Shown: in pieces, positions 1 to 64,000 of the stretch
Layout of the letters: the number at the start of each line of letters is the position of its first letter
How positions within the stretch are numbered: position 1 is the first letter of the stretch
Made by a program: the position numbers and the translations under genes
The notes under the pieces: model-generated
Database searches by the model: none
What the model was told of the DNA's origin: nothing
Seen by the model: only the letters and a program-made list of their open reading frames with translations
NCBI GenBank assembly: GCA_010015805.1
Contig: ML978131.1
Coordinates: 682,001 to 746,000 of the forward strand
Length of the DNA stretch: 64,000 nt
Reading direction: 5' to 3'
From: Rhizodiscina lignyota
Lineage: Eukaryota; Ascomycota; Dothideomycetes; Aulographales; Rhizodiscinaceae

Positions 1-1
1 C

Positions 2-289
2 GCAGTCGCTGACTCGTCCACTGTTGTCGACGAAGATCTGGTTGGCATCGAACACAGGTATCCGCACCGCACCGGCGAGACGGCGATGGTGAAGAACAAC
101 CCAAACCACAAGTGGTACTACTGGAGCGGCATGGACAATGACGAGAGGCTCCTGCTCAAGTGCTACGATAGCGACGAGATTCTGGGAAGGAATGGACGCG
201 TACCACACACTGCTTTTGCAGACCCGAGGACGCCTGAGGGTGCTCCACAACGGGAGAGCATTGAGGTTAGGGCTTTGGTGTTTGGATAG
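2..289 (+). CDS. AsaB/CmcJ-like hydroxylase-desaturase, C-terminal part
   Basis: The frame is open from the left edge to a TAG at 287-289, giving the last ~95 residues of a protein whose 5' part lies outside the window. The segment WYYWSGMDNDERLLLKCYDS followed by a downstream HTAFADP block is, from memory of the family, the conserved C-terminal signature of fungal AsaB/CmcJ-like proteins (often annotated GA4-desaturase or cephamycin methoxylase-like). These are putative iron- and 2-oxoglutarate-dependent oxidases found in many secondary-metabolite clusters. The substrate cannot be inferred. The ATG at 86 is internal. No intron is visible in the retained part. Confidence 0.75.
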   Translation, partial: AVADSSTVVDEDLVGIEHRYPHRTGETAMVKNNPNHKWYYWSGMDNDERLLLKCYDSDEILGRNGRVPHTAFADPRTPEGAPQRESIEVRALVFG

Positions 290-1675
290 TGGTACTTCGT
301 GAAAGACGGGAGATGAGACTACGAGGACATGATGAGATGAGATGTGCTGTCTGTACTTCTTGTAACTAAGGATTCTATTGTATAATTTCACCAAGTCAGA
401 GGTGTCTCTTCCTTTGTGTGTACTGTGTTCCAAATACGCGTTTGCACATAGCAAAATCCAGCTTCATCCTTTCGCCAGCGTTGCACAACTCCGCCCAGTC
501 TAAATGTGTAGCTCCACAGCCCGACTGATCGAGAATGTTTGCTTCACGGTCCGCCGGAGTAAGAGAGTGGCTTCTTCTCTCGGAACCAGGGAATCACAAT
601 ATATCTGAAAATGATAGAAGCCAGCTAAATCTCTACTATATGCATATATGAGGGTGACGTGGGTTTAGGCTTTCTTGTATATAACTTCAAGGCGCCTGAA
701 CTCTTACGGATACCTTGACTTGATCTAGTAGATCTTGCATTGCCGCGATCGTAGTCGAGGCCACCTCTATTCGCTCCGTCAATATGCTCGGCAGTATCCA
801 CGTACTACGTTGTCAATCTTCCTAGCGACGAAGTCGTCAAGGCCCATCACTTGCATCCACTGGCCGCGCATGTGCCCCGACGATAGCACGTTTACGTCCT
901 TCTCATCGTCAATCTCGTTGCACGTGATGTATGAAGACTCAATCGATAACCTCCTTTTCATGCCTGGTCTCTGCCGGGTACTTGAAGTTGTTGCAGATTA
1001 GACATTCGGTCAGGTCTACTGCGTGTGGCTGTCAAGAATCCGAGCGCGATGGGGCAGTAAAGAAGCCACAGGCCATAGGATTGGTATAGGAACGTCCCAG
1101 TGGAGATGCCTGAAAAGAAAAGCCTTAGAGAGTAGAAGAAAGATATAGGAACGATCTAGGGAACTGTCTAGGCTCTGTTGCTGAATCCCAACAGTAGGGT
1201 GAGTGCGTTATTCTAATCAGACTCGTGAGCCCCAGCAAGACCTTTCTGAGCATTACAACTAATTAGCTATCAAGGGTCTCTAGTACTTAAGAGGCTCCGA
1301 TGTTCATTATTCTTGAAATATAACGTGTCACTACGCCGTCGACGAGTACCTGATGTCCTCTGGTCGATACTGTAACATTTTGGATCACGTCCTGTGAGTC
1401 GCGCAGATCTGGGATCACGTAGATCTGGTGATGGCCTGGGGCAAGACATAATCAAGAATGCCACCATTGTTTCGTAGAGGAGATCATCATCGTGTGTCTC
1501 GGTCTTCATCATCTCCATCTCCGTTGTATATATATATCTTTAATGCAAGGTATATACCCACACTTGATGCCAAGCGTCACACCCCTGCACATGCACAACA
1601 ACCGCGTCCCCCACCCACAGCGCGACGCGCCGACATCATCGACAGAGTCAGCAGCAATGCTTTCACCGCGCAGAC
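290..1675. other. Intergenic region, no gene supported
   Basis: This holds the 3' flank of the AsaB-like gene and the promoter of the GCP3 gene. Short open frames on both strands (about 735-1001 and 1270-1518) lack recognisable domains. A TATATATATAT run lies near 1526, about 150 bp upstream of the GCP3 start. Confidence 0.5.
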
Positions 1676-4614
1676 ATGCCCGACAACATCCAGCAGCGCG
1701 TGGAGCATGCGCTCTCGCAGCTTGTCGAGAAAGTTGTCCCCGCTTACCCCGAAGATGACGACCAGGCATTGCAAGACCGACTCGACGATGCCTACGACTT
1801 CGCGATTGGCGTCGTTCAAGATGCTGGAGACACGCCGTTGAGCCCGGACGTCAATCATGCACACGATCTGATCAAGAAGAAGCTCATTCGAGACAACTTA
1901 GGCCCTGAGAAGGCGATGCGATTCTCGAATCTCTACTCGAGGCTTCTCACACTACCCGTACTACAAAACAAATGGGCGCTTCTTTACTTCCTATTCATTC
2001 TTTCAGAGGAGCGAATACCACTTAGTTTACGAGAAGTGGATCCTTCTGCGCTGAACAGACGGTTTGGACTCCATGCTACAGTCGAGCCTTCAGAATCCTC
2101 ACCTCCGCCTGAAAAGACTGGGAAACGCGATTTCGTCGTCGATAGTCCCGCTTTTAATGAAGCCTTCTCAAATGCTGGCCTACTCAAGCTACCGCTATCG
2201 GAGGATCAGAAACCTCCAAGACAGAGTGACGCCAACAAGGCAGGGCGGAATGTATCAGAGAGGCCCAGACCGCAGCAAGCAAAAGAGGAACCGGAAGCTG
2301 AAGGACCGCAAGAGGAGATCCAGTATCTTCCAATGAATCCTTCAGAACCAGCTTTGCTTCGCGACCTTCCTTTCACGCTCCAAGGACTCTCCTCGACCAA
2401 CTTCAACTTCGCTTCCAACAAAGTCCTCAAACTCCCTCAAACGCTTCCTGTACCTATAATCAGCCTACTACATACGCTTGCAGAACCTGCGCTACTCTAT
2501 CGCGGACTATCTGAATTCGTGGAGACATCAGACGGAGGGCTCATTGGCCAAAGTTTACGATCTGCATTAAGCTTGGAGCTTCGGGCATATCTGCGGCTAG
2601 TTGCGACCTTGGAAGGGCAAATACGGAGCGCGTTGGCGAAATTGGACGAGAATGAGCCAAGGCAGGGCATTGGCCAAGCGGGCGTTACGTTGAAACGATG
2701 CGTAGTGTGGACACGAGAACCAACCATGGGACTACGGTTACTCAGCTTAATCGTAGAAGAGAGCAAAGGTGGGCTTCTATGTCAGTCTCTGTTCAAATTT
2801 ACTCGATCTAACATCCAATAGGCAGGAAGGGCGGCGAAATCATATCGCTCATCCACTCTTTCTCACTATCCCATGGTGATCCTTTTGTCGCATCTTTTGC
2901 AGAACGACTGCTCACCCATGTCACCCGACCCTTCTACGACATGCTCCGGCAGTGGATATATGACGGCGAGTTGAGCGATCCATACCTCGAATTCCTAGTA
3001 CTTGAGCAGCAAGACGACCACAATAAAGGCGACACAGATGACGGACGGCGAGGAGCAGCGACAAGTGTCTGGCAAGACAAATACCAGCTACATGAGCGGA
3101 TGATACCAACAATAATCACAGAGGAATTTGCAAAGAAAGTCTTCTTGATTGGCAAGACACTCAATTTCATCCGGCATAGTTGTGGAGATGCAGCATGGGT
3201 GGAGTCATACTCGAAATCAGCGTCTCGAGAACTACGCTACGGCGACACAGCAACGTTGGAACGATCAATTGACGAAGCATACAAGACTACAATGGCTCGC
3301 CTGATCCATCTCATGGTCAACAAGTTCAAGCTACTTGAGCATCTGCGCGCATTGAAGAAATACATCCTCCTCGGCGCAGGCGATTTCATTGCTGTACTGA
3401 TGGAGTCACTTTCCTCTAACCTCGACAGACCCGCAAATACCCAATACAGGCACACCCTCACGGCACAACTTGAGCACGCTGTCCGTAACTCAAACGCGCA
3501 GCACGACGATCCAGAAGTCTTGCGGCGCCTTGATGCTCGAATGCTCGAGCTATCGCACGGCGAGATTGGCTGGGATGTCTTCACCTTAGAGTACAAGATT
3601 GACGCCCCGGTGGATGTCATCGTGACACCATTCGGTGCGAAGCAGTATCTCAAGGTCTTCAACTTTCTGTGGCGCGTTAAGCGCGTCGAGTTCGCTCTCG
3701 GCAGTACCTGGCGGCGTTCAATGACAGGCGCACGGGGTGTCCTCGCCAGCGTTGGCGACAAGCTCGGCAAGGACTGGAAGAAGGCGCGATGTGTGCTCGC
3801 AGAAATGGTGCACTTCGTGAGCCAGCTACAATACTACATTCTATTTGAAGTGATTGAGAGCAGCTGGAACGACCTGCAATCCGCGCTGCAGAAACCCGAG
3901 AGCACGCTCGACGACCTGATCGATGCGCATGCGCGGTACCTGACTGCGATCACGCGGAAGGGCCTGCTGGGCAGCACAATCATCGACTTTACGAGTCAGT
4001 TGCACGAGCTGCTCAAGATCATGCTCAGCTACAAAGATGTCGTCGACGGGCTGTACTCTTTCTCCGTGGCGGAGTTCACTCGTCGCCAGGAGCTGAGCGC
4101 GAAGATCGAGACGCGGACGGCTGCTGGGAAGTGGGGCATCACGGAGAAAGATGGTCTGGATAACGGCGATTTGGAGTCGCCGAATCCAGATGGGAATGGA
4201 AAGGGGAAGAGGTCGGCGCATAGCACAAATAGTCCGCTGATACCGCAAGGCCTGACGCTCCATGGGGGCGCGGAAGACGACTTGCTTCCCGCGTTAAGAC
4301 AGCGGTTGGCGCTACTTGCAAGCGACTTTAAAGCAAGAGTCAATGTACTGCTTGGGGATCTGATCCACCAGCCTGATGCGGACATGCGCTGGCTGGCGAT
4401 GGTCATGAACTTCAACGACGTGTATCAGCCCGTACGGCGGAAGCGGAAACACGCTAGCGAGAAAGACAAGGAAAAGTCGCGGAGTCAAGGGGGAGCGAAG
4501 TCTGAGCAGGAGAGCAGCAAAGCGACGCCGGCGGATGGAGTTGAGAAGGCTACGGGTTCTGGGACTGTGAAGGGTAAGGAAAAGGAAAGGCCACCTGCAA
4601 AGTCACACGGATGA
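1676..4614 (+). CDS. alp6: Gamma-tubulin complex component 3 (Spc98/Alp6 family)
   Basis: Join 1676-2768 and 2822-4614, 961 residues. The single 53-bp intron is phase 1 and joins VEESK to GRKGGEIISLIHSF in frame. The protein is a core subunit of the gamma-tubulin small complex, which nucleates microtubules at spindle pole bodies. The N-terminal grip region (about residues 30-330) includes the EKAMRFSNLYSRLLTLPVLQ block and the LLRDLPFTLQG motif. The GDPFV and WIYDGELSDPY segments that follow are typical of GCP3 rather than GCP2. The C-terminal gamma-tubulin-binding half runs to about residue 890 and ends in a lysine- and glutamate-rich tail. Length fits filamentous-fungal orthologues. No break is seen. 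Confidence 0.93.
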
Positions 4615-5027
4615 TTCAGTACCGAGGCGTATTTTGGTGAAGCGAATGGAGTTCAAGGGCATAACGGTTGGGACATGGAAGTACTTTTGTGATACCACGG
4701 ATACGGGTATGTACTATATGAACAAAGCATATAGGTAGCGCCGGAAGCGCAAGACTCTGGCCGCACATCCCTCTCGCCCTGACGCAATCTTCAGGGTGAC
4801 CAAAAAGTTGCCCGCAGCATTGATCATTTACGATGTAAAGCGTCTAGAATCAATAATGCATACAAGGTTGTCAACAGTGTGTTGTTGTAGTACACTCCGG
4901 ACAAGAAAACTATGCTTCCAGAGGTAATCTTGCTTGCTTCAAAGTGCAAGACGTGCTCGCCCTTGGGCGTTCCAGTTTACCTGGACACCACCTATTCCGT
5001 CATCGAGACAATCATGAATACTCATAC
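4615..5027. other. Intergenic region between convergent genes
   Basis: This is the shared 3' flank of the GCP3 gene and the Zn2Cys6 regulator, which converge here. I see no open frame or repeat of note in its 413 bp. Confidence 0.6.
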
Positions 5028-7493
5028 CTATGCGCCCGTTGAACCTATGAGCCCATCAACGGTCGTATAGAGCATGGGTCCCATCGGCCAATCTGCGAAC
5101 GGATCCGCTGACCCATGGAAGCCGAAGATACTATCATGGAACACCTCGCCGTCCGTAAAGCCAAATGTCTGCGCCGTGCTGTCCAAAGCATCATTTGCCT
5201 GCAGCAATTGATTCGCTGTGCCGCCCTCGCCCATGACAGCCTCCCGCAAGCCAATAGTACTTTTTGGCCTCGACAGATCGCCTCGGCTCCTCTGGTTCGC
5301 AACCATAGTAAAGGAATCGAGTATCGCGTCGAGCCGGTCAGCTACGAAGTCCACAGGAATAACGGAAGGCTGCTGCCACAGCTCCGCATCGACCTGAAAG
5401 TTCGGCACGAGCTGCGCGTCATCGATGCCGCATCGCTGGATCAGCTTCTCCAAGACAAAGTTCGCACGCGTAACACCCGCGTTCGTGCGCTGGCTGTTGC
5501 GCAGGAACTCGCGCAGCAGCGCGAGACCGTCCCATAGCGCCGAGCCGTCGGGCACTTCCTCTGGCACGTGGCGTACGACGCGCACGAGGATCGTGCACGC
5601 GACATACGCGCAGTAGGAGATGAAGTACGGCGCGCGGCGGATGGTGAAGGCGGTACAATAGTGCTGGATGATGCATGAGAGGCGGATGGCGGCGAGGATG
5701 CAAGTTCGCAGACAGCCAGCAGCGACGCGGTAGTCGAGGAGATGGCCGCGCGTGATGAACGGGCGGTTCAGGAGGATGAGCAGCAGGTGGAACATGCAGG
5801 AGATGCTGAGGACGCTTGGCGCTGGGATTCTGGTGAGCGTTGCTGGTTCTGGGGTCCGCCATGGCTCGTAGCGGATGCTGGTTTCGGTGACGCCGACCCA
5901 TGCATCCAAATCCCCGGAGATGTCTTCGAGGATCTGGCTGTAGTCTTTGGTGCCTAGCTGGACAGAGTTTGCGTTTCCGAACGTGGTGTTGGCATAGATG
6001 TGATTGAGGATACGATTCAGAATGACATTCAAGCCGCAGTGCGCCGAGAACGAAGTGACACTGTAGGTCGTGGCCCCAGGATGCTTTGGCATAGGGTAGT
6101 CGCTGTCGATGTGGTTCCCTTGCTCGACTGGCGTCCATTGCTCCAGCTCTTCCAGGTTGTCAAACAGCTCTATCGGGACTTGGCACTCCGCCTCCTGGAG
6201 CGTCACGGGTCGTCCCAGATACATTGAATGCACCTTGTCGAAGATGAATGCGCCCCAGAAGACGCGCCGGCGAACTTCGAGATCCTCAACGCTGATTTGG
6301 CCGCGCTTGACTAAGTCTTCGCGGTCCACGTGCAGTCCAAGATCAACTATCATGCGGAATGCCACGCCGGAGTACAGCCAGGCCGTTGATTTTGCCTCTC
6401 CAATGGCGAAGAGACTACTTGCTACCGTGATCAGAGCTTGGATCGTAGGAATGGCACTTTGTTCAAGCGCTTCGCCTAGAAGATCTCTGATGCGCTGCCG
6501 AAATTGCCATCCGGCCGTGCTCGGCTTGTCAGGTGCCTTTCGGATGTCCGTTCGAGGAGAAAATTTCGACGCAGCGAAAAGTATCGCATTCAGTAGGAGT
6601 TTAGAGAAATATGGCCCTTTCCTAGCCATATCCCGCATGAATAGAGGCCGGTAGATTAACAGCAGGTTATGATGCTGTCGATTCCAGTGGATGTTTAGCA
6701 GGTGCATCACAAGCTCCGGATCCCAGCCATCGTACTCGTAGTTTCGAGAATTGTGGTTGAGACGTTCCCTTTGGCGTTCAATGGCGGCAGAGGCGACGAG
6801 CGTCTCACGCCAGGTTGCTTTTGGAGGAGCAACCATCTGCCCGTCGACTTCAATCCCAGGCGGCTCATCGCCCTCAAAATGAGCGCTGGTCGGGCCATGA
6901 TAAGTCGTCTGAGCTGGTGAATAGGGCTGCAAGGGTGGAACTGGTGGGAGAGATGGCCTTGCGTCTGGTCGACGCATAAGTGGGCTTGTCACGTCGTCGA
7001 CGCCATCACTCTGGGACTTGACATGACCGGAAGACTCCCTGCTTGGGGACATGTGCGCGTCCGACCCATCTTCTCCATGCTCGTCTATTGCGCCATCGAG
7101 ATCTTCTTGAATAGAGCCATTGCTTGCGTGAGTCTCCGCTGCGCGCTGGAGCTCAGGCGAGGAGTCAAGAAGTCTCCGCAGGCGCTGGTTCTCCTGCTGG
7201 AGCGCCTCAATGGCCGCCTTGGAGGGCCTAAATCACCTCAATAAGCATCATAGATCATCTCGAAAGGGAATATGGAGCGTCATACCTTGCCTTGGGCGTG
7301 CGGTGCGCATAGACGCACTCGATGCCCCTGGAGCGACACGAGGCGCATTGAGGCTGTCCGTTGTCGCATCGCAGCTGCGCGGCTGATGAGCATCCCTCCT
7401 CAACACACACCAGCGGGAGCCTTTTCCACTGCTTACCTTGCGCACTCTGCAGAAGTCGCAGGCTGCCTTCGAACGCGTGATATTGCTGCTCAT
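5028..7493 (-). CDS. Zn2Cys6 transcription factor with fungal-specific TF domain
   Basis: Complement of join(5028-7227, 7286-7374, 7437-7493), 781 residues. Introns of 58 and 62 bp split the zinc cluster. The join yields the perfect array C12-x2-C15-x6-C22-x6-C29-x2-C32-x6-C39. A basic linker and a leucine-rich coiled coil (KAAIEALQQENQRLRRLL) follow, as expected for a dimer binding CGG half-sites. The middle homology region (Fungal_trans) spans roughly residues 190-560, with the IYRPLFMRD, AWLYSGVAFRMIVDLGLH and RRRVFWGAFIFDK blocks. Overall architecture resembles NirA/NIT4-like activators, but orthology is not established. The start is the ATG at 7493; a frame extension to 7505 would need GTG. 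The MFS transporter and TcuA-like gene next door are plausible targets. Confidence 0.88.
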
Positions 7494-7547
7494 CGCCGTG
7501 CCCACAGCGTTGGCTGCAGAGGTTGATACGCGGATTCGGTGGATCCG

Positions 7548-7557
7548 CTCCGCGGAG
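7548..7557. promoter_or_regulatory. Palindrome CTCCGCGGAG upstream of the Zn2Cys6 gene
   Basis: A perfect 10-bp palindrome lies 54 bp upstream of the regulator's ATG. It contains TCCGCGGA, the octamer known as the NIT4 site in Neurospora, and CTCCGCGG, which fits the Aspergillus NirA consensus CTCCGHGG. It could be an autoregulatory site of this regulator, or of another zinc-cluster protein. Chance occurrence in GC-rich DNA is possible. Confidence 0.35.
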
Positions 7558-8275
7558 GGGTTCGCCCGCAGCGGCCCTTTTATTGAAAATCAGAGGGAAT
7601 TTCGCCAAGACGCCGGTCGGTGTTGTTTAGCCTGGCGTCGAGACTGGGGAAGGGGTCCACATGGCGAGCGCACTGTGGGGACGGGCTGCGCGCGGCGATG
7701 AGGTGACAGGCCCGCACGACTCGTATCAGAGCCACAAGCTGGAACGCGCGACTCACCTTCGTTTCCCAACCATCTGGATATTCTCCGTGCGGAACGTAAT
7801 CGCGAGTGGAAGCTGTCTTCCATGGAGCCCTGCGGTGTGGGTACAGGCGGAATTGCGAGATGGGACGGAATTGTCGAGCAGACGCCTCGTCTGTCCAGCT
7901 ACACCTGAGCGCGAGTATTCCATATCTAATATAACGAGAGCCAGATACGTTATCACGCAAGTCGTAAAGCCCGACTAGTCTCCTAACACCGTCGAACTAG
8001 GCGCTGGCCATGCGTGTGAGGCTCTGACAATCAATTGCGGGCATGCTCGCAAGGGCGCCTTAGCATGTGTGTGATTACGAACTAATACGGTCCAGATACG
8101 GTAGGAGTTTGAACTGGTTGCTAGAGGCACGTATACAAACGGCAGAGGCAGTCTTCAATTCCCTTGCTTCACTAGTATGGCCTTCGTCAAAGTTCGTATG
8201 TGAACACGCCTTTTAAGTCATTCCGGAACTTCCGGTGAGTGAAAAGGGGGGCTTAAACCACCATGAGCCTCATAA
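7558..8275. other. Intergenic region: regulator promoter and transporter 3' flank
   Basis: About 0.7 kb between the Zn2Cys6 start and the end of the MFS gene, both on the minus strand. Several short open frames overlap in different frames (7580-7978), which looks like GC-rich noise. No further gene is supported. Confidence 0.5.
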
Positions 8276-9985
8276 TTACCAGACATAACGGAATCTGCCT
8301 TCTTCAGTCCGCTGGAATCTTGTAGATTTCTCCCCTGTCCTCTCTTCCTCTGCTTCGGCCTTGGCCATGCACTTGTTCTCATAGATGAGCCACAAGCTCA
8401 GCAGGGCGCTGACCACGGTAACCAACAAGCAAAATGCGGCGGATATCCACATTCCTTTGCGATAATATGGCTCTTCGCTAGCCGGGAAAACATCTGCACG
8501 AATATGAGCGTCTCATAGCGTGAAGGAGAAAAAGAGTATGAACTCACTCGTGCCAAGGAGCGGACCACACTGTCCGATTGTGGCCAAAATGGTGTATCCA
8601 CCCGCTTTGCGAGACTCGGTAGCATTAATATTTGCAACCCATGCCAGTAATATTGCCACAGATGCAAAAATGTTGACTGCTAAGAATACTCCGACATATC
8701 TCGGTGCTGTCGCCGATGTTGTCGCAAGAATGATGAATCCAATGCCGCCCAACAGCCCACCAGTCGCGCAGAAAGGACCGCGAACTTTAAAGCGGTCACT
8801 AAGGAAAGTGAGAAGAAGAATCATGAAGAAGCAGAGCACGTAAGGCGGAGCACTAAGACCATTCGACTGAATTGTGGTGAAACTGCCCATCTGGCTGATG
8901 ATGGTTGGGATGAAAAGTGGCAGGGACGCGAAAGACACGTTGCACGAGAAATACATGATAGCTGGTAGATAGCCTATATCTTGTTAGCCTCATTACGAAA
9001 GCTGAGATGCTCGTGGAAATACTTTTCGGGTCTTTGAATGCCTCCAGGAGCTGCTTGAAACGCAACCCGGTCTTCCCCTTGTCATCATCGGATACCTGGT
9101 TTCTCGCGACAAATCGACGTGCCATCCTCTTCTCACGATCCGTAAGGAATTTGCAATCGTCCAATGAGTCCGGAATAAACCACCACGCAAGAACGGAGAG
9201 CAGGCATGTTGGGACGCCCTCTAGCCGAGCGTCAGTAAAAAGACGCCGAGAGAATAGACAAATGTGCTCTCACCGATAATGAAAAGGATCTTCCAGGGCG
9301 CCACGCTGCCCTTTATTTGGGAGATGCCATAAGCAAGAGCGCTGCCGTACGCATTTGCTGCTGCTGCGCCAGAAATGAAGACCCCATGCCGAAAGCCAAC
9401 CTTCTCACGGGAATAGAAGTAAGTGAGGTAAAGGGGAACGCCTGGTCCGAACATGGCCTCCGCAATGCCCAGGAAGAACCGACAGGCAGCGAGACCACTC
9501 CAGTTGAAAGCTGTCGCCTGAATGGTCGCAATGAAGCCCCAGAGGAAAACCGTAAAGGCGGCCCATCGGTGCGGTCTGAAGATCTTCCAGCCTGTGACAG
9601 TCCATTGGGAAACAATGTCTGAGGGTGTCATTAGTCACTACTATCTATTTCGACATTAGAATCTATTCAACGTACATGCGACATAGAATATCGTTGTTAA
9701 GGTATTGTACCGATTACCGCTGAGATCGATGTCTTTCGTCATCCCAGCGAGCTTTGCATTGCCCAGATTGGAGCGATCCAAAACGGACAGCGAATAAAGG
9801 ACGAAAACCAAAGGCAAAATGTTTCTGTCGAGCTTGCGCATCAGCGCAGCCTCTTCGGCAGCCGTAGGGATATCCTCATCCTCATCAACAACCAATTGCT
9901 GCGGCTTTTCAGCGTATTGCGCACGCCCGTCAATGCTCTCCTTAATGTCGTCGGACATTGCGTCGCGTTTGTTTTCCTCAGACAT
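8276..9985 (-). CDS. MFS transporter, anion:cation symporter (Dal5/Tna1-like) family
   Basis: Complement of join(8276-8493, 8548-8973, 9023-9220, 9274-9618, 9676-9985), 498 residues. All four introns are 49-57 bp with good GT..AG ends, and each join restores a conserved motif: FYVA-YIVSQW, FII-EGVPTCLLS, KDPK-SYLPAIMYFS and LLGT-NVFPASEEPYYRKGMW. These are hallmarks of the fungal ACS branch (allantoate, nicotinate and other carboxylate permeases). Twelve transmembrane segments are expected from about residue 50 to 450, with a DRSNLGNAKLAG block after helix 1. The substrate is probably a small organic anion. The gene shares a 1.07-kb divergent promoter with the TcuA-like dehydrogenase, suggesting the substrate is oxidised by that enzyme. 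Confidence 0.92.
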
Positions 9986-11051
9986 GATCGCAAATGTCGC
10001 TACTCCTTGGGTGACAGCGAGAATTGAAGGTGAGTTTTCACAGTAGCAGAAACAAAATTGATTCGCTAAAAATCCTTGGGACCGCCGAGCGGTGAATGTG
10101 ACCGTATGACGACAGCTTGCGTGTCTGGGGCACGCGACCCCTTTGCAGCTCTCAACGGAGTCCCAGTAACAATCTTGACGAAGGAAAAAACAAGACTCAG
10201 GCCCAAAGCTTATTTAAAAGAAGATTCTGAACAACCAAGGAGGGAGGCTCTTGGCTGGAAAAGAGCGAGATCGGATAAGATGCAAGAGTGTGCAAAGTCT
10301 GAAGCCCATCTTGCCTTCTCTTCTCCACTCAAGCGCAAACTCTAACCAAAGCAGAGAAAGTGTGGGGTAAAGCCAAGCACCAAAAAGAGCTGTGATGTGA
10401 CGTTGTGGACCTTTGGTGGTTGGTTTTTCCTACCTTCTGCCCTCACGCCCTCTCGCTGTGCCGTCGTGGCCGCGTGCGACCGAAGAGCTCGTACTTACTG
10501 CTCATGTCGTGACTGGCTTCAGCTGAGAGCCCTCCAGCTTCATATACTCTACCACGGACACTATCGAAAGTCGCAATGTGCACAACATTTATCTTGCCTT
10601 TATTATCGCACAGGAAGAAGAATTGCACAATTAGCGTCCTTTGTCATGCAATGAGGTGTTAATAGAGTTTCAGATCCGAGTATCTTCAAGGCAGCCCCAT
10701 ACCTGGCTTGAGTACTCTGTTCAGCCTGCGCTGCGGGCCTACATGCTTCCGTCGGATATGAATCCGCAATCATCAACCTTGTAGAACGGCTTGTGGCGAG
10801 ACTCTCACCGACATGAGGCTAGCCAGAAAAAGCGCGCGTCGTTGATCGCGGGATTTCCGAAGGATGCTGAACTTCCGGGCGCGTGCGAGTCAGTCTTTGT
10901 TCCTTTCGCGCGCGGCGGAAAGTCGGACTCCGGGCGAAATCTATACAAAGTGTAGCTTCTTCCAACGTACCTTTGGAGGTATTGTTTGTTTATTCCCTTG
11001 CTACACCCGGATCTCTGCAGTAAACCTACCACAGGTCGTGGAGCCAAGAGG
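9986..11051. promoter_or_regulatory. Divergent promoter between transporter and TcuA-like gene
   Basis: A 1,066-bp spacer separates the two divergent starts. At 10916-10932 there is CGG-N11-CCG, and a second CGG three bases before the CCG, about 120 bp from the TcuA-like ATG. This arrangement suits a zinc-cluster dimer such as the one encoded next door, but the spacing preference of that protein is unknown. Short open frames here (for example 10076-10345) are not convincing genes. Confidence 0.4.
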
Positions 11052-12644
11052 ATGCCGGTAGAGACATTCGACGTTATCGTCGTCGGCTCGGGCAACGCTG
11101 GTTTCTCAGCAGCTTCATCAGCAGCAGAGAGTGGAGCCAAGAAAGTTCTCCTTCTTGAGAAGTCGCCTGAATCGTGGGAAGGAGGAAACTCGACATTCAC
11201 GGCGGGCGCGTATCGGACTGTCTTCCACGGCCTCCAAGATGTTCTCTCGTTAAACCCCACCAATGTTCCGGCGGACGTCCGGAACAGGATCGACATGGAT
11301 CCCTATGAAGAGAAGGATTTCATGGCCGACCTGAAACGTGTCACGAATGGCAGAAGTCACCCTGAGCTTGGTTCGGCACTGATCAAAGAATCAAACGCGA
11401 CGACCAAGTGGCTGGCGAGGAATGGCATCAAATTCCAACTCTCGTTCAACCGACAGGCTTACGAAATCAACGGTCGTTTCAAGTTCTGGGGCGGGATGGT
11501 GTTGATGGTGGAGGATCACGGCAAAGGCCTCATCGCACAGCACAAGGCAAATGTCAAGCGGAGAGGCGTCGCCATTCGCTATGACTCCCCAGTCGTGAGC
11601 TTATTGACTGACAAGTCTGGATCTGTCACTGGTGTCACTGTCCGGAGGTCAAACAACACGACCTATGACGTGAAAGCGCGAGGCGGCGTCATTCTCTGCG
11701 CCGGTGGCTTTGAATCCAACCCAAGCATGCGTGCGCAGTATCTCGGACCAAACTGGGATCTGGCCTACGTCCGGGGCACCCCGTACAACACAGGCGACCT
11801 GCTCAAGGTTGCTATCAACGACCTCGGTGCAAAGCCAGCCGGCAACTGGTCTGGCTGCCACTCCACCTGCTGGGACGCGAACGCGCCAACCGACGTGGGG
11901 AACCAGGTGCTCACGAACCAGTACACCAAGTCGGGATATCCGCTTGGTCTCATGTTCAACACCGACGGCGATCGCTTCGTCGATGAGGGGCAGGACATGC
12001 GCAACTACACGTACGCAAAGTTCGGCCGCGCTATCCTCCAGCAGCCAGATGGCGTCGCATTCCAAGTATGGGACGCTGATGGGGCGAAGTGGCTGCGGAA
12101 AGAGGAGTATGCGGACGACGTCGTGGAGCGGATATCTGCGCCTACGATCGAGGAGCTCGCGCAGAAGCTGGTGTCGAAGGGCCTTAAGCGGCCGCAAGCG
12201 CTCGTACAGAACGTACACGAGTACAACGACGCCCTCAATGCGTTCCACCAGGAGAATCCTAATGCCGTCTTCGACCCTTCGAAGAAGGACGGCGTCTCGA
12301 CACGGTCCTCGCGCGGGGGGCTCACGCTCGACAAGACAAACTGGGCTCTGCCCGTCAGCAGGGGCCCATTCCTCGCTGTCAAGGTGACCTGCGGTATCAC
12401 ATTCACGTTCGGTGGCTTGGCTGCTGACCCTGCATCTGCCGGTGTCATTGCAGCAACGACGGACAAGCCAATTCCAGGATTGTACGTTGCGGGTGAGATG
12501 TTGGGTGGTCTGTTCTATGGAAATTACCCGGGTGGCTCTGGATTGACTGCCGGCGCGGTCTTTGGGCGCAAGGCTGGAAGTGCAGCTGCGAAGAGAGCGA
12601 ACAGCGTCGACGCGATGAATACCCCCGTGGCTGCTCGTTTATAA
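11052..12644 (+). CDS. tcuA: FAD-dependent tricarballylate dehydrogenase-like protein (TcuA family)
   Basis: Intronless, 530 residues. The start is the ATG at 11052, because the preceding in-frame codons resemble leader sequence and the FAD fold begins at once (FDVIVVGSGNAGF, GxGxxG at residues 12-17). The following LLLEKSPESWEGGNSTFTAGAYR block and the HGLQDVL segment closely match what I recall of bacterial TcuA, which oxidises tricarballylate to cis-aconitate. The protein belongs to the fumarate reductase/succinate dehydrogenase flavoprotein superfamily (FAD_binding_2). The second FAD-contact motif GLYVAGEMLGGLFYGNYPGG lies near the C-terminus. No signal peptide is seen. In Salmonella TcuA works with transporter TcuC and electron carrier TcuB. 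Here an MFS gene is divergently adjacent, and I see no TcuB. The exact substrate is inferred. Confidence 0.85.
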   Translation: MPVETFDVIVVGSGNAGFSAASSAAESGAKKVLLLEKSPESWEGGNSTFTAGAYRTVFHGLQDVLSLNPTNVPADVRNRIDMDPYEEKDFMADLKRVTNGRSHPELGSALIKESNATTKWLARNGIKFQLSFNRQAYEINGRFKFWGGMVLMVEDHGKGLIAQHKANVKRRGVAIRYDSPVVSLLTDKSGSVTGVTVRRSNNTTYDVKARGGVILCAGGFESNPSMRAQYLGPNWDLAYVRGTPYNTGDLLKVAINDLGAKPAGNWSGCHSTCWDANAPTDVGNQVLTNQYTKSGYPLGLMFNTDGDRFVDEGQDMRNYTYAKFGRAILQQPDGVAFQVWDADGAKWLRKEEYADDVVERISAPTIEELAQKLVSKGLKRPQALVQNVHEYNDALNAFHQENPNAVFDPSKKDGVSTRSSRGGLTLDKTNWALPVSRGPFLAVKVTCGITFTFGGLAADPASAGVIAATTDKPIPGLYVAGEMLGGLFYGNYPGGSGLTAGAVFGRKAGSAAAKRANSVDAMNTPVAARL

Positions 12645-13079
12645 TTTATCTCCTTTGCATGTTGCTCATACCCCCGGTGGAGGATCCCCTTAACTCATTT
12701 TGCATTGGACGGGTTTGGTATTACATCGGTAGACTCACTGACGACCAAGATGGAAGATTCTTGGATGCTATTGACTACTCTCCATTATTTATACATACTT
12801 TTGCAACGCTTCTGGCACTTATACATGCGGAAAGGCTGTCATACTTCAACCGGAAGGAAAAGAGCCGGAGATATCCCCTTTTCAACAAGCGCAACATATT
12901 TCAGATAGCCACCGGACATGTCTCCATGTCTCTACACCGACCTGTACTGGTATACATGCTGAACGTGCAAATCATTCTATAGCAATACCCCATAACGCCA
13001 TGCTAGAGCGCGATCACGCCTACACAACCACCACATGACCTCCCATGCCACGACTCAAATACCTTCATCTCATAGGACC
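12645..13079. other. Intergenic region between convergent genes
   Basis: This 435-bp spacer is the 3' flank of both the TcuA-like gene and the RGS-LOV gene. Two overlapping short frames at 12659-12982 have no recognisable domain. Confidence 0.55.
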
Positions 13080-15757
13080 TCACATCAATGCAAAGCTCCT
13101 CATCGAACCATCCCCATCCTCTGCAGGAGTTGCCGCTCTCTTCCTCTCCCACTCAGCATACGCGCCTCGGCTTGGCCCGGCACCGTTCGGCTTCAGCGTG
13201 CCCTCTGACCCAGGACGACTCTCATCCAGACTCCTCTGGCCAATAGAGCTCATCCTGCGTCTCCGTCTATGACTGTCGTATGGAGATGCATCAAACGCCC
13301 CGTCCAGGTCGCCGTCATTGCTGATAGTCTTCCTGCCGCTCGCAGGCCGCTCGCTCGTCGAGATCTCGTAATTTTGGGCAACGGGTGGCGCCGTCCTAAA
13401 CCGGCGCCTCGGCTCGGCGCCCTCTTCATCAATCAGCACAACCATCCACACGCCTACGGCGCCGTTGTGTCCGAGCAATGGCGTGCAATGGATCCATCGC
13501 GTCCGGCCGACGTCTCCTTGGGCAGCAAAATTCGAATCGTTGAGCGCTTCTGCCGTGTAGCGAGCTCCGACGGGGGTTGGTAGCCAGCGGACTTTCGCAG
13601 TGACACCTCTTCCAGAAGCGAGTGCGGCTGTGAGCTCATCGCGGACGCGAGGAGAACCACCTATGCGGGCAAGGAAAGGTGACTGTAACATTCCAGGGAC
13701 GCGCAGTGAGGGCGAAGCGAACAGAATCCGGAGAGATGGATAGGGCCGGACAAGTAAATACTATCAAAAGTCAGTGTGAGCTCTGATTCAATGCGTCATA
13801 TCGGGGCAATGGGAACTCACATTCTGGTAAATACCCTGAAGCTTTCCGCTAGTCTTTGTAGGATTAAAGGTGACTCTGTTGATATTGTTGAGGTCGGGAG
13901 TAGGACTGGGCTCCTTCAGGAGCAATCTCGGCCGATGAGCATTGAAATTTTCCTCCATCTCTTCTTCTTGCTCTCTGTGCATCTTGCCGCCATATTTGCG
14001 CACGATATCCAGCTCAGTAGAATTCAGCATCTCACTCAGCTCTTGGAACTCGTCCTTCTTTTCTACTTCTTCGGGCTCTTCTCCATTGGCAACAGCTTCG
14101 TGCTTGATCAAGAGCTTCTGAAGAGCTTCCAGATCTGTGCAGTCCTTCACAAGACCTGAGACGTCCACTTGCGCGCCGATGAAGTATCGCAGCTTGCCTC
14201 GGGAGTCGAACAGTGGCGCGATCATTAAGAGGTTCATGAATGGCGAACCATCTCTTCGGTAGTTGAGAAAGACTTCGCTGATCTCTCTTTGTTCCTCAAG
14301 GGCGGCGCGTATGCGCTGAGTACTAAATGGGTTTGTGCGTGGGCCTTGCAAGAAGCGGCAATTCCGACCGATTGCATAGCTCACGCCGTACTGAGTCGTG
14401 CGGTGAAATTCTAAAAGAATTAGACCGATGCCATCACACCCTCAGAGAATTGAACTCACCTTCGGAAGCGAAAACGATGGGATTGTCTGGCCGCGATGGA
14501 TCTGTGAGGCAGAAGACTTCTGCCAAGCCTTCTGATGCGTCCCGTAGATGAGGAGGCAATGTACCAGTAATTCTCCTTTGTATACTGACACTGACGTATT
14601 GAATGAAGACGTGGGTGATGTACGCTGGTAGTTCGTCTTTAACTAAAGCGTCGAACGCGAGCTGTGACTTCTCTTCCAGAATAGAGTTCACTGTTGGCCG
14701 AGCGGGATGCTCTGTGAAATCAAACCCATGGATTGGCTCCAAAGCTTCGGCAACAGCGTTTGCATAATTAATTGCAGAAATAGCTTTGAGGGAGTCGAGG
14801 TAGTAAATGAGCATGGGTATGGCCTGCGGCCTTGACTTTGAGAGAAAACTGGTAAATCTCAGCATAAGAGATGGGTCGGCAAAGATTTCTGCCAGGTGCT
14901 CGCGGGAGAACATGAGCTCTGAGCGTCTCTCCAGGGAATAGACCTTCCAGTCGTCATGTCCGAGCACCACGAGGTCGAAGGACGCAGGATCATCCTCGAC
15001 CAGTGGAGTAAGCCGATCGGATTCCTCGATTGGCTTCGTCTGCAAAGGAGGAAGCTCACGATGCAGTGAAGATGCGGAAGTTTCGTAAGACGCCACCGAC
15101 TCCGCGTAGGAGCTCTTCTCGGCGAATGACTTTTCGCGAGACTCCGGGGTTGTAGGAACAGATGAGGCGCTTCTGCGCCGTCGCGGTGCCGGCATTATTG
15201 CGGAGCTGCAGCACACCGTTAATCTCGACAGGGATTTCACAATTTATGAGTCTTTCTTACCTCGTCCGGGAAGGGATGTGTATCCCCCGTCGTGATAGAT
15301 CCGGAGGTGGTGCAGCGCCAGATTCGTCATCCGAAGACGCAGGATGACTGCCCGAAGATACTTGGAGGGCGGAAATATGAGGCGAGGGTTGCTCTGATCT
15401 CTGTTGCCTTGGTGGTTGGTATTCCTTTGGAATATAACTGTCTGCGAAATCGTGGATGATTGGCTCGCCAGCTGCACTGCCAGCACCACTGTAAGCACTG
15501 TCCGAATCAACCTCGATTTTCGGAGTAGTTGGCGTTAATAGGGTTGCTCCATGTGCAACCCTAGCGGTCGGAGTGACAGAACCGTCGCCTGTCATGTTGT
15601 CTAGTCGTAGCCTGGTGGATTGACGTGATGCTGAGCGATCTGAATATTGCCTAGCAATAGATACTTGGGGATACTGCCGATACATAATGTCAGAAGAGTG
15701 ACTTGGGACAGGCGCGTAGGCCATGAAGCTATGGCGGCGACGATCCATGGTGTCCAT
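13080..15757 (-). CDS. RGS-LOV blue-light photoreceptor (BcLOV4-like architecture)
   Basis: Complement of join(13080-13760, 13821-14410, 14460-15205, 15261-15757), 837 residues; introns of 60, 49 and 55 bp. Residues 1-260 are low-complexity and serine-rich. An RGS-like domain follows (about 265-375, FSREHLAEIFADPSLMLRF to YITHVFIQYVSVSI). A LOV domain spans about 386-500 with the diagnostic GRNCRFLQ motif; its photoactive cysteine is residue 432 and is contributed by exon 3. A conserved C-terminal PAS-like region begins at NYLLVRPYPSLRI. LOV domains bind flavin and form a cysteinyl adduct in blue light. In BcLOV4 the same order gives light-driven membrane lipid binding. The gene probably links blue light to G-protein or membrane signalling. 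The arginine-rich stretch after the PAS-like region could bind lipid. Confidence 0.9.
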
Positions 15758-17220
15758 GGTGCTCTTGTAGTGAAATCAAAAATTACATGTGAGGGGATTG
15801 GACGACAAGATATATGTTTTTTTGGGATGTCATGCATCCTCATAAAGCACGGGGTATGACTGACTCGAGCTTGAAACGAAATGTCATGCAGAGCGGACGC
15901 TACACATAAACTTTTGGGACTTACTAGTGAGTACGCAGAGCGCATATCGCGCCCGTTAGCGGGATCTGGGGTTGCTCGTTTGGGTGAGTCCCGCCGCCCT
16001 GTGCTCCTTTCTGTGATCCCCGACTCGGGGGTGAAGACGAGAGGGGAAGGAAATCGACTCCAGCGCGCTTGAACGAGATGAATCGCGTGTGTACGAGCTC
16101 CTGTGGACTGGTTAATCTGTTCGATAGGCGAGGAGGAGTCGAGGCTCATAGATCAAGCCCTCAAATACGCGTTTGGTGCGACTCAGGCGGAAAGCTGCGT
16201 CCTGCAAAGTCAAACCCAGGCGACGTGCTGTCGGACAAGGCCAACCTCGCCGCCGGGGACCCCAAGCTGGAGACGAATCATACGGCAGCAACGTTGCAGC
16301 AAACAAAGGGTGCCGAGAATCAGAGACGGCGGACGCAGGAGGCTTGGGAGAGAGTCAAGATAGTTTTCCGGCGGCGTGAGGTCAGGCCAAAGCTCAAGCC
16401 ACGTCGCGTGGTTTGTTCGATGGTGGTCCAACGGCAACGGCGCTTTGGGGAAGACGAAACCAAGCGCAGAAGTCCAGCTGCACGCCACGGCGAGCAAAGC
16501 GGCGCTCGATACTGCGGCCAATGGGGAGTAGCAGTGCAATTGCTGTGTGGTTCCCGTACGTCACTATGGCAAGCGGATTACACACTTGCAGTAGGACAGC
16601 CACTAGTGCTTCGTGGCAGCTCATTTTCTGCATTTGCTATCGCACGAAAATTTCGCTTGCCCCTGAGCAAGCATTCATTCAACTCAATGCACCCATGCGA
16701 AGTTGCCAAACAGCTTCTTCGCTTCAAGGCATGCAACCTGCCAGGTCCCTTTTGCTTCTGCACGTTTCTCGCCATGCCCGTGCCATCCCCACAGCGGATC
16801 ACTTGCAGGGCCCAACGATCGCAAGTCGCTCCGGGCGCCACTATCAGTTTGCGGAATGCAGCTAGCGTAACGGATATGCTTTCGACAGCTCTGTCTTCCT
16901 GCGATTCATGGCAAAGATTGACAAATGAGCACGGCTCGACACCATTAAGCACGGTCTTCTTCATATTCCTAAAGGCCATTCTGGCCAGTGTCAATAGCGT
17001 CGAGTCTACGGGTATTCCCCTCGGGGAGCCCTAGTTTCAAAAGTCGCGTAGTATCCTTGCACCAGTGCACCTAGCATACGGACTTCAAACCGTGACTTGA
17101 GTTGGACTTCACGATACCCGAATACGATGACGGTCTCTCTTCCTTGTTGACAATCAAGTCTATTGACTCATAATTGCGATCTTATGTCCGTACTACGACC
17201 CGATTTTCGTATTGCTTCAT
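15758..17220. other. Long intergenic region containing an unconvincing 321-codon frame
   Basis: This is the upstream flank of the RGS-LOV gene and the 3' flank of the cystinosin-like gene. The plus frame 16069-17034 is open for 321 codons, but several other frames are open over the same GC-rich stretch. Its translation has no recognisable domain, signal or family resemblance. I regard the region as a long promoter or 5' leader, possibly with an uncharacterised transcript. Confidence 0.4.
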
Positions 17221-18273
17221 TCAACGAGACTCGCCATCAACCAAGAGTGCTTGTTGCTCCTCATCGTCCTCCTCTTCTTCATCCTCGCTGGTATCCTTGT
17301 CTGCGAGTCGTGCCTTTCGATACAATCTGAATTGGTAAGATTTAATTGCAACCCGAACCAGTGTTTGGAATGTCGGATTACTCACATGTAGTGCTGGACG
17401 CAGAAGATTATGTCGAAGAAGATGCTGACATTGCCGAGTAGAAACTTGACTGGATTACCAGAGATTCCACTCCAGTCCTTTTGCATAGAGCTGTCGATCA
17501 CAAGCTGGAGAATGGAAAATATGCCTCCGGTAAAGTCGAGTAGAATCTGTCCAATAGCCCAACCAACCGTGCTCTTCCGCTTGTAGTTGACCAGTACTTG
17601 GGGACAATATTTAATGACGGTGGCGACAATTTTGATGTAGCTGACGGCATAGATCTATTCAGGTTGTTAGGGACGCTTTGCAACCTTAGCGTCAGTAGTG
17701 CCGGTCCCAGCTTACCACATCGATCCAAGCCCAGCCATGTGGATCGTAACCTCCATCGTGACCGTTCAAGCGCACGATGTAGATGACGATGAGCACACCT
17801 ATAATGCTGCCCCAGAAAATGCCAAGGACAAATTTGCTGGCTCTCTGTTTTCGGCCGACGTCAAAGCCCCAGAGTTGGGGCCAAAATTGGCTGTACGTGA
17901 TGATGCATAGCAGGGCGCCGTGAACCGCGAAGACAAAATCGTTGAATCTCACAGTTGTCTCGGGAGACGTCGGATGCCGAAAGGCGTATTGCGACTTGAT
18001 CGTAGGTGAATAGAGGAAGGTCCCAGTTGAGACACTGTACGCGGCAAAGCCGAGCACGTTAAGAAAAGGGAAATCTACGGCAAGGCCATGGGTTGACTTT
18101 CGTTGCCAGTTCAAGAGGGGCTGCGGGTAGAAAGAGAGCGACCAGCACAAGAAGCTTTGGCGGGATTAGAAATACGAGCTGAACACACGACACATGAATC
18201 AAACATACTATGTCCAGCCAAGCAACCGTGAGAGGGCCCTCAAGAATATGACGCCCTCCCTGTCCGAAGTCAT
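17221..18273 (-). CDS. ERS1: Cystinosin/Ers1-type lysosomal (vacuolar) cystine transporter
   Basis: Complement of join(17221-17326, 17386-17654, 17716-18154, 18209-18273), 292 residues; three introns of 54-61 bp. The protein has seven predicted membrane segments and the two PQ-loop motifs: the first is [20 protein letters not shown] (exon 2), the second is [20 protein letters not shown] (exon 3). The second is followed by the cystinosin-specific [17 protein letters not shown] block. Family members export cystine with protons from the vacuole. The acidic C-terminal tail ([17 protein letters not shown]) replaces the GYDQL lysosomal signal of animals and carries a possible dileucine-type sorting motif. 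The short first exon supplies the conserved LGWTYFLCWS start of helix 1. The gene shares a 519-bp divergent promoter with the Nto1-like gene. Confidence 0.93.
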
Positions 18274-18792
18274 GGTGAAGCTTGAAGGAAGAAATTCAGA
18301 CGCCGATCCACGAGGGAAAGCTTAGCTCATGGCCAAGTCAACTGAAATCACGCAAAGCAGCTGACGGATCGTGTACTTGGCCTCATTACTCGCTTCTGCA
18401 TGCAAGAAGCCAGGTACCCGCGCGCATTCAAGGTTGGGGACCTTGGGGCGGCGGGCTGGAAGAGGCGTGGGGCTTTTCGGAAGTTTGCCGAATATTATGT
18501 AAGATGCCAAGGCATATCACGTGATGGGTTCACAACCTCACCTCCAACGGTGGTGATGTGCCCGTTCGTCCACCGGCATTGACAGAGTCGCGCATTAAGA
18601 CACGTCTTGCAAGTGCCTTGTCATCTGCTTTATAGTCTAAGGACTCATTGCTACACCTTGCGCGTACGTCTGCTGCCGACCAACCCTCCGTCAGAGCGCG
18701 ACTTCCCCACACTTCACTTCACACTTCAACCTGACACTGCGACGCATACTCATGCCAAGTCCCGAATAGGCGCAATTCTGCGCGCTGCAGAT
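18274..18792. promoter_or_regulatory. Divergent promoter of cystinosin-like and Nto1-like genes
   Basis: 519 bp lie between the two divergent starts. The frame of the Nto1-like gene is open upstream of its ATG (from about 18607) but without another ATG in that stretch, so 18793 is taken as the start. I see no clear regulatory motif. Confidence 0.5.
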
Positions 18793-21700
18793 ATGGCGCA
18801 TGCATCAGAGTCGCCAAAACGACCCTCTGGACGCGGTCCAGGACGACCACGCACGCGTCCGCCGACGGATTACAGCCCGCCACAGAAGAAGCGCAAATAC
18901 ATACCGGGAGGACCTGGTGGAGGAGGAAGATACGTGGATAATGATGAGAGCATAACACCTAGGGTCACAAGTGCATCTGGTGCATTCGGAGGAAGGAGTC
19001 GTTCATCGAGGAGCCAACGAGAACGTGCGCCACTGAGTGCCCGTTCGCCTACGGCAACAGCTTCTCGTCCACGACGCGACAACAGACCTGCACCGACGCC
19101 ACGATACAACTCTGCCGCAGAGGCTTCGGTGGCAATGGCGCGCGACGACAGTAAGCCCCGTGAAGAGAAGGGCTGGGAAGAATACCATCCTGATCTGGAC
19201 ATTGATGCTGACCTGACGGTCTTCTGCGCTGATGAGGTTGATGGACGTGTCAAACCTGCAGAGCTATCGGAAGCGTTGCAAGGCATCAACAATGACGCTA
19301 GCAGACCGTCAGTCAATGGATATACTCAAGTGCAAGATGAGAATGTGGTCCCCATAGAAGTTACTCCAACGCTGAAGATGGGAACTTCTCAAGGAGACGA
19401 AGACACCGTTCGGGTTGGAAACCCGTTGCTGATCACGCCTGTCAAGAAGCGACCGGGGCGCCCACCTCGTAGACCGGATTACATGCTCAGTGGCTTAGGC
19501 TCTCCTCCAACACCGCGCATCGAACCCTCCCAGATTAACAACAAGGATGAGAAGTTGAAGCTCACCAAGGCAATCTTCAAAACTGTTCAACCGTTTGAGA
19601 TTTTTGAGGCCTCTAAAGAGCACTCTGCAAAGAATTTTGTCGATCGCGCGCTGTCAAACGTTGGCTACCAGGAGACGGACCGAGTTCCAGAACCTGACAG
19701 ATTCATATATGTTCGTGGAGGTGAAGGCTCGATAGAGGAGGGACTTGACTTAGCTTTGGCACTCAGGGCAGATGATGAGGCTAATTCGAGCGGTGCCCTC
19801 AACACGAGGGCCGAGTACGACATGGACGAGCAGGATGAGAAATGGCTTGACGAAGTCAATGTACGAAGAAAAGAAGATCAGGTTGAAGTAATCAGACCTG
19901 GGGTTTTTGAATCTACGATGACGCAGATTGAAAAGGAGTGGCATGCACTGGAGAAAAGTGAGTTGCTCCTCATACCTGAGTTACTCGGCAAACACTAACG
20001 AAATATATCAGGGATTCCGAAATCAGTGCCGAAGCCACCCCAGACGCATCGGCCGCGGTCAAGTTCTGCGGCTGCTGTGAATGGTGAACCCGGATCCGGT
20101 GAAGAGCAAGATTCCAAGTGCGCAATATGCGACGATGGCGATTGCGAAAACACAAACGCAATTGTCTTCTGTGACGGATGCGATCTTGCGGTTCATCAAG
20201 AATGCTATGGAGTGCCATATATCCCGGAAGGACAGTGGCTTTGCCGCAAGTGCCAGCTGATTGGTCGGGGAAGCCCAGTGAGTGCACGCTAGTCCACAAA
20301 TGTCAAATTGATCTGCTGACAACGCGTAATAGTCGTGTATATTCTGTCCGCACGAAGATGGAGCATTCAAACAGACAAACAATTCTAAATGGGCGCACCT
20401 GCTTTGCGCTATCTGGATTCCAGAAGTCTCGCTCGGCAACCAAGCATTCATGGAGCCAGTCATGGATGTGGAGAAGGTTCCGAAGCAGCGATGGAAACTT
20501 GTAAGGCATTCTTCTTTCATCGATGAGGGAGTTAGACTAATCTGACACCACAGAACTGCTACATTTGCAATCAGAAAACCGGCGCTTGCATTCAATGCGG
20601 CAACAAGAGCTGCTTCGCCGCTTTTCACGTATCCTGCGCAAGAAAAGCGAAACTCTATCTCAAGATGAAAGCACAACACGGTGGTCCAGCCAGCCTTGAC
20701 GCGAGTGTCTTAAAGGCCTTTTGCGACAGGCACGTCCCTTCAGAATGGAAACGAGAGCACAATGTTCCAGAGGCTGTGGAGTACGCCAAGTGGTCATTCC
20801 GTGACATGTTTCGCGGGAAACGCTGGAGTGATGCGCAAAATGCGGCCTTGAACGCTGGAAATCAACAAGTGGCTCCTCAAGAGGAAGACATCGATGACGC
20901 CGCCGACGCAAAGAAGCGGAAGCGCGACAAGCCCCAAAAGAATATTTGGCGACTACCTTCTGGTGCTCCGATCATTCCACAGGTGGTATATGTGAAAATC
21001 GAGGCCTCACTGGTTCGGTTCAACGTTCGCAAGCGCAAAGAGTTTGCTGCCGAAGTTTGCAAATATTGGACGCTGAAGCGAGAGGCTCGGCGAGGAGCCG
21101 CGCTGCTCAAACGATTGCAGCTACAGCTAGACACATTCACGTCCATGGAGATCACTCGACGCGACTTTAAAGCCATGGGAGCGGCTGGCCGACCGAGGTT
21201 ACAACGACGCATCGAGTTTGCTGAGCTTCTAGAGCAAGACATGGAGAAGATCCTTCAACTGTGCGAGAAGGTCATGCAGCGGGAGAAACAGAAGCTGGAA
21301 GATGCAGAGATACTTCGAACTATTGTCGACAGTGTCTACTTCCCCATTCCACCACTTCTGTGGCCAATTCTTGAAAAGGCACAAATGTAAGATTTCCTTA
21401 TTCCCCCCTATAACCCAGATATCTCACTGTGATAGACTTGATGCCGGCCCTAAAGACGACGGCCCAAAATATTTCAAGAATGGCTTGAGGGACATCCAAA
21501 GAAAGCTCGAAGAACGGTCCTACACGTCTATCCTAATGTTCTCCAACGACCTGGAGCTGGTGTTCGCTGCTGCGATTGGCACTGACGTTCCGACCTCAGA
21601 CATTTTCTCCTCAGGCGATGTCGCTGTCCCACCTACACTAACTACAAAGCAAAAGGACATAAAAAAGGTTGCGAAGCGCATAAACAAAGGTATTCAACCG

Positions 21701-22600
21701 GCGATCGAGGATGCGCAGCGAAAAGAGGCCGACCTTACCGGTAAGCCATTTGAGGGTGAGCTCATCAATCTCGATGCTATGCTCGAGAGCAATCTCCGTG
21801 CGGTAAGGCATGGTTCGATGCTACCTTCGGTTACCGGCGAATCTGTTGACCATCCACACGAGATGGACCCCACCTCGCCGCAGAAACTGTTGGCAAATGG
21901 CGTTACCGAAGACTCTCATGCCGCAGCCATCGACTCTGAGACAGTAGAAGCTGGCCCAGAAGCTCAGTTGACCGACGGTGATGTAAACATGGAAGATGCG
22001 CCTGAACTTTCAGCTGATGGCGAGCACCGTGGAGAAACCCATGAAGGATTGAAGGACGAAACTCTCAGCAAGGATGAACATACCGATGACGCGATTATTC
22101 GCCTTCAGCTGGTGCCGGGAGCGGAGACAATACCAATTATCAATACAGATCCCGAGAGCAGTATCCTGAATGACAAGGCTGCTACAGGTAGCAGTACAAG
22201 CTCAACTGTCACTGCTCCTGCCCTCTCTGCTTCTGGGAGCACGAACCCTTCGACTCATCCCCCCGGTCCGCTCACCCCGCCCAACCAGGAGACTGACGTC
22301 CACAACGAAGAGCCACCTGCTCCACTTCAGCAAGGCGGTATCCCTTGGTATCTCGAAGCCTTCGAACCACGCGGCACTACAATTCACGAGGAGCGATGGG
22401 TTGGTCGGGATGTGATGCGGGACATGAGTGAAGACTTGAGTGAGATCGATGATGATGCGCTGGAGGAGATGATGGATAATGAGCATGCGGATGTGGATGG
22501 GAAGCATGTCAACGGCGTGAATGCTAACGGCAACTTGGTACCTCCGAATCCTCAGACTACGAGCAAGGCCGCCGTCAAGAGGAAGCGCAGGCTGAGATGA
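18793..22600 (+). CDS. nto1: PHD-finger/extended-PHD protein, Nto1/BRPF-like (NuA3 histone acetyltransferase scaffold)
   Basis: Join 18793-19957, 20012-20277, 20333-20500, 20554-21386, 21436-22600; 1,198 residues; introns of 49-55 bp. Two AT-hook-like motifs ([22 protein letters not shown]) lie in the N-terminal 240 residues. An EPL1-like segment ([18 protein letters not shown]) precedes the PHD finger [32 protein letters not shown] zinc knuckle and extended PHD ([30 protein letters not shown]) follow. This PHD-knuckle-ePHD order is the signature of BRPF and Nto1, which anchor MYST acetyltransferases to histone H3. A later segment, [20 protein letters not shown], resembles the last helices of a bromodomain, but the acetyl-lysine pocket looks degenerate. 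The last 300 residues are acidic and low-complexity. Confidence 0.88.
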
Positions 22601-23169
22601 TTTAAGACAAAGCTTCTGTTACCACTGCTGAACGGGATGTGTAAATCCGGGAAATTCATTCGGATGGCGTTAGGTGTTTGCAATTCTGGTTTTTGATGGC
22701 AATATGGGCTGGATGGTACTTGTCAAGGATAATGGTATCGTACGGCACTGATCACCGATCAGATTCTCGGATTACAGGCTGGAAGTAAGATAGCGAAGAA
22801 TAAGACATTTGCCCACTCGTGAATTTAGCAGAATCCGACAATGCAAGTGATGCGCATGCATGCCACGCGATCGATCGCGTCGGGTGCATTAACGGCCTTT
22901 TGCCAAGGCTGGCGCTAAGCCGCATTTGCCTTCCGTAGAACTTAACAGCTTTCTTCGCCTCACTTTTCTTACCCAACCTTCTCTCTCCGCTCAACACCAT
23001 CCCAATCATCCTGTTGACGCGTCGGAGGTTGCCTTTCTTCTTCTTTCTACCTTCCGAGCCTCCGGAATTTCTTTTTTCTTCACTTCAAAGCTCCGCGCCT
23101 CACTTCTGGTAAGGCGCAGGTGCTGAGGTGATCTCGCCGTTTTTCGCTCACTGCAGCAACACCTAAACA
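22601..23169. other. Intergenic region with pyrimidine-rich leader
   Basis: 569 bp between the Nto1-like stop and the Tra2-like start. The last 200 bp are strongly pyrimidine-rich on the plus strand (about 22940-23110), as in promoters and 5' leaders of highly expressed fungal genes. No gene is seen. Confidence 0.5.
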
Positions 23170-24392
23170 ATGAGCACAATGGAGTACGAAGCTCCTGAGC
23201 CGCGCCACTACGAAGGTCAGTGTTCTCCCAGCTGCTCCATGCTTATCAGATACCTAACGCATGTTCCACTCGCAGACGAGGACCGTGGCTACGATCGCGA
23301 GCGTAGTCGCTCTCCGCGTGAAGAGCGCAATGGTGACGCTGAGATGCGCGCTCGTAGCGCATCTCCGAACGGTCGCGACACTGGTGTTGACCGGTATGTT
23401 CTACCCAATATACTTCACACCACTTCATCTAACTTCCATTCAGCGCTCCACCTGCGGAAGACCGCGGTCAAGAGGACGGCGGCTCTATCAACCCTGGCTC
23501 CAACCTCTTTGTCACTGGCATCCACCCGCGTCTCACTGAGGAAGCCGTCACGCGTCTCTTCGAGAAGTACGGAAACGTTGAGAAGTGCCAGATCATGCGC
23601 GACCCTCATAGCGGTGACTCGCGTGGCTTCGGCTTTGTCAAGATGGTGACACCGGAGGAGGCTGATGCCGCGAAGGACGGCTTGCAAGGTGTCGTTCACG
23701 AGGGCAGGACGCTTAGCATCGAGAAGGCTCGCCGTGCACGCCCTCGCACTCCGACCCCGGGCAAGTACTATGGTCCTCCGAAGCGTGGTGAGCCTTGGTC
23801 CTATATGTACTTGATGCCACCTACTCACTAAATAGAAACAGACGACTTCCGTCGCCCTCCTCGTGGCGGTGGTAGCAGTGGTGGACGCTATGGCGGCCGC
23901 GATGGGTACGATGATCGTCGACGCGGTGATCGCCGCGGAGACGACTCGTACTATGGCGGCTATCGCGATAGGTACGACGATCGCTACAATGACCGCTACG
24001 AGGATCGTCGAGGCTACGGCGGACGAGACCGTGATGAGTATGGTGGCCGCGGTGTCGACCGATACGCCTCTGGACGTGACGACCGTTATGGCGGAGCCCG
24101 AGGTGCTGATGGAGCCCGCGGTGGTGGTGAAGGAGCCCGTGGTGGTGATCGTGGTGGTGATCGTGGCGGTGATGGAGCCCGTGGTGGTGATGGAGCTCGA
24201 GGTGGGGATGGAGCCCGAGGTGGCGATGATCGCCGCGGCTACTACGATCGCGCCCCGCGTGGTGGAGGTGGCTATTCTTCTAGCGGTGGCGGTGGTGGCG
24301 GCGGTGGTGGTGGTAGCTACAATGATGCACCTCCAGCTGAAGAGCGCGGCGGCTACGACGACCGAGGTGATTCACGATATTCGCGCTGGTAA
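23170..24392 (+). CDS. Tra2-like RRM protein with RGG-rich tail
   Basis: Join 23170-23215, 23276-23393, 23444-23787, 23842-24392; 352 residues; introns of 60, 50 and 54 bp. A short RS-type region (RERSRSPREER) precedes one RRM at about residues 74-150, with RNP2 LFVTGI and RNP1 RGFGFVKM. The linker after the RRM, RPRTPTPGKYYG, matches the RPxTPTPGxYxG linker typical of Tra2 splicing regulators, so I favour a Tra2-like nuclear RNA-binding role. The C-terminal 180 residues are rich in RGG, DDRYGG and GGGG, a potential arginine-methylation and phase-separation region. It contains a short tandem array coding for repeats of GARGGD. The alternative open frame through this repeat is a by-product of its composition. 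Confidence 0.9.
24092..24234 (+). repeat. In-frame GGAGCC(C/A)G-type minisatellite coding GARGGD repeats
   Basis: Imperfect 12- to 18-bp units in the last exon of the Tra2-like gene encode variants of GARGGD and DRGGD about eight times. Unit differences are mainly at third codon positions, so the peptide is better conserved than the DNA. This suggests repeat expansion followed by purifying selection. Copy number may vary between strains. Confidence 0.7.
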
Positions 24393-26319
24393 GCGCCCCA
24401 TTTGCTGACCCTTTCTAGACACCTCGAAGCGGTTCTGAGGATGTCAACTTCCAAAGTCTCAAGTCAACAACGGTTACTAAGCGACTCAACGAAACAGGTG
24501 ATTCTCAACTTCCATACACTCTAGGCCTGGCGAGGTCTTATACTTTCTTAATTGCTTTGTGGGCATTCGGCATACCGTACCGTGGCGATGTGCACTCACT
24601 CTCATACTCTCACGGTCAGTTCCTTTGCGGCAGGAGGAGCCTTCGGCTTCGATTTCGAAATCCGCGCGGCGGATCAACACAGACGGGTTGCTTTTGAATG
24701 GTATATTCTGACTTGCCGTCTCCGTCGCTTTCGAAGGCTTTTCTATCATGGGACACAAGTCGACACGACTACTACTACAAAAGTCTACTTCGGGTTTGCT
24801 TCAGCTATCAGTCACTTTGCGGTTCGGGGATCTTCATCATCCTCTCCTTCTCGAGGGGAAAACAAATCAGTCATGTCGTCACTTTCCCAGCGTGTACTAC
24901 TATATCCTCTGAATGCATTTCGGCAAATCTGGCAGTCAACCGTCACCACTCGAGGTAAACTTCAACCAAACATGCTCCAACCTGTAGACGATGTCGACAT
25001 CACATTATACCTGGTCGCTCTTGCACAATATCGCGACGTAACTTGAAAGCTTGGAGCCGTAAATGGTTCTTAGTCGCGGCACGCAACCTGGTGCTGCATT
25101 TTCGACCGCGCCATTTGTCACACCGTGATTTGCCGCCTTGAACATCATCACTATCGCCTCACTCTGCTCGACTCTCGCCACTACGTAAATTCGCTACATT
25201 CGATTATTAACGCATCAAAACAACATTGTACTGGTAAATTGCTGTCGCCGCGAAACGTAAAGTCGCTATTCGACAACACCGCCACTTCGCTTAAATCTCA
25301 CGCGCTCTGCCAGTGTACTACAACGAAGTATGTTCAACCATCCACCAAGGCTCTTTGCACGTCAGCTTCGCTCATACTCGAACCACGAAGAATTGGTGCA
25401 GTTGGTTCCCGTCGGGTCTGCGAAGTAGTGTCAATTCTCGGAGAGCACAATCGGGGGAGGGGGCGCGACTAACTCATTTTACTGACTAAAGCAGGAAGCA
25501 GACACAGACACCCAATCATACTTAATTGTTCGAGCGGATTCGGTCTGCCTACCGAAAAACTACTTTTGACAGGAGAATCATCCCAGAGCGTCCGATGCGA
25601 CGATACTCTAACACTGTTCCAGGAAGGCAACTGAAAAATGGGCTTGAAACAAGCGCACCTGCGACTGTACGCTCGCAATCTCGAAGGTTGATATAGGGAC
25701 ACGTTCATGTCATCCGTTCTTGACAATGCTGGCACATGATTGTCCCCGAATCGCTAATGGCATTGATTTTTTGTCTTGCTCACAGTTTGGAAAGTCTCGA
25801 GGATGAGACAGCACAGGAGAAGATTGATTCGGCTCTCCCTGCAGACTCCTATGCTTAGTTTCTGGCTACGCAATCGGAACATGAGATTCTGATTTCTTGC
25901 AGCCGATGTTTCAAAGAGTAAGTCGTTGCATGCGAGTGCTGCTACTGCTATATATTGATACTTCGGGCTTTTGAAGCAAACTTTGGTTCTAGACAGGTGA
26001 ACTCGAGAGTTAGGAATTAAGTTACCATTAGGAATAGATACAATTCGCGAAGAGACAGAATCTATATGCTGCTGCAGTTCGATAAACCTGATCAAATCGG
26101 TGCAGGGGTGCACCATCATGCCTACCAAATGCGGAAGTATGTTTTGCGGGGTCGGGGGCTGCTTCCAGCTTGACAACTTCACAAATTCGCCCTCAAATCA
26201 ACTCTCCGTACACCTCTGACCACACACAATCTAAGGCTGGCCAGTGTCCTGAATCCCAGCTCTACATTCTTCATCGTGTGTATCGTGGGAGATTTGCGAT
26301 AATCCAGTGGCAGTTACGC
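24393..26319. other. Long intergenic region, no gene supported
   Basis: 1.9 kb contain the 3' flank of the Tra2-like gene and upstream DNA of the DUF3431 gene. Open frames such as 24552-25046 (plus, 164 codons) and 25754-26182 (minus, 142 codons) have no recognisable domain and no neighbouring exon that would extend them. I see no RNA gene. Confidence 0.5.
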
Positions 26320-27594
26320 ATGCAGCTGCTTCAAAATGGGAAGAGCGTGCCGCAATCGCCGTCCTTTCGTTCACTGTCTCCGATAGCTCGCAAAATGCCC
26401 TCAAGGCGAAGGCTGCTCCTTGCAGCAGCTACATTGGCATGTATAATCTTTGTCTTAATATTACGAAGAGGCAGCATCGAACAAACATTAGGAGGAGACC
26501 TGCAGATACCTGGAGCATCTTCATGGCTCTCGAACGTCAACATCGGCAGTGCCCTCCCCAAACTATCACATGGAGGAGTCACACACAGCGACAAGAATTA
26601 TACAAGGCTCCTGGTGGTGCCTACGATGAAAGGCAACGACATCTCATGGCTGGACCAGGAACTCCCCACCCTCGATAAGATAACCTACGTCGCCGACGAC
26701 CGCACCGCCCCTTACCACCCGCCCAAGAACAAGGGCAACGAAGTCATGATCTACCTCACCTACATCATCGACCACTACGATGCCCTCCCCGACATAACCA
26801 TCTTCCTGCACGCGCACCGCCACGCCTGGCACAATAATGACCTGCTGGACAACGACGCGGCGCAGATGCTGCAGCGGCTGAGCAACGCAAGGGTGATGAG
26901 GGAAGGATATATGAACTTGCGCTGTCAATGGGATCCCGGGTGCCCGCACTGGTTGCACCCCAAGAGTGACGATTTTCATCTGAAGAAGCAGGAGCAGATA
27001 TTCATTGCAAAGGCATGGGGCGAGCTGTTCCCCTTCGAGCTCATGCCCACCGCGCTCAGTGCGCCGTGCTGTGCGCAGTTTGCAGTATCGAGGGACGCGA
27101 TTCGCGCCTTGCCAATCTCGAGATACGTCTGGTTCCGCGACTGGATCATGCGCACGGAGCTGAGCAATTACATGGCCGGCAGGGTGTTTGAGTACATTTG
27201 GCAATACATCTTCACTGGGGTGCATGAGGTGTGTCCGAGCCAGCATGTGTGCTATTGCGATGGGTATGGCGTGTGCTTTGCCGGCGAGCGCGCGTTCCAG
27301 AGGTGGTTTGAAATGCGTTGGCGGATGAATGAGAAGAAGAAGGACCTGGACAAATGGCGGGAGATGAATGTAGAGTATGAGGAAGCGAAGAACAATGGCA
27401 CGCTGGAGAGTATGAAGGAAGCGGATAGACCGCAGCAGCCGGAGGCTGTGAGGGATGATGTACTGCAGAGGGAGATTGAGAGTATGAGGATTGAGATGGC
27501 GGATATGAAAGAGGTGGCGCTCAGAAGGGGATTGGATCCGAAGATCAGGGCGCAGGAGTCCGGGAGGAAATGGGAGGAAGGTGATGGCTTTTGA
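26320..27594 (+). CDS. DUF3431 type II membrane protein
   Basis: Intronless, 424 residues from the ATG at 26320; the ATG at 26395 is an alternative giving 399 residues. Upstream in-frame sequence back to 26170 has no ATG. After a basic N-terminus one hydrophobic segment (LLLAAATLACIIFVLIL, about residues 29-45) suggests a signal anchor. The lumenal domain carries the DUF3431 blocks: VVPTMKGNDISWL, YLTYIIDHYDALPDITIFLHAHRHAWHN, ALSAPCCAQFAVSRDAI and the C-terminal CYCDGYGVCF segment. This architecture resembles fungal Golgi glycosyltransferase-like proteins, but the biochemical activity of DUF3431 is unknown to me. The C-terminal 80 residues form a charged helix. Confidence 0.85.
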   Translation: MQLLQNGKSVPQSPSFRSLSPIARKMPSRRRLLLAAATLACIIFVLILRRGSIEQTLGGDLQIPGASSWLSNVNIGSALPKLSHGGVTHSDKNYTRLLVVPTMKGNDISWLDQELPTLDKITYVADDRTAPYHPPKNKGNEVMIYLTYIIDHYDALPDITIFLHAHRHAWHNNDLLDNDAAQMLQRLSNARVMREGYMNLRCQWDPGCPHWLHPKSDDFHLKKQEQIFIAKAWGELFPFELMPTALSAPCCAQFAVSRDAIRALPISRYVWFRDWIMRTELSNYMAGRVFEYIWQYIFTGVHEVCPSQHVCYCDGYGVCFAGERAFQRWFEMRWRMNEKKKDLDKWREMNVEYEEAKNNGTLESMKEADRPQQPEAVRDDVLQREIESMRIEMADMKEVALRRGLDPKIRAQESGRKWEEGDGF

Positions 27595-28966
27595 AGAGAT
27601 GAATTGTACAGCTTATGTGTATATGATATGGAACTGGGGCTTCATCTAAAAGAACATATGGGATATTACGAAATCATGGATTCAAGATGGGTGGAGTTGA
27701 ATTAGCATCATAGCGACGGAGCTTTTGCAATTATGGCATTTGATGAAGAATACTGGCATTCTGCCCTGCACAGCAGACCGTGGGAATTTAGCAACTCTCA
27801 GAAAAGCATTCCATCTTACGGAACTTAAATCGCCGAATCATGTCAACCTTTGACGATCTGAAAAGCATCCATTGGGCACATCGAGGTTAGTCCCAGAATC
27901 ATATTTCATATGTGAGCGCATCTATCCGGTTTGTGAAATTCTGTCTAATCAAATGAATTTCACAATGTTCGTGAAGGCTAGGTCCTTATAAGCGCTAGAC
28001 AGTATGGCCGAGACCCATTACTAACTATTACTAGGCACTGATGATGGCCCTAACCCTCGACCACTGCCCAAATAAAATAAACTAGATCCGCAAACACATG
28101 ATTTCACCCTTCCGACTACAAGCAGTACATAAACCCCCATAACTGCGACGTCCACGGGCCTTGTCACTCCAGCTATGATAACTTCTAGTTCAAAGTTCTG
28201 CCATCTCGTCGGCTGGCAATCAACCAACAACAGTCTTCATCTCTTATACCATCGTCCAAACCCCAACCGAAAAATCCGAGCCTCATGAGCTCCCGTGCAA
28301 GCGATCACATCCATCTCAAGCTCCTACTTCGGCACCTTTGAACTAAGGCTACTTCGTACAATACATCGAAGCAATTGAAGCGCACACTCGCTTTAGTAAA
28401 GATAAGTTGTGTTCATTAAAGCTGCGTATCGTCAATAGGTTCTCTCTAAAACATATTAAATCATGCTCTGAGAGATGCTCTCATATATACGGAAGAACAA
28501 AACTTGTTCGTGCTCCATCCTTTTCGAACATCATCGAGCCCGCCTAATTCATTACTACTGATGTTAGCTTACCACTTCTCAGAGTTACAGCTACTCCGAA
28601 CACGTACGGTCCGGTCCCGGTCGTAATACGACCCCAAACCTAATCACCCTCTTCTTCTCCGCTCGAACACCCATGAGCTCACATCCCTTGAACACCAGTT
28701 GGAAGGTCACATGAGTGTTGGCTAGCGCCTTGTCATGTTTATAACCTTCCTTCCACAAGCAAATAACTTCGTCACCAACGCTTTTCGACTATCCTCTGAC
28801 AACAACCCCGCTCATGCTGAAGGCCTACACAATGTCAAGTCGAACGTTACCGAGCCAGAGAATTTGGGCAAGTCCTCACAAATTCAATAAGGAGACTGCG
28901 TATAGTTGAATACAAGCTATACACAGCAGCGCAGAGTCCTACACTAACACGCTTCAGACTCGTGTA
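27595..28966. other. Intergenic region between convergent genes
   Basis: 1.37 kb of moderately AT-rich DNA separate the DUF3431 stop from the Gre2-like stop. I see only short frames (for example 28021-28230 on minus) and no repeat or RNA gene. Confidence 0.5.
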
Positions 28967-29947
28967 CTAAGCACCGTGCTCTAATAAGCTCTTGACTACG
29001 TCAACCACGCATGGTTCCAGTAGAGTGTAGTGCAAACCCAGTACGTCTCTGGAACGACGCGTATCCACCGAAGTGGTCTTATTGTCTTTTAGCTCGGAAG
29101 GGACCCTATTAGATATTTGTGGGAAATTTTTCTTGATGGCATCTCCGATCTCTTTCTCCGACGCACTTCCGCAGGTGATCAAGAACCTCTTCCCTGCAGC
29201 CTCTTCCTTCTCGATCGCAAGAACATGTGCTTCTGCGAGATGCCGAACGTCAACCCACAATGTGGGCCCCGTATCACCCGGCCGGAATTTGCCTTGCACC
29301 ATGCTCAGAAATCGCTTGTTGGACGTATTGACATCATCTAGAGACTTCAAGTGCTGAATGACAGGCCCAAAAACCATTGGGGGATTCAGCACCGCAAGCG
29401 TAAACCCCGGCTTCTCCCTCTCAACAAACTCCCATGCTGCCCGCTCCGCAAACGTCTTACTCCCCTCATACGCGACGTGCCCGTTCGTGGTCGTGAGGGC
29501 TTCGTCCATCGTTATCGGATTCCAGGAGTCCTCATTATACGTCTTCGGATGATTCCCCGGGTTTACAATCGCCGCGAAACCCGACAAAATCACCACCCTC
29601 TTCACAGACGGCGCATATGCCTTGATAGCTTTCAGTATTCCCGTGGTACCGATGATCGCCGTGTCGATCAAGTCGCGCTTGTTGTCCTGTATGTTGTAGT
29701 GGAAGGGACTTGCGGTGTGGATCACGGCGTCGAATTGCGTCGCTTTGATGGCTTCATCGAATGCACCTTCTTGGGCGATGTCGTCGACGAGGGTATAGGA
29801 CAAGTTCTTCCCACGATGCATGTCGAGCAGGAATTGGCCCTTCTCCGCAGACCGGACTGTGGTTACGACTTCCTGGCCGCGGGTCAGGAGTTTGTCTAAA
29901 CAGTGAACAGCAACGAAGCCACTGCCTCCGGTGAGAAGTACTTTCAT
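28967..29947 (-). CDS. NADPH-dependent aldehyde/ketone reductase, Gre2-like (extended SDR)
   Basis: Intronless, 326 residues. The N-terminal dinucleotide fold starts at residue 3 with VLLTGGSGFVAVHCLDKLL (TGxxGxxA/G variant), followed by TVRSAEKG for NADPH selection and VIHTASPFHY. The catalytic YxxxK is YEGSK. The FTLAVLNPPMVFGP block is typical of the Gre2/dihydroflavonol-4-reductase/cinnamoyl-CoA reductase group. Yeast Gre2 reduces methylglyoxal and many prochiral ketones. A cytosolic detoxification or secondary-metabolism role is plausible. Substrate is not determinable from sequence. Confidence 0.9.
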   Translation of the reverse strand: MKVLLTGGSGFVAVHCLDKLLTRGQEVVTTVRSAEKGQFLLDMHRGKNLSYTLVDDIAQEGAFDEAIKATQFDAVIHTASPFHYNIQDNKRDLIDTAIIGTTGILKAIKAYAPSVKRVVILSGFAAIVNPGNHPKTYNEDSWNPITMDEALTTTNGHVAYEGSKTFAERAAWEFVEREKPGFTLAVLNPPMVFGPVIQHLKSLDDVNTSNKRFLSMVQGKFRPGDTGPTLWVDVRHLAEAHVLAIEKEEAAGKRFLITCGSASEKEIGDAIKKNFPQISNRVPSELKDNKTTSVDTRRSRDVLGLHYTLLEPCVVDVVKSLLEHGA

Positions 29948-30665
29948 GATGGGACTGGAAATGAGAAACCTGAAACGACGACTTCAAGTGTAGATTAAAT
30001 GAGAAAATGGATGAAATGGATAGATTTGATGGTCTTCTAAATTGACCAAATACCTGCAATTCTCAACGCCCTCGAGTACTCAACTCATTCAGCTATGCCG
30101 GACCTTGAGATTCGAATAAGCTGCCCGGGACAACATCGCCAATGTCGCTAACAGATGATAATTGGAATCATTGGGAACATTTGCAAGCCGCGCTACATAT
30201 GTAAACGCCGTACTTTGAGGGTGGGCCAGGGTATCGCAAACCGCTTCGGTCGATTTGCCATGTTCGACGGCAGGATGTCTAGAATTGGAGGGCCTCACAC
30301 TTACTGTCCATCTACGGGTGCATCAATCTGAGGCATGCCTTGTTGCTCTCCTTTAATCGCTTTAAGCTTCTTTACTTTCGGCGTTTCTTGAGCGTCCGTC
30401 TCTCTAGACTCGGAAGCCGCAGTTGGTAGCTCCAACAGCCCAGTGAGCGCGACAACACCGAGTCCCCTCACATTCTGCCATTTCAAGATCCTGCGCTTCG
30501 GGCAATTTGCACGCCGGAGAGATTTCTAAGGAACGAGATATTTAATTTCTAACTTGAAGTTGAGAGCGGAACGAGTGCGGAATCCTCTTGAGATACCACT
30601 CTACCCCTAACCCTACTCCACTATATTGTTGCCCACAACACTGTTTCTTAGGGTTTCCAACCCTA
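29948..30665. other. Intergenic region, promoter of Gre2-like gene, becoming AT-rich
   Basis: No gene is supported. The minus frame 30301-30486 (61 codons) has no family resemblance. From about 30530 onward the DNA is AT-rich and contains telomere-like words (ACCCCTAACCCTAC near 30602, and TTAGGGTT-TCC-AACCCTAA at 30648-30666), too short to be a telomeric tract. Confidence 0.45.
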
Positions 30666-30881
30666 ACGTGTTCGACCACCCTTGACTGCTGGGGCCCTTC
30701 GGTGCTTACTAATGCAGGCTAACCAGATCCAGCAATCACATGCTTAAAAACGTTCGAAAACCTTTCAATCCTATACGAAATTAATAATTAGTTTAACCCT
30801 ATTGAAGCTAAAGGCTCGAAAATCCCCCCATTACCTAATAAGCATCAAAGGGAGCCAGCAGTCAAGGGTGGTCGAACACGT
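30666..30881. mobile_element. 216-bp MITE-like element with ~45-bp terminal inverted repeats
   Basis: The left end begins ACGTGTTCGACCACCCTTGA and the right end is its reverse complement. The outer 27-28 bp are perfect, and imperfect pairing continues to about 45 bp (30666-30710 against 30837-30881). TA dinucleotides at 30664-30665 and 30882-30883 flank the element, as expected for a Tc1/mariner or pogo/Fot1-type target duplication. The interior (~126 bp) is AT-rich and non-coding. I conclude it is a non-autonomous DNA transposon remnant that would need a transposase supplied elsewhere. Exact superfamily is inferred. Confidence 0.75.
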
Positions 30882-31488
30882 TAATTGTAATCTTACCTTT
30901 CGGCTGATATCTGGGGAATTCGCGCAGTATCTCCGACTTCCCCTTTTTCAACTTCAACGTCGACAGAGAAGGCCTAAAGCACACTGTTTAAGGCCTGAAT
31001 GCTTGAAAGGAGCCAAAGCTTTCATAAAAGTATTTATTTAAAAGGGATTATAAGGCATACTGTATGATTAGTCAGGCAGAAACCCCCACGTGGGCCAGAA
31101 ATGGCCTAAAAGCGCGAATGAAAATCTCTCTCCCTCTCTCTCTCACGTCGACAGAGAAGATCTTGAGATGGTCGGCCAGGAGTTCCGTTACAGGAGAATC
31201 CTAACAATGATATCTTATACCTGACTTTAAGAAATAACACTAGCCTTCGAACCAAAATATATATGCCCTCTAGAGTAATGCCTCTCACCAATTTTCATAA
31301 AACTCTTTTCCAACTTGATATTCAACTCCAAGAGTAACTCCAGTGTCAAAATCGCTAATGACATCTCTTAAGAGAAGAGCAATTTCTTATGCCAATATTT
31401 CATGAACTCCCGGCCCAGACTTTACTTGACCCCAATTTTGTGACCAGTTCATTTACACTACGACCAAAACCGCAATGCACACTACCCT
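30882..31488. other. Intergenic region after the MITE
   Basis: About 0.6 kb with only short frames. The 15-mer ACGTCGACAGAGAAG occurs at about 30957 and again at about 31146, and a CT-rich run lies near 31125-31145. I see no gene. The stretch may be degraded transposon-related DNA or the 3' flank of the CYTH gene. Confidence 0.4.
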
Positions 31489-32339
31489 TCAAGGTATCTC
31501 TGAGTCTCTCAGCTCTTTGCGCGCCTTGCGTTTCTCATCAATCTCCTCTTTCGCTCGGAAATATGCACTTAGCTTCCCAACAGGTCTGTCCCCTCCGAAC
31601 AAGGCCTTGTATCTATACATGAAAGCCTTGATCTCGGTATCCATCTTATCAAGTGGCGATGGCGCTGCACCCTCGCTCTCAAGACTGGAAATAGCGGCTT
31701 CCAGCATGTCTCGCTCCTCGAATTGGATCTGCTTGCTCAACTCCACTTCCCCTACTGTATGTCCCCAATCAGTCTCGTCGACCACGACCTTGAACTGCCC
31801 ATCGACCAACCAGGTCTGCCTGTGAGTAAACAACCACAGCATCTCCTTCAGTCCGAAATTGTCTAGTGTGCTCTTATCCTGCCTCCCTGCCCCCGCATCC
31901 GCGAGCGCACTATAGCCGATATCTCTGTGGGCGACTGATACTCCTCGAACCGCGAGTTGCGATAATCCCCGCCCCTATCGACTTTCGCTTCCCACCCAGC
32001 ATTCGTAGCAAGCCCTAGACTCCCTATCATCGTCTTATGTGGCACATCCCGATCGTTCATGAAGTACTGCTCGCGGAATCGGACCCAAACGCCTCTAGAG
32101 CAGAGGGCGGCATTATCATCGTAGTAGGTGTCGGTGATTCCTTCTGTGTTCAGTTTCTTCACACTCTGGAAGATGCAGACAGGCGGTAGTTCGGTATGCG
32201 GTTTAGCCAAAACGTCATTGGGGACAGTGATCTTGTTGGGAGAGGCGACATTTTCAGTGCGAAGGGCAGTGAGCAGGCGAGGTGTGGGTACGAATTTGCG
32301 CTCGGCCTCGAGGATTCGGGTGAGAAGTCTTCGAGACAT
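31489..32339 (-). pseudogene. CYTH-domain thiamine-triphosphatase-like gene needing a frame change
   Basis: Two open frames on the minus strand together look like one CYTH protein. The first (32339 down to about 31890) has the metal-binding start EAERKF (ExExK), then TDTYYDD, VWVRFRE and WEAKVDRGGDYRNSRFEEY. The second (from about 31900 to 31489) has DNFGLKEMLWLFTHRQTWLVDG, FKVVVDETDWGHTVGEVEL and a charged C-terminus. The last is the expected continuation. No credible intron bridges them, because a splice that repairs the frame would delete conserved residues. A one-base loss near 31885-31900 would explain the break. It may be a sequencing error or a recent pseudogene. CYTH enzymes hydrolyse thiamine triphosphate or other triphosphates with magnesium. 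Confidence 0.65.
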
Positions 32340-33415
32340 TGTTCTCGATGTGTTGTGTTACTCTTTGAAGTTGGTTATATAGATAGGAATCACAATTACA
32401 TTAGTTGAATAGAAAGATCTAGTGATAATGTTTGTACATCATGTTGTACACCAAACCGTTGCCACAGAAGGGTGTTTGTTATAACCCAACTAGTGATACA
32501 TGTTTACGCAGCCTCAAGGTAGCCTGGAGCCATATGCCCAGTAAGGTAAATGTTGTAAAAATAGGTGAACCTAAAGCGGGTGTTAAGGGCGGTGGTTGTG
32601 TAGGAACCAGATTAAATATATGCCTATATATTTAATATTCCAATTTCCATATCTCAGCGGTGTGGTGCCCGATTGGTTAAGTTGGAATCGACAGATGGAA
32701 TCGAAGGCTAGTTTCGATTCAAAGCGACGCTCTCCACGCGTCCAATCCACGCCAGCCGCACTTTTTTTTTTCTTCTTATTTCTTTTTCGCCTTTTTCTAT
32801 AACCTCTAGTTTATATTCACTTCTAGTTCCAGCTCATTTCCTTTTATCGCTGTGGGTTGACGTTTTCACGGAGCAGAGTTGGGGCACGCGGCTTGAAGTT
32901 GCACTTCACTAGGCACAAACACACCAGGCGAAGACCCGTCTTCACATAATATTGTCATTGGAATGTCCGCATGATATTTCTTTTGCCAGCAGCAATATTC
33001 TCGAAGTTTAACGTTCTACCAGCCACTTAGCTGTCTGCGCAGACTCAGTCTAAGGGGCAGGCGGTCTGCCGCCATACGGACGCTCACGATGGGTGCGCGT
33101 TCCGCATATCTTACAGAACCAATCACACTCTCGCTAGTGATAGCTTAGTTCTATGTTCTTCTGAGTATATGATAATGACAGACAATTGAAAAACTTGCCT
33201 GCTCACAAGGCTCAAGAGTGACTGGAGAGTTGGCTGCCGGACAGAGAAAGTAGAGACAACGCGGGATGACTCGCTCTGAGGAGGCGAATGCTGTAACGCA
33301 CAAAGGCAGTTAGCTCTCGCTGAAGATACAGTTCTGTATTATCTGGAGGTTACACATCATGTCCATTCGGCGCCCTGAAGACTACAGCTAACTTCTCTGT
33401 CACTCTAAGCTTGAC
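32340..33415. other. Intergenic region with a Pol III-like sequence
   Basis: This is the upstream flank of the CYTH gene and the 3' flank of the kinase gene. Apart from the tRNA-like stretch at about 32657-32775 I see only short frames and no further element. Confidence 0.45.
32657..32775 (+). ncRNA. Degenerate tRNA-like / Pol III-type sequence
   Basis: GGTGTGG (32660-32666) can pair with CCACGCC (about 32743-32749). An A-box-like TGCCCGATTGGTTAAG follows, with a weak D-stem. There is a strong hairpin with arms GAATCGAA and TTTCGATTC, a short AGCG-A-CGCT stem like a variable arm, a poor B-box-like GCGTCCAATCC, and a T run of about 10 at 32761-32770 that would terminate Pol III. The T-arm does not pair properly and position 33 of the supposed anticodon loop is not T, so this is not a normal tRNA. 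It could be a tRNA pseudogene or a SINE head. Confidence 0.3.
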
Positions 33416-34230
33416 TCAGGCTCCCAGCAAGAGCCTGTACCACTTCGCAAAATTCTTGTACGACATCTCTGTCTCCTCTCCCGTATCAAAGTCTAGAAAC
33501 AAATGCTTGTAATTCTTTAGAATTTCAAAAATGTTCTGCTCGTATTCCGAATATCGTTTCTCAAACAGCTGCTCATCATCCGCCTCTCTCGCACGTGCCA
33601 GGTACCTTTCCTTCGCCAACCACTTGGAGCAATGTAGATGCAGCACTGCTTCTGGCTTCCCGAACGACCTCTCAAACTCCGCTGCTTGCGCGACATCCCG
33701 TGGGAATCCGTCAATGATGATGGCGCGTGGTGGTTGTGCGATGTGCTGGACCTTGAATTCAGGTCCATCTTTGACTGTCACAACTTTATTCTCATCGACG
33801 TTGTAATGCATGAAAATCTGCAGGACCAGCGGTCTGGTGCTTGTCGTTTTGTACAGATCCGGAGCAATGCGCGTCGCAATATGGTCCAACATAAGCGGGT
33901 CGTTGCACTCCAAGCCCAGTTCTACGGAATCAATCTTCAGCTTCAGAAGCGGCATGAGGACACATGCAGGGAGCAGGTCTCCGCTCGTGAGACGCGCTTC
34001 GACGATACTACGCAGGAGGTTCGGTCCTTCGCCTTGAGCATCGCGCACACTGCGGAGGAAGTCGCCCACGGACAGGTGGTAGAGATTGTGATCTTGAGCG
34101 AGGCGTTTGAGAAGGGTACCTTTGCCGGCACCCGGTGGACCTTGTACGTGAGGAGTTAGTATCTGCGTGTTCTGTTGAGGATTCAAATAGTTTGGAGTTC
34201 ACCTATTGCAAAAATGATGGGAATGCCCAT
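33416..34230 (-). CDS. Nucleoside monophosphate kinase-like protein paired with viperin
   Basis: Complement of join(33416-34140, 34203-34230), 250 residues. The first exon is 28 nt (MGIPIIFAI) and the 62-bp intron splits the P-loop codon, restoring GPPGAGKGT at residues 10-18. Other hallmarks are HLSVGDFLR (NMP-binding), DGFPRD before the second half, and a short lid with RAREADDEQLFEKRYSEYEQN, as in adenylate and UMP-CMP kinases. An unusual insertion of about 55-60 residues lies between the NMP-binding part and DGFPRD. Reaction: phosphate transfer from ATP to an NMP, exact base unknown. It is head to head with the viperin gene across 523 bp, like CMPK2 with RSAD2 in vertebrates, so a role in supplying or handling nucleotides for viperin is inferred. 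No mitochondrial presequence is evident. Confidence 0.88.
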
Positions 34231-34753
34231 CTTGTTCAAAGCTGAATGTGGGTGTCGTGGAGACTGATAGGATTGAGAGGTTCTGGCTCCAGAGCAGGTG
34301 GACGCCTTTATGTATGGCAGCGATAAGTCGTTTGTGGAGTGAGAAACGGGAAAGCAGAGGAGGTTGAAAGGTATTCAATGCCGCTTGCAATGAAGCAATT
34401 GAATGCCGGAAAATTGAAAACAGCAACAAGTATTCTCATCGTTCAACAATGGCAGGTAACAAATGCACATTCATGGTCAATGAGAAGCATTGCATGCTGG
34501 TGATAGACGCTGTGAGGGAATAATGAATAGACAAGCAAACCTGTTGCGCGAGCCTCTGCAGCTAAGAAGTGGCCATAAAAGTTGTCTCAAACAATGAGAC
34601 AATGATTCCCTACCAAGCATGTGCTGTCCAAGAACAGAGCATTCAAACACGCATCACGGAATATATAATCTACGCATAGACCGTAAGTCTCGTTGAATCC
34701 TTAAGCACTTGCGTCCAGAAGATCTCCGGGAAGATCTTTCACTTTTTGTCACG
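34231..34753. promoter_or_regulatory. Bidirectional promoter of the kinase/viperin pair
   Basis: 523 bp separate the two divergent ATGs. The short distance implies shared control. No clear TATA box or inducible element is recognised. A frame upstream of the viperin ATG is open from 34709 but starts with TTG, so the ATG at 34754 is used. Confidence 0.55.
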
Positions 34754-35788
34754 ATGTTGTCTTTCCAGCAAATCAAAGCCGTAGGAGGCATTTCCATCCT
34801 TCTCCTTGGTGGCGGCGCATACCTATTCCATGAGAAAATCGGCATCGTATTTACGAAGCTTCGGGATCGTCTTCCATTTTTGGCTCGTCGCAAAATTCCG
34901 GTCTCCGTCAACTACCACTTTACAAGGGTTTGCAACGCAGAATGCGGTTTCTGCTTCCACACAGCAAAGAGTTCCTACAGAGCTCCCTTGGAAGACGCCA
35001 AACTGGGTCTGCTCATGCTCAAACGCGCCGGGATGCGAAAGATGAATTTCGCCGGAGGAGAGCCGTTCATGTACCCCAAGTTCCTTGGCGAGCTGCTGGA
35101 ATTCTGTCGCGATGAGCTCCAGCTTGAGAGCATATCGATCGTGACCAACGGGACCAAGGTGACGGAGAAGTTCCTTGAAAAATACGGCCGATGCATCGAC
35201 ATTCTCGCCGTTTCGTGCGACTCGTTCGACGCAAAGACGAACATTGAGATTGGCCGCGGCAAAGACGGCGGAAACAGGGAGCAGCTCTTCCGAATTGCTG
35301 AGTGGTGTCATGAGTATGGCATCAAGTTCAAGCTCAACACGGTGGTCTGCAAGCTCAACTATCATGAGGACATGGTTGACACGGTGGAGCAGCTGGGTCC
35401 ATTCCGCTGGAAGTGTTTCCAGGTCCTGATGGTTGAAGGGGAGAACGACTCTGAGAAGACGCTACGAGATGTTAGGAAGTTCCAAATCACGGACGAGCAG
35501 TACGAGGAGTTCTGCGACCGCCACAAGCACCTGAAGTGCTTTGTACCAGAGTCAAACAAGGTGATGGCTGGTTCGTACTTGATACTGGATGAGTTTCTGC
35601 GTTTCCTTGACAAGGCTGACGGCATTGAGACTGCGTCTGACTCGATCCTTGAGGTTGGCGTACAGAAGGCTCTGGAGCAGGTCCGTTGGGATGAGGAAAG
35701 CTTTGAGAAGAGAGGTGGAGTCTACGACTGGAGCAAAGAAGTGGCAGCGGGATGCGGAGAAGGCTTGGACAAGGCGCTGGAGTTTTGA
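34754..35788 (+). CDS. RSAD2: Viperin-family radical SAM enzyme (fungal RSAD2 homologue)
   Basis: Intronless, 344 residues, close to human viperin (361). An N-terminal hydrophobic helix (AVGGISILLLGGGAYLF, residues 9-25) probably anchors it to the ER or lipid droplets. The radical-SAM cluster motif is C60-x3-C64-x2-C67, preceded by the viperin-specific NYHFTR. GGEP (101-104), SIVTNGT, ILAVSCDSFD, IGRGK, FKLNTVV, RWKCFQVLMVEGEN and VPESN-MAGSYLILDE all match viperin blocks in order. The conserved C-terminal RGGVYDWSK is present. Animal viperins convert CTP to the chain terminator ddhCTP, and prokaryotic viperins make several ddh-nucleotides. The fungal substrate is open. All key residues appear intact, so an active enzyme is expected. 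Confidence 0.95.
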   Translation: MLSFQQIKAVGGISILLLGGGAYLFHEKIGIVFTKLRDRLPFLARRKIPVSVNYHFTRVCNAECGFCFHTAKSSYRAPLEDAKLGLLMLKRAGMRKMNFAGGEPFMYPKFLGELLEFCRDELQLESISIVTNGTKVTEKFLEKYGRCIDILAVSCDSFDAKTNIEIGRGKDGGNREQLFRIAEWCHEYGIKFKLNTVVCKLNYHEDMVDTVEQLGPFRWKCFQVLMVEGENDSEKTLRDVRKFQITDEQYEEFCDRHKHLKCFVPESNKVMAGSYLILDEFLRFLDKADGIETASDSILEVGVQKALEQVRWDEESFEKRGGVYDWSKEVAAGCGEGLDKALEF

Positions 35789-36694
35789 AATCTGTTGAGA
35801 ATGCTCTGACAAAGGATAGAAAGGAGGAAGAGGACTGAGAGATGAACGGATCCTGAGAATGACAGAAATGTTGGTGGTAGCTTTGAAGGCATTGCACTGC
35901 AATAGGGTGTAACCTCTGTAATCAACACAGCATACAGGTTTTTCAAGAGTGTGCTGACGTTGTGTACACTCCAAGGAGCGTAGGACTGAGCTTCCACCGA
36001 TGGCCTTGCTTCCTTTAAGTGTGAGCTGCTCCCCCTGTCATTGCAGCTTGCCCGTCTGCCCGCTGGTCTGTCACCTCGAGCGGATGGAGTCATGGTGGAA
36101 GAACGGATGGAAGAAAGGGAAATGTTGAGTTTGCTTCTTTATTCACAGTTATTTTCTTTTGATCACTTCTATGAAGTTGAACGAACGCAGTCGCGGATGA
36201 AGTTGAGATAAGACGGGCTCCTTTGGACAAAGCGGCCGCCAAGCCTCCCGGGATACGCGTAAGGGCGCTGTGCTCTTACTGGACCCTGGGCCAAATTAAT
36301 TCGCGTCGATTAGCGTGATGAGATGCAGCCATCTTGCGGGGCCAGCAGGCAGCGATCACGGGCGCGACTTATTGGCCGTTCATTTCGCGTGGCACGGACT
36401 TGGATGATGCACTGCCAACCACAGCTTGACATTCTTCCACATGCGTGCGTTCAACTTCATCGTTAAACCTACTCTCGCACACCATCCTCCACGCCTCTCT
36501 CTCCCCAGCGTGACCCCTAGCTTGTGCCTGTCATGTGCGCGGGGTTTGTAGCCATTACCAAGCCCGCGGCGAAATAAATAAAAGGTCGGTCTGCATTCCC
36601 ACGCGCGAGGCCTCGTGCCCATCTTTCCGGTCATCGTGGCCTCTCGAGTCGCCCCGTCGTCGTACAAAGGGCGGGCAAGACAAAAGCCATTAAC
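35789..36694. other. Intergenic region, promoter of GPC1-like gene
   Basis: 0.9 kb without a supported gene. Overlapping minus-strand frames at 35487-36093 are shadows with no domain. Confidence 0.5.
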
Positions 36695-38510
36695 ATGCTG
36701 CAGCCTCCTTTACGCCCCAGACCACACTTCACCCATCACCGAACTGCTTCTTCCGTCCTCTACCGCGTCGAAGAGGAATCTTCAATAGCGCCCAGCATGT
36801 CTGACCCACTCCCTATTCCCTTAAAGACTCGCTCTCAACCCGACCTGGTCGACTCGAGATTTTCTGCTGCAGAGTCTCTTGCAGGTGACAAAACATACGC
36901 TTCCTCTGCTTTCCTCGGCGAGTCACCGCCAAATGGCTCGAAGACCCCGAATTTCTCATCATCTCCGCCTACGCCCGGTAAGCTGTCGCGGACGGCCTCC
37001 TTTTCTAATGGATCCGCCTACGACGACGATCCGTTCGTACCGCCGCCGGATCGAATCACCGTATTCGACCTCCTCGAAAATCTTGCTCTCCCACAGCGCC
37101 TAGAGCAGCTGCAGAGCACAATGACAGAAAGTGTGCGAAGGCAGCAGCAGCGGTTCCGGTCCAGTGGGCAGAACGCAAAGGATAAAGTCATAGATGAATG
37201 GAGACGGAGGCTGCCAACCGCAGATGAACAACTTGGGAAGTATAGAAAGCGGATGCGCGAAAGAGTGGACAGAATTGGCAAGACGTGGAACGACCGGAAG
37301 ACCGTCAGTGTCCGCGAAAAGGTTTCCTTCATCGCTGGCGTATTCAACATATTCATAAGCGGCTACTTTATCGGCTCGCATCCAGAATGGTTCCACTTGT
37401 GGTACGCGGCGCAGCTCGTATATTTCATGCCTATCCGATTCTATACCTACCATCGACGAGGGATGCACTATTTCTTGGCCGACCTTTGCTATTTCGTCAA
37501 TGGACTTCTTTGTCTCAGCATATGGGCCTTCCCGAACTCCAAGCGGCTCCTCCTGTCAACATTTTGCCTTGCTTACGGGAATAACGCCATTGCAATAGCT
37601 ATGTGGCGGAATATGTTGGTCTTCCACTCTTTGGACAAGGTTACGAGGTATGTCATTCCCCTAAATGCGTAAATCCATCTCTCGTCTGACCTTTCTTTCT
37701 AGTCTCTTCATCCACATTATGCCCTGCGTAACCCTCCACTGCCTCGTCCACCTCATCCCCCCGGAGCTTCAAGCTGCCAAATACCCCGCAATATACCGCA
37801 TCAAGAACGCCCCCAAAGGCACCCCCTTCCACTACTCCCCCGCCGAATTTCTGCTTTGGGCCTCCGTGCCCTACGCCCTTTGGCAGGCCACATACTACTT
37901 CTTCATCACCTGGCGGCGTAAAGAGAAAATCGCCGCCGGCCGCCTCACGTCCTTTGTGTGGCTGCGACGCTCTTACAAAGGCACCATGCTCGGCAACATC
38001 GTGCACCGCCGCCCCGAATGGCTGCAGGAGCCGACGTTCATGCTCATCCAGTACTTCTACGCCATGCTCACCACCCTGCCGTGCGCCTTGTGGTTCTGGT
38101 ACCGCTACGCCAGCGCGGGCTTTCTGACCATTGTGTTCGCGTGGAGTGTGTATAATGGCGCCACATACTATATTGATATCTTTGGGAGACGGTTTGAGAG
38201 GGAGCTCGAGCAGCTTAGGCGCGATGTCCAGAGAATGCAGAATAGTCCGGATGGGTTTAAGACGCCGCTTCTGACGCCGAATGATGGCGATAAAGGGCTT
38301 GAGATGACGGCTGGTAGGCGTCATGAGAGGAGCACGAGTACGGGAAGTGACAGTGAGATTAGCTACATGGGCAATGGGCATACGAAGAACAGAGAAAGCG
38401 TGGATCACATCCCTCTGCTCGACGAGAGTGTCAAGGATGTCGTGGTCAATGGTGATGGAGATGCTGGGCAAAGGACGCCGACGGGTCTGGAAGACAAGAA
38501 GAATGCGTAA
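36695..38510 (+). CDS. gpc1: Glycerophosphocholine acyltransferase 1 (GPC1 family, DUF2838)
   Basis: Join 36695-37647 and 37703-38510, 586 residues; one 55-bp intron joins DKVTS to LFIHIMPC. An ATG at 36797 (MSDPLPIPLK) is an alternative start. The N-terminal 150 residues are cytosolic and serine/proline-rich, followed by a basic helix (KYRKRMRERVDRIGKTW). About eight membrane segments follow, from SFIAGVFNIFISGYFIG to FLTIVFAWSVYNGA, including the family block YFMPIRFYTYHRRGMHYFLADLCYFVN. Gpc1 enzymes acylate glycerophosphocholine with acyl-CoA to lysophosphatidylcholine in the ER, recycling phosphatidylcholine. The C-terminal tail is acidic and serine/threonine-rich. Confidence 0.9.
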
Positions 38511-38987
38511 TTTGGTTAAGTAATATACTTACGTCGTGACGGTACGGATGCGATATTTTGTGATTTGGCCTGTTTAGGGGCATGGCGGGCCTGTTCTGAT
38601 AGTCATTCTCAGCGAACACGCATCTGGAAGATCATTGGGGGATACGCATTCATTGGTGAATTTTTTTGGTGGCGTACAACTGTCTTTTTGATTTTTGCGT
38701 CACAGATACCCCCTTTCATTTCCCGGCTGCAACATTTTGACGTGTGCTGTTTGCAATACCCGGTTCGTCTAAGTAGAATGCTGTTTCGAGGTTCGGATAC
38801 GCGAGTACGTTTGTTAATTTGATCACTTTTGTTTATTCGGCCAGCATTGAAACGATGGTTCTGATATTAAACAACCAAATGGCTGATTTGGACTTGATTC
38901 AAATTGATCGAACGCTGATGCTAGAAAACTTCGCTACATATGCATATCGCTGATAAGAACAGCCAACTTCAATATGAAAATCTATTC
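38511..38987. other. Intergenic region between convergent genes
   Basis: A 477-bp, AT-rich 3' flank shared by the GPC1 and CWC22 genes. Nothing else is seen. Confidence 0.6.
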
Positions 38988-40772
38988 TCAACCCATAGCC
39001 TTCAGCGCAGCTCTCATATCGTCGGTCAAAGGACCCAATTTGATTGCAGTGAAGTAGTTGATCGCAAAGCGCGTCGCTCTTGGATCCTCATCTGGGCTGG
39101 GGAACAAGCCAGCGTACGCCTCCTTCATGAGTGGATCGTGCATTCTCTCCACCAACTTCTTCATGCCAATTTCGTAAAGCATTGACTCGAAGAGAATCCT
39201 AATGAAAATACGACTGCTGGAAGTCGTCTCCTCTTCATTAAGATGGATGTTGCTAAGAACATACCATCCCAGTGCATCCGTCGCCAACAGATGCCCAAAG
39301 AACGCTGAGATAATACGAAGACGGTTCGTTTCGTAGCGGTGGATGGTGCTGTAGTACTCCGCAAACGCATCCTCGAACAACTCTTTCCACATGCGGTTAA
39401 TCTTGCAGAAGCGCTCGCCAATCAGGCCATAGAACTTGTCATATGTTTTCTCCTGACTAGCGCATTCCACGAGCATGCTAACGAGCTCCTTCTCCTCGCC
39501 TCGGGGTAGATCGATCTTCATGAGCTTGTGGACTGCTTCTTCGAAGCCTCCAGAGGATTTGATGGTGAGATAGATCTTGCGGCGCAGGTTGACGAGATCA
39601 GTGTTCGTTTGGTCATGGATCTCCATTACATGATCCTTTTCGTCTTCGCCGTCTGACTCGTCAGAGTCGTCTTCTGAGCCGTCTTCATCGTCGGAAGCAT
39701 CGCCCAAAATCTCCATCTTGACCTTCTTGTATTCATCTTCGTGCTGTTGGTAGTCCGGGTCGAACTTGAAAATGTTTAGTCCATCTTGGACATCAAGATC
39801 GTCATCATCAAGCGCAATATTATGGGTGATTTGATCATCCTCTTCAACCAGATCCAGCTCTTCCTTGACCGCCGGATTATCCTTGAACTTGTCTCTGCGT
39901 ATCTGGAAAAGTACTTCGATCATGTATTGTGTCCGCTTGTCGATGCTGGCTTCGTGAAGGATGCTTCGGAACTGGTCAAACAGCACCATCGCAATCTTGC
40001 TGTTCATCTCTTCCAAGTGTTGACCCACTTCGCGGGTCAAGCCAACTGCAACTTCCACGCTGTCATCGGTTGGATTCTTCAAAAGAGTAAGAAGTATCTG
40101 CGCTGCCAACATCTCATGTACGACTTGTTGGTTGCACAGGTGCGCAATGAATTGAGTACTGGCCATACAGACGGATTTGTCATTCCGCCTTAACGCCTTC
40201 TTGAATTGCACAACAAGGCGGTGTACGAGTAGTTCTCCAACCTGAGGAAGCTTGGTGTTGACGATGGCAACCATGGCAGCATAGATAGGCGTGAAGACTA
40301 GCGACGATGATTGCGCCTTCATGATAGACCGACAGAAGAGTCCACGGCCTCGGATCAAGTTCTCACTAAACAGCTCTGGGATGATGTGCTTGATATTCGA
40401 CACGTTGATTTTATTGATCAACCCATTGATACTCTTCTTCAGCGCCTCCCATGCCATGCGTTGGAACTCCTTCGTCGCCGGATCCGTGAACTGCGCCTGC
40501 AGGGCGCGCAGCCGTGCGGGGGGGATATAGGTGCCACCAGAGCGCGATGTAAGAAGCCTGTCATATTCTGCTTTTGCGGCAGCCTTCTTCTCCTCCTCTG
40601 TGAGAGGTTCGCGTTGACGGGGTGGGCTTGGAGGTGGTGGGCGGCGTAGAGGCTCTGGTGACTCGGACACTCTTCGTCGTTTCGCGGGTGGATGAAACGC
40701 AAGTTCATGTTGCTCAGGTAGGTCGGGATCAGGGGTTGGGACGCGCACCGCGCTCTGGAGGACTTCGGCCAT
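38988..40772 (-). CDS. cwc22: Pre-mRNA-splicing factor CWC22
   Basis: Intronless, 594 residues. After a proline- and arginine-rich N-terminus with a likely nuclear signal (PPAKRRRVSESP), a conserved RSGGTYIPPARLRALQAQ block leads into the MIF4G domain (about residues 100-290). That domain includes WEALKKSINGLINKINVSNIKHIIPELF and RGRGLFCRSIMKAQSSSLVFTPIYAAMVAIVN. An acidic linker (DDEDGSEDDSDESDGEDEKD) separates it from the MA3 domain (about 400-520). CWC22 is an essential spliceosome component that escorts eIF4A3 for exon-junction assembly. The RS-type C-terminal extension of animals is absent, as usual in fungi. Length fits the family. Confidence 0.95.
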   Translation of the reverse strand: MAEVLQSAVRVPTPDPDLPEQHELAFHPPAKRRRVSESPEPLRRPPPPSPPRQREPLTEEEKKAAAKAEYDRLLTSRSGGTYIPPARLRALQAQFTDPATKEFQRMAWEALKKSINGLINKINVSNIKHIIPELFSENLIRGRGLFCRSIMKAQSSSLVFTPIYAAMVAIVNTKLPQVGELLVHRLVVQFKKALRRNDKSVCMASTQFIAHLCNQQVVHEMLAAQILLTLLKNPTDDSVEVAVGLTREVGQHLEEMNSKIAMVLFDQFRSILHEASIDKRTQYMIEVLFQIRRDKFKDNPAVKEELDLVEEDDQITHNIALDDDDLDVQDGLNIFKFDPDYQQHEDEYKKVKMEILGDASDDEDGSEDDSDESDGEDEKDHVMEIHDQTNTDLVNLRRKIYLTIKSSGGFEEAVHKLMKIDLPRGEEKELVSMLVECASQEKTYDKFYGLIGERFCKINRMWKELFEDAFAEYYSTIHRYETNRLRIISAFFGHLLATDALGWYVLSNIHLNEEETTSSSRIFIRILFESMLYEIGMKKLVERMHDPLMKEAYAGLFPSPDEDPRATRFAINYFTAIKLGPLTDDMRAALKAMG

Positions 40773-41063
40773 TTTTGGCAGTTTGTGAGTGCTGTTTGAA
40801 TGAGTAACTGACTGTTGACTTGTGGTGGTACGAGAGGCGAGAAAAAGTGCGGGAGCATGCTAGGGAGCTTTTGCACCAAAGGGCTTGGCATCACGAACCA
40901 ATCAGAGCTAAGTCGATAAACTACTAACACCGCCTACATTACTGGCATGTCTACAAGTGAGTCGTGACAGGTAGAGAGTGTTTCGACCTCATCTCACGCT
41001 AAACACACATCTACTTAATGGCTTCTGCAAAATTGACGCACGTTTTCATTCGCCTGTAAAGCT
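40773..41063. other. Intergenic region upstream of CWC22
   Basis: This short spacer contains the CWC22 promoter and the far 3' flank of the MDR oxidoreductase. No gene is seen. Confidence 0.5.
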
Positions 41064-41155
41064 AAAGTCTCGGATTGAGATACGATCAACACGCATGGCC
41101 AGCAGCCTTGGTCTTTTTAAAAGTCAAGTTTGATCCTCTCTCAATCCGAGACTTT
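41064..41155 (-). repeat. Perfect 17-bp inverted repeat overlapping the MDR gene stop codon
   Basis: 41064-41080 and 41139-41155 are exact reverse complements, with a 58-bp loop. The second arm covers the last five codons and stop of the oxidoreductase (LKVSD-stop), so the mRNA would fold its stop codon into a stem. A GATC pair inside the loop and weaker pairing outside can lengthen the stem. It may form a 3' processing or stability hairpin, or record a small inverted duplication. Confidence 0.7.
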
Positions 41156-42145
41156 AAGCACCACTTTTCCTCTGGCATGACCACTATCGAGTCTCTGAAA
41201 TGCCTCTCTCCAGTCATCAAGCGACCAAATACTGTCCACGATAGCCTTGCACTTCCCGCTCTCGATTAGATTTGAGACCAGTTCAAGCTGTCCACCATCG
41301 GGGTCAACAATGAACCAATGAGTCCTTACACCCTCAGCAACGCCTGTAGCAGGTTTCTTCGTCTCAGCTGGCTGAGCAACACTATTCAAAAACCCACTTG
41401 GCTTAACAACCGTCCACGCTTCAGCAAGCGTGTCACCACCTTTGCAGTCAATGACAATGTCAAATCTCCGAGAGTCGTCTTCCTGAACCCATTGACTGAG
41501 GTTTGTATTTGTGTAATCCAAAACCTCATGAGCTCCAAGCTCTTTAACGAAGTCGATGTTACTTGGCCCACAAGTGGCAACTACGAAAGCGCCTGCCCGC
41601 GACGCAAATTGGACTGCCCAAACTCCTACACCTCCGCTTGCTGCCGTGACGAGAACTCTCTTCTTTTCACCATCCTTTTCATTATCCTGTGGTAGTGCAC
41701 TCAAGCCAGCGTAAACAAATAGCGCTTGTGATGCTGTGAGAGCACTTAGTGGCACTGTTGCAGCCTCTTCCCAGCTAAGTGATTTGGGCTTCAGAGCGAG
41801 TTCCGCATCAAGCGCGATTTGTTGCTCGCGAGCAGCACCAGCTCGGCTGAAGGACGTGAGAGCATACACTTCGTCTCCTGTCTTGAACTCGGATCTCGAA
41901 GCCGGCGAGATGACGACTCCTGCCATGTCGAAACCGGGTATTGGAAATTCGAGAGAGTTTGGCTCAGGCCAGAAAAGCTCTCCGCTGGTCAGAGATGTTG
42001 CCCGAACGCTAATGAGATTGTATTGGGAGCGACTTTGTTCAAACATAAGAGGGTTACGATGTTGTATAAGAGAAAGAGAATGTGTTTTTTTATCGTGTAG
42101 TAACGTTTTGATGCTCGAGTCGGACATTGTTGAGATTAAGGACAT
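41141..42145 (-). CDS. MDR-superfamily oxidoreductase (quinone reductase-like)
   Basis: Intronless, 334 residues; the in-frame ATG at 42127 (MSDSSIK) is an alternative start. The GroES-like half contains the PGFDMAGVV block with GDEVYAL, and a Rossmann half carries VLVTAASGGVGVWAVQFA, the AAxGGVG motif of NADPH-dependent zinc-free MDR enzymes. DYTN and CKGGDTLAEAW follow, as in quinone oxidoreductase-like and NADP-dependent alkenal reductases. Substrate is unknown; detoxification of quinones or enones is plausible. The extreme 3' end of the gene forms one arm of a perfect hairpin. Confidence 0.88.
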   Translation of the reverse strand: MSLISTMSDSSIKTLLHDKKTHSLSLIQHRNPLMFEQSRSQYNLISVRATSLTSGELFWPEPNSLEFPIPGFDMAGVVISPASRSEFKTGDEVYALTSFSRAGAAREQQIALDAELALKPKSLSWEEAATVPLSALTASQALFVYAGLSALPQDNEKDGEKKRVLVTAASGGVGVWAVQFASRAGAFVVATCGPSNIDFVKELGAHEVLDYTNTNLSQWVQEDDSRRFDIVIDCKGGDTLAEAWTVVKPSGFLNSVAQPAETKKPATGVAEGVRTHWFIVDPDGGQLELVSNLIESGKCKAIVDSIWSLDDWREAFQRLDSGHARGKVVLKVSD

Positions 42146-42876
42146 AGAGCTCTTGAAAGGCGATTAAAGAATGATAATATTACTCTTTTGATTCAGTGAA
42201 ACTGAAGTTTCCAACCTATTTCATCCCCGTGATCTTGGAATTATCGGCGATGAAATGTCCCTGATAGTAACAGAGCTGAAGTTAGACCCGTATGAGTAAG
42301 CTGGTTGCCGATTAGGCTATCGAAGAGGTTTCGAAACTGTCCCGTAATATGGTACCCGTGAACTTTCTTGACAGCAGATTTCAGGAATGCCTCGCATCCA
42401 TTGTGGAGGTGGAGTGGAGTGGTCTAGCTCGCTCAATCGGAATTCAGGTGGACACCGTGGGAGGAAGTTGTACTCGACAGAAGGATTGCGCTCTGCTGCA
42501 GCGCTAAAGATCGGACTCTTGCTCGGTTAAGTCGCTAACTAAAATGTCATCTAACTTAGGAATCTGAGCTGCGAAACAGCAGATGCCGTGGATGGAGATA
42601 TGACACTGATGCAAGAAATCGGGGAGTAAGGGATGTGGTTGGGACGCCACAAAACCAAAAGAAGATCTCGGTCCGAGCCGAACATCGCGCCTTGGCCTGG
42701 TTGGAGAGCTCTGATGTCAGCTCTTTCATCCCAGCTTTTCCTTTCCATGTCCCCCTCATTCTTGTCCATGAAATGGAATGCTTGTCAGAGCATTCAACGT
42801 TCGGATTCTTCAGCCAACATCAACTTTACGACACAAGGGCCGTTGGGCCAGATCAATTGGAGCCAGTCCTCGAAAG
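42146..42876. promoter_or_regulatory. Divergent promoter between MDR oxidoreductase and Ap4A phosphorylase
   Basis: 0.73 kb between two divergent starts. Small overlapping frames at 42551-42880 are not supported as genes, and no motif stands out. Confidence 0.45.
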
Positions 42877-44014
42877 ATGAAGCTCGAGCTTTCGGGCCCA
42901 CTGCCAGAAGCAGTGGCAAGTAAATTTCGTGAAGCAAAGTCGAAGGAGAGCCTCACATTCTCTCATACGGAGCTCGCAACAATATGCACGAGCTCCGGAA
43001 TACCGGTGAGTAAGTAGCAGTTCAAATTGTCGCTGGAAAATAAGTATGGTAGTTGACAAACATGGGATGGAACAGTTTCAGCTCCGCTACTGTCCAGCGC
43101 TTGCAAAGAAGCCTACACAAAATGACAAGCCAACTCCCTCTGAAAAGAAGCCCGACCCATTTCTAGACCCACCCGACGACCTCCTGATCACAAGGATCTC
43201 CTCTGCTACATCTTCTCACGTATTGGTATTGAATAAGTACCCTGTAATTGCCAACCATTTTATAATCGCCACAAGAGAGGACAAGCCGCAGACACACGTT
43301 CTAGAGGCAGAAGACCTTGAAGCTACATATCTGTGCTTGCATGAGTGGGAGAAAGATGGTGGAGGGAAGCGACTCTTCACGTTCTTCAATTCTGGAGAGC
43401 ACAGTGGCGCCAGTCAGCCGCATCGACATTTACAATTTCTACCGATAGAGAGCATGAAAGAAGGCGATGAAGACGGAGAATGGCAAGTCCTGTCGGATAG
43501 GATATCCGGTCGTTCAAGGAGGTACAGCGCGGGAGCTGCGGCCACAGGCCCATCACCCCAAACAGAACTCCCTTTCGCCTGCTTCTCTCGAGCGATTCCG
43601 CAAAATGCGAGTTCTGACCAGCTGTTTACCATCTACACCACGCTCCTTTCTGAAGCGACAGTGGCCGCAAGGTCTTATGCGCAAGCGCATCCAACAGATT
43701 TTGCGCTTCCCACTATCTCCGGAGAGTCTATTCCGGCACCAATATCTTATAACCTGGCAATGACTACGTCGTCAATGGTATTATGCCCACGAAGCAGCGA
43801 AGGAGTGGTATTGAAACAGCAGGACGGGTCAGAAGCCGGATATGTTGCCCTGAATGGCACGATTTTAGGCGGGACCCTAATGGTGAAGCTCAAAGAAGAG
43901 TGGGACATCCTGCGAGGAGATTCGACAGCCTTGGATTTGCTGCTGGCGGCAATTGGGATCCCTACAAGCGGTTCATCGAGCGAAGAGGTCGTCGAAAACG
44001 AGTCAAGATTGTAG
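42877..44014 (+). CDS. apa2: Ap4A phosphorylase (ATP adenylyltransferase, Apa2 family)
   Basis: Join 42877-43005 and 43076-44014, 355 residues; one 70-bp phase-0 intron joins SSGIP to FQLRYCPAL. The protein belongs to the GalT/HIT-like nucleotidyltransferases and splits diadenosine tetraphosphate with phosphate into ATP and ADP. The N-terminal domain has the VLNKYPVIANHFIIAT segment. The catalytic motif SGASQPHRHLQFLP contains the HxHxQ triad with the nucleophilic histidine. The C-terminal ATP_adenylyltransferase domain includes SYNLAMTTSSMVLCPR and GTILGGTLMVKLKEEW. Length and motifs match yeast Apa1/Apa2. Confidence 0.94.
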
Positions 44015-45677
44015 TCGATGAGAATGTTGACAAAGAACGCTGAATGAGCATTGGGGGCCGATTCTGTGCCTTCCACGGCCCATGGCTTGCGAGCTTCACT
44101 GTCTCACTTTTTTTCTTCCAACTTTTCGACAAAGTTCTCAAGCCCTCTCAGATACGAACTACGTGTATTGCGATTGATCTTATGTAAGCTTTGAGTGAAC
44201 GGAGGCTAACTGTCCAGGGAAGCTGCAACGAGCGCTATGTAAAGATGTTGAGTGGTGGGTGGTTTGTACACTTCGAGTCTCTGTGCACTCTCGACCGAGA
44301 GGCTGCTAATATCTGCTATCTTCTAAGGTGTAGAAGGGCATCTTATTCGTACGGATGTAAGATGCTGTGGCCAAAAGCGGTAGCAACCAGTTCATCTTCC
44401 TAGGTATTCCCAGCGACTGCCAAAGGGCGTGACGTAGGATTGCAGCTTGGGAAACCGCCCTCTGTGACCTGTCCTCCCATCTCATAATTACGCGTACCAG
44501 TGATGCCTCGGGAGACGCCATTGATTAGGAAAAGTCCGCTCACGGAAAACTGATATGGGATTAGCTAAGATCCATGATGGTCTCTAGGGACTCCTTTGGG
44601 GCCAAGGAACATTCCGAACATGCATGAATTTCCGCGCGAGATGTCGTTTAAACTCATGTTGCGACGGCCGGTTTGCCGTCAGTGACCGTCACCGCGCAAG
44701 CCCGCATTTCCACTCAGGTTAGCTAGCCGATGTACATCCCGCTGACGTTTTGGCCTACCTGAAGTCAATGCTTTGACAAGACGCGGCGCTGACCCGCAAC
44801 ATCCTTACTGTATCGCAGGTACCGGGTGACAAGTGAGACATGAGATCTATCAAAAGTAGTCATGAAGATGACTCAGGTATGTAAACACACATGAACCTCA
44901 TACGAGCCAAATTCGTGCAAGCTTGAAACTCCCGTCCGGTTCTTCTTGGCCGCTGTGGCGGAGTTAATCGGGGCTTTGGCGATGTCTCCATACTGCCTCC
45001 ATGGAACTCGACCGTACATTGGCTACAGCGAAGTCCTGGTAACATTGGCAAAATGGAACGATGCCTCCTCTTTCGTCGGCTTGCGGCGAGAGTGCAGCGC
45101 CCAGAGAACCTCGCGGACTGCCCTAATGTCTCTGTCGTCACAATCGGCACACCGGCCTACTGGGATGGACCTCGCGCAGCTTTCTAGTTTTGAACTCCCA
45201 TTGCTCCCCCACATTCAGCTATAGCTAAAGTTGACTTTAAAGCTCTCACACACCCGTAGTGGACCGGTGGTTAGTGAACCCGCAATGCGAGAGCGACCGG
45301 CGAATTGGAGCACTTACAATCATCTCTTGCCAGCAGTGCCAGCCTACCATTGTTGAAGTTAAGTAAGCACTAATGTCAGAATTGGAGATTGGATAGTCTT
45401 GAGCTTGCGGGGGAGGAGAATGGTGGAGCCACCCTGCATATTCCCTGGCTGTTTGCGTAAAGCAGAAAAAGCCTGAACAGGGTGTGTGATACTACAGCAC
45501 AAGTATCGGCGTTAGAGAATGCTGTTAACAACCGGACGAAAATTAGTACCGATGGGAGCACACATTATATGATTGCCAGGTTACTTCTTTCCTTCTTTGT
45601 CTCCTCTGCTTCAGCTTTAAATTCCAAATTTCTGTGGACACAACTGTACCTTCTCAGGACTCGATCACTGCTTCAAT
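44015..45677. other. Long intergenic region, no gene supported
   Basis: 1.66 kb between the Ap4A phosphorylase and the aldehyde dehydrogenase. Short frames (44191-44403, 44860-45224) lack domains. A weakly tRNA-like stretch near 45248-45300 and a faintly 5S-like stretch near 45345-45420 were considered and rejected. Confidence 0.45.
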
Positions 45678-47345
45678 ATGGGTTTTACTATTCCGGACAA
45701 GATTGAGAATCGTCTGTTTATTAACAACGAGGTGGGTTTTTTCCGAAATTAGTAAATGGCAGGCTAATTGACTATGTGTAGTTCGTCGAGAGCTCGGACG
45801 GGAAGAAATTCAACGTCAAGTCGCCATATTCGCACGAGACCGTAGCTTCTGGTTCGTTTACTCATCTTTGATTTGGTTTCAAAGTTATAGCCAGCATAGA
45901 ACCGATTTGCTGACGCAATCCTCTCACTGCAGTTTTCGAAGCAACCGAAAATGATACGAACAAAGCGGTTGCAGCTGCAAAAGCAGCATTCCCAGAATGG
46001 TCCGAAAAGGATCCCCACGAGCGTGGTCAGCACCTCGAGAAGCTGGCCACTCTGATGGCTCAGAACCATGAGCAGTTTGCTGTCCTCGATGCGATCTGTA
46101 TGGGCCGCCCAGTTTCCAGCTATTTCGATGCGCTCTACGCCGCGGGTTTCGTCTCGCACTACGCGACAGCTGCCTACGCATATGGCAAGGGAACGACTAG
46201 CTTGAACACAAAGGGCTTCGTAAACCTGACTTTCCGTCAGCCTATTGGTGTGGTGGGCGCAATCATCCCATGGAACGTGCCCGTTGTTATGCTGGCCCAT
46301 AAGATCACTCCAGCAGTAGCTTCAGGTTGCACGATTGTCTTGAAATCCTCCGAGAAGGCGCCGCTGTCCTCACTAAAGTTCGCTCAATTGGTCAAAGAAG
46401 CTGGCTTCCCTCCAGGAGTCATCAACATTATTTCTGGTTATGGTACTCCATCTGGCTCAACGCTCGCTCTGCATCCTGACGTTCGCTGCCTCAACTTCAC
46501 CGGCTCCGGCGCGACGGGCAAGAAGATCCAAGAGATGGCTGCCAAGTCGAATCTCAAGCGCGTGATCCTCGAGCTGGGCGGTAAATCTCCAACACTCATC
46601 TTCGACGACGCAGATATCTCTCAGGCCGCTGCCGAAACTGCCGCCAGCATTCGCCTAGTCTCAGGCCAGGCCTGCATCGCCAATAGCCGCATTTACGTCC
46701 AGGACACAATCGCGGACAAGTTCCAGACCGAGTTCAAGAAGCACTTCACCAATGCCCAGATTGGCGATCCCCTCGACCCTGCCACCACTCACGGTCCCCA
46801 GGCAGACGAAATCCAATACAACAGGTTTGTGAACAGGGCTATACCAGAGTGTAAAATGCTAATGATTCCATAGGGTGAAGGAATTTGTCGAGCTTGGCAA
46901 GAGCAAAGCCCTTGGGAAGCTTGTCGCAGGCGGTGACTTCCCGAAAGCAAACGGCAAAGGCTATTTCGTCAACCCAACAATCTTCCTCGACGTGCCTGAG
47001 GATGCGCGGACATTCAAGGAAGAGATATTCGGCAGCGTCGTCGGCATCAACACATTCAGCAACGAGAAAGACGTCCTGGCCAAAGCAAATGACACCGAGT
47101 ACGGTCTGTACAGCGCCGTTTACACCAAGGACATCAGTCGCGCAATGAGAGTCGCGAAGGCACTGGAGGCTGGCTGTGTCGGTATCAACTGTACAAGTCC
47201 GAGCATGGCACATGATATGCCGTTTGGAGGCTACAAACAGAGTGGTCAAGGCCGCGAGGGCTTCGGGTATAGCATGGAGAATTACCTCGAGGAGAAGGCC
47301 GTTCTGATTAAGATTGACAATGCGGCTGCCGGTATGATCGGATAA
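45678..47345 (+). CDS. Aldehyde dehydrogenase (NAD(P)+ dependent)
   Basis: Join 45678-45731, 45782-45851, 45933-46824, 46874-47345; 495 residues; introns of 50, 81 and 49 bp. The two small 5' exons give MGFTIPDKIENRLFINNE-FVES and SPYSHETVAS-VFEATE, the normal ALDH N-terminus. Hallmarks are PIGVVGAIIPWNVP, FTGSGATGKKI (cofactor loop), LELGGKSPTLIF (general-base glutamate), GQACIANSRIYV (nucleophilic cysteine), EEIFGSVVGINTF and PFGGYKQSGQGREG near the C-terminus. The catalytic cysteine is followed by isoleucine-alanine, a slight variation. The IPDKIENRLFINNEFVES start is typical of fungal cytosolic enzymes that oxidise acetaldehyde-type or aromatic aldehydes. It may belong to the oxidative gene group that follows. 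Confidence 0.95.
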
Positions 47346-47654
47346 TCGTAGGATGTTAACAGGCCTGTAAGACAAACGGGAAGCTAGTATGTCTAACAAA
47401 AGTTATTAACAGTATATTCCCCGTTTCGGACAATTGAGATGGACGAGAAGTATCGCACAGACGTTTTGTTCTTCAGCTTATTAGGCCGAAAGCTTAGTAT
47501 GATTTCTTGGCCGGTTTACTAAGATTACACCATCTTAATAAACATGTGTCTGCTGAAGCCGCTAAGCACTTTAACACCTCCCCGATGGCAGTCCATAAGC
47601 TCTATTTGGCGATGCACCATGAATCAAAGCAGCTGCTGGGGAGCACAAGCCGGT
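47346..47654. other. Short intergenic region between convergent genes
   Basis: A 309-bp 3' flank shared by the aldehyde dehydrogenase and the orphan membrane-protein gene. Nothing else is seen. Confidence 0.6.
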
Positions 47655-50034
47655 TCACACGCTTTTCGCCGCCACCTCATGTTCGTGCTCGATACCCTCC
47701 TGGGGTCCAGTTCTACGCGAGCTATTGTTAATGTTCTCGTCAATTGCACTGAATGGCATCGAATACGCACGAGCAGCTATTTCGACCACTGTGCGGCTCA
47801 CCCTTGAGCGGCATTTCGTCTCTCTTGACCAGAGAAGCTCTTCTCTGCAACTGCTGCTCCGAACTTGAAGCGCACTCGCGATGTAGTTCACCGCTCCGAC
47901 AGCTAGGGAAGCAGGGTATCTGACCCAATGCACGCACCGGCGGAATCGCCGCACCATCCTGAGACCACGTAGTGCATCGTCGTAGTCCTCCGTCGAGAGA
48001 TGCGCCTGTAGGCACCATTCGATTACAACATAGACGATGCCGACACCCATGAAGGTGCAGGAGATGATAGTTCCTTCCACCCAATACTTGTGGAGCTGTG
48101 GGTTGGCCGAGTACTGCCACACATTGAAGTCGAGGTAGCCACCTCTAGGGCTCCAGGTACTGGCCTGGCATGCGCAGTTGACAAATGCGCCAGTAGTCTG
48201 TGCCAGGAACAGGTAAATAAGCCATGCGCAGTTGAATGCTTCCACCGGGATAAAGAAGCAGTATTCAAACCAGCGGCGGGCGTTCAGTTGTCGCAACGCC
48301 TTGATATTCTTCCGGACCGTATCCTCAAAATGCGTTGAGTTCGACTTTCGCTGACAGCAGAACAGACGCATTGTACGAGCACACAGGGTGACCAGTCTAT
48401 CTTCCATACATTGGAAGAAACGATGGCAGCCAGACTTCAGTGGGACGATGCGGTTTCCTTGCCCGTTGGCAGATACGGACAATGCCCGCATAATCAGAGC
48501 ATGAATCTTCCCATTTCGAACGGGAGATGTATATGCCCAGATCAAAAATTCTGCGACAAGAAGCGCCGTTGCCACTACACCGAAAACCATGTAGCCTCCG
48601 CTGCGACAGGACAGTCCGACAGTAGGAGTGAAATAGGATAAGATGAATGCGCCGGCAATAGTTCCGCCCACACACGAAATCGCTCCAAGTATTTGCCTGC
48701 AGAGATATTATGAGCATCTAGACCAGAGGTCAAGGTTATGCGCCTACCAGCACTGCCGGCCATCGAACCACACAAAGCTTCGATCCACATGGCCGAGAAC
48801 CAGATTTGCACGAGCAACACGTTCATTGGCGAGCCAATTCCGGCCATAGTCAGCGATGTAGGCCTTTTCAATGTCGATTAGGATTGCGTGCGCAGCACCG
48901 TAGTGAAATCGAACTCTTCCTTGGCCAGCGAAACCTGTGAAGTAGTTGCCTTTGATCAGATGTGTTTGTTCAGAGATCTTTCGGACCCAATGTGTCATTA
49001 TGTGTGCCTCAGGTAGATCATGGAATGAGTTAATAAACGCCTGTCTATTTTCTTCGTCCTCGAGGGAAACGCATACCAGGTCTACCAGCTTATTGAGCTT
49101 CTTTCGAATATCGTCAGATGCTACTGGATTCCGATCAACAATGGAGCAGAGAATAAGGACAGGGAACCATCCCATAAACAGACCAATAGCAAGATCGTGG
49201 GCTTGGGTATTGTTTCCGAGGAACCCGAATGCCGATTGTATCGAGATACCAAGCGAAAAGAGGAACCACAATGTTGAGATGAATACCGGTACCACTCCTC
49301 GCCTCCTGTTGCTCCGGAGCTCCCGAGCAAGTTTTTGACGCATTTGATTCAGTGTCTTCCTGGAGCCTATCAACTGCAGATTTTTCGAGAACAAGGCGAT
49401 TCGTAGAAGTCCTTCCGCTTCTTTGGTCATAGATATGAGCGGCTTCATCTTGTACTGGTTGATGTTCATCAACAAGTAGAAGGAGTCCCTCATGCTCGCA
49501 AAATCGCTTTCCATATCTGGCAACGGCCCGTCATATGGCGCCGACATGTCAACTGTGAATTCAGATTAGCATCCGTGTTATAATAAGGGAGAGTGTCACA
49601 CCAAACATTGCGCACTTTCCGCTGACCTTTATATTCCACAATACATATGCCAGACTTGACATCGGAGAGCCGACCCAGCGGCAGATGGCTTGAATTGTGC
49701 GCCAGAACGCGTTGCTTTCAAATGGTGCCTGGAGAAGTGTCCCGAGTATAGGCAAGATCCAGGTTGTGATGAAGCTGGATGATATAGACCAGTCGTACCA
49801 ATTGTTTCCTGTGCCGCAAAGAGCTACGCACCCGCTGTAGGTGATTTGAGAGCTCGCATTCGGTGGGACGAGACGAACCGGACCACTATAGTTGTACTTG
49901 GCTATTAAGGACGGTGAGGATGTGTATTGCGCACCACATTGTTCAAAATTAGCAGCCTTCACCATTTTGCCGAAGATAGGGGATGGAAGAATGGAAATTG
50001 CCTCAAAGGAGACGAAGGCCTGAACGTCCCACAT
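47655..50034 (-). CDS. Multi-pass membrane protein of unknown function
   Basis: Complement of join(47655-48696, 48748-49552, 49602-50034), 759 residues; introns of 49 and 51 bp keep the frame. I do not recognise a named domain. About eight to nine hydrophobic segments are visible: FITTWILPILGTLL, GVVPVFISTLWFLFSLGI, DLAIGLFMGWFPVLILCSIV, GGTIAGAFILSYF, YMVFGVVATALLVAEFLIWAY, FNCAWLIYLFLAQ, IISCTFMGVGIVYVVIEW and others. The N-terminal CGTGNNWYDW motif with two nearby cysteines recurs, from memory, in large uncharacterised ascomycete membrane proteins. The central soluble part has DLPEAHIMTHWVRKISEQTHL. The C-terminus is hydrophilic. Role and location are unknown. Confidence 0.82.
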
Positions 50035-51062
50035 ACTCTATCTTAGCGATGCGATTCATGTGAAACGACGATATGAGCGATCTGTTGTACTACCTAAAGA
50101 TGCAGACCCCGCCGGAAAAGATGTATGATATGTTACACCTCCGATCGATGAAGCGAATCATTCTTAAGCTTGAAATAGCGTGGCGTGAAAGTAGAAGCTG
50201 ATCCTTATCATCTAGTAGCCATTCGCCAGCCAGCAGAGAGCTATCAACGAAGTTTGTTCCAAATTAGCCTAACATGAATTTACGAATTACCTAATTACCT
50301 ACTCTTGGGCTACCAGGTTTCAAGGCTGAGGGCATTCGAAGAGCAGGTCTTGTTCATCCTTAGGCGACCCTCCGGGCCCTCATTGGTGCTGGAAGTAGAG
50401 TATTTCTCTTGCAAAATGCAGATTCTCTTAATAAAGTAGCAATAGCTTCCGCTATATATTGTGGTGCAAACATGGGTGACACCTGATGATTGACGTAGCG
50501 AAATTGCGCAGTTGATCCTCGCATGCCGCCGTGGGTTGGAACGAATCGCGTCATGGATGGCTTCGGGCGTGCATCCTTCAACCGCAAATTTTGAGATCTG
50601 GTTTCACAAGATCTTTTGTGCGACGAAATGGAGAAGCCATGATATGACGATGTCTTATCACGAAATCCACCCCTTTTGAATTATCGTATCCTAGCGCCGC
50701 TTGGTCACTGGTGGCGCGATATTTCGCTAAATTGGGACAGCGCCGACACCACCGTCACTGATACTTAAAAACTCGCGTGTCGAGTGTACAGTTGATCGAG
50801 CTTGACGTCTCTTCCTGATTGAACAGATCGCTGTATTTGTGGAATAACGTAGTAGTTCTGGAACCTCTAATTCCTAGCGACCGCAAGCGTAATTGACGGA
50901 ACAGCTTATCCGCAACGGACACCATGATGGCAGTGGTTGAAGGTTTCCTCGTGTCGCCGTATAATGCATTGTGTTCAGTAGACTTAAGAGAGTATCACTA
51001 GTTTCGAAGATCATTTCCGTTCGATCAATATTCCAGGTTGTGATCTTCATCAAAGCCGAAAT
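50035..51062. promoter_or_regulatory. Divergent intergenic region between membrane protein and SDR genes
   Basis: 1.03 kb separate the two divergent starts. Only short frames occur (50360-50587, 50874-51083). No clear motif is recognised. Confidence 0.45.
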
Positions 51063-52149
51063 ATGAGCGACTTCTCCCAGCAAGTTGCCATTGTCACTGG
51101 TGGGGGCTCAGGTGATTGATTCCTAATTAGTTATTCATATGGATGCACTAACTGTAATCACAGGTATTGGGCTGGCATTCACGACTCTGTTACACTCAAA
51201 GGGCTGCAGCGTTGTCATTGGTGATCTTGCTCTGACCGAGGACGCAAAGAAACTTGTGGAGTGCGCAGCTGGCAAAGTAGTCTTCAAACAAACAGATGTG
51301 ACGAATTGGAAGCAGCTGGCAGAGCTATTTTCCTTCACAGAGACGAAGCTTGGGGCCCCAGATATTGTATGTCCGGGTGCAGGTGAGTGTCCCGTGCCGC
51401 GCATATGCATATTACTCTGACCTCAGCAGGTATCTTCGAACCGGTAAGTACAGCCCGAAATTAAATTTCACTTACGTACAGGAGCTGAGATTTGGCAGAA
51501 ATGGTCGAGCTTCTGGAATGATACAGAGGAGAACAGCTACAAGACTATTGATATCAATATCACTCATCCTACGAAGGCCACACGTCTGGCCATTCGGTCA
51601 ATGATACGAGCGAAGAAAGGCGGCACAATTGTGCACATTTCATCAATTGGTGGACAGACAACTCGTCTCTCAGTCCCTATATACTGCGCTACTAAAGCAT
51701 ACATCAACCATTTCGTCAGAGCATTTGCCGGACTGGATGATGAACAAGGCATAAGGGTCTTGGGGGTCGCTCCGGGGTATGATTGATATGCCACTAGTCC
51801 GCCTTATTAGCGACCATTTACGGAGAATAATGAATGTTAACAGCTTGACAGGCTAGTGAGGTCACCACTCTGGTTCAAGGAAAATCCAGACAAGCTCAAA
51901 TCAGTGGGCGAGAATGATCTGTGGATCGAGCCATCGGAGATTGCGGAAGTTTTGCTTGAGTGCTGCGAAAAGAATTCACAATGGACCGCTGGCACTATTG
52001 TCGAAGCTTCAGGCCAAGGCCGCAGAAGAGAAGTGAAGGTCTTCAACGATGAAGGACCACCAGGAATCGGCCGCTCTGCCGGGGCGAACATGTCTTTGGA
52101 GGATGACGTCTTAGCCATGCTGAAGGAAGAGAGAGCCCGGAAATACTAG
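51063..52149 (+). CDS. Short-chain dehydrogenase with a 14-nt microexon
   Basis: Join 51063-51111, 51164-51382, 51430-51443, 51490-51776, 51852-52149; 288 residues. The first intron splits the cofactor motif TGGGSG-IGLAF. The microexon encodes only GIFEP with its split glycine codon. Its 5' side has a CAGCAG tandem acceptor that could add one residue, and its 3' intron appears to end at GCTGAG rather than the nearer TACAG, because only this keeps the frame with WSSFWNDTEENSYKTIDIN. The catalytic serine is in VHISSIGG and YxxxK is YCATK. The C-terminal half resembles 15-hydroxyprostaglandin dehydrogenase-like SDRs of fungi. The next downstream gene is a flavin monooxygenase, suggesting a common oxidative pathway. 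Confidence 0.82.
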
Positions 52150-52955
52150 GCGAGGTTGCCCTTGGCGTGCTTCTCGAGGGTGCCAATGCCATCGAGTTTG
52201 CAGAGATTGCCACAAGAAAGGAGGTGTCATCGTGATCAGGATTTTGTAGGATCATATGGTTTCGAGGGAGGCCGAAGATTTTGGCCCCGGTGCAGCTCGC
52301 GTAACGTAAGCTAGCTGACTCGTGGAACGTTTAAATGCTCGCTGTCTTGCCCATTCAAAGGATCCGCCTCGTCTGCTTGGCTTGCAGAAGGTGATCATTC
52401 GACGTGAAATATGTTTAGTAGGAGAGACAGACGGGAAGCTGGAACGAAAGGATGGTGGTCGGGTGGCGCCTTACCAAGTGAGGCTTAGTCTCAAGGGGCG
52501 TGTGGGTCTCGCCAATTCCGGCACCGAACCTTAAATCGCATCAAAAGCAGTCCACTGCTTTTTCCTCCGCACCGTCCGCCTCCAACGTCAATCATCCACT
52601 AGCTGAATATTGTGCACTCTATACAGAGGCGAACATTGGCGCGAACGATGGATTGTACTACTCTCCACGATGTCTCTGAGCATCCAACATGTCGGTACCG
52701 AAATCCCGAATGTTTGCACCCTTTTAGTAAGTTCAAAATCCGGGGCTTGGCTGGTCTTGGATGGTCTTGGATCATAGTGGTTGCTTCCTGATATTCTGTC
52801 ACAATTGCCTCCACTGGATTCGTATTTCGTTTCTCAAATACTATCGAGCTATTGTTTGTTGGCTGCAGGCTTCCAGTTACGTTTAATGCTCTCTGCCTCT
52901 CAAACTTTGCGAATATTTCTGTGAACTTGAAACATCGGCGTGTCGAACGTACAAC
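52150..52955. other. Intergenic region upstream of the flavin monooxygenase
   Basis: 0.8 kb with no supported gene. A 70-codon plus frame at 52322-52534 and a minus frame at 52599-53102 show no domain. Confidence 0.5.
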
Positions 52956-55186
52956 ATGGTCGGCGCAAAACAGCGCGCAGCTGCTGTTCCAGTCTCGAGG
53001 CTTCCTGGCAAGCTGCCAGAGGTCGACGTCCCTGAAGATGTAGATCACGAGAACGTTGTCAAGACCGCGCTGAAGAACCTCTCGCTTGGGCTCAAAGCTC
53101 AATCACTTACCGACGATGCAATCTGGCGCGACCTGTTTTCTATGACAGGAACCCTTCGTACCTTCTACGGCAACAAGAAAATCGAGGCAGCTTGGAGGGA
53201 CAGGTCCCAAGTCCATGAGCCTGCGAACTTCACTCTCATACCCGGAAGCTCCGGTGTCATGCGTCGCGGTCCCAATGTGTCTTGGGTCAAGGGCATGTTC
53301 TCTTTTGTCACACATGGCAAGCCGAATAGCATTGGTTCCGGTATCATCAACCTTATCCCCGTCGAAGGAGCATCTTCGTGGAAAGTCTGGTGCATCTGCA
53401 CCATCTTGGAGCGCATTCATGGTCTGAGTAACGTCGATGTCTTTGATCCTGAAACTGCAACCCAGGGTGAGACGAAGAATGGTATACTGGAGGATGACAC
53501 AAAAGGATCTAAGATGTTTACAGAGATTCAATGGGATGGTCAGCCAAATGGAGGATCAGAAACAGGTCCAACCTCCCGACCTGTCGATTTCGATTGTGTT
53601 ATATGTGGTGGAGGGCAAGCCGGCCTATCCATTGCTGGCCGTCTTAAAGCCGGCGGAGTTAAGAACTACGTGGTGCTGGAGAAGTTTGATGTGATTGGCG
53701 GTAACTGGTTGGACAGATACGATTCTGTGAAGCGTCAGTTCATTTAGAAACGTTGATTATCTGCCACCGAGGCTAACGCGTGACAGTGCATACCTCGAAG
53801 GATATCAGTCAACTCCCTTTCGGTCGCATCTTCCCGCCTGACGACCCATATTATCTCACAGGCAGGCACATTGCAAGAGGCTACCAGCGCTTTACTGACA
53901 AATATGGCTTGGTATGTTCGATCAATATCTTCATGCTAGTCTCGTATACTGATACATCACGATAGAATGTCTGGTGCTCGACGGAGCTCCAATATGCTTC
54001 GTATGACGAAAAGGAAAGTTGCTGGAATTTGAATATCAATCGCAACGGAGAGCCACAGACGGTGACTGCGAGGCATCTCGTCCTTGCTCTTGGTCCTGGT
54101 GGCACTGTTCCAAAGATGCCAACCTTCCCCAACCGAGTAAGGCAACCTCATGTCAACGCGTAAAATTAGCTCGGTCCGCTAATAGAGCACTCTTTCAGGA
54201 CGCGTACAAAGGCACAGTCCTTCATTCCGCTCACTACAAAAATCCGCACGCATGGAAAGGGAAGAAAGCCATCATCATCGGCAGCGCTAACACGGCACAT
54301 GACGTTGCAGACGATATGATAAATGCGGGCTTGTCTTCCGTCACGCTGGTTCAACGGTCACCAACCTGCATTGTTCCAGCAGAGTACATGCGCGCCAATG
54401 TTGAGCCATTGTACAATGCATCCAGCAATATTGAGGTTGTTGATCGCATTTTCATGGCCATGCCTACTGCAGTCCAGCGCATCATGATGAACAACGGCAT
54501 CAATGGCATGGCGAAGAAAGAGCCTGAGAGATTCGATGCACTGGAGAAGAAGGGATTCAAGGTCGATCGGGACGTCGATATGATCCATATTCTGTTCGAG
54601 CGAGTTGGCGGCCACTACATGGACGTCGGAACAAGTGCGAAGGTTGCAGACGGAACGGTATGTCTCCCGCTTTGTGCATCTGTCTTTGCGCCTCTCTACT
54701 GTTGGCTCCGCCAGTGCTAATGCGCACCCTGCAGATCAAAGTCAAGTCCGATGCAGCAGTAACGTCGTACACCGAGACTGGTCTTGCCTTCTCCGACGGA
54801 ACGACGCTTGAAGCCGAGGTTATCGTCTTTTCAACTGGCTTTGTCGGCAACCCGCGTGACCAAGTTTGCAAGATCATTGGCCCTGAGATGGAAGAGAAGC
54901 TGGAGGATATGTGGTGCTGCGACAAGGAAGGTGAAGTTCGCGGCCTGTGGAAGCCAATCGGACGTAAGTTTGACCTGTCGCGTCCTCTTTTCGTTGCAGT
55001 CCTTTGAACACCGTTATGCGATCGTCTCAAATGGCTGACACTGTATATACAGATCCTGGAATCTGGTATGCTGGCGGTGGCATCAGTACAACCAGATTCT
55101 ACTCGAGGTTCTTGGCTCTTCAAATACAAGCAGATCTGGCCGGAACACCACTGCCAGTCTACTATGACGACCCAGAAGTTGAGTAG
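52956..55186 (+). CDS. Flavin-containing monooxygenase (YUCCA/FMO-like) with N-terminal extension
   Basis: Join 52956-53733, 53787-53911, 53966-54136, 54199-54657, 54735-54963, 55053-55186; 631 residues; introns of 53-89 bp, each restoring a conserved motif. Residues 1-200 form an NTF2/SnoaL-like extension common in fungal FMOs. FAD binding is at CGGGQAGLSIAGRL (217-230), followed by GGNWLDRYDSVKLHTSKDI. The NADPH-binding motif is IIGSANTAHDVADDM, where the third glycine is replaced. The C-terminal VFSTGFVGN corresponds to the ATG-like FMO linker. Such enzymes hydroxylate or Baeyer-Villiger oxidise small lipophilic substrates. The class is also called 4-hydroxyacetophenone-type or YUCCA-like. 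Substrate is unknown. A transporter gene converges on its 3' end and an SDR lies upstream. Confidence 0.92.
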
Positions 55187-55822
55187 GAGACACAAATGAT
55201 GTGCAGTTGAGACGATAAAGTTCGCTCAAGGATCATTTACAAGAATAGACGTTACAGAGCATCATTGTATCATAATTTGCGAAAAGGCAATTTAGAGGCT
55301 ATTGGAACTGGTGTAAGATATGGTTTGCTCTGGATCTTGAAGTTGCATCTTAGACATTCAGCGAGAACATTAGACTTCCCGATTCCCATAGAAGCAAGTT
55401 AAACTCCCAACGTGAACATTTTCCACTGATCATGTTGAGACATTTGCTTTAACCTTGATCAGTCTCGATAGTCATCCCTACAATCGTATTCCAGTCGTTG
55501 ACTCGAAGTGTTCAATTCCGTGGATAGGTGATTTGCCGCGGGATCTGCGAAGGAGCTTCTTATTACTTGATGCGGAGGATAGAGCATGCGGATTGATCCG
55601 CTTATCCAATTCGTACGTATTCTCTTTCCTTCATGAGCTCATAAAACCCTGTTTCATGGACTTGTGACTTCTGTACATAAACTTTGACTGTTACAAATTA
55701 CCTCTTACTAAGAATACATCCACTGGTTCACCCGTCACAATATCTGCAGCGCAGTGCTTTATTCCTGCACTTTAAACAGCACCTATAGAGCCCAATCCGC
55801 TCGACCCATTACACAACCGTTA
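55187..55822. other. Intergenic region between convergent genes
   Basis: 0.64 kb of AT-rich 3' flank for the monooxygenase and the MCT-like transporter. The 70-codon plus frame at 55455-55667 has no recognisable domain. Confidence 0.5.
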
Positions 55823-57717
55823 TCAATAGACCGCAAAAAGTTTGAAACCTCCCCCATATATCCGAGCAGCGGTATAGAAGAACAAGCTGACAACTTGACA
55901 AGCTCCGGCGAAACATTGTACGCCTAGCCACGAGTCGAAGTTGTCGAGGATGGCACCAGCAATCGGGTTCGATACTAAGGCCCCGAGGGAGACGATCAGC
56001 ATGGATAGACCAAGAGAGAAAGGTACGGTTTGCGGATTCCAGTTCGCCGCTTGCGTCACCGCTGCGAGGAGCTAGAACCAAGCCGTTAGCCAAGTAATAT
56101 TACGTCTACGCGATGCGTGTACTCACTAGAGGCAGAGCAGAGGCGCGAAGAACCCAAACAACGCGCTGAATGCGATGATGCTGGCGTTGGTATTTGCAGG
56201 AATCCATGCACCGAACAAGAGGGCGATCATGGTCATGTTAACAATTATGAGGCCGTTAAATACTCCGTAACGATTCGCCAATGCAGGAATGATGAGTCGC
56301 CCCAGACAGCTGCTCATTGTTAGCAATATGAGGCGATTATGCTGAGACGGGACTGGTCGCTGTCTGCTTACCTTGCGGCATTTATAATGACTATGTGGTC
56401 CTCAGCCAGCTCGAAAGACATTCCCTTTGCCAACCCATACGCTCCAATGTAATTGAACGGCACCCAGTAGCCCAGCCAGGAGATTAGTGTCGCAAATACA
56501 GTGAACAAGAGTGTGATGTTTCGGGAGTACGCAACCAGACCGTCTTTGCCGACTGGTACAGCGTGCCCAAGAGTTCGCGCTTCGACGGTGAAAAATCCGA
56601 TGCCCTGTATACCAAAATAAGTACTTATTCGACAGAATTCTAAAATGAACGTACAAGGAAACCCAAGATCATAAAGGCCATGGCTCGCATTGTCCAACCG
56701 AATCCTATTCGGTTGATGAGTCTAGATATCATCAAAGGAAATATAACACCTAGGCAAGGTAAGCAAAGGAACGTATGCGCAATCTTGTTGCTAGTAATAT
56801 AATCGATTGTCCCGCTGAAAGCTGCATTCTAAGGAGGATGGAGTCGTGTGAGGAAGACTAAGAAGTCTAAGAGAAATTCGAGCTTCTCTGATCATACCTC
56901 CAAGCGCTGTGCCAACTGTTAATATTCCGAAAGCTATCGGGGTCTTTGATTTGAACCATGTTGGGATTGTTTGGGTTGCTTTGGTTCCATCAGTGGACGA
57001 GCTTTGCTACCAGCGTGAGTTGGAAAGATGCCGCACCCGGATGATATGCTAACGCAGCACCAATTGGAGAACAAATGCCTTGTGCCAAAACTAATTGATA
57101 TTCCTTTTTCGACAGTGATGCCATCATTAGTCCAAAGACGTGTATGATTGCTCCAATTGCTATTGCTTTGCGGGCGCCGATTTTCCGATAAATTATGACA
57201 GAGAAAGGCGACTACTGAGGTCAACGAGAAGAGGTCTTCAATCTGGGCGGAAGTGGTTACCAAGAAGAATAACAAAAACACTTCCAGAGAGCTAATCCAG
57301 GATATAGCCCCCTCTGATTTCCCTTTGAGTTGATGTGTCTTGTAGTACGCTTGAAATGATCCAATAGCTGCAATAGGTTAGAAGTGGCCTGAAAATGTGT
57401 AGACGTACTCACCAAATATCCAACCTATGCTTGCCATACTGCGAAGATGAAGTTAGGCGTAGAAGTACAGTTTACGGTGTTTGCAAGACTCACAAGACGA
57501 AGAAGCCGCCGAAAACAGCCATCCAAGCACGCAACCCTCCATTCGGAGGTTCATCTACGACATCGCCTGCCCCAGATTGGTCTGCAAAATTAGATTCTTC
57601 TTTCGATGGCGGGACATTGCCCGAACCTGCTGTGGCTTCTTTCTCCTCGCCTCCAAGTGGCGATGTCTCCTCAAGTTTCTGGGAACTCGTCGTGCCAGTC
57701 GGCAGAGCTGCTGGCAT
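55823..57717 (-). CDS. MFS monocarboxylate transporter-like (MCT/Mch family)
   Basis: At least nine exons. Those fitted by frame are 57717-57494, 57438-57413, 57367-57261, 57211-57037, 56978-56898, 56749-56655, 56604-56372 and from 56309; the last ends at 55823. The protein has a charged N-terminal tail, then GGLRAWMAVFGGFFVFMASIG (typical MCH start), FQAYYKTHQL, ISWISSLEVFLLFF, IIHVFGLMMASLSK, CSPIGAALAYHP, TWFKSKTPIAFGI, FGWTMRAMAFMILGF and IVSLGALVSNPIAGAI near the end. Twelve helices are expected. One intron is long (148 bp). The junction around 56130-56060 lacks an obvious GT donor in the right frame; a GC donor would work, so that exon pair is uncertain and the gene could be damaged. 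It probably moves a carboxylate or the pathway product. Confidence 0.78.
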
Positions 57718-60415
57718 CAGTCACACTGTATGCACTATAAAGTAACTGCAATTAGCGATTGCAACTTACTGGTAGCGGGGCTCCTAGAATGTTGTGAATC
57801 AGGGTGCATTTCTTATGGTTGCCTATGATAAAGGTTGGCCCTCTCCTGTCAGGGGAACAATCTCGACTCGGTATCGACGAGGATTCCTAAAGACGGCTAG
57901 TAGTTCAAATGTCAAGACAAACGAATATCGTACAACAGCGAAACTGATTTTGCTGTTGAAATTCAATTCTGCAGTAGAGAGGATGAAACAACTGGAATAG
58001 GGTTCTAGAGTGTCAACCAACTCAGACTTCGGGAATGTTCGTTTCTTATTGCTAAGCGATCTTGCTCCATTGAAAATTTGACCCCTAACTGCCCAGCCAG
58101 CCAACTGAGCCAGTATCACATCTTGGGCTGTTGGTAATGTAAGCGGCCGCATAGGCATCGGATTATGGTCAGATATACTTCCAGCGAAACCCAGCACAGA
58201 TTTGCCGCTACCATCAGTGAGATGCTGAGCCTCAGGGAGAGCATTAATGCCTGCGTAGAATTTATGAAAGGCCATTAGAGCAGGTTATTGCATATGCTGT
58301 TTTCCCGGCCTTAGTATAAAAAACTCAGCTCCCAACAGTATTGACAAAGCTTGCTGTGGCTTGAAATGCGAAACTGTCTGCACGCCAAACAGGCCCATTG
58401 TTAGGTGTAAGAGAAATATGAAAACTTTGAAAAGATCAGATGTATCGGCCGATACTGTATGTGCGGCCGCTGTAGTACGCATCGGTTTATCAGTACCCCA
58501 AACGAGAATAATTGGCCCTATTCAAGTCGACGCTGTCGAGGTAATTGTACTCCGTATCATCTCGCATTTTTTCATCTTAAGGACTCCTTAGACATCATTT
58601 GGCGTTTCATCAGAGCATCACTCATACAACACACGAATAACATCGCCTGGCGTCCATTTCGCTTTCTTCGCGTCCTCTTCAAAGATACAAAATCCTTGTA
58701 GTGTACGAAAGAAGTGGTGAAATTAATTCAACTTAACGGCCACATTCCTCCCGTAGTGGTTGCCTCGTGGAGTTAGGAACAGCTCCAAGCTGACACACGG
58801 CGTTAGAGCAATGTCGCGATCAATGCTACAAAAGGACTTGAGGACAACATCGTGGCTTTAGGGGCAAGTAAGGCCTCAGGACATGTCGACGTTTTGCAGC
58901 TCGTAATTGATTAACCTTATGCGGGTGCATACTTGCTCTCCTATCTCTTTGCATTTTTCCTGCTTTCGCTGAAGTTACATGCTCCAAACCTTTTTCCAAC
59001 ATCATTGCACGGCTCCGAAACATTGAGTTTGGACAAAGAACACCGTGCTCAAGCATGGGAGCCCCACTGCAGAAATTCCACCAGCCGCAAATAGCTTCAA
59101 GTGCATTAATCAACTATCTGACAGCAGGTCTTAGAGCATCTATGTCCGCATCGGTATGTCCGTCCGCATCAGTATGCCCGCATCGACGATCCAACAACTC
59201 ACGATTTGGTCAGAGGGTACTAGCTACATGTCGGCAAGGCATTACAAATCAGCTCTGGGACAATGAAGCCCACTCCACTTATTGATATAAGGCCAGCGAC
59301 ACATCGAATCCGACATTGCCACGCGCGAACTGCAATCAGGTCGCTGGCGACATATATAATACATGGTAGCAACATTCATCTTGCTGCAGCCGATTCATTA
59401 TATCGCCAATATACCACGGAAGTAGCGCGAACAATAAGGGTCTAGCCGGAAGACTTGAAACCCCATTGGCGTGACCGAGTCGAGTGAACGTTGGTCGACA
59501 TTGAATTAAGTGGCATCGATCGATGAACTCTGACCAGGAATGTAGCTTGCTACAACGCACACAAGCATGGACAACTAGATCAATAGAGCAGAAGCACTCG
59601 TTGAGGCTCCAACTCTCTACAATGCGATGCATATGCCGTAACCACTTTGAGAGCACTCCTTTCAACAGTCAACGTACCAGAATCTACCAACAAGCTGTCC
59701 TGAAAGCATAGCCAGGCGGGAATATACAATAGAGCATGGCTACACTGATGGATGTCGTCGCGTTCATCAGGCCTCTCATCATGTCGTGCAAAGCCGAAGT
59801 TCTGGCTACTCCGAGGAGACGTAGCTGGAAGTCGATCCCGCTTACATCGTCACATCGAAAGGCAAACTTACAGAAGGAGTGTTGACAATGCGAGGCATGT
59901 ACAAGCAATCATGTATTGGCTACGACGACCACGGTCACTAAGGTCCTTCCCCAAACCACGCAAGTCAAAGGGCACAGCATCTTTGAGAACGCTCAATTCA
60001 ACATCAAACTTGCTACCATCTATTCATAAACTGGTGAGGAAGCTGTAGCTACGCTGAGATAAACGATTGGCAGAGTTTACAGAGGCTGAAGTAGCTGCGC
60101 TCGGTGAAGGCGCATATATGACACTTGAAAGAGAACAGTATAGCGACTCCGACCCTACTGAGGACGACGACGAGTCCATGGGCGCGTATGATAGGCTTGC
60201 GTTGGGAGTGTAGCTAGCGGCGACATTCACATGGACACAGGTATGCAGTGGTATTTGATGAGCATTCACTGCTTGCATTTGCCTAGATATTGGCTGGACG
60301 CCAATATCGTTCGTCGAATAACTTATGCTGGCCTAACCCAGCCTCACAATCTCACACCATTTTTTATCCTCCACCCCTTCTCCCCTTCTGCCCCCTCTCC
60401 CCCCTCCACGCAACT
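57718..60415. other. Long intergenic region, no gene supported
   Basis: 2.7 kb between two minus-strand genes. A minus frame at 57823-58275 (150 codons) and smaller frames at 58285-58701, 58826-59113 and 59684-60278 show no family I recognise and cannot be linked into a larger protein. They may be decayed gene remnants. GTCCGCATC-like words repeat around 59145-59185 (three short copies) but do not form an array. Confidence 0.45.
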
Positions 60416-63009
60416 TCACTTGCCAGATCTCAAAGACCTGGCCGGAGTGGAGGCCTTCGAGCCGGCCTTGGAGCCAGCCCTCGAGTCCCCCCTCCGTCCT
60501 CCCTTCGCCGCCTTCATGGCCTTAGTGCCGAAGGCACCCTTCAGGCCCTCCAGCTCCTTCTGCATGCCACGGCGCTTCGGCGCGCGCTCCGCATCGGCGG
60601 CAGTCATCGAACGGCGCATGGTTGGCGCCTTCTTGCGCTTGCCATCGTTCGTAACTTGATCGGCAGCGTCGTCGGCGTCGTCCATGTCAACGTCGCTGTC
60701 CGCACCAGCCGCCATGCCCACGTCAGCGATCGGCAATGAATGGCGCGCATGAGCTCGTGCCGCCTTGATCTCAACCGCGAAATCGTCGTCCGCCAAGCGC
60801 TCGGCCCTATCCAGCTTGAGTCCGCCTCTCGGGAGTCCGCGATCCCTGATGAGCTTTTTGAGCTCCTCGTCCTTCATCGTTATCATGTACCTGTCGACCT
60901 TGGTTTGTCGGGTCAAGTCATTCTGGCCTCCTTTGTTCGTGTCTTTGGCCGCAGTTGGGAGTGTCTGCATCGGTTTTGGCAGACCGAACGCACTCTCAAG
61001 CTTTCTGCTCACATCCTTCAAGTGTTGACGGAGTTCCTTCCTTGGCCGACCACCTTTCGGACTGCCTGGCGCAGTATATCCTGGGGCGAGGGTGGCGTAA
61101 GGAACTGGAGTGACACTCTTGTGCGGAGAAGCGCTGTGCCTCTCGCTCATCGCTGGAATCTGATCTTGCACGCCTGGAGTGAAGACCTTCTCGTTGTAGC
61201 CAACTTCTTCCATGACGAGGTCATTGGGACCCGTCGCATCACGCTGACCGGGCGAGACGTATGCCATGACACTTGGGCCACCGAGGATCGAAGCCGGAGG
61301 CGGGTATGGAGGGGTATAGCTCTCGCGTTCACGGCTGATCGCAAGCGAGGCGAGAGCAGCGCGCTCAGTGGCATCTGAGGGTGTGCGATGCGCGCGAAAC
61401 GCTGGGTCATCACTCATTGTGTGCGTTGCAAGAGACATCGACGTTGCGTTGACATCGTTCGTTGTTGGCATCGTATGGAGCGCGGCAGAACTATGGGTAG
61501 TATCGAAGCTGTTGGCTGTAGGCATCGCATGGAACGCGGTAGAGTTCTGGGTAGTATCGAAGTTGTTGGCTGTAGGCATCGCATTAAGCGCGGCGTAACT
61601 CTGGGTGGCATCGAAGCTGTTAGCCGCAGGCATCGCACCGAATGAATCGTAACCATGAGTAAAGTCGAAGCTGTTAGCGGCATGCATAAATCCAGATGCA
61701 GTGCCATTCCAGGGAGCGCTAAGCGCTGGAGGCATCGCAGCTGGAGTCGGAAACCCGAAAACACCAGGACCAATATGTGGATGAGGGGGAACATTGACCG
61801 TGTCTTGATATAGTGGACCGACTGGCTGCTGCAGCAGCATCTCGTGAGGGAGGAAAGTGTAAGGTACGCTCGGAAAGTCGGGTGCGTAGGGAGTCTGCGG
61901 CACAGCACGTGAAATACACAGTATCATTCTGAGGGTATCGCCAACATGTGTTACCTGCTCTGCTCCAGCTGACGTCTCAATGGTCATTTCGATCCTCTCC
62001 TCGGGGACGTTCCTGCCTATTTATTGTCAGAAATGAAGGTCACTATTAGGAGAGTGAACGTGCCTTGCATGCCGGTCTGGACGTTGGCGCCAGTAGGCAA
62101 TCCTGGCAGGGTTGCTGGTGACATGCGAGTGAACAACTCGAAGATGTCTATATCTATTTGTTGTTAGGATTGAGCAACACGCGATTGGGATTGCCTTCAA
62201 GCTTGCCTTCGGTGTTGATGTTGAGGTTACCAGTAAGGACCGCTAGCTGTCCTTCCGTTGCGGTGTTGGCAGTCATCTCTCCGTGCATGGTGAAGTCTAC
62301 ATTTACTGTCAGAAAGGAGTGACAACCTGTCGAGATTCAGAAACTTACCTTGCGTCCAGTCGAGGTTGGTATTGACGTCAGGATGCATCAGTGTCTGCTC
62401 TTCCACTGGCGTTTGCAAGCTCATATCCTTGGCCATCTTGTTGTCTGTTTATGGTTAGCGATGAGAACCACGCGTCTAGAGCCATGAACTTACCTTGCAT
62501 ACCAATCTCGTCCTTCTCAACATCAGGTACTGCCATCTGCTCTTCCTCTGGTGCATCGACGATCATCTCTTCGCCCATATCGTTGCCTTTTTTATTGTTA
62601 GAAATGACAAACACGCGCCTAAACAACTCAAACTACCTTGCATGTCGCCCTGGAAGTCGACGCCGCCGCCAGTAGGCATTGCTGGTTGTGCTTCCGATGA
62701 GGCTTCCGCGGTCATCTCCTCGTTCATGTTGGTGGGGTGGTTGTATTGGGCTATTTATCATCAGAACGAAAAACACGCGTCAAGAGTGGTGAACTTGCCT
62801 GAAGCCTCATCTATAAGTGCGACAGTGGCGTCCCAGTCGAAGTCCTCAATCACATCCATGATCTCTTCATATGTCGAACCGCCTGGTTCGTTGCGATCAA
62901 TGGGCCCAAAGACAGGATGATCGTACCAGTTTGGTCCTTTCCAATTGTCCATGCCCGCCGCTGCTTGAGGATTCGAGAACCACGCCGGTTTCGGTGGAGG
63001 CTCCGCCAT
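60416..63009 (-). CDS. Orphan, probably nuclear protein built from duplicated exons
   Basis: Complement of join(60416-61894, 61955-62016, 62064-62153, 62207-62296, 62349-62444, 62494-62586, 62637-62750, 62799-63009); 744 residues. Exons 2-6 encode related 30-38-residue units (for example EMTAEASSEAQPAMPTGG and EMTANTATEGQLAVLTGN), all bounded by phase-1 introns of 47-53 bp. Three introns appear to begin with GC. The large last exon holds five 18-residue repeats (NSFDTTHSSAALHTMPT-like), a lysine/arginine-rich region, and a helix pair DEELKKLIRDRGLPRGGLKL-DRAERL that resembles a SAP DNA-binding motif. The tail is basic (SKAGSKASTPARSLRSGK). A 60-bp intron at 61895-61954 is also readable in frame. 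No named family is recognised. Chromatin or DNA binding is inferred only from composition. Confidence 0.75.
61415..61681 (-). repeat. Five tandem 54-bp units coding 18-residue repeats
   Basis: Within the last exon of the orphan gene, 54-bp units encode variants of (A/T)ANSFDTTxSxAAxxAMP. The central units are most alike and the end units diverge, a usual pattern for unequal crossover. The serine, threonine and asparagine content predicts disorder. Confidence 0.75.
62064..62750 (-). repeat. Tandem exon-intron duplication array (five units)
   Basis: Five exons of 90-114 bp plus flanking introns of about 50 bp form a repeated exon-intron module. The introns share GCGTGTT-like centres and endings such as TTCTGACAATAAATAG, so intron and exon were copied together. 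All boundaries are phase 1, so each added unit preserves the frame. Confidence 0.7.
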
Positions 63010-64000
63010 GGCTTCTGATTGTTACAGACGACGTTGAAATCAAATGTCAAAGAGTGGGCGTATTTGTTGTAAATGAGTTGGAGTGTGAGAAGAGAGGTTG
63101 TTGTTATTTTTGGGTTGTTTGTGCTGTTGAGAACGCGGGAAATGAAGTGCTTGTCAAGGTGGTGTTATGACAACAGTGGCGCGTCGTTGCTTCACCAGAG
63201 CTCGTTCACACAGTCCAGCAGGGTAACAAAGGAAGGGTTAGTCACAGGTTAACACCTCTGTGAAATGATACTAGAGGTTGTGCCGAACTTCATGTCGAAA
63301 ACACGCCCGGCCACTGGCGAAAGCATTTCACAAAGTACACTTGAAAGCGAACTGGCAATTTGCCAGCGCGCATTCATCTTCAACTTCCCCCTCTCGTGCT
63401 TTTTCTTCAAATGCTTGGGCATAATTCGAGGCCCTAATGAGTCAATTGTCTTTGAAGCCATCTCCTCATTGTTCCTTTCCAAGTGAATTTCGACCAGTCG
63501 ATGGTGTTTCGGTCTGCCCATAAGTCAACGTCCACATTCACTTCAATAAGCACCAACGCGCCAGAGAGGAAATCTCACGTATTAGGTAGGACAGAAGCAG
63601 TTCTTACACATAACACCCAACGTCCCGTCATATCGGTATCGAATTGCTCACAGCATTGCCAGTGTCCGCCGGTGCCCCCAACAGCCTGTGCAATTTTGTT
63701 AGCCTTGTAGTTTACATCCAGCTGCATCACTAAACGACATACTTCTTTCCAGTCTCTGTAGCACAGCAGCCACAAAAGATGGAAGCGGGCCAGCAAAACA
63801 CCTTGAGATATCAGTGAGAGTGAAGTGTGGAGAGAAAATTACTGGGGTCATACCGCCATGACGACCGTAGTAGCGAAGCCCAGTGTCGGACCAACCACCT
63901 TGTGAGAGCATGTTAGCTTCCTATCATATAAACCATCACTTCCCACGGAGAGATTCCTTCCTCAATCAACTCCTTAACAATCAGGACGCACCTTGCAGTG
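63010..64000. other. Right-edge region, possible fragment of a further gene
   Basis: About 1 kb upstream of the orphan gene. Minus frames at 63575-63796, 63699-63911 and 63249-63521 overlap splice-like signals (for example near 63843), so the 3' part of another gene may enter from the right. I recognise no domain and cannot build a model. Confidence 0.3.

Follow-up and report, generated by a model that had tools for sequence, protein, structure and literature searches.

Does the viperin gene of Rhizodiscina lignyota work together with the nucleotide kinase gene that lies head to head with it? Viperin genes that neighbour a nucleotide kinase have already been described in vertebrates (PMC10058120) and in bacteria (PMC11249213). 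The two genes lie in a 64,000-nucleotide stretch of the R. lignyota genome (the window). The initial annotation placed them at 33416..35788 with 523 bp between them, and both the span and the divergent spacing are correct. The features are:

34754..35788, plus strand: viperin / SAND (radical-SAM nucleotide dehydratase), 344 aa, single exon, C-terminal LEF
34231..34753, no strand: divergent intergenic region, candidate shared promoter, from the start-codon distance
34203..34230, minus strand: kinase exon 1 (MGIPIIFAI and the first base of the next codon), from a splice model giving a protein identical to P0001
34141..34202, minus strand: kinase intron of 62 nt, GT...AG, with a TACTAAC branch-site-like motif, from the splice model
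33416..34140, minus strand: kinase exon 2 (the rest of the P-loop GPPGAGKGTLL, HLSVGD, DGFPR and the catalytic arginines), from PF00406, alignment and predicted structure

Both genes are intact in sequence and the kinase keeps its catalytic residues. The ATG-to-ATG gap (34231-34753) is a candidate shared promoter, through which the two genes may be regulated together.

The viperin gene

The protein encoded at 34754-35788 scores 251.9 bits against the curated viperin profile NF038283 (cut-off 180) and 385.3 bits against TIGR04278, under that model's cut-off of 450. CNAECGFC (CxxxCxxC), NYHFT, GGEP and SYLILDE, compared with the invariant columns of 18 fungal viperins, are all found in it and make up the motif set of a radical-SAM enzyme of the viperin family. 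The identity first assigned to this gene is thus borne out by the profile score and the motifs. Its nearest solved structures include 9dfw (E 4.8e-123) and viperin 6b4c (E 5e-121), together with 9dfu, 9dgw, 9dfn and 7n7i (E ~1e-121), and it is the sole viperin match in the 33.4-Mb genome (G000, contig C11). The hydrophobic N-terminal stretch is putative, having been picked out by eye from the sequence.

The C-terminal block is in place, and at its very end the protein finishes in LEF, with F at the position of the usual W. A C-terminal [LIM][DES][WF] occurs in 89 of the 120 listed viperins, three of which, R. lignyota included, end in F. This tripeptide is a CIA-targeting signal for cytosolic iron-sulphur loading in which W is preferred and F is recognised too (PMC10623007, parts available). 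Since LEF falls within it, the R. lignyota viperin looks like a loadable and active enzyme.

Placement of the neighbouring kinase

The spliced kinase has 250 aa, and over that whole length it shares 100% identity with P0001, a public R. lignyota protein. It matches ADK PF00406 at 73.1 bits, above the Pfam gathering score, and its predicted structure (pLDDT 85) has the AK1/UMP-CMP kinase fold, which together place it in the adenylate/UMP-CMP kinase family and agree with its first description as a P-loop NMP kinase. In the alignment, R39, D153 and R157 are present in 24/24 sequences, R192 in 23/24, and R188 and R205 in 22/24 each. The presumed base-pocket positions hold V34 (23/24) and, at position 161, Q in 13, S in 8, T in 2 and A in 1, a combination that presumably matches neither textbook adenylate nor textbook UMP-CMP kinases. 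A segment of ~65 residues (residues about 80-147, just before DGFPR) is private to the R. lignyota kinase and missing in the 23 other aligned relatives. Its third-position GC of 0.594, against 0.599 in the rest of the gene, marks it as coding by composition, the public gene model retains it, and residues 105-117 within it are predicted with pLDDT below 50. An unspliced intron at this place was considered and rejected, as none of the 22 in-frame GT/GC-AG excisions carries the branch-site motif searched for. Three kinase relatives (P0002, P0149 and P0150) have a long acidic C-terminal tail beyond the kinase domain.

The R. lignyota genome has PF00406 genes on contigs C8, C6, C5 and C11, the last being the viperin neighbour; the UMP-CMP-, ADK1- and ADK2-type genes sit elsewhere. 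P0001 reaches 77.0 bits against the UMP-CMP kinase model TIGR01359 (cut-off 207.6), which the genome's own UMP-CMP kinase on C6 passes with 244.7 bits, and 77.1 and 74 bits against the adenylate kinase models TIGR01360 (cut-off 284.1) and TIGR01351 (cut-off 168), both under the cut-off. In two trees it falls in a separate fungal clade (support 99/96 and 90/92), whose P-loop reads GKGTL[C] and is followed by HLSVGD. The nearest housekeeping paralogue is the fungal UMP-CMP kinase of URA6 type, which joins this GTLC clade at 100/100, differs from it by GKGTQ and HLSAGD and alone passes TIGR01359. An ordinary housekeeping adenylate kinase, the outcome that the initial annotation named as refuting its proposal, is ruled out by the curated cut-offs, the separate clade and the rejection of a grouping with the ADK1-type gene on C8 (p-AU 6.3e-6). 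On sequence grounds, the neighbour is a fast-evolving paralogue that has diverged within the short adenylate/UMP-CMP kinase family, on the side of the UMP-CMP kinases.

CMPK2, the kinase beside vertebrate viperin, is of the thymidylate-kinase kind. The R. lignyota kinase has no match to Thymidylate_kin PF02223 at E 0.01 in Pfam, and all PF02223 matches of the genome lie at one place on C10, which rules out a CMPK2 orthologue. The P-loops differ likewise, that of CMPK2 being GLDATGKT (PMC10058120, parts available) and that of the fungal kinase, a PF00406 protein, GPPGAGKGT.

Linkage in other fungi

If the two genes belong together, they should be found together elsewhere. In Xylographa pallens the clade kinase (P0166, MMC27_004319) and the viperin (P0109, MMC27_004320) carry consecutive locus tags, and the contig given for each is 276,347 bp long. 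A probable third case is that of kinase P0003 and viperin P0137, for each of which the ENA entry gives one contig with a length of 679,005 bp; here the contig, rather than the spacing, is what is known. The lists behind these comparisons hold 120 of 2181 viperins and 120 of 990 kinases, drawn from 8000 candidates scored. Three of 36 clade kinases (those of the window, X. pallens and the 679,005-bp contig) match a listed viperin in contig size, all above 250 kb. Among the 103 other kinases there is one such match, easily a coincidence because its contig has only 2,220 bp. P0171, with a shortened loop, was kept among the 36, and P0028, P0182, P0239 and P0252 were counted with the 103; P0252 is frog adenylate kinase 4, which has GKGTLC and groups with ADK2 in the tree.

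The leading alternative is that the kinase is a UMP-CMP-kinase paralogue with a role of its own and that the genes are merely neighbours, the Xylographa linkage being due to chance or to old synteny with no function in common. Adjacency by itself proves no function, and the tree test does not reject a topology in which P0001 pairs with the housekeeping UMP-CMP kinase. Moreover, clade kinases were matched, among those listed, in 12 named species (Rhizodiscina, two Xylographa, Lecanosticta, Sphaceloma, Diaporthe, two Hypoxylon, Sclerotinia, Elsinoe, Neophaeococcomyces and Podospora), and in only 2 of the 12 does the species also have a listed viperin. All 12 we take to be Pezizomycotina, two of them on their taxonomy records: R. 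lignyota belongs to the Dothideomycetes (Aulographales), and X. pallens, a lichen fungus, to the Lecanoromycetes. However, consecutive locus tags in another class together with a shared contig in a third genome are hard to obtain by chance, and the genes are neighbours in 2/2 named species on both lists, though one of these is the window itself and X. pallens is the only independent case. We therefore regard mere neighbourhood as unlikely; the linkage itself stands in two named genomes, R. lignyota and X. pallens, and probably in a third. The pairing that had been suggested as conserved is supported by the X. pallens linkage and probably by the third genome, and the interpretation first given to it is supported in part.

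In the viperin tree, the R. lignyota and 679-kb sequences share one deep group (83/80) and Xylographa falls in another, from which it follows that the pair is old or formed more than once. The fungal viperins as a whole (P0029-P0148) fall into deep groups, at least two in number, which cut across fungal classes, a pattern that suggests an old duplication or horizontal transfer.

A proposed viperin–kinase module

We propose that the two genes constitute a viperin–kinase module of filamentous fungi, with the kinase supplying, or phosphorylating anew, the nucleotides (probably pyrimidines) from which viperin makes 3'-deoxy-3',4'-didehydro (ddh) analogues. Our confidence in this reading is moderate, its linkage part being the stronger and its substrate part the weaker. 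Viperin, tethered via its hydrophobic N-terminus, would use SAM and a 4Fe-4S cluster on an NTP to give, if it behaves like the eukaryotic and fungal viperins already characterised, the ddh analogue of CTP and/or UTP. The kinase would phosphorylate NMPs, or ddh-NMPs freed by RNA turnover, and would thereby bring the nucleotide pool to the di- and then the triphosphate level, that of viperin's substrate or product. The kinase substrate, the ddh product, co-expression and an antiviral purpose are what we infer in this scheme. In the parts of the papers available, eukaryotic viperins are described as restricted to CTP or UTP derivatives (PMC11249213), and the fungal TtRSAD2 of Thielavia terrestris as using both CTP and UTP (PMC9642334), so a kinase on the UMP-CMP side fits.

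The resemblance to vertebrates lies in the layout. Human CMPK2 adjoins RSAD2 in inverted orientation and is regarded as a supplier of CTP (PMC10058120, parts available), and the fungal pair is likewise adjacent and inverted, with a kinase that may supply an NTP; the parallel drawn in the initial annotation stands for the arrangement but not for the kinase, which is of the adenylate/UMP-CMP family and not CMPK2. Similarly, about 15% of bacterial viperin genes adjoin a CMPK2-like kinase, with CMPK2 thought to be of separate bacterial origin (PMC11249213, parts available); the pairing is alike, and the kinase family is unlike the fungal one. As the fungal kinase is not of CMPK2 type, the pair would mean that a nucleotide kinase was recruited separately. 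TtRSAD2 and the Trichoderma virens viperin (6b4c) belong to the same enzyme family as the R. lignyota viperin, and we found no mention of a partner kinase in those parts of the literature on them that were available.

A bolder form of the proposal is that filamentous fungi evolved a dedicated viperin partner of their own, a fast-diverging GKGTLC/HLSVGD kinase family derived from the UMP-CMP kinase and recruited independently of the thymidylate-kinase-type CMPK2 of vertebrates and bacteria. Viperin would then have gained a nucleotide kinase convergently in unrelated lineages, and the fungal pair would be an unrecognised ddh-nucleotide module, plausibly directed against mycoviruses; we advance this tentatively, at a little less than an even chance. 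Our literature search, which took in part of the viperin survey literature, found no report of a fungal viperin–kinase link, and the novelty, provided that no survey has described it before, lies in viperin being paired with a non-orthologous kinase. Fungi, to our knowledge, lack an interferon system. If the fungal pair with its non-homologous kinase is real, the kinase step would reflect a recurrent need of ddh-nucleotide making and not an accident of ancestry, and genetically tractable fungi could be used to test what fungal viperin does in the cell, as well as any action on mycoviruses.

Two further readings concern the purpose of the pair. The pair may yield a natural product or signal, in the form of a modified nucleotide or nucleoside, instead of serving cell-autonomous antiviral defence, in line with the description of a fungal viperin as promiscuous and as a proposed maker of antiviral natural products (PMC9642334, parts available). 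We give the natural-product reading a low probability, given that no typical biosynthetic-cluster core enzyme was found in a Pfam scan of 10 further window frames. Those frames matched DUF3431, epimerase, DUF2838, MIF4G/MA3, dehydrogenase, Ap4A phosphorylase and FAD oxidoreductase, with 3/10 lacking a match. A host-protecting kinase, one that removes or traps ddh-nucleotides for example instead of supplying substrate, is very improbable: its fast divergence and odd presumed base-pocket residues would suit such a role, but no precedent was found, and kinase chemistry normally builds up triphosphates rather than removing them.

The window also holds a gene for another nucleotide enzyme, the Ap4A phosphorylase, at 43010-44014, ~7 kb past viperin; tRNA and Rfam searches gave no matches. 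Outside fungi, viperins over the cut-off were found in 1 of 395 bacterial genomes and in 13 of 227 genomes of the phylum of the Heimdallarchaeota record. The 18 prokaryotic loci collected represent 16 distinct viperin places, with flanks of mostly ~1.5 kb, and no NMP kinase was matched among their 207 frames by a P-loop pattern including GKG, the fungal-kinase profile or BLAST with six adenylate-kinase-type queries; one locus (L069) has a 134-aa P-loop frame. Two scans of viral contigs gave no viperin match, and a scan of them with the kinase matched a single locus, L015, at 31% over residues 5-95.

The archaeal loci have neighbours of their own. An AAA_11-type (superfamily 1) helicase lies beside viperin in 3 of the 13 viperin-positive genomes (L031:2354-3790, L070:1243-2712 and L074:3-1430) and is a possible archaeal viperin partner gene. 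At L065:625-2301 a 559-aa open frame ends in an archaeal viperin, and its first half matches a type I restriction endonuclease over the latter's C-terminal part; the frame is either a fusion or a read-through. Upstream of a Heimdallarchaeota viperin, on the opposite strand, three frames (L016:2515-4869) resemble CRISPR-associated sensor proteins by eye.
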